Positions 1-23,861 of a stretch of DNA of 23,861 nt are shown here, one piece after another. The stretch is from positions 1 to 23,861 of IMG/VR virus record IMGVR_UViG_3300023210_002044; one strand, written 5' to 3'. Position 1 is the stretch's first letter. Every line of letters starts with the position of its first letter. The DNA comes from a virus. The translations under genes and the position numbers were made by a program. Below the pieces are notes generated by a model. It did no database searches. It saw only the letters and a program-made list of their open reading frames with translations, and was not told the DNA's origin.

Positions 1-912
1 ATAGAAACCAGGCTCTCCTGTCCCTGATGCTTTCATCTTTTCCCATAGGTTCATGAAGTCTCGCTTCTTTACCTTGTGTCTTAGAATCACAGCAGAGTTA
101 TTTGATCTACCTCTTTGTGGGTTTCTCTCCCACCAGCTTCCGAATTTACATGTAAGCATATCTTCGTCATCCATATCGAATAAACAAATCAATGCGGCTC
201 TTCGTATACCACCCGCCAAGACGGCGTCAGCTACGTAGCACATTACATCATGAACCTCAAGTGAACTTAGTTGTTCACCATCAGTCTTTCTATCTAGTAT
301 CTTTTTAATATTATGTAAGCAATCTTTTAATGGCTCTGGGCCTGGTGCCTTACCGCCTGATGTTATAAGTGGTGCACCTTTCTCTCTAATATCAGAGAAG
401 TCAAAGCGTGGTAATGTTCTTCCGTCCATGTACGCTTGGAGCAATGCCTTTACTGCATCTGCCCAGCCTTCAATTGAATCCCCAATAAGAAATCGTCTCG
501 TCCTTGTTGGCTTTCTAATTTCTGGCAGTTTTTCGATGTGTTGTTTTTGTACTGAGTATCCGACTCCTGTTCCGCCCAGTAGTAGGAACATTGATTCAGA
601 GAAAGCCCTGTAATTATCAACAGGAAGAAAACAACAATTATAAATCCTATTAGGAGATAGCTCAATTGGTTTCCCTCCGAATTGCATGGATCTCATGCTT
701 GGTAATATCTTTTTTGTTCTAACAAAATCTTTATATACTTTTTCGATTTCTTTACAGAGATCTTTATTGTCTTGAAACTTTTTCAGATGCATGTCTCTGT
801 TTCTGTCACAGATCTCTTCAAAAGTTTCTCTTCTATTCTTATCTTTTATGTGTTTGGCATATTTAGTGAATACGGTAATGTCACTCAGTATCTGAGCGCT
901 TAGTGTTGTCAT
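1..912 (-). CDS. nrdJ: Adenosylcobalamin-dependent (class II) ribonucleotide reductase, N-terminal part; cut by window edge
   Basis: The frame stays open from the ATG at 912 to the window edge, giving 304 residues with no stop; the C-terminal part lies outside. It would reduce ribonucleotides to deoxyribonucleotides using coenzyme B12. Visible motifs are LPSMRSMQFGG (about 70-80), NCC at 92-94 (one Cys expected to be the N-terminal redox cysteine), GGTGVG at 113-118, GDSIEGW at 144-150 and, near the cut, a GTGEPGF motif. This order fits the monomeric RTPR/NrdJ family, whose members are usually 700 residues or more. The thiyl cysteine and C-terminal redox pair cannot be seen. The start is supported by AGGAG shortly upstream, in the 15-base gap after the MazG-like gene. 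With that gene and thymidine kinase it forms a dNTP-supply set. The family call is confident; B12 dependence is inferred from family resemblance. Confidence 0.85.
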   Translation of the reverse strand, partial: MTTLSAQILSDITVFTKYAKHIKDKNRRETFEEICDRNRDMHLKKFQDNKDLCKEIEKVYKDFVRTKKILPSMRSMQFGGKPIELSPNRIYNCCFLPVDNYRAFSESMFLLLGGTGVGYSVQKQHIEKLPEIRKPTRTRRFLIGDSIEGWADAVKALLQAYMDGRTLPRFDFSDIREKGAPLITSGGKAPGPEPLKDCLHNIKKILDRKTDGEQLSSLEVHDVMCYVADAVLAGGIRRAALICLFDMDDEDMLTCKFGSWWERNPQRGRSNNSAVILRHKVKKRDFMNLWEKMKASGTGEPGFY

Positions 913-927
913 CCTCTCTCCTGTAAT

Positions 928-1284
928 TTATTCTGGATCTTCTACGCTTTCTAGATAGACTGGTCTTAGACCTGGTCTTAAAAACGTACCTCTTTTTATT
1001 TCTTTCGCAGCTCTAGCAATTTCTAAGTCGTCAATTGAGTGACCGACTGTACTAAGGTAATCTATTACTACTTGGACAACATCGGCAGCTTCATCTAAGA
1101 TTTCATCTGTAGACTTTGCATCCCTAAGTTCATATGCTTCTTCTAGTATCTTGAGTTTGAATAACTTTCTTGTATCTTTGAACGTCGCTTCATCGTCTCT
1201 GATTTTTGGTTCGCTTCCATTGTCTCTTATAATTTGTGGTATCTTTGTGCGTACTATTTTATTATATTGTCTTATCTTATTCAT
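928..1284 (-). CDS. MazG-like NTP pyrophosphohydrolase / phosphoribosyl-ATP pyrophosphohydrolase-like protein
   Basis: A 118-residue all-alpha NTP pyrophosphatase-like protein. The N-terminus RQYNKIVRTKIPQII (5-19) matches the start typical of phage and bacterial house-cleaning members (YNKLVRDKIPEII). The metal-binding motifs follow: EEAYEL (48-53) and DEAADVV (64-70), giving the E-E-x-x-E and E-x-x-D acidic sets of the MazG fold. Family enzymes hydrolyse NTPs or dNTPs to the monophosphate plus pyrophosphate; the substrate here cannot be read from sequence. Its start overlaps the stop of the small basic gene before it (ATGAATAA), and nrdJ follows 15 bases after its stop, suggesting coupled expression with nucleotide metabolism. 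Length is normal for a single-domain member. Confidence 0.85.
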   Translation of the reverse strand: MNKIRQYNKIVRTKIPQIIRDNGSEPKIRDDEATFKDTRKLFKLKILEEAYELRDAKSTDEILDEAADVVQVVIDYLSTVGHSIDDLEIARAAKEIKRGTFLRPGLRPVYLESVEDPE

Positions 1285-1432
1285 GAGGTATTTTCTTCTC
1301 TGTCTTGCGATGGTAATCTTTTAGAGACTTGTGTCCCCACCCTGGTTTTGCAACTGGTATTCTTCTCTTAACCTGTGTCTTTTTCTTCTTGGCGTTTCTT
1401 CGCCTCTGCCTCGCACGGCGTGCACGTTTCAT
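1277..1432 (-). CDS. Small, very basic 51-aa protein of unknown function
   Basis: A 52-codon frame starting at ATG 1432, behind a GAGG/GGAG-like site. Its first 65 bases lie out of frame inside the 3' end of the HExxH gene. Its stop overlaps the MazG-like ATG (ATGAATAA). The first 24 residues are almost all Arg, Lys, Ala and Gln (MKRARRARQRRRNAKKKK). The rest reads VAKPGWGHKSLKDYHRKTEK and then an acidic end, which looks like a real ordered segment rather than chance. It exactly fills what would otherwise be an 84-base gap, which is unusual in this tightly packed operon. It may bind nucleic acid, judged only from charge. No family recognised. The alternative is a chance frame opposite the basic tail of the upstream protein. 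Confidence 0.5.
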   Translation of the reverse strand: MKRARRARQRRRNAKKKKTQVKRRIPVAKPGWGHKSLKDYHRKTEKKIPHE

Positions 1433-2177
1433 GACTCCATTCCTCATTATTTATCTGCAAATTATTTATCATATCTTTAGTTTTCTTTTCGTTACTGAGG
1501 ATAGAAATCCACGACGTTGCATACGCAAGGAAGTCCACTACACTCATAAAGTTTCTAGTATCTTTACGAAGATCTCCGTAAAGTTTAGTGAGATCATTAT
1601 GACATGGAATTAGGTTAGATGTCAAAAGAGAATTCCAACTTTCTTCGTCGTCACTAAAGACCAGGCCATGAAACATATCATGGTTTGACAGGAAGCTTTG
1701 CCACTTGTCTGAGATGTATGGCAGCTCTTTCTCAATCCAGGCATTTATGTACATGTCCTCTACAAAGTTCCTCTCTTTTATTGTAAGAGACTCTTTTACT
1801 TCTTCTGCTTGACCAAAGAATATTCTGTCACAGATATGATGCATGTATTCATGAACCATGAAGCTTAGTATATCTTCGTAGTCTGAAACGAAAGCGATAA
1901 AGAAGTCTGAGTATAGCGTCAGAACATTTCCTCTTGCTCCGCCTTCTCCCCATTCTTCTTTGTAGTCTGCGTCCACGAATTCGATAGTAATGCACTCGCA
2001 CCAATTAATAAAATTCCTACAAAGAACTTCATCTTTAAAGTTCTGTTCCGATAGATATATAAAGCTCTCTGACTTTAGTATTTCTTTCATTATGTGAGAG
2101 GGTATATACTTCTTGCCTAGTGATAGGTATTTCTTTATGTCTCTTAAATTTTCATTTGCATAAGACCAGTCTGCCAT
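1368..2177 (-). CDS. Putative HExxH zinc metallopeptidase-like protein
   Basis: A 269-residue protein with FMVHEYMHHICDRIF at about 107-121, where H109, E110 and H113 form a zincin HExxH motif. About 20 residues later, NFVEDMYINAW offers an acidic third-ligand candidate. It resembles the H-E-x-x-H plus E/D-x-x-I-N arrangement of predicted DUF2201-type metallopeptidase domains; this is pattern memory, not a search. There is no signal peptide or membrane segment. The C-terminus has a CTPC pair followed by a charged tail that overlaps the small basic gene. The ATG overlaps the stop of the 296-aa gene (TAATGG) behind GGGG. Its place at the end of the radical SAM gene run suggests it could cleave a modified peptide or virion protein, but its own sequence does not show this. 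Peptidase-like fold likely; activity unproven. Confidence 0.6.
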   Translation of the reverse strand: MADWSYANENLRDIKKYLSLGKKYIPSHIMKEILKSESFIYLSEQNFKDEVLCRNFINWCECITIEFVDADYKEEWGEGGARGNVLTLYSDFFIAFVSDYEDILSFMVHEYMHHICDRIFFGQAEEVKESLTIKERNFVEDMYINAWIEKELPYISDKWQSFLSNHDMFHGLVFSDDEESWNSLLTSNLIPCHNDLTKLYGDLRKDTRNFMSVVDFLAYATSWISILSNEKKTKDMINNLQINNEEWSHETCTPCEAEAKKRQEEKDTG

Positions 2178-3067
2178 TATAACCCCGTTACTATATATTC
2201 CCAGCGAAGCTTTTCTTTATCATTTATAAAGTCACCGAGTAATTGATTCTGCACACCTATTACTAGTGGTGTGTCTTTTGTGTGAGCTAGCGATATATGT
2301 GTTCCACCATGCATGCCACTATGACTAGTCAAGTGTGACCCTGCATCTTCTCTGTAGTTTATCTCTAGCTTAAGTTGTAGAAAAAATTCTTCTCTATCCT
2401 CTGGCTGTATGATTGAATCTTTTAACATATCTATTACACATAGTCCGCCAGAAACTATATGACCAGCACATAGCTGGGGAGTGATATCCATTGTAAAGAT
2501 GCTGTCTTTGTATGTATCTTTTATTCCTTTAATGTGTTGAATCCAACAGTCGCCTTCAAGCTCTACGTGAGATGCACTCTGTACTAACGTGGGATTTAAG
2601 ACTAGGTAATAGACATTTGTTCCTTGTAGCTTAGTCATCATCATGTAGCAGTAATGGGGTGTCTTCTTCTCTTTCAAGTCGTTTGCTGTAGTGTAGAAGG
2701 AGGAGTATAGTAAGTCGGCTTCAGAGTTTGAAGTCGCTTCAGACACCATTAGTCCTATATTATTATCGTCAGCCATTCGCATCAAAGATGCTATACTAGG
2801 TCTAACAATCGCACCGCCGAAGGATACTAGGGCGATCTTATCACAGGGTAAGTTAAAGGGTTCCTGTAGGTTGGTCTTAGCTGTTAGCATCATAGGATGG
2901 TTACCAACTAATCCGGCCGCTTCATCAGCGGGCATTAATTTTATTTTGTACGGAGCTTGTCCGATCAAAGGGGTATAGAAGTCATCGTCTTTACATAAAT
3001 ATTCAGTAAGATTATTATAAAGGGTAGACGAGTACGTCTCGTCTTTAATGAAGACGTAGTTACGCAT
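2177..3067 (-). CDS. Unknown 296-aa protein, His-rich near the C-terminus, in the radical SAM operon
   Basis: I do not recognise a family. The protein is soluble, with no clear signal peptide or membrane segment. The N-terminal half is mixed alpha/beta with a Gly-rich stretch (ALVSFGGAIVRPS, about 79-91). The C-terminal third holds a dense histidine run, SHLTSHSGMHGGTHISLAH (about 244-262), that could bind metal. Several isolated cysteines are present but no CxxC pair. ATG at 3067 has AGGAG six bases upstream, and its stop overlaps the next start, so it is a firmly expressed operon member. Placed between the Cys-tail peptide and the HExxH protein, it could be a partner, carrier or substrate of the maturation enzymes, or a virion protein; neither is shown. 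Confidence 0.65.
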   Translation of the reverse strand: MRNYVFIKDETYSSTLYNNLTEYLCKDDDFYTPLIGQAPYKIKLMPADEAAGLVGNHPMMLTAKTNLQEPFNLPCDKIALVSFGGAIVRPSIASLMRMADDNNIGLMVSEATSNSEADLLYSSFYTTANDLKEKKTPHYCYMMMTKLQGTNVYYLVLNPTLVQSASHVELEGDCWIQHIKGIKDTYKDSIFTMDITPQLCAGHIVSGGLCVIDMLKDSIIQPEDREEFFLQLKLEINYREDAGSHLTSHSGMHGGTHISLAHTKDTPLVIGVQNQLLGDFINDKEKLRWEYIVTGL

Positions 3068-3090
3068 GGAATGCTCCTGTGTTTATTTTA

Positions 3091-3300
3091 TTAGAGGATA
3101 CCTCGACACTGACAGTTGCAGGCACATTGGCATTGACATGCGCTACCATAGTTGTCGGTATAGGTGTGGTTGTGGCTTAGAAGTTCATCAAGGATGTCTA
3201 ACATCTTCTTGAAGGTCTCAGCCTCTACTGTCTCTCTCTTTTGTTTCGTTGGCACTGGGCCAGACGAACTTGTTTTTGTACTTGTGCTATCTGTTGTCAT
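3091..3300 (-). CDS. 69-aa protein with HxH motif and six alternating cysteines at the C-terminus (candidate radical SAM substrate)
   Basis: The first 24 residues are Ser/Thr/Lys-rich and probably disordered. A short amphipathic helix follows (ETFKKMLDILDELL, about 28-41), then HNHTYTDNYGSA (43-54), then cysteines at 55, 57, 59, 61, 63 and 65 separated by single Gln, Ala or Asn residues, ending RGIL. This helix-plus-Cys-core layout is what a precursor of a radical SAM modified peptide (sactipeptide or ranthipeptide class) could look like. Four radical SAM genes lie just upstream in the same operon. The HNHTYTDNY part also resembles the HxH motifs in the next gene upstream, so a small virion or metal-binding protein is an equal alternative. 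The gap to the gene before it is three bases and the ribosome site is weak, suggesting coupled translation. Confidence 0.7.
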   Translation of the reverse strand: MTTDSTSTKTSSSGPVPTKQKRETVEAETFKKMLDILDELLSHNHTYTDNYGSACQCQCACNCQCRGIL

Positions 3301-3303
3301 ATA

Positions 3304-3693
3304 TTATAAGGATGCGTCATCCCACTCATGATGATGAACGTGGGCATAGTTATTAAAAGTATCTATAAGTGTAAAAATATTATCTGCCATAGTTCCGTGA
3401 TCGTCGTCATCAAACTCAACAGTATAGGTTTCATCTGTAGCTCCAATTACATTCGTTGATGTAACAGTTCTAGCTGATGTTGGATGCGGATTTGTATTCG
3501 GGTAAGCTGCATAGATCAAGTCATACATCTGATGACTGTGTAGTCTAAAAAGATTATAAGTATCCTTTATTAAATCTATGTCTGCAGGAGTGACTCTTAG
3601 TCTTGATGCAATTTTCCCATTTAGGATACCAGTATTCGTACTGATTTGTCCATCAATATTTACAACCCCTGTAGTCCTACCTGTTGTCGGCAT
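3304..3693 (-). CDS. 129-aa protein with two helix-HxH motifs; possible virion protein or second modification substrate
   Basis: The N-terminal part is Thr/Gly/Ile-rich (GRTTGVVNIDGQISTNTG), like a beta-structured phage structural protein. Two segments share a pattern of helix, histidines and aromatic residue: TYNLFRLHSHQMYDL (about 46-60) and TFNNYAHVHHHEWDDASL at the very end (112-129). The same pattern occurs in the 69-aa Cys-tail protein downstream (LDELLSHNHTYTDNY), so the two may be related or handled by the same enzymes. Between them lies an acidic stretch with four consecutive Asp. ATG at 3693 lies inside the 3' end of the SPASM radical SAM gene and has AGGA seven bases upstream. No family named with certainty. 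Histidine pairs of this type occur in phage tail proteins as metal sites, which is the basis of the structural suggestion. Confidence 0.65.
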   Translation of the reverse strand: MPTTGRTTGVVNIDGQISTNTGILNGKIASRLRVTPADIDLIKDTYNLFRLHSHQMYDLIYAAYPNTNPHPTSARTVTSTNVIGATDETYTVEFDDDDHGTMADNIFTLIDTFNNYAHVHHHEWDDASL

Positions 3694-4936
3694 CTTTCTT
3701 TCCTAGATATCTTATATCTGATCCAAACAAAAGCCTGAATGCGGCCAGTTGAATCTCTGAGTTATGTACTTTCAAGAGTGCACAGCTTCTAGACCTAAAG
3801 ATATCAGCAAGTTCTAGAGGGCAACCCTTATTACATAGTAACAGAACAGGACAGTTAACGCAACCATCGCCGTTACCATTATGCTCTCGCATAAAATCTA
3901 GCTTAACTTGTTTAACTTCTTCTATCTTATCTAGTGTTCCACACTTATGTCCATCTGATCCGACCATTGGGCAGGAGATAACGTCTCCATTAATATCCAC
4001 TGATATAAGCTCAGTCCAATCTGCTCCACATCTAGACTTAAGTGAAGTCTGTTTGGTCCCCTTGATAGATTCAGCAAATTGCCTGACTTCTCGCATAAGG
4101 TTGTTGTTATCGTCCCGTCTGTATCTTGAGAAACAAAAGAAGTGACGTAAGGAATCTCTATACCGTTCGAGATTCTCACCCGAGATTGTTTTTGTGTATG
4201 ACATGAAATCATATGATTCTACCTTATCAAATTCCATCCCCATTCGGGTCAGGTCGTATCTGCTCTTCAGTTCCATAAAATGTGACCATACTGCTCCAAC
4301 GTCCCAGTTATCTTGAGACATCGTGGCATTTAAACTGTAAGAAATACTAGTACTTTTATCTAACGAACTTAGGACATGTCCAAGACGCGGAAAAGGATCC
4401 CTTCCCCTCACATTCTTATGACCTGTCTTCCCTCCATCATGTGATATTCCAATGGCTATGCTTCCCTTCATTGCTCCAAGATATTCTACATGCTTGTAGT
4501 TTAATAATGTTCCATTAGTAGGCAGATACCAAACCACCTCTTCTCGGTCTAACACCTCGAAAATACGTTTCATTGTAGGCCAGTAAGCAAATGTCTCACC
4601 ACCCCACAGCTCAACACGTTCTAAGCCGTCCAGATCTAGCTTCTGTAGATCCTCTAGGAACTTATCCACGTTAGGATCCAGGATATCATTAAGGCCTGCC
4701 AGGTCCTCTTGCAGGCAGTAAGAACATGACATGTTGCACAGCTTTCCCATAGCAATTCTTAGATGCTTTGGCCGCCTGCTCTTCGTCAGCTGTCCTGACT
4801 CAGGTAAATGTCCATGTCCTTTCTTGTCCAATAGTATTGGATTCATCTGTGTGTCATAAAGACTATTGTCTCTATTGTCATACAGGAACTCAACATCAGT
4901 ATCGACAACAAGGAATCTAGATATAGGTTGTGTCAT
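3677..4936 (-). CDS. Radical SAM/SPASM enzyme (anaerobic sulfatase-maturase/peptide-maturase type)
   Basis: A 419-residue radical SAM protein. An N-terminal extension of about 60 residues, of the kind some peptide maturases use to hold their substrate, precedes the SAM cluster motif GKLCNMSCSYC (C67, C71, C74). The SAM-binding strand has GGE (VELWGGETF). The C-terminus carries a textbook SPASM domain: C-x13-G-x4-C (starting CGADWTEL), then CVNC-x5-C-x3-C, then a last Cys (SRSCALL), enough for auxiliary 4Fe-4S clusters. SPASM enzymes modify peptides or proteins, for example by thioether or C-C bonds or by oxidising sulfatases. Of the four radical SAM genes here it lies closest to the two His-motif genes and overlaps the first of them, so it is the prime candidate to act on one of them. 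Its start overlaps the stop of the zinc-ribbon gene. Confidence 0.9.
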   Translation of the reverse strand: MTQPISRFLVVDTDVEFLYDNRDNSLYDTQMNPILLDKKGHGHLPESGQLTKSRRPKHLRIAMGKLCNMSCSYCLQEDLAGLNDILDPNVDKFLEDLQKLDLDGLERVELWGGETFAYWPTMKRIFEVLDREEVVWYLPTNGTLLNYKHVEYLGAMKGSIAIGISHDGGKTGHKNVRGRDPFPRLGHVLSSLDKSTSISYSLNATMSQDNWDVGAVWSHFMELKSRYDLTRMGMEFDKVESYDFMSYTKTISGENLERYRDSLRHFFCFSRYRRDDNNNLMREVRQFAESIKGTKQTSLKSRCGADWTELISVDINGDVISCPMVGSDGHKCGTLDKIEEVKQVKLDFMREHNGNGDGCVNCPVLLLCNKGCPLELADIFRSRSCALLKVHNSEIQLAAFRLLFGSDIRYLGKKDADNR

Positions 4937-5097
4937 TCTTCCTCATATTCCAGGTCTTCTTCGTGGATATAGTATTCGTCCCACTGCTCTCCACACTCCT
5001 GGCATATAATATGCTCTATGTATGTGTCACCTGCTCCGCCTTCATTGTCATAAATGTCTATTGATTCTGATTCACAGCTTGGGCATTCGATTTTCAT
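4933..5097 (-). CDS. 54-aa zinc-ribbon protein inside the radical SAM operon
   Basis: A small frame that exactly fills the gap between two radical SAM genes: its ATG overlaps the upstream stop and its TGA overlaps the downstream ATG, both as ATGA. It has CPSC at 5-8 and CQEC at 32-35, a four-cysteine zinc-ribbon arrangement, with an aromatic middle (IDIYDNEGGAG) and a strongly acidic tail (HEEDLEYEEE). Such small ribbons often act as adaptors to nucleic acid or protein. Here it could be a partner of the radical SAM enzymes, but only position suggests that. The double translational overlap makes the gene convincing despite its size. Confidence 0.75.
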   Translation of the reverse strand: MKIECPSCESESIDIYDNEGGAGDTYIEHIICQECGEQWDEYYIHEEDLEYEEE

Positions 5098-6200
5098 TTT
5101 ATTACCTCTATAATACTCTTGACCCCAACGGAATCTCTTTTGAGTATTCCTAGGTCAGTCTCTATCCAGTCTTCTTTTTCTATCATTCTGTTATACCATT
5201 CAGCATAAGAGTTTAAGAGTGGAGCTGGAACAAAATTAAAGTCATGGTTAACACGAAACGTATCGCCACAGTGTCTGAAATATTTAACATAGTGTGCGTC
5301 ATCATTCGTTAAGACCTTACCATTATCTTTATAGATGTCTAGCTTGGCTTGTAGAACCATAGGAAGGACATCACTAAAATCATGTAGATCATAAATGCTA
5401 CCTATCCTAAACTTGTTTTCTTCAGGTGTAAAGTTTTTCAACTCCATATATAAATCATCAAAGGCACAAAATGTAACCTGATTCAATACAGAGAAAGGAC
5501 CGAAACCTTCTGAGTAGATAGCATGTGCTGCGTTCTCTACCTTGGTCCAATCCTTTAAGAAATTATGATGATGGTATGTATCTACCCCGTAACCTCTCAA
5601 GAACTTAAAGAACTTTTGAACTTCCCTTATGTCTTGTCGGCTTGCACCATTGTTTCCAGTGATAACTTTGACATGTTTGAGTGTATATCTTTTTACAATA
5701 TTCTTAAACATGCCTTCTAATTTTTTTCTATTTTGTGAAACGAACTTATCACTAAAGCTCATCTCATATATGTCTTTGAATTTCATTTCCTTCATCATTA
5801 TATCGTAGTGATAAAACAATGCCTGATCTGATATCGATGACAACATAAACTTTTCAGAGTTTCTTTTGTAGAAATCATACTGAAGAGGAAAGTTTTTCTT
5901 AAGATATCTCATGTCATCTATAGTAGAGAGCACAGGATAATTCTTTGCAAACTCAAAGAATAGATGCTCCCACTCTGGAGTGAGATTCTTATTTGTATAC
6001 TCAGCAAATGGTGCAAACTTCTTCTCGTCCATCCATGTGCTTCCAAGGTAACACATCCTGCACCCTGCTATACATTTATATCTTTTGTTTAAAGTTAATA
6101 CTAATTCATAATCTAATGTTCTTAGAGAGTCTTGCTTCAAGAAATACTCAGAGAACTTATTTTCTTTTGTGTCTAGAAAATCCGCTTGACTATCTGTCAT
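5094..6200 (-). CDS. Atypical radical SAM protein without SPASM domain
   Basis: A 368-residue protein with a radical SAM cluster motif RYKCIAGCRMCYLG (C-x3-C-x2-C, near residues 42-50). The usual GGE SAM-binding motif is not evident, and there is no auxiliary-cluster Cys set at the C-terminus, so it differs from its three neighbours. The central part is rich in aromatic and Lys residues. A histidine cluster, DTYHHHNFLKDW, lies at about 205-216. ATG at 6200 overlaps the stop of the upstream radical SAM gene (TAATGA), and its own stop overlaps the zinc-ribbon start. It could be a distant radical SAM enzyme with a different substrate, or a scaffold keeping only the cluster. The radical SAM call rests on the Cys motif and on context; function is unknown. 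Confidence 0.7.
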   Translation of the reverse strand: MTDSQADFLDTKENKFSEYFLKQDSLRTLDYELVLTLNKRYKCIAGCRMCYLGSTWMDEKKFAPFAEYTNKNLTPEWEHLFFEFAKNYPVLSTIDDMRYLKKNFPLQYDFYKRNSEKFMLSSISDQALFYHYDIMMKEMKFKDIYEMSFSDKFVSQNRKKLEGMFKNIVKRYTLKHVKVITGNNGASRQDIREVQKFFKFLRGYGVDTYHHHNFLKDWTKVENAAHAIYSEGFGPFSVLNQVTFCAFDDLYMELKNFTPEENKFRIGSIYDLHDFSDVLPMVLQAKLDIYKDNGKVLTNDDAHYVKYFRHCGDTFRVNHDFNFVPAPLLNSYAEWYNRMIEKEDWIETDLGILKRDSVGVKSIIEVIK

Positions 6201-7243
6201 TACCTTACTGCCTGTGTGAGATCCTTATACTTTGACAACCTATCGTAATGATCCACGATGGCCTCTTGGTACGTGTAGAACTTCTCGCATTCACCGGTCG
6301 GTGTCTCGTCAAAAAGTTTATACAGATATTTTATACCACAATTGTAGAATTGACTACAACTATGACACGAGACAGGAGAAAGAAATGCATCAGCATTTGT
6401 CCACCTGTTCAGATATTCTTTGTCTTTCCAGCTACCTATCCTCGCATCCTTAACTTGATAGTCTAAGAAATCAAACTCAGGGTAGATGTAACCATCGGGA
6501 GATAGTATTATCTGTTTGTGATTATTAAAATATGTCTTTTGAATACCATGACTATGTCCGTCAATAGAAACTTTTATTTTTAATACGTATAACATCTGAA
6601 TAAATTGTAGAAAGCCACGCATGAAGTCTTGAAGATTAATAGAATCCATGATATTTCTAAACTTAGTCTTTCCACGAATGTGACGTAATGGAATTAAAGT
6701 CAACATTCCAATATGGAATCTCTTGTAAAGGTTAGTGATTCGTTCCAACACTTCTATGTTAAAGCATTCTTTGTCTCTCATATCTATAACCCATTGGAGT
6801 TGAGTTATCTGACAATTATATTTTTCCAATAGATGTAGTACATCTTTGATGTCTACAGTATAACCTCTGTTATCTTTCATCTTTGTAAAGTCATAACTAA
6901 TGGATATATTTAAATACTTACCGTAACGGTTGAGAAACTCTTCGTTTCTCTTAAGTAAAGTTCCATTGGTTAATATAGAAAACCTTGGGTTAGCTCTAGT
7001 AGCTATGAAGTAGTCTATTATCTCAGTCATCTGTTTAGTGTATAGAAATGGTTCACCACCATGGAACCCTATCATGGGATCCTCTTCGTCTTTGGTGATT
7101 GAATCTATATAATTTATTAGCTGAGGTATGTCTTTAGAATCTAATCTAGTATCGCCTATATCTGATTTGATATAGCCTCTATCACAATAGGAACAATCCT
7201 GGTTGCAATAGCTTCCTAAGTATATGATAGTCGCATGTTTCAT
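6200..7243 (-). CDS. Radical SAM enzyme with truncated SPASM-like cysteine tail
   Basis: A 347-residue radical SAM protein. The SAM cluster cysteines sit close to the N-terminus (LGSYCNQDCSYC; C13, C17, C20), with a clear GGEP motif (IGFHGGEPF) and TNGTLL on the next strand, as in peptide-modifying members. Near the C-terminus CHSC, NCG and ECEKF give a reduced set of cysteines (C-x2-C-x5-C and one more), compatible with one auxiliary cluster (a twitch or shortened SPASM). The usual C-x(9-15)-G-x4-C half is replaced by a Cys-free LSPDGYIYPEFDF segment. Unlike the 419-aa enzyme it has no long N-terminal extension. Start and stop both overlap neighbouring genes, so it is expressed together with the other maturases. 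Confidence 0.88.
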   Translation of the reverse strand: MKHATIIYLGSYCNQDCSYCDRGYIKSDIGDTRLDSKDIPQLINYIDSITKDEEDPMIGFHGGEPFLYTKQMTEIIDYFIATRANPRFSILTNGTLLKRNEEFLNRYGKYLNISISYDFTKMKDNRGYTVDIKDVLHLLEKYNCQITQLQWVIDMRDKECFNIEVLERITNLYKRFHIGMLTLIPLRHIRGKTKFRNIMDSINLQDFMRGFLQFIQMLYVLKIKVSIDGHSHGIQKTYFNNHKQIILSPDGYIYPEFDFLDYQVKDARIGSWKDKEYLNRWTNADAFLSPVSCHSCSQFYNCGIKYLYKLFDETPTGECEKFYTYQEAIVDHYDRLSKYKDLTQAVR

Positions 7244-8706
7244 TATGCCAGCTTTTCAAGTTGTTTCTCTAACCTTTTTTCAAGAGTCTCTTCTTCGTTC
7301 TTCTTCGGACTAAGCATGAAATGTAATAATGAAATATTATATATGTCATTCTTTGTTCCTGAATCTCGACCACACATGCTAACAAAGCTTCTGCTATCAA
7401 CAGAACCCTCAAAGGATTCTATTTCTTTTCTAACAAGTCCTATGTCTTGGGCCAGATTAAACTCTGGGTTAGCAACAATGAAACCCATTAGCTTTTCGTA
7501 ATGAGGTAGCTTCATTCTCTTGAGCGATTCAAAGGGTATGTAGTGTCCAGACCTTAGTCTATATATTAGTTGATAAATAGCCCTGGAGAAGACGATGTCG
7601 CCTTCTTCTTTGAATGCATCCCTGATTTTGTTTGTGAGCTTGTAGAACTTCTTGTGGTTCTCATCTCTTCTGAGAGTGAGGAATAGCTTGACGATTCTTT
7701 GGCACATGGAGTCTGACCTAAACATTTTCTTTGAACCTGTACTGAGATTTCCTGCAGGACATTGGTAGCAATAGTTTTCAAGCTCGCAAGTATGACATTT
7801 CTCGTCTCTGGCGAAATGTTCCTCATAAGATTTTTCAAAATCATCATATCTGTCTTCATGTGTTACTCCCGTAAATAGGTTGCCAAGTATAGTATCTGGC
7901 AATGCATCTTTTTGATTTGTAAAGAAGTAGCAACCAGAGTATTCACCAGTACCATCCATTGCGATCATGCTGTCACCAACCATACAGTTGGAGCTACAGC
8001 TTTTCGTGCCAGTACCTTCTGAGAAGTGTATTACAAACTCATCATCATTCTGAATAACATCTTTAAGTATGCCTTCTAATTTGTTCCACTCTTCTTCTGA
8101 CCAGTCTATAAAGCCTTGCTCTGCTGACATAGTAAGTGGATGTATCACCATACTCTTGACGCCTATGCCTTTTAAGATAGCAAGGAAGTCCTCAAGATGT
8201 GGTAGTGTCTCTCTGCTTAGAGTGCATCTTATAGTTAGGTCACCCCCAACTCTAATGATACTCTTGCAGTGATTCAATATCTCATTCACCCCTTTCTCTG
8301 AGGAGTGTCTGTGTTCTACGTCAGACTTGTGTGAGTCTAGCGAGATCATTATCTGTGTGTTGTCATGACTGAAGTACTCTTCGATAAAAGCATCCGTCAG
8401 CAAGGTTCCATTAGTTACCATGGATATCTTTACATCAGGATGCTTCTCGAATTCTCTCTCGTATTTTCTCAGGAATGCCAAAATCAATCCTTTCTGCAGG
8501 AGAGGTTCTCCTCCAAAGAATTGAAAATATTTCTCTTCGTGTTCATTAGCTTGGATTAAAAAATCATAGGCTGTCTTTAACGAATCGACTGTGAAGTTTT
8601 CGTATAATTTATTATGCTGCTCGTAACAATAGTCACACTTTTTATTACAAGCATTCGTAAGTATTAAGTTCAGGTGTTGTAGATTCTGGAATCTTTTGTT
8701 GTTCAT
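7243..8706 (-). CDS. Radical SAM/SPASM enzyme with C-terminal extension
   Basis: A 487-residue radical SAM protein with LTNACNKKCDYCYEQ (C20, C24, C27), FFGGEPLL for SAM binding and MVTNGTLL on the next strand. A SPASM domain follows: CSSNC, then C-x12-G-x4-C (ends GEYSGC), then CHTC-x5-C-x2-C and a final MCQRI Cys. The spacing in the last half is one residue shorter than canonical. Beyond the SPASM, about 135 residues of mostly helical, charged sequence follow (KKNEEETLEKRLEKQLEKLA at the end), a probable coiled tail not typical of short maturases. The ATG region overlaps the end of the upstream 157-aa gene by 62 bases. It begins the four-enzyme run. Peptide or protein modification is inferred from SPASM family knowledge; the substrate is unknown. 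Confidence 0.9.
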   Translation of the reverse strand: MNNKRFQNLQHLNLILTNACNKKCDYCYEQHNKLYENFTVDSLKTAYDFLIQANEHEEKYFQFFGGEPLLQKGLILAFLRKYEREFEKHPDVKISMVTNGTLLTDAFIEEYFSHDNTQIMISLDSHKSDVEHRHSSEKGVNEILNHCKSIIRVGGDLTIRCTLSRETLPHLEDFLAILKGIGVKSMVIHPLTMSAEQGFIDWSEEEWNKLEGILKDVIQNDDEFVIHFSEGTGTKSCSSNCMVGDSMIAMDGTGEYSGCYFFTNQKDALPDTILGNLFTGVTHEDRYDDFEKSYEEHFARDEKCHTCELENYCYQCPAGNLSTGSKKMFRSDSMCQRIVKLFLTLRRDENHKKFYKLTNKIRDAFKEEGDIVFSRAIYQLIYRLRSGHYIPFESLKRMKLPHYEKLMGFIVANPEFNLAQDIGLVRKEIESFEGSVDSRSFVSMCGRDSGTKNDIYNISLLHFMLSPKKNEEETLEKRLEKQLEKLA

Positions 8707-9118
8707 TCTGCTTCCTTTGAAAGAACTTGATGTGCTCTATTATATCAGAGTCTAGCTCAGCCTCAAGTGGAACAATACCATGTATCTCCGTGCCTATGCT
8801 TTCCAGCTTGCCATAGTAGTTCATCTCTCCTGTTCCAGAGAATCCAATATGGAAAGTATCATAGGTAACTGTGACTGGGTCTACGTCAGTCTCCCATAGT
8901 AATGTAATCTCACCATGTGGCATACCCATTGTGTCTTCCAGTTCTGGAAGGTCAGCAAGTGGTATAAAATTTTGTATATATTCAAAGAAAAGTCTTATCT
9001 CTGGTATGACAGCAGGATCTATAGAGACGCCTCTTCCGCCACACCATCCATACCTGTCACATGTAGAGACAATTATGGGCAAATGATTTAATAACTTTTC
9101 AAGATCTTTTCGGTCCAT
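8645..9118 (-). CDS. Unknown 157-aa protein
   Basis: No family recognised. The first 60 residues include a Cys/Gly-rich start (STCDRYGWCGGRGVSIDP, about 18-35). The middle is beta-rich with alternating hydrophobic and aromatic residues (GEITLLWETDVDPVTVTYDT), and the last 30 residues are polar and Gln-rich. There is no signal peptide or membrane segment. Start at 9118 has AAGG eight bases upstream and overlaps the upstream gene by 20 bases. The 3' end runs 62 bases into the radical SAM/SPASM gene, so the two are probably coupled. A role with the radical SAM genes is possible from position only. Confidence 0.6.
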   Translation of the reverse strand: MDRKDLEKLLNHLPIIVSTCDRYGWCGGRGVSIDPAVIPEIRLFFEYIQNFIPLADLPELEDTMGMPHGEITLLWETDVDPVTVTYDTFHIGFSGTGEMNYYGKLESIGTEIHGIVPLEAELDSDIIEHIKFFQRKQNEQQKIPESTTPELNTYECL

Positions 9119-9407
9119 CTAATATGCCTTGTTTAATAAAGAAGTTGTGAGCGGTGTTAAATTCCTCAGCGTCTCCAATCTTTACAAAGTTAGATGATTG
9201 GATTGGATCGACTGCAAGCTTGCTTGCCTTTTCTATCCATAGCTGGTCATTAGTCTCATTAGTAAAAGCAATATACAAATCAAATGTATCTTCTGCTACA
9301 CCAACAAGAAAGTATCCAGAGTCAGTTAGACTATTAGCGGGTATACGATGATACTCTCTCTTGTGCCATTTAACTTTGTCTTTTGATAAGGGGTATTTAA
9401 GAAACAT
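9099..9407 (-). CDS. Unknown 102-aa protein
   Basis: No family recognised. It is a soluble, mixed alpha/beta small protein with a hydrophobic strand core (GYFLVGVAEDTFDLYIAFTN) and no cysteines, signal peptide or membrane segment. Its ATG region overlaps the end of the 119-aa zinc-ribbon gene by one base, and its end overlaps the next gene by 20 bases, so it is a regular member of the leftward operon. Confidence 0.6.
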   Translation of the reverse strand: MFLKYPLSKDKVKWHKREYHRIPANSLTDSGYFLVGVAEDTFDLYIAFTNETNDQLWIEKASKLAVDPIQSSNFVKIGDAEEFNTAHNFFIKQGILDGPKRS

Positions 9408-9766
9408 TATTGAACCGGAATGAACTTTCCATCATTGTCAGAGTCGCTTTCTCCACCTACAAAAGCCGCTGTTCCTTGCTGGATTTTACGTGGCCTATGC
9501 TTAGGTTTTGGTTCAATAATCTTCCCCTCTAATGCACCCTGAATGATTGCATAGAGTTCTTTATCTTCTTCAGTTGAATTAAAGTAATTAAGAGGAGGCA
9601 TCATATAGACTCCACACTCTCCGTTAATACACTGGTATATTTTAATATCATGGTCAGGTTCTACTTCATGCATAGACATATGCAATCCGCCGCCCGTTCC
9701 TTTGAACTGATTCACTTGTACTTTGGCGAAATATGTGTTCCCACATTTACATTTTACACCTGCCAT
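9407..9766 (-). CDS. 119-aa zinc-ribbon protein of unknown function
   Basis: Two cysteine pairs about 40 residues apart, CKCG at 6-9 and CINGEC near 46-51, suggest a zinc ribbon with an inserted Gly/His-rich loop (FKGTGGGLHMSMHEVEPDHD). The C-terminal half has a basic patch (KPKHRPRK) and then an acidic Asp/Ser stretch, both probably disordered. The start at 9766 lies inside the end of the upstream gene. Phages often encode such small ribbons near replication or structural genes; I cannot assign a role. Confidence 0.6.
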   Translation of the reverse strand: MAGVKCKCGNTYFAKVQVNQFKGTGGGLHMSMHEVEPDHDIKIYQCINGECGVYMMPPLNYFNSTEEDKELYAIIQGALEGKIIEPKPKHRPRKIQQGTAAFVGGESDSDNDGKFIPVQ

Positions 9767-10209
9767 TCTGATTCTCCTATCTCTTTTATTCCTGAGTTAC
9801 TGCCAACATTGAAGCCTTTCGGTACCTTCGTGCTCGCTCTATCACTATCATATTCTAGTAGTGTCCCTTTGTCTACGATTACTTTAATCTTTGGGTACTT
9901 AGATATATGTTCGAGGCATGTATTCTGTAGTAGAACAACCTCTGGTTTATTTGGATTCTTTGTACACAAGACGGACCTTAAGTCATCTAGATTCGTATCA
10001 TGTAGTCCAAACTTACACACCGAACAAGAGTTTAGAAACTCCTGAACCATAGCTTCTTCTTCAGCTGTCTTTGGCTTTAGTTGTGGATGTGTTGGAGGAC
10101 AAACGAGTGGTCTTCTCGCATCTATAGCAGGTAGTCCAGGCTGTATGATAAGCCCCTGCGCCTTCGGCTTTCCGCCAAAGAATTCTCTCACCTTTTTAAA
10201 AAAATTCAT
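9754..10209 (-). CDS. Unknown 151-aa protein with conserved-looking cysteines
   Basis: No family recognised. A basic amphipathic N-terminus (MNFFKKVREFFGGKPK) resembles a membrane- or particle-binding helix. Pro-rich sequence follows, then CSVC near 62-65 with further single cysteines in VLCTKN and NTCLEH, enough for a four-Cys metal site. It starts behind AGGAG nine bases upstream of ATG 10209 and overlaps the next gene by 13 bases. Confidence 0.6.
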   Translation of the reverse strand: MNFFKKVREFFGGKPKAQGLIIQPGLPAIDARRPLVCPPTHPQLKPKTAEEEAMVQEFLNSCSVCKFGLHDTNLDDLRSVLCTKNPNKPEVVLLQNTCLEHISKYPKIKVIVDKGTLLEYDSDRASTKVPKGFNVGSNSGIKEIGESEWQV

Positions 10210-10210
10210 T

Positions 10211-10492
10211 CTATTTTGCTCCTAGTGGCAGGGCATGAGAATGACCGTCGGCCTTTGGTATAACATTGTAGGCAACGATCTTATGGTTGTGACCATCATC
10301 TACGCTTGTCTTACCGTCTCCGTTGTCATCCAGTGTGAATGAATGATCGTGATCATCTTCTACTGATGTCCTCGTTAATTTAATAGTACCATCTTTAACG
10401 TCTTTGAAATATTTCTCATTGACTTCTTGTGTACCATCATCATTAATTTTGAGGACCGTCTTTCCCGACTTGGGGTTTATAAATTTATCCAT
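10211..10492 (-). CDS. 93-aa His-motif protein with EF-hand-like loop; possible virion/tail-associated protein
   Basis: Three short repeats of Asp/Gly-His-x-His occur: DDHDHSF (46-52), DGHNHKI (66-72) and DGHSHAL (82-88). Between the first two, DDNGDGKTSVDD (55-66) fits the 12-residue calcium loop pattern D-x-N-x-D-G with an acidic residue at position 12. The N-terminal part is Lys-rich beta-like sequence (SGKTVLKINDDGTQ). HxH repeats of this sort occur in phage tail and baseplate proteins as metal sites, which is the only reason for the structural guess. It shares the HxH theme with the proteins at 3304-3693 and 3091-3300. The start overlaps the end of the HNH-AP2 endonuclease gene. Confidence 0.65.
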   Translation of the reverse strand: MDKFINPKSGKTVLKINDDGTQEVNEKYFKDVKDGTIKLTRTSVEDDHDHSFTLDDNGDGKTSVDDGHNHKIVAYNVIPKADGHSHALPLGAK

Positions 10493-10946
10493 ATTTTTCT
10501 ACCTCTTCTAAGTATGCTGTTCTAGCATCCTCTTCTGTATTGTATCTACCAATCTGTTTTGTCTTCTTGTCTCTAGAAAGCGTGGCTCTCCATTTATTCC
10601 TAGAAGGATCAAATGAAACACCCTTATATTTCGATGTTGAATTTTTGAATTTCCCTCTATTGAGACATTGCTCTGTGCTGGTAGCCCATTTGCAGTTGGC
10701 TGCATTATAGCCCTTATTATTATCTACTCTTTCAAGAGTCATTCCGTCTGGTCTAGCTCCCATATCTTTTAAGAAATTCTTAAACTCAAACCAGTCAACT
10801 GAAATATCTAGTCCTCCATATTTGTTGTAGGCAGGGTTCTTAGGGTTGCAGCACCTTTGTATCATTTGGTTCCAAGTTTGGAGCAGCGGATGTCCTTTAA
10901 GTCCAGAGTTATTTCTTAGCTTCTGGCTTCTGGTGAACTTGTCCAT
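10485..10946 (-). CDS. Free-standing HNH-type endonuclease with C-terminal AP2 domain (homing-endonuclease-like)
   Basis: A 153-residue protein. The N-terminal half matches the phage HNH family that begins TWNQMIQRCCNP and continues through YGG...I...W..F..FL to LERVDNNKGYNAANCKWAT (71-89). The C-terminal half, SKYKGVSFDPSRNKWRATLS through GRYNTEEDARTAYLE, is an AP2 DNA-binding domain. This combination is typical of selfish endonucleases that move between phage genomes by cutting the uninvaded allele. It sits neatly between two operon genes, overlapping the 78-aa gene by 38 bases and the 93-aa gene by 8. It starts MDKF like the 93-aa protein that follows. AGGAG lies eight bases before its ATG. 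No intron is evident, so it appears free-standing. Confidence 0.88.
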   Translation of the reverse strand: MDKFTRSQKLRNNSGLKGHPLLQTWNQMIQRCCNPKNPAYNKYGGLDISVDWFEFKNFLKDMGARPDGMTLERVDNNKGYNAANCKWATSTEQCLNRGKFKNSTSKYKGVSFDPSRNKWRATLSRDKKTKQIGRYNTEEDARTAYLEEVEKYG

Positions 10947-11145
10947 TACGTGCTCTCCTGAGTGCGCCTATATCTATTGTTATTATTCTTTCTAGTTCTA
11001 GTATCTCGTCTATCGCTTCCATGCCTGTGCTTAATCCTGCGTCCCACTTCTTCATTGCACAGTATTGAAGTTGTCTTCTGTCCTCAAGGTTTATTTCTAC
11101 CAGCTTTTTTGCCAGTTCTTTGTTCTTGTTTTGCTCGTTTGACAT
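10909..11145 (-). CDS. Unknown 78-aa helical protein
   Basis: A small charged protein, mostly helical: a Lys/Glu-rich start (NEQNKNKELAKKLVEINLED) and a hydrophobic helix (GMEAIDEILELERIITIDIG, about 41-60), ending in a basic tail. The ATG at 11145 lies in the 3' end of the Fe-S protein gene with GAGGAG six bases upstream. Its last 38 bases overlap the HNH-AP2 gene, so its tail sequence may have been altered when that gene arrived. No family recognised. Confidence 0.6.
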   Translation of the reverse strand: MSNEQNKNKELAKKLVEINLEDRRQLQYCAMKKWDAGLSTGMEAIDEILELERIITIDIGALRRARNGQVHQKPEAKK

Positions 11146-11807
11146 TCACGTCTCCTCTCGCATCCTACACAGACCTCGACAGGCGCTGGGTATGTTTTCT
11201 CTTGCTCTATGAGCTCTTCCATATTAAGAAAGAAATCTCTAGAGTCTCTAATGTAAAATTGATTAGGTTTATACCTTACATAATCAACCTTGTCACCATT
11301 AAGATACAGATTATAAAATAGTGGGTACTTGTTTAGGGAGTAGAAAGACCAGACTGATGTGAGCCTTGTCTCATATGACTGCTTCAAATCTTCTGCTGTT
11401 TTTAATCTATCGTCCCAAGTAATAACACAAGTGTTGTCATTTATCTTTGATAGGGCAGGTACGGTATGCGTTATAACGTGACCTTTAACCCCAACCTGTA
11501 TCTCGGCATTAGATATCAACTCTTCTATTCTAGAATATAATCCAGAATTAGTAAAGCTTTTCAGTGCCAGCTGTATTTCGCTGACCTTCTGTCTATCTAT
11601 GCCTCTCTCTGCTGCTAAACGAGAGATGAGAGAAGACAGAACATCGTAAGAAATACCTCTCCCTTTACGATACTGCCATCTCATCATCTCTGTTATGCAA
11701 AAACGAAAGAACTCGGAGTCAATCTCTTGACTCTGGTAGTCCCAATCACGGCGGAGTAATATGGGACAGATCTGCTTCCGCTTTATATCTATTAGCTTAG
11801 CCTGCAT
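11097..11807 (-). CDS. RecB/Cas4-like Fe-S protein with degenerate nuclease motif
   Basis: About 236 residues from the chosen start (242 from an ATG at 11825). A lone Cys near the N-terminus and a C-terminal VCVGCERRREC (C-x2-C-x5-C) reproduce the four-cysteine 4Fe-4S clamp of AddB/Cas4-type nucleases, with the same spacing as in the nuclease gene at 14816-15775. The expected nuclease core, G-x-x-D then E/D-x-K, aligns only loosely with KGHVITHTVPALS and VITWDDRLKT, where the first Asp appears to be Thr. It may therefore be a structural or DNA-binding relative rather than an active nuclease. It overlaps the primase-helicase stop, suggesting a replication or recombination role. The Cys clamp is clear; the fold is inferred. 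Confidence 0.55.
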   Translation of the reverse strand: MQAKLIDIKRKQICPILLRRDWDYQSQEIDSEFFRFCITEMMRWQYRKGRGISYDVLSSLISRLAAERGIDRQKVSEIQLALKSFTNSGLYSRIEELISNAEIQVGVKGHVITHTVPALSKINDNTCVITWDDRLKTAEDLKQSYETRLTSVWSFYSLNKYPLFYNLYLNGDKVDYVRYKPNQFYIRDSRDFFLNMEELIEQEKTYPAPVEVCVGCERRRECQTSKTRTKNWQKSW

Positions 11808-14238
11808 ACCTCTGTCTCCCTTCATTCTGTCCAGCCTTTAGAACCTCAAGTTCTGACTGCACAACTGAAGCAGGTACGGGAACATATCTCGATTGTTCTG
11901 TGTGAAAATCAAAATATAGTTTACCTTTAAATGAACCAATCTTATTCTTACCAAAGATTAACTCTAATCTAGGAGCCTTATATCTTCTTCCTTCGGCGTC
12001 TGTCCTCCAGAAGAATAGCTCTGCATCGTCACCTTTCTGATGAAGCTCATTGTAAATGTGTATAATCACATTAGCATCGTACTCCATAGCTGCTGACTCT
12101 GCAATAGAATTGTTCGTAGGTCTTCCGTCCCACGCTCCGGCTTTGTTGTACTCCATCGTTGCCCAGATAGGGATACCTTCTTTCTTCGCCATATCTTTTG
12201 TCGCATTAGATAGGGATTTGAATCTTAGTCTCTCATCCATGTTGGCAAAATCTCTAAGTCTATGGAAGTTATCCAAGAAGTAGATGATTCTTTTTTCTGG
12301 GTACATCTTCTTATAGTATCGGATCATTTCTTGAGCAAAGGCTAGAGTATTCGCACCCTTACCTTGCTCTCCACCTCTTACTATTAGTCTCTGTTGCATG
12401 ACGAGTTTCTTAATCTCTTCGTAGCCATGCTGACGCGCTTGGTTGATTCTTCTAGCAGCTGAAAATCCGTTTGGGTTCTTGATCATATTCAAGCTGATAT
12501 TAGACATCGTCTCTTGAGCGTACTGACATACTAGCCTAGTTGTAAACTGAGGAACTGTATCATCAATGGTGTGAAAGATTACAAGTGCATTGTTCTCTTC
12601 ATTCTTTGCAAGCTGCAAAGCCATTGCTGACATCAGACCAGTCTTACCTGTGTTGGCTGCACCACCTATAACATTAAGTGTTGCTTTCCAATCGCCAGAT
12701 ACTGCGTCTGTAAATTCTCTCCACTCTTGAAATTCAAAAGTGTTCTCACTACTATCATGCTCTTCTTCTCCTATTTGGATAAGCTCAAGATCCTTTAGGT
12801 AAGCAGCAGGACTGAACATGTCTTCGTTGTATCCTTCCGATAGAGAGTCAAGATCTTGTACTGCCTTATTGATGGATAGTCTCCAATCATTTGGGCAGCT
12901 CTTTAGATCAACAGATAGTGTGTTCAAGACTGTCTGTCTCTCTTGTGATCTTACTTGCTCTGTCTGATCCAACAGTTGTTCAACCTCTTGCTTGATAGCT
13001 TCGACTGTAATACCAATCCTTTCAGATAAAGTTTTAGCCATCTCTTCTCTAATGATCGGTGAAGATTCAGTAGCAATGATAGGTACAACTTCTTTCTTAA
13101 TTAGAAAGGTATCGATTCTGTCGTCATAATTATTAAGCTTCCATTCAAAAGCGGTCCACCTCTTTAGTCCCATGAACCTTTCAACACCATACTTTCTAAT
13201 ATAGTCATCAGGATCTAGGTCTTCTGGAATGCTAATAATGTGAACAGAAAATTCTTTATGACCAGTAAACTTTTCAAGCATTCTGTCAAGACTTTCTTGT
13301 CCACGGGCGTCTCCGTCCATGCATAATGCAATATCATTAATTCCCATTCGGGATAGTTCAATGATATGGTAATCGGTAAAAGCTGTTCCACCTACACATA
13401 CAGTCTTGGGCAGGCCAGCTTGAACTGTAGTAACAACATCTCCGTGTCCCTCCATAATATATAGAGGGCCAGTTTCTCTTTTGGCATTATGTATGTTGTA
13501 TAGTCTCTTTGATTTCTCAAAGATCTGACACTTAACATCTGTACCAAAGTTTTTTGTATTTATATATTTACGACTCGCTTTATTAGTTGAATCATGTTCT
13601 AGATTCCTTGCAGTAAAACCACAGGCTCTTCCATACTCATCTGCTACAGTGAATAGTAAATTGTTTTCATTAAATAAATATTTGTTTAATAGATCAATAC
13701 TCTCAAGGAACGAGACACTAAAGCCTTGTCCTTTCATGTACTCCTTGTAGTTCTCAAAGGAGTCAATAGAACCAATCAACTTGATTGCACACTCTTTAAC
13801 GTCCCATCCTCTGCGCTCCATCTCAGCAGTAGCTTTTTCTGTAGAGTGACTAGCTACATAATGTGCTGACTTCTTATAAGCATTAAATGCTTCTACTCTG
13901 TATTTCTCTTCTTCTGTTGGTTCTTCTATCTGTACATCAACATTGTATTTCTCTGCGAGGTACAAGACTGTGTCTTTAATATATTCAGGACCTGATGAAG
14001 GCTTGTCTTCAAGGTACGCACATGCATCAAAGATATCTCCGAACTCTTGACAACCTAAGCAATTCCATTTCTGGAAGTCAGACTGTTTCATAATTCCAGC
14101 AGATGCATTCTCATCATCATGGTCTGGATGAATACAATGGAACTGTGTCTTTGTATTAATACCTTGTTCTTCTAGATAATCAGCAAGGTGCATTTTAATA
14201 TGTTCAACGACATCGTCGAAGTTTTTAATTCGTGACAT
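11797..14238 (-). CDS. Primase-helicase fusion (zinc finger, TOPRIM, DnaB-like helicase)
   Basis: An 813-residue protein that should both prime and unwind DNA at the fork. The zinc-binding domain has C35, H40, C60 and C63 (FHCIHPDHDDENAS, WNCLGC). The TOPRIM domain has E262 (YIMEGHGD) and DGD at 307-309 (CMDGDARG), followed by the DPDDYIRKYG motif seen in DnaG. A helical linker of about 150 residues leads to a RecA-type helicase: Walker A GGAANTGKT (524-532) and Walker B IIYFLDNF (D655), as in DnaB. The layout equals that of T7 gp4 with a DnaG-like primase half. Downstream genes overlap its stop. The polymerase, phosphoesterase and Fe-S nuclease elsewhere in the window complete a replication set. 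Confidence 0.92.
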   Translation of the reverse strand: MSRIKNFDDVVEHIKMHLADYLEEQGINTKTQFHCIHPDHDDENASAGIMKQSDFQKWNCLGCQEFGDIFDACAYLEDKPSSGPEYIKDTVLYLAEKYNVDVQIEEPTEEEKYRVEAFNAYKKSAHYVASHSTEKATAEMERRGWDVKECAIKLIGSIDSFENYKEYMKGQGFSVSFLESIDLLNKYLFNENNLLFTVADEYGRACGFTARNLEHDSTNKASRKYINTKNFGTDVKCQIFEKSKRLYNIHNAKRETGPLYIMEGHGDVVTTVQAGLPKTVCVGGTAFTDYHIIELSRMGINDIALCMDGDARGQESLDRMLEKFTGHKEFSVHIISIPEDLDPDDYIRKYGVERFMGLKRWTAFEWKLNNYDDRIDTFLIKKEVVPIIATESSPIIREEMAKTLSERIGITVEAIKQEVEQLLDQTEQVRSQERQTVLNTLSVDLKSCPNDWRLSINKAVQDLDSLSEGYNEDMFSPAAYLKDLELIQIGEEEHDSSENTFEFQEWREFTDAVSGDWKATLNVIGGAANTGKTGLMSAMALQLAKNEENNALVIFHTIDDTVPQFTTRLVCQYAQETMSNISLNMIKNPNGFSAARRINQARQHGYEEIKKLVMQQRLIVRGGEQGKGANTLAFAQEMIRYYKKMYPEKRIIYFLDNFHRLRDFANMDERLRFKSLSNATKDMAKKEGIPIWATMEYNKAGAWDGRPTNNSIAESAAMEYDANVIIHIYNELHQKGDDAELFFWRTDAEGRRYKAPRLELIFGKNKIGSFKGKLYFDFHTEQSRYVPVPASVVQSELEVLKAGQNEGRQRYAG
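11816..11821 (-). promoter_or_regulatory. Ribosome binding site deciding the start of the Fe-S protein gene
   Basis: AGGGAG lies eight bases before the ATG at 11807 on the minus strand. The alternative ATG at 11825 has only AAGG nine bases upstream, so 11807 is the better start. Both starts are inside the 3' end of the primase-helicase gene. Confidence 0.5.
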
Positions 14239-14255
14239 TAGACCCCTCTTTGTCT

Positions 14256-14816
14256 TTAATCTTTCCAGTGGTTAAAGCAGCGTGCTTCGTATTTATCAGT
14301 GGCACTTACTTGAATTTGTTCTCCACTTTTATTCTTCAGGTATGAGTAAGTAGCGTCATCGCCGCACTCAGTACAAATTGCTGATTGCTTATCGATCTTA
14401 TCTGCCAATCCCATTAGTGTATTTACTATTGGAAAAGGTACTCCCATCCAATCCATATCTAAGCCAGCTACTATAACTCTAACGCCATCACATTTCAAGT
14501 CATATATTTGTTGTACTACAGCATCATCAAAGAATTGAACTTCTTCAATAGCAATAACATCAGGAGATACTCCTTCATTTGCTGCTCTATAGTTCTCTAT
14601 TGCTACTCCTATATGATCAGAGTTAGGTACGATAGTCGCAGGAAAATTATTTCCATCATGACTTTGCACATGTGTATCACTATATCTATTATCAATCTCT
14701 GGTTTAAAAATCATAGTGTCCTGCTTAGCATAAACAGTTCTATTAACTCTTCTAATTAGCTCTTCTGTTTTACCAGAGAACATGGGTCCACATACTACTT
14801 CAATAGATCCTTTCAT
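14256..14816 (-). CDS. tdk: Thymidine kinase (type II)
   Basis: A 186-residue enzyme phosphorylating thymidine to dTMP with ATP. The P-loop is GPMFSGKT at 10-17, close to the N-terminus as usual. The catalytic base is in IEEVQFF (E92), and AGLDMDWMG is the family's conserved strand. A zinc-binding half has CTEC near 147-150; the expected second pair appears as a single Cys plus His (ARCFNHW), a slightly reduced site. Length is normal for the family. The start overlaps the stop of the Fe-S nuclease gene and a 17-base gap separates it from the primase-helicase. With NrdJ and the MazG-like protein it forms the virus's dNTP supply. Confidence 0.95.
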   Translation of the reverse strand: MKGSIEVVCGPMFSGKTEELIRRVNRTVYAKQDTMIFKPEIDNRYSDTHVQSHDGNNFPATIVPNSDHIGVAIENYRAANEGVSPDVIAIEEVQFFDDAVVQQIYDLKCDGVRVIVAGLDMDWMGVPFPIVNTLMGLADKIDKQSAICTECGDDATYSYLKNKSGEQIQVSATDKYEARCFNHWKD

Positions 14817-15775
14817 TATAAACTCCCATGCATATGCATCTCAGGTGTTTCCTCAACAACCTCAGGTTCAGCTCCAGTATCTACATTTAAACAATGATCC
14901 CTGTAGTCGCAATAACTACAATGAAAATCTGTCACAGGTTTCTTGCCTGACATATGGTCTTTATACGCTGACGCAGACACTTCACCTCTAGCGTGCAGTA
15001 CCTCTACCCTCTCACTGGATGGTAAGTATACAAACTCTCTCTGAGGTTTAAGATCACTTCTTAATAATGTATTGCATTCAGCATATCTTGAGTAGACATC
15101 AGCTAATGTGTATCTTGTTTCTTTCTCACCATTAATAAAGATTTCTTTCGTCTCTCTATCTACTGTGATATTAAATTCTGCCATGTCCATCTGATCTCTT
15201 GATAGATATAGTAATTTAAATCCGTGTAGTTTTCCATGTGTATGGTCTACATATAATGCTGCTTGCATTAAATGCTCATCTTTAGGTTTACCTGCAGTAT
15301 AGAATTTATTCTTGCCTCTGCCTGACCAATGGCCTAGGAGTTGCTTGTTCGCATAGTAACCATAGAATGATTTAATCTCTGCGCCATAGAGCATAGGCTC
15401 TCCCGTCTCCGGGTCTGGCTCTCTGAGTACAATATCAAATTCACCTGATAGGTTTCTTTCTCTGTCTTCCCATCTAACAGAATTGTTTTCCCAGATACCC
15501 ATTTGTTTCCAGGCTTCGCATATAGCAGCCTCAACTTGGTGTCCGAGCAGGAATATAATTTGTGATCGTGCATCAGGTGGATTCGTAGGAGCAACATCGC
15601 TCTGTCTGTAGTAGACTGCCCTGTGGCATTTGCCTGCTACTTTTTCTTCTCCGAATTCATCTGTATATTTAACTGAGGCTTCACTAGGCCACAGCGTGCC
15701 TCGTCCCTTCGAACGGTATTGCTTCCTGCCCAGCCAGTCCAGTGTTCTGTCCTTCAAATTGATTGTTTCTAACAT
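14816..15775 (-). CDS. RecB/Cas4-family exonuclease with Fe-S cluster
   Basis: A 319-residue PD-(D/E)XK nuclease of the Cas4/AddB type. Visible motifs: C50 (GKCHRAVYYR), H79 (LLGHQVE), D114 (GEFDIV), E133-x-K135 (GAEIKSF), Q171 (HLMQAALY) and the C-terminal FHCSYCDYRDHC, giving C286, C289 and C295. C50 and these three should hold a 4Fe-4S cluster that clamps the fold. Such phage enzymes degrade DNA ends for recombination or genome processing. The ATG at 15775 has AAGGA upstream and lies 92 bases inside the 3' end of the previous gene; LWPSEAS near the start supports it. All catalytic residues are present, so it should be active. Confidence 0.9.
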   Translation of the reverse strand: MLETINLKDRTLDWLGRKQYRSKGRGTLWPSEASVKYTDEFGEEKVAGKCHRAVYYRQSDVAPTNPPDARSQIIFLLGHQVEAAICEAWKQMGIWENNSVRWEDRERNLSGEFDIVLREPDPETGEPMLYGAEIKSFYGYYANKQLLGHWSGRGKNKFYTAGKPKDEHLMQAALYVDHTHGKLHGFKLLYLSRDQMDMAEFNITVDRETKEIFINGEKETRYTLADVYSRYAECNTLLRSDLKPQREFVYLPSSERVEVLHARGEVSASAYKDHMSGKKPVTDFHCSYCDYRDHCLNVDTGAEPEVVEETPEMHMHGSL

Positions 15776-16112
15776 ATGTATTTATCCTTATGTAATTGTG
15801 ACTTAGGTTTACTATGTAATGACCATCATGGTTCAATGGAGGTAGATTATATCCATTAACACTTAATATGTCATTAGGTACTGCATAAAATTGCAAAGAT
15901 AAACTTGCATATTCATCTCTCCCTATATACTGCATAGCCAAGGTGCTGTTATTAAGGTTGACCCTAACTTCTGCTCCTCTAATGAGTCCTTCTGGAAGTC
16001 TATATTCATCGAAATGAACAACTGGACTAACAGGAGTATGAGGGCTAAGATTGATAGATCTATCCCTGAGTTGCCTGGCAACCCTATGATTGTACCACTT
16101 GTACTTGCTCAT
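15684..16112 (-). CDS. Unknown 142-aa protein with KYxWY N-terminus
   Basis: No family recognised. The N-terminus MSKYKWYNHRVARQLRDR resembles MAKYRWYKKRQNYFRLAR of the next gene upstream, so the two share a motif although their bodies differ. The middle is beta-rich and hydrophobic/polar alternating (EVRVNLNNSTLAMQYIGRDE), compatible with a virion protein domain. The last 30 residues overlap the start of the Fe-S nuclease gene out of frame by 92 bases, so that tail may be poorly constrained. Its ATG overlaps the upstream stop. Confidence 0.6.
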   Translation of the reverse strand: MSKYKWYNHRVARQLRDRSINLSPHTPVSPVVHFDEYRLPEGLIRGAEVRVNLNNSTLAMQYIGRDEYASLSLQFYAVPNDILSVNGYNLPPLNHDGHYIVNLSHNYIRINTYVRNNQFEGQNTGLAGQEAIPFEGTRHAVA

Positions 16113-16540
16113 TAGCTGTCCAGTTGTATGGTTAAATTTATATGTTCAACGCCACGATTTGGGCGGAGAGTAATATCAACATTACCGTTGTTATCTCTTT
16201 CTATTCTATGGTCTGTTATCAGACCTCTATGTCTAAATTCATTAAGAGTATTTCGAACACCAGTTTCAATTTCCCTTATTGTATCTCCATTGTTTGGTTG
16301 TCCAATAAGACTTTGGAGTCTTTCTCTTAGCTCTGCTTCTAGTGTGAATCTTAATTGTTGTGTAACAAGTTCTTCCCTGCTCGCAGGGCTAAACTCACGA
16401 GGGGCAAACTCTCCGAGGATCTCTTGTCTCCACGTAGCTTCTTGTGGTGTGACCTCTGCTCTATTAAGAAGTCTATCTTGAATGTTGCGTGCTAAACGAA
16501 AATAATTTTGTCTCTTCTTATACCATCTATACTTTGCCAT
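16112..16540 (-). CDS. Unknown 142-aa protein with KYxWY N-terminus; possible virion component
   Basis: The N-terminal basic motif MAKYRWYKKRQNYFRLAR is shared in outline with the next gene. The body is helical up to about residue 100 (LEAELRERLQSLIG), followed by a beta segment IERDNNGNVDITLRPNRGVE. That last part has the look of phage tail-sheath or baseplate modules (helix, G, strand, NNG turn, D-I-T-L), but I cannot place it. It is tightly linked with both neighbours: stop overlapping the next ATG and one-base spacing to the 95-aa gene. Confidence 0.6.
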   Translation of the reverse strand: MAKYRWYKKRQNYFRLARNIQDRLLNRAEVTPQEATWRQEILGEFAPREFSPASREELVTQQLRFTLEAELRERLQSLIGQPNNGDTIREIETGVRNTLNEFRHRGLITDHRIERDNNGNVDITLRPNRGVEHINLTIQLDS

Positions 16541-16828
16541 CTAATCTCCGACGTACCAGTCTCCTTCCCATTCTTCGTCTGCTAAACTATTATCGGATTC
16601 TTTAGCTGTTTCGTTTAAAGCAAGACTAAAGAGTTGTTCTGTCCCTTCTTTGTCTTTCTTCTTCCAGTACTCTCGCCCTTTTGTTTCTAATCTTTTTGTT
16701 ACTTTTTCTATGAACTCATAAATAGCTGTTCCTTCTTCTATTGTCAAGTCTCTGGTTGTCATCCCTTTCATAGTTTTACTTCTACCACTACCATGAAAAT
16801 TATTAAGTAGTTCTATCGTGATCTGCAT
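16541..16828 (-). CDS. Unknown 95-aa protein, first gene of the leftward operon after the divergent point
   Basis: No family recognised. A short beta-like start is followed by a long charged helix (YEFIEKVTKRLETKGREYWK) and an acidic Trp-containing tail (DEEWEGDWYVGD). The start at 16828 has GGAG five bases upstream. It is transcribed divergently from the nuclease gene at 16864; only 35 bases separate the two start codons. No leftward promoter is obvious in that gap, so transcription may come from within the rightward island or from upstream. Confidence 0.6.
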   Translation of the reverse strand: MQITIELLNNFHGSGRSKTMKGMTTRDLTIEEGTAIYEFIEKVTKRLETKGREYWKKKDKEGTEQLFSLALNETAKESDNSLADEEWEGDWYVGD

Positions 16829-16829
16829 A

Positions 16830-16858
16830 TTGACTCCGCCATTGAGTGGTGTTACTAT
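16830..16858 (+). promoter_or_regulatory. Near-consensus sigma-70 promoter with extended -10, driving the rightward island
   Basis: TTGACT (16830-16835) and TACTAT (16853-16858) are separated by exactly 17 bases, with TGT directly before the -10, the extended -10 TGn motif. This is a five-of-six match at both boxes with ideal spacing. The expected start of transcription is about 16864-16866, on the ATG of the nuclease gene, implying a leaderless message or a downstream start. It lies only just upstream of the opposing gene's start, so the two orientations may interfere. Confidence 0.6.
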
Positions 16859-16863
16859 TAAGT

Positions 16864-17583
16864 ATGAGCAATCGCATAACTGATAAAGATTCTTTACGAA
16901 TCAGGACTCTTGCAGCTACAGGACGTTACACCCCTCAAGAAATAGCCTCAAACTTTGAGGATAAATACAACGCTGATCAAATTTTACGACACCTAGGATC
17001 GAAGGATCCTGACAACAAGAAGAACCTCAAAAGAGAGACCTCTCGTGGTGGTGTTAAGCTTAAATCTATTCTATCAAAAATCTTCCCAACTGTCAGCATC
17101 AAAGAAGAGTTTCACGTAGGTGAGCGTCTAAGGCTTGATTTTTACATGGCTGAACCATATAACATGGGCTTTGAATTTGACGGAGTACAGCACAAGAAGC
17201 TGACTAGTCATCTCCATCAGTCTGATAAAGACTTTGAAGATGGCAAGCTTAGAGACATGCGAAAACAAGAGCTTTGCGCAGGTCGTGGTATTAACCTAAT
17301 TAGAGTAGCTTACGATGAAGACATGACAGTTAGTCTTGTTCAAGATAAGATAGACAAGATAGGTTATGGCTCTGGCAAGATCAAAGAAGGCTTTGAAACA
17401 GGCAGAGAAAAATATAAAAGTAAACGTCAAAAGCAAAATGAAGATGCTAAAGAACGTAAGAAAAAACAGTACCACCAATATAAAGAATCTGAAAGCTTTA
17501 AGAAAAGCAAACAGAAACAAAAAGAGTATCGTAAAGAACAATACAAAAGGCAGAAGGAATGGCAGAAACAGAACAAGAAGTAA
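16864..17583 (+). CDS. PD-(D/E)XK / VSR-like endonuclease with long charged tail
   Basis: From ATG 16864 the protein has 239 residues. A helix-turn-helix-like start (TGRYTPQEIASNFEDKY, 19-35) precedes a nuclease core: RLRLDFYM (D92), GFEFDGVQH (E104, D106, Q109, H110), then a KLRDMRKQELC helix and GINLIRVAY strand, the order seen in VSR/DUF559-like enzymes. From about residue 180 the chain is almost only Lys, Glu, Gln, Arg and Tyr, a likely coiled or DNA-binding tail. A GTG at 16846 in frame is rejected because it lies upstream of the expected transcription start and has no ribosome site. No clear ribosome site precedes ATG 16864 either. The 3' end overlaps the RusA-like gene by 25 bases. Nuclease call good; role (repair, homing or attack on host DNA) unknown. 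Confidence 0.7.
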   Translation: MSNRITDKDSLRIRTLAATGRYTPQEIASNFEDKYNADQILRHLGSKDPDNKKNLKRETSRGGVKLKSILSKIFPTVSIKEEFHVGERLRLDFYMAEPYNMGFEFDGVQHKKLTSHLHQSDKDFEDGKLRDMRKQELCAGRGINLIRVAYDEDMTVSLVQDKIDKIGYGSGKIKEGFETGREKYKSKRQKQNEDAKERKKKQYHQYKESESFKKSKQKQKEYRKEQYKRQKEWQKQNKK

Positions 17584-17969
17584 TAGTATCTATGCCACTA
17601 TACGTTCAGCTTTCTAAGCAAGAGAAAGCTAAGAAATATCACATAAATTTAAATCAATACCATCATTGGCATTTCATTGCCAAGAATAATATCAAAGTTA
17701 AATATAAAGAAATAGCTACACCAAAAATAGAAGGCTTAGTCTTTGATAAAAAAATAGAACTCACCTTTACTTTATGGAAAGCAACTAAGCGTCGTGTAGA
17801 TAGGGCTAACCCTCTCTCAATACACGAGAAGTTCTTTTGTGATGCATTAACAGAGCTTGGTTGTATACCAGATGATAATGATAATCATGTTCATGCTACC
17901 CATTACTACACAGGTGGCATCGACAGGGAAAACCCCAGAGTCGATATTAAAATTAAAGAAATATCATGA
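17559..17969 (+). CDS. RusA-like Holliday junction resolvase
   Basis: A 136-residue protein. The C-terminal half fits the RusA family: a beta strand, then R-R-V-D81 with N84, K91 and D95 (SIHEKFFCDALTELG), a DD pair at 105-106 (IPDDND), and a closing strand NPRVDIKI. The first conserved Asp pair of RusA (D-x-D-N) is reduced to D-x-x-N here. Family members cut four-way DNA junctions, in phages for resolving recombination or debranching before packaging. It is translated with its neighbours: its ATG lies in the end of the nuclease gene and its TGA overlaps the next ATG. Confidence 0.75.
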   Translation: MAETEQEVIVSMPLYVQLSKQEKAKKYHINLNQYHHWHFIAKNNIKVKYKEIATPKIEGLVFDKKIELTFTLWKATKRRVDRANPLSIHEKFFCDALTELGCIPDDNDNHVHATHYYTGGIDRENPRVDIKIKEIS

Positions 17970-18508
17970 ATAAAAAATATGAAAGCAGTTTAAGGACACA
18001 GAGCATCCAAGAATATACTTGGGATGAACTCCTTAAATTTACATTTGAAAGGAAATCTTTTTTCCGAGATTATAAGTTGCTCCATGCAAAAGATGAAGGC
18101 GAAGTTAATAGACGATTAAAGTACGTAGTATATGTGGACCCTAAAAGTCTCGCGGAAGAGATAAGACTTTGCTTTAATGCTGCTATCCAAATGGAATCTA
18201 GACAGACTTATTATTTTAATCTATTTGTTGTTGATCTGATTGAACGATATTATTCAGACGCAATTTATTATGAAAATAAAAAAGAGATGAAAGCGGAGTA
18301 CCTGATCTCTCAGGATGATCCATCTCCCATCTCTTTTGAGTGGGTATTAGAGGCAGGGATTCTAAACCCCTACCAGCGCTATTTACTCTTTGAGTATCTA
18401 GCTTTAGGCTATTCTCTAGAAGCATTAGGACGTCGTCGTCACTGTACTTCTAGAACAATCGAGAATCACTTGAACCAAATCATAGAGGTCCTTGATTCCC
18501 CTCACTAA
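17966..18508 (+). CDS. HTH transcriptional regulator-like protein with LuxR-type C-terminal domain
   Basis: A 180-residue protein with two parts. Residues 1-125 are an unrecognised, mostly helical, charged and Tyr-rich domain (RQTYYFNLFVVDLIERYYSD). Residues 134-176 form a LuxR/sigma region 4-like helix-turn-helix: PYQRYLLFEYLALGYSLEAL followed by the recognition helix SRTIENHLNQIIEVL, where TIENHL is the usual recognition-helix signature. It might control the switch between phage gene sets, including the divergent promoter in front of its own operon; that is inference from position. It ends convergently with the leftward 141-aa gene, the two coding ends overlapping by 29 bases. Confidence 0.65.
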   Translation: MNKKYESSLRTQSIQEYTWDELLKFTFERKSFFRDYKLLHAKDEGEVNRRLKYVVYVDPKSLAEEIRLCFNAAIQMESRQTYYFNLFVVDLIERYYSDAIYYENKKEMKAEYLISQDDPSPISFEWVLEAGILNPYQRYLLFEYLALGYSLEALGRRRHCTSRTIENHLNQIIEVLDSPH

Positions 18509-18905
18509 TATTGAGGCCCATATTTTGTGCAACACTGTCTAGCTCTAGACTTTCCCACTCACCAGTTTCCTTCAGTTGTTTTTCAACCTCTGCTATTTCA
18601 GCTTCATAAGCTTCCTGGTCAAGCCCACCTGCAAGGAGGACTCGTTCTAGTGCGGCAGTGCGGGCATTTGCTTTGTTGACAAACCCCCATAGCACTTGAA
18701 CCATTCGAGAGATGTCCCTCTCTACTAAGTTCATGTTGTTGACCTGCTTGTGTAACGCCGCATTGAAATCTTGATAGATTTTCTCTACGTGTATGTTCAC
18801 AGCTTCGATCACTGGGGCTAATTTGTTTTCAAGGATTTCATCCATCGTCGCCGGTTGTTTGAAACCATCTCTTTCTTTATTAGCCTGCATTAATTCTCCA
18901 CCCAT
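18480..18905 (-). CDS. Unknown 141-aa coiled-coil protein
   Basis: No family recognised. Nearly all helical, with regular hydrophobic spacing over about residues 25-115 (LAPVIEAVNIHVEKIYQDF; AYEAEIAEVEKQLKETGEWE). There is no signal peptide, membrane segment or cysteine. ATG at 18905 has AAGGAG close upstream; a second ATG at 18890 also has a GGAG and could be the true start. Its 3' end overlaps the end of the opposing HTH gene. A short hairpin CCTCA-N7-TGAGG lies within the overlap but is too weak to call a terminator. Confidence 0.6.
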   Translation of the reverse strand: MGGELMQANKERDGFKQPATMDEILENKLAPVIEAVNIHVEKIYQDFNAALHKQVNNMNLVERDISRMVQVLWGFVNKANARTAALERVLLAGGLDQEAYEAEIAEVEKQLKETGEWESLELDSVAQNMGLNISEGNQGPL

Positions 18906-18914
18906 AATTTCTCC

Positions 18915-19139
18915 TTAAGCTGGAAGACCCATAGGTTTACTTGGGTCTGGTGGTCCTGGAATTTCACTAGCCGTTGCAAGGTTATGCAAGGAAGCGAAAG
19001 TCTCACCGCTAATCGGAACTGCTACTACTTCTTCTTGGTTCAAAGCGATGTCCATGAAGTAAGTTGTAGGAGCTGCAATCGGACCCTCGGGTGTGTCTAG
19101 TTTGTTCGTGTCAACGACTCTTAGATTTTCGATTAACAT
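18915..19139 (-). CDS. Unknown 74-aa protein
   Basis: No family recognised. It is largely beta-like with alternating hydrophobic residues (TYFMDIALNQEEVVAVPISG) and a Pro-rich end (IPGPPDPSKPMG). No cysteine, signal peptide or membrane segment. It sits between the phosphoesterase and the coiled-coil gene with gaps of 9-13 bases, typical of a real operon gene. The pattern hints at a small structural or protease-resistant beta domain, nothing firmer. Confidence 0.55.
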   Translation of the reverse strand: MLIENLRVVDTNKLDTPEGPIAAPTTYFMDIALNQEEVVAVPISGETFASLHNLATASEIPGPPDPSKPMGLPA

Positions 19140-19152
19140 AAGTTCTCCTCTG

Positions 19153-20238
19153 TTATCTTAGTCTGTGAATAAAAGTACATGGATCATCTTTACTACAGCC
19201 CCACATCAATTGTCCCCAGTCATCTGCGACTGATAAATTAATTGCGTAGTCATCTGTACCACAGAGTGAACCATTTCTAAACAATGGCTTACCATGATAT
19301 GTATTTACACCCCAGTGATGGTAGTGTCCATAACATAGAAAATCATAGTCAAAGATTTCATTCCACCCACCAAGCTTAGCTCTAGCGCCGCCAGTCTCTG
19401 CTTGTGATGGAGCCCAGTGTCTTAACAGACCCTTCTGTCCTCTAATGTCTACAATCTTGTAAGCTTCAAATGAATAATCAATAGAAATATTCTTCAGTTC
19501 TGAATACTGAAGCGCTGTTTCTACTGCCATATAAAGACATGTATCCCAAGAACATTCACCTGTATCTTGTTTACCATGTGCTCTACCATGATTACCAGTA
19601 ATGCCATCAATCTTAATATCAATGTTTGGCTTACCAATATCTGCAAAGGCTCCTCTAATCGCTCCAAGCATTATCATGATTGCTTTTAACGCGTCGTTAA
19701 ACTGTGAGGATACTTGCTTATCAATGTGCATTCTTTGTGTCTCATACATGATATCATTTTCAATCATGTCACCGAGCATGAAGATTCTAACGTCTTCAAT
19801 CTCACTAGACTTACCTAACCTTTTAACATGCTGTACGATCTGTGGAGCTAAGACTTGCGTCACTCTTTCAAAAGCAATGTCTGAGTTAAAGGTTGGTTCC
19901 CCATTGATGAGGGTGTTCTTTCCGAAGTGCCAATCGCTTAATTGGATACACAGTGTCTCTCCGGTTTCTGTTCTAGGAACTTCTCTAAAGTGATCTACAC
20001 TACTATTAAAGATCCTATTGATCTGACTAAACTTAGCAAGTTCTTCCCTGATCATCTCTTTGGTTTCTCTTCTTGCTCTAGCTTTAGTTAGCTTTTCTGG
20101 TACGATATCGATGATTGTTTCAATGGCGGTTGCCAACTCTTCTTCATCATAGTCATGACCATCTGCTTGGACTCTGTCTAACTCTTCTACTTCAAGAGCT
20201 TCAAGTCTAGAGGCAAAGCTATCAAAATCAATTGCCAT
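19153..20238 (-). CDS. Calcineurin-like metallophosphoesterase
   Basis: A 361-residue protein with an acidic helical N-terminal region of about 95 residues, then the metal-binding motifs in family order: SDWHFG (D102, H104), LGDMIEN (D157), TGNHGR (N216, H217) and CYGHYHHWG (H305, H307). These should hold two metal ions for phosphoester cleavage. The family includes SbcD/Mre11 nucleases, DNA polymerase small subunits and cyclic nucleotide phosphodiesterases; lying directly after the polymerase genes, a DNA-processing role is most likely. The start overlaps the end of the polymerase OB-fold gene by 11 bases. I do not see the SbcD capping domain, so a distinct phage subfamily is likely. Confidence 0.85.
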   Translation of the reverse strand: MAIDFDSFASRLEALEVEELDRVQADGHDYDEEELATAIETIIDIVPEKLTKARARRETKEMIREELAKFSQINRIFNSSVDHFREVPRTETGETLCIQLSDWHFGKNTLINGEPTFNSDIAFERVTQVLAPQIVQHVKRLGKSSEIEDVRIFMLGDMIENDIMYETQRMHIDKQVSSQFNDALKAIMIMLGAIRGAFADIGKPNIDIKIDGITGNHGRAHGKQDTGECSWDTCLYMAVETALQYSELKNISIDYSFEAYKIVDIRGQKGLLRHWAPSQAETGGARAKLGGWNEIFDYDFLCYGHYHHWGVNTYHGKPLFRNGSLCGTDDYAINLSVADDWGQLMWGCSKDDPCTFIHRLR

Positions 20239-20953
20239 AAATTCTCCTTGTGAGGCAGCTATTCTCCAGTTCTACCAAGACCTGTTTATCTGATAGAACT
20301 TTATAATCTGTTTTGAGGATAGCGTTCTGGAACTCTATTTGAATAGGTATGGTTCCAGGATTAGTTACGATTATATCACGGATTTTTTGAAAGTCATCAT
20401 TTTCTTTCGGAAATAATGTTACTCTTTGAAGTTTCTTTCCTTCTTCTAGTTCGCCAATCTTCATTAAGATAATCTTAGGAGTAATAATTTCTTCTCCATT
20501 TATCTCACGTGATTGTATCTCTAGCTTTCCCACGATATGCACTGGTTTGTTTTTACTGAACAACTCTTTGTTCTTACTATATATATGACTGAACGCTACG
20601 ACTTCAACGCGGCCATTCAAATCCTCAAGATCAAAGAAAGCCATTTGCTTCTTGGACTTGGTTGTGATTTCTTTTAAGTTTGTCATCAAGCCACCCATCT
20701 TAACCATGGTGCCTTCTGGTATCTTTTCTAAGTCCTCTGTATTAGTAAGGTCTAAGAGTTTAACTCTATATTTTTCTAATGGATTGTGTGATACGAAAAA
20801 CCCTAAGGCTTCGTATTCATTGTCTCCCTTCTCTTCATCAGAGAAGTCTTTAATGGTAGGAATAAACAGGACTGGAGTCATCTCCTTAGCCTTGCTCTCC
20901 TTCGCTGCCTCTATCATCTCTTCTAGAGCATATATCATCTGCGCTCTGTTCAT
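20228..20953 (-). CDS. DNA polymerase III alpha C-terminal part (OB-fold subunit of split DnaE)
   Basis: A 241-residue protein that matches the C-terminal third of DnaE. The start NRAQMIYALEEMIEAAKESK lines up with the helix that follows GAFD in E. coli DnaE. EALGFFVSHNPLEKYR (about 48-63) equals the LGxYxxxHP motif. An OB fold follows (VKMGGLMTNLKEITTK, MAFFDLEDLNGRVEVVAFS). The C-terminus has the TIPIQIEFQNA strand of the last domain. It therefore continues the polymerase at 21291-23861, separated from it by two small ORFs. The two polypeptides presumably assemble. The usual internal QxxLF-type beta-clamp motif of DnaE is not obvious. AGGG lies six bases before the ATG. Confidence 0.85.
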   Translation of the reverse strand: MNRAQMIYALEEMIEAAKESKAKEMTPVLFIPTIKDFSDEEKGDNEYEALGFFVSHNPLEKYRVKLLDLTNTEDLEKIPEGTMVKMGGLMTNLKEITTKSKKQMAFFDLEDLNGRVEVVAFSHIYSKNKELFSKNKPVHIVGKLEIQSREINGEEIITPKIILMKIGELEEGKKLQRVTLFPKENDDFQKIRDIIVTNPGTIPIQIEFQNAILKTDYKVLSDKQVLVELENSCLTRRIYGN

Positions 20954-21080
20954 CGTCTTCCCTGTATGTTTTGAGTAAAGCTAATACATTATTCGGTGAT
21001 AGAATGTATGAACCATCTTCATATTTTCTCATCCCATGTAGTGCTGCAACAAGTTGTTTGTATTCTCTATGTGTCAACAT
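20886..21080 (-). CDS. Unknown small protein between the two polymerase parts
   Basis: A 64-residue frame from the preferred ATG at 21080 (10 residues longer from ATG 21110, which has no ribosome site). The first part is helical and basic (MLTHREYKQLVAALHGMRKY), then GSYILSPNNVLALLKTY, then a very acidic and Arg-rich tail that overlaps the polymerase OB-fold gene by 68 bases in another frame. The tail may be fortuitous, but the ordered first 45 residues look real. No family recognised. It may be a small insertion gene that split the polymerase. Confidence 0.5.
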   Translation of the reverse strand: MLTHREYKQLVAALHGMRKYEDGSYILSPNNVLALLKTYREDDEQSADDICSRRDDRGSEGEQG

Positions 21081-21267
21081 GTTCTTCTCTATATTCTTTG
21101 TCTGTACCATGACAAACCGGGCAAGTATATTCTACTTCCCATCCATCCTTCTGGTCTTTCAGTTCTCCGAAGAAACAATAGACTCTACTGTCCTCGAAAT
21201 CACAAGAACGATTCTCTATAAAGTCAAAAGCTATTTGATTGTCTGAATTTCTTACTAGTATTTCCAT
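21067..21267 (-). CDS. Unknown 66-aa protein with CPVC motif, between the two polymerase parts
   Basis: ATG at 21267 has AGGA seven bases upstream, just after the stop of the polymerase catalytic gene. The protein has two isolated cysteines in the middle and YTCPVCHGTDKEY near the C-terminus, a half zinc-ribbon. The start is acidic/hydrophobic (NQIAFDFIENRSCDFEDS). It could be a metal-binding accessory subunit of the replicase, or an unrelated inserted gene. It overlaps the next small ORF out of frame. Confidence 0.6.
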   Translation of the reverse strand: MEILVRNSDNQIAFDFIENRSCDFEDSRVYCFFGELKDQKDGWEVEYTCPVCHGTDKEYREEHVDT

Positions 21268-21290
21268 CTTGGTTCCTATAAAAAATAGGG

Positions 21291-23861
21291 CTAAGCTACT
21301 TCATCGAAGCAGCCAGCCCTGATGAGGGTTTGGATCTTGGCTGTGTTTACTTTCTTAAGATCTACACGAGTGCAGAAATCTATAATACTTTTAAACCCGC
21401 CGTCTTTCCTTGCCTTCATTATGCAGTCCACAGCTATCTCACCTAAGCTTTTAATAGCACCGAGACCAAACTTTATATTCCCTTTAACTGGCGTGTAAAA
21501 TAAATCAGAGTCGTTTATGCTAGGAGGGAGGACTTTAATCTGATTGCTTTTGCAGTCATTAAGAAATGATATAGTTTTATCTCTCTTGCCAGAAACTTCT
21601 GTGAGAGCTGCAGCCATAAATTCAACTGGGTAATGTGCTCGTAGGTAAGCAGTTTGATAACTGATTATACTATAAGCAATAGCATGTGATTTATTAAAAC
21701 CATACGCCGCAAACTTTGCAATGGCATCAAAAGCTTTTGTAGCTTCTGTTTTGCTTACTCTATTCTCATAGCATCCTGCAACAAAAGGTTCTCTTTGTTC
21801 TTCCATCTCTGATGCAATCTTTTTGCCCATCACTCGTCTGAGTAGATCGGCTTGAGCTAGACTATAGCCTGCCATAACCTGAACAAGTTTCATGACTTGC
21901 TCTTGGTATATTAGAACTCCTTTAGTTTCATCAAGGATTTCTTTGATTTGTATCTGCACTTCTTCTGCTTCAACTTGAATCATATATTCAATTTCGCCTG
22001 TGTTCTTAGCCTTAACATAAATAGGTATGAACCCATTATCAAGAGGGCCAGGTCTGTATAGTGATGTGATGTCTGCAATCTCTTCAATGTTTCTTGGTTG
22101 GATCTGTAACACTACATCTCTAAACCCAGAACTACCTGAGAGTTGGAAGACTCCTGTTAAACTTCCTGAACACAGGAGGTCATAAGTCTTCTCATCGTCA
22201 AGTGGTATCTTATCTATGTTGATGTCTACCCCATGATTTTCTTTTACATACTCACATGTTCTATCAATAGTAGTTAGACCAGCAATTCCTAGGAAATCAA
22301 ACTTAATTAATCCTATTAGCTTTTCTAATACTTTCATGTCATCTGACGTGACAACATTTCCTTCTTTATCTGTTTGTAATCCAATATGTTCTATCAACGG
22401 TTTATGATCTGATATGACAACACCCGCCGCATGTACACCACTGTTCCTTGTCATCCCTTCAAGAATGAGAGCACGCTCAAGTGCTTCTTTGAACTCTGGT
22501 CTACTGTTGGCTATCACCATAAACTCAGAACTGTAGTCCTCATGTTCTATGTCTGTGATAGTATTCAGGTATACATTCTGCCCTCTTACACCATCAGGTA
22601 TAGCTTTAGCAAATGTGTCAGCATCATTGTACGGAATGTCTAACACCCTACAACAATCTCTGATCGCACCCTTGGCAGCCATGGTTCCGATAGTCATAAT
22701 CTGAGCTACCTTATCGTGGCCGTACTTGTCTTGTACATACTTAATGATTAGGTCACGCTTAACGTCACCAAAATCCACATCAATATCTGGCATAGAGATA
22801 CGCTCAGGGTTCAGGAACCTTTCGAATAGTAATCCATATTTAATGGAATCCACTTCAGTAATACCTGTGACCCAACAGACTAACGAGCCTGCTGCTGAAC
22901 CTCTACCTGCACCAACAGGTATACCCATTCTCTTAGCGGCTAGAACAAAGTCTGATACCACCAGCATGTATCCATCGAATCCCATGCCATGTATAACTTC
23001 TAGTTCAAAGTCTAGTCTCTTAAGGTACTCTTCTCTCTTGTCTGTAATACCATTCTCTGCAAGCCTAAGGTCAAGACCCTTGTAGGACTCTCGTTTAAGA
23101 TACTCTCTGGTTGAGAGCTTACCTGTATCGAAGACAGGAAATTTATACTTCCCATCAAAGATAATTGGCTCACATTGATCAGCAATCTTGACAGTGTTCT
23201 CTATTGCTTCCGGTATGTCAGCAAAGAGTTCTTTCATCTGTTGGTCTGATTTAATATAGTAATCATTAGCTGCGTCAAACGTAGTAAGGTTCATCGCTAG
23301 CATCATCATTGTAGACCAGCCTTTAAAATGTTCAGGCCTTGCATAGTGAGCATCACACCCAGCCACCAAGGGAAGATCATTCTCTCTAGCTATCTCTATA
23401 ATTAATTCATTTGCTGCATCCTGTCCTTCAAGGTTCGGATGTCTTTGAATCTCTAGGTAGACCTGGTCTCCTAGGACTTCTTTAATCCAGTCAGCATTTT
23501 CTTTGACTGAATCTCTATCTTCTTTTTCTTTATTAAATTTTCTATTGAAGACTCCATTAAGACATGCAGTGGTGAAGACTAAGTCTTCTTTGTACTGCTC
23601 TAGTAGTTCTTTATCAACTCTAGGCTTAAAATACTTACCACTTAGGTGTCCTTCTGAAACAAGTTTAAGTAAGTTCTTGTAACCATTCTCATTCTTAGCT
23701 AATGCTATCATGTGGTATGCTTGATACTTATCTTTCTCTCTTACGCTTCGAGGATAGTCCCATGACACATAGAGTTCACAGCCAGGTATAACTTGTATCC
23801 CTCGCTTTGCACCATCAGTAATAATCTTAGGCATATTAATAATATTACCATGATTAGTTAC
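21291..23861 (-). CDS. dnaE: DNA polymerase III alpha subunit, PHP and catalytic part; 5' end cut by window edge
   Basis: 856 residues are visible; the start lies outside. The frame runs to the edge as VTNHGNIINMPK, the PHP-domain motif usually written TDHGN, followed by GCELYVSW and VAGCDAHYARPEHF. The polymerase core has GAGRGSAAGSLV, MPDIDVDFGDVKRD (two catalytic Asp) and IKFDFLGIAGLTTID (third catalytic Asp), with RPGPLDNG and GFNKSHAIAYS in the fingers. It stops directly after LIRAGCFDEVA, which in E. coli DnaE is followed without a break by the helix now encoded at the start of the gene at 20953. So it lacks the OB-fold and C-terminal domain. It should be the virus's own replicase catalytic subunit. 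Confidence 0.92.
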   Translation of the reverse strand, partial: VTNHGNIINMPKIITDGAKRGIQVIPGCELYVSWDYPRSVREKDKYQAYHMIALAKNENGYKNLLKLVSEGHLSGKYFKPRVDKELLEQYKEDLVFTTACLNGVFNRKFNKEKEDRDSVKENADWIKEVLGDQVYLEIQRHPNLEGQDAANELIIEIARENDLPLVAGCDAHYARPEHFKGWSTMMMLAMNLTTFDAANDYYIKSDQQMKELFADIPEAIENTVKIADQCEPIIFDGKYKFPVFDTGKLSTREYLKRESYKGLDLRLAENGITDKREEYLKRLDFELEVIHGMGFDGYMLVVSDFVLAAKRMGIPVGAGRGSAAGSLVCWVTGITEVDSIKYGLLFERFLNPERISMPDIDVDFGDVKRDLIIKYVQDKYGHDKVAQIMTIGTMAAKGAIRDCCRVLDIPYNDADTFAKAIPDGVRGQNVYLNTITDIEHEDYSSEFMVIANSRPEFKEALERALILEGMTRNSGVHAAGVVISDHKPLIEHIGLQTDKEGNVVTSDDMKVLEKLIGLIKFDFLGIAGLTTIDRTCEYVKENHGVDINIDKIPLDDEKTYDLLCSGSLTGVFQLSGSSGFRDVVLQIQPRNIEEIADITSLYRPGPLDNGFIPIYVKAKNTGEIEYMIQVEAEEVQIQIKEILDETKGVLIYQEQVMKLVQVMAGYSLAQADLLRRVMGKKIASEMEEQREPFVAGCYENRVSKTEATKAFDAIAKFAAYGFNKSHAIAYSIISYQTAYLRAHYPVEFMAAALTEVSGKRDKTISFLNDCKSNQIKVLPPSINDSDLFYTPVKGNIKFGLGAIKSLGEIAVDCIMKARKDGGFKSIIDFCTRVDLKKVNTAKIQTLIRAGCFDEVA

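Follow-up and report, generated by a model that had tools for sequence, protein, structure and literature searches.

A phage cassette of four radical SAM enzymes and a small Cys-repeat protein as a candidate maturation system

The closest described counterparts of the viral locus analysed here are the PapB/CteB-type ranthipeptide and SCIFF maturases, in which one radical SAM (rSAM) gene goes with a small peptide whose Cys-rich core lies at the C terminus and is spaced by D, E, N or Q, and the QhpD system, in which Cys-Asp/Glu thioethers are placed in a working protein, the gamma subunit of quinohaemoprotein amine dehydrogenase, and not in a natural product. PapB accepts Cys-Xn-Asp motifs with n = 0-6, both nested and in-line (PMC9413430). 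Groups of rSAM genes have also been reported in phages, with 11-12 in the Campylobacter phages CP220 and CPt10 (PMC2853527), 8 within a structural gene cluster of the Aeromonas phage 332-Vera (PMC12390700) and 12 in a T4-like Tara genome (PMC5332604), so that the argument from rarity made in an initial sequence-only reading of the locus, namely that phage rSAM genes usually occur singly, does not hold. These groups were earlier called highly unusual and were given metabolic explanations or none (PMC2853527, PMC12390700, PMC5332604). In the published open-licence papers found, phage rSAM genes are nowhere tied to a conserved peptide and the system described here is unreported; nor did we find, in the same literature, a described phage that makes an rSAM-modified peptide or virion protein.

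The locus shares with the PapB/CteB-type maturases the domain layout of its first enzyme (RS1) and a small partner with a Cys-rich, similarly spaced C terminus, and differs from them in having four rSAM genes against one, and phage tail partners but no protease or exporter. QhpD offers a precedent for thioethers in a functional protein, although the phage cassette is devoid of haem-protein subunits. Several grouped rSAM genes near spike or structural genes recall CP220/CPt10 and 332-Vera; the CP220 module differs in its amidinotransferase and glycosyltransferase genes and was rejected as a homologue because it lacks a CxCxC peptide ORF.

The operon and its rSAM enzymes

The window, meaning the whole stretch of DNA analysed, is a virus record of 23,861 bases in which four rSAM genes are coupled in one minus-strand operon, in the order RS1-RS2-RS3-RS4-k1-C69-k2:

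RS1: 8706-7243, minus strand; 487 amino acids (aa), rSAM with SPASM
RS2: 7243-6200, minus strand; 347 aa, rSAM with a twitch-like C-terminal Cys set
RS3: 6200-5094, minus strand; 368 aa, apparently a divergent rSAM enzyme without auxiliary cluster; PHROG phrog_36229
Zinc-ribbon-like ORF: 5097-4933, minus strand; 54 aa, between RS3 and RS4 with a 4-nt overlap with each; seen in this window only
RS4: 4936-3677, minus strand; 419 aa, rSAM with SPASM
H129 (k1 family): 3693-3304, minus strand; about 128 aa, helix-HxHxxxD modules
C69: 3300-3091, minus strand; 69 aa, putative substrate
g296 (k2 family): 3067-2177, minus strand; beta-rich, about 300 aa, fast-evolving
pep269: 2177-1368, minus strand; accessory gene with an HEYMH motif in the window

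The successive overlaps and gaps from RS1 to pep269 are -1, -1, -4, -4, -17, +3, +23 and -1 nt; with overlaps of 1-17 nt and a largest gap of 23 nt, the genes form a single translation-coupled run down to 1368.

The CX3CX2C cluster motif is invariant or near-invariant in all four enzyme families, and the Pfam Radical_SAM model is matched above cut-off by RS1, RS2 and RS4 but not by RS3. In RS1, whose motif is C20/24/27, the auxiliary Cys 241, 259, 304, 307, 313, 316 and 335 are kept in 38/38 relatives, and in RS4 C303/322/359/362/368/372 are kept in 29/29 and C385 in 25/29, seven conserved C-terminal Cys in each enzyme placing both in the SPASM group. RS2 keeps C293/296/302/319 in 30/30 relatives, and in RS3 the CX3CX2C (C43, C47, C50) is invariant in 29/29, with no auxiliary Cys. 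The sequence-only reading had seen two enzymes with SPASM cysteines, one with a shortened set and one with none, and the families bear this out: RS1 and RS4 have the full set, RS2 the twitch set and RS3 the CX3CX2C only. In relatives, RS1 has an N-terminal extension that might hold an RRE-like domain and that is absent from the window protein.

Comparison with subgroup models places RS4 above the cut-off for the TIGR04085 SPASM domain (33.6, cut-off 27), and RS1 below that of Pfam SPASM (13.5, cut-off 21.5) though its Cys pattern is present. The nearest curated model to RS1 is the ranthipeptide maturase PapB (E 5e-39), whose equivalog cut-off (NF047865) it fails with 134.3 bits against 340; by these sequence comparisons RS1 resembles PapB and is not classed as one. 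Its nearest solved structure is CteB (5wgg; E 4e-23). For RS4, the best-resembling models are PapB and those of QhpD type, and TIGR03906 (QhpD-type) is matched weakly, far below cut-off, by both RS1 and RS4. No match above cut-off was obtained between the enzymes and models of known metabolic pathways. Two other interpretations were set aside: deazapurine synthesis by a single enzyme, QueE, as QueE-like PHROG scores lie far below those to phrog_1802, and a viperin-type defence function, as RS1, RS2 and RS4 reach 30-63 bits against an NF038283 cut-off of 180 and the weak PADLOC matches are confined to the rSAM core.

RS3 gave no match in Pfam and NCBIfam searches, and its sequence retrieved nothing among solved structures. 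Its predicted model (mean pLDDT 82.7) retrieved mostly TIM barrels at E > 0.01 in a plain Foldseek search, and in a second structural alignment all of the top 32 rows were rSAM enzymes, with SuiB the best at Z 9.9. On the invariant CX3CX2C and these rSAM-first fold matches, RS3 reads as a divergent rSAM enzyme without auxiliary cluster. The fold evidence, at a Z of about 10, is modest, and much of the case comes from the invariant motif.

Conservation and distribution of the cassette

Independent baits (RS1, C69 and RS3) were run against 2.9 million viral contigs, and RS1 also against 84,980 GTDB species genomes. The three viral scans converge on the same loci, and all scans together give 44 distinct loci after merging duplicates. 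RS1-4, C69, k1 and k2 are all present in the 37 loci uncut by contig ends (37/37), and the remaining 7 are partial, each broken off within the cassette by the end of its contig. A gene set kept in every complete locus indicates that the grouping of four enzymes is not due to chance, and the four different rSAM genes with overlapping ends first picked out at 8706-3677 (minus strand) are accordingly a conserved unit. The neighbourhood as initially delimited is conserved for RS1-4, C69, k1 and k2, pep269 being rare; relatives that retain the small proteins and have lost the enzymes, which would have spoken against a common system, did not appear among the 37. RiPP pathways have a short encoded precursor always beside the modifying enzymes, and C69 occupies that place in 37/37 complete loci.

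In most relatives k1, C69 and k2 precede RS1, and one group has k1 between RS3 and RS4. The k1-C69-k2 block is found before the enzymes, after them or split around them, and its varied position implies that the linkage has been kept despite rearrangement. Outside the cassette, pep269 excepted, the window genes are common only to one close relative, locus L004 (81-90% identical). The distances of C69 correlate with those of RS1 and of RS4 (r 0.82 with each), which, there being no outgroup marker, is to be read as co-inheritance and not as contact.

In relatives, the genes around the cassette encode tail fibres, baseplate wedges or virion structural proteins. In the window lineage it adjoins replication genes instead of tail genes, so that tail adjacency is not universal. 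Among the 84,980 GTDB genomes, a true RS1 occurs in 3 only, namely a Bdellovibrio MAG, an Alteromonadales MAG and Ewingella americana E4. All three contigs carry the full set, including C69, beside phage genes, and because their neighbours include baseplate wedge, tail fibre and virion structural proteins they are probably phage contigs. Beyond these three, identity to RS1 drops to about 24% in the next matches, and RS3 and C69 matches are lacking from all 77 other genome loci retrieved. The cassette is nearly phage-exclusive, and horizontal spread among unrelated phages is the best explanation of its distribution.

A tblastn search of a cultured-phage collection from which RP12 is absent, with RS1, RS3, C69 and k1 and also with queries from locus L118 and the Ewingella contig, returned nothing relevant to the cassette. 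L118 is itself almost certainly the Ralstonia phage RP12, judging from agreements in k2 match and length and in annotated gene order. The k2 and DUF3050 proteins of L118 align with PHROG profiles over their full length, with scores as high as a self-match would give, and the fold of its k2 matches an RP12 UniProt entry of identical length (295 aa). RP12 ORF76 (radical SAM), ORF77 (Fe-S oxidoreductase), ORF79 (MoaA) and ORF80 (MgoB), listed under 'other genes' (PMC5468394), fit RS1, RS2, RS4 and DUF3050, leaving ORF78 for RS3. All Pfam-detectable rSAM genes of the L118 phage lie inside the cassette. The RP12/RP31 paper (PMC5468394) names these genes one by one, mentioning neither the C69 peptide nor a system, and provides an RP31 virion proteome of 32 proteins.

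C69 and its partner proteins

Members of the C69 family are 63-122 aa long and share a layout of variable N terminus, conserved helix, HxHxFYDDY, C-x-C repeat and RGxx end, represented in the window by HNHTYTDNY, the Cys repeat CQCQCACNCQC and an RGIL end. H43, H45, D49, C59, C61, R66 and G67 are invariant. The number of Cys per repeat is 3 in 5 loci, 4 in 4, 5 in 29 and 6 in 3, and the spacers are confined in 41/41 cases to N (54), Q (44), A (26), E (18) and D (11).

C69 is distantly related to k1, which contains the same helix-HxH module twice, without a Cys tail, and which carries a Gly_rich_2 domain in locus L115 and a Hint-like domain in L078. The sequence-only reading had placed small His/Cys-rich proteins beside the enzymes; such proteins exist, although they are not alike, the Cys-rich one being C69 (3091-3300). 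Nor does the product of 3304-3693 (H129) keep its proposed rank as an equal substrate candidate, since it is related to C69 but has no Cys tail, and a structural partner is its likelier role. From the sequences, we infer that C69 is the better substrate candidate and that H129/k1 is a probable tail- or fibre-associated structural partner.

The k2 family evolves fast, with a median identity of 0.17, and includes g296 (hmmsearch 5e-13, hhalign probability 96%). The k2 protein is predicted with confidence to be beta-rich (pLDDT 86), and its predicted fold gave no informative match and no clear enzyme match in the PDB, one RP12 protein being its sole strong fold match. Both k1 and k2 are probably tail-associated binding or presentation partners of C69; being linked to the enzymes as tightly as C69, they could also be substrates.

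The gene at 1368-2177 (pep269), once proposed to supply an HExxH protease, does not sustain that role. It was found in only 4 loci, with distant relatives in L005, L118 and L126, and its relatives show HTCLH, HVMGH and HVYSH against HEYMH in the window, keeping HxxxH only and not the catalytic Glu of a zinc metallopeptidase. No leader-removing protease or exporter was found in the conserved core of the loci. A PF11251 (DUF3050) gene is present in 23/37 complete loci, with E 1e-76 in one relative, and is absent from the window, where the contig stops shortly after the operon. The DUF3050 family has been assigned to a haem-oxygenase-like di-iron fold (PMC4520260).

Maturation of C69 and competing explanations

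Because the enzymes are inseparable from C69 in complete loci and their relatives lie among tail genes, maturation of a peptide or protein, as originally proposed from the sequence, still appears the best reading. Specifically, we think it somewhat probable that the cassette carries out a RiPP-like maturation of C69, a small tail-associated phage protein, by its four rSAM enzymes, probably through thioether cross-linking. The helix and HxHxFYDDY segment of C69 would be the recognition part and the C-terminal C-[N/Q/D/E/A]-C repeat the modified core, on which the SPASM enzymes RS1 and RS4 would install radical linkages. These would most likely be thioethers joining Cys to a carbon of a neighbouring D, E, N or Q, as with PapB, CteB and QhpD, an assignment drawn from resemblance only, since RS1, at 134 bits, falls far short of the 340 bits required for PapB. 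RS2 (twitch) and RS3 (bare rSAM) may make further changes or have a partner role, the DUF3050 di-iron oxidase would take part in many phages, and the rigidified C69 tail would then function within the virion, probably at the tip of a fibre or baseplate. Which protein is the substrate, which bonds form, how the enzymes share the work and where in the virion C69 acts are what we infer from these comparisons. Counting against maturation are the missing conserved protease or exporter, unlike in classical RiPP pathways, the replication-gene neighbours in the window and the equally tight linkage of k1 and k2.

The same features can be arranged otherwise. The Cys repeat and HxH of C69 might bind a metal or an Fe-S cluster at a spike or fibre tip, uncross-linked, with k1, k2 or a fibre protein as the target of the rSAM enzymes. 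HxH is indeed invariant in C69 and recurs in k1, evenly spaced CxCxC is plausible as a metal ligand, and the linkage of k1 and k2 to the enzymes is just as tight; we nevertheless consider this explanation unlikely, given that the enzymes resemble Cys-modifying peptide maturases, that the restricted choice of spacers fits cross-link acceptors and that a repeat number of 3-6 is odd for one fixed metal site. More doubtful still is a true RiPP product or peptide cofactor, in which modified C69 would be cleaved and released during infection to act as an antibacterial, as a signal or as a redox cofactor of PQQ type. A precursor-like size with a C-terminal core, SPASM enzymes in the set and DUF3050 in 23 of the 37 complete loci would suit such a product, and the PQQ route likewise pairs a SPASM rSAM enzyme with one of the haem-oxygenase fold, but a conserved protease or transporter is missing, k1 and k2 look structural and the neighbourhood is one of tail genes.

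Phage rSAM genes have previously been read as metabolic, with a metabolic benefit proposed (PMC2853527), and the rSAM cores here weakly match viperin-like models, as might be expected of a module for auxiliary metabolism or host takeover whose targets are small molecules or host proteins and in which C69 is an adaptor. A set that is nearly phage-exclusive, that matches no enzyme of a known metabolic pathway above cut-off and that travels with virion-type proteins makes such a module very improbable.

If maturation of C69 by the cassette is true, it would account for the puzzling groups of rSAM genes near tail genes in some large phages. It would also reveal alternating Cys repeats as a new class of SPASM substrate, and a novel type of protein tip hardened by chemical modification. 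More tentatively, and with less confidence than in the maturation itself, the cassette may represent a virus-exclusive system whose several rSAM enzymes cross-link or otherwise rewrite a virion tip protein at its Cys-repeat tail, RiPP chemistry thereby serving to build part of the infecting particle.

Additional enzymes and domains at cassette loci

In eight loci (for example, L031 5288-7330) the seven-gene cassette comes with a B12-binding member of the radical SAM family, which may be an additional modifying enzyme. Within the cassette of L005 lies a second, diverged SPASM gene (8420-9694) resembling that of the radical SAM-SPASM enzyme RS1; it is flanked by RS3, the divergent radical SAM gene without an auxiliary cluster, and by a relative of pep269, an accessory gene of the window operon. 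RS1 itself carries an N-terminal extension in most relatives (for example, L012 9761-10030), which might be a peptide-recognition domain, and lacks it in the window. A Hint-like domain, scoring under the Pfam cut-off, occurs on the k1 tail-type protein of L078 (4724-6082). Some loci place accessory genes between k1 and the beta-rich k2; as read from sequence, these are likely:

L012 7396-8670 (-), class III aminotransferase
L009 6263-7051, fatty-acid desaturase

An insertion in the window

An insertion of ~440 bp (window 10493-10933) is missing from the near relative L004, the flanks of which meet at the corresponding point. It carries what looks like a homing-endonuclease-type gene:

window 10485-10946, 153-aa ORF

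Radical SAM genes near tail genes

Campylobacter phage CP220 (L206) has a module of five radical SAM genes (10691-17722), in which no CxCxC peptide was found; a baseplate lysozyme resembling gp5 and a spike protein of the PAAR type are encoded shortly before it. Because this module lies near spike and baseplate genes without such a peptide, radical SAM groups linked to tail genes may be a wider phenomenon than the cassette containing C69, the 69-aa Cys-repeat putative substrate.
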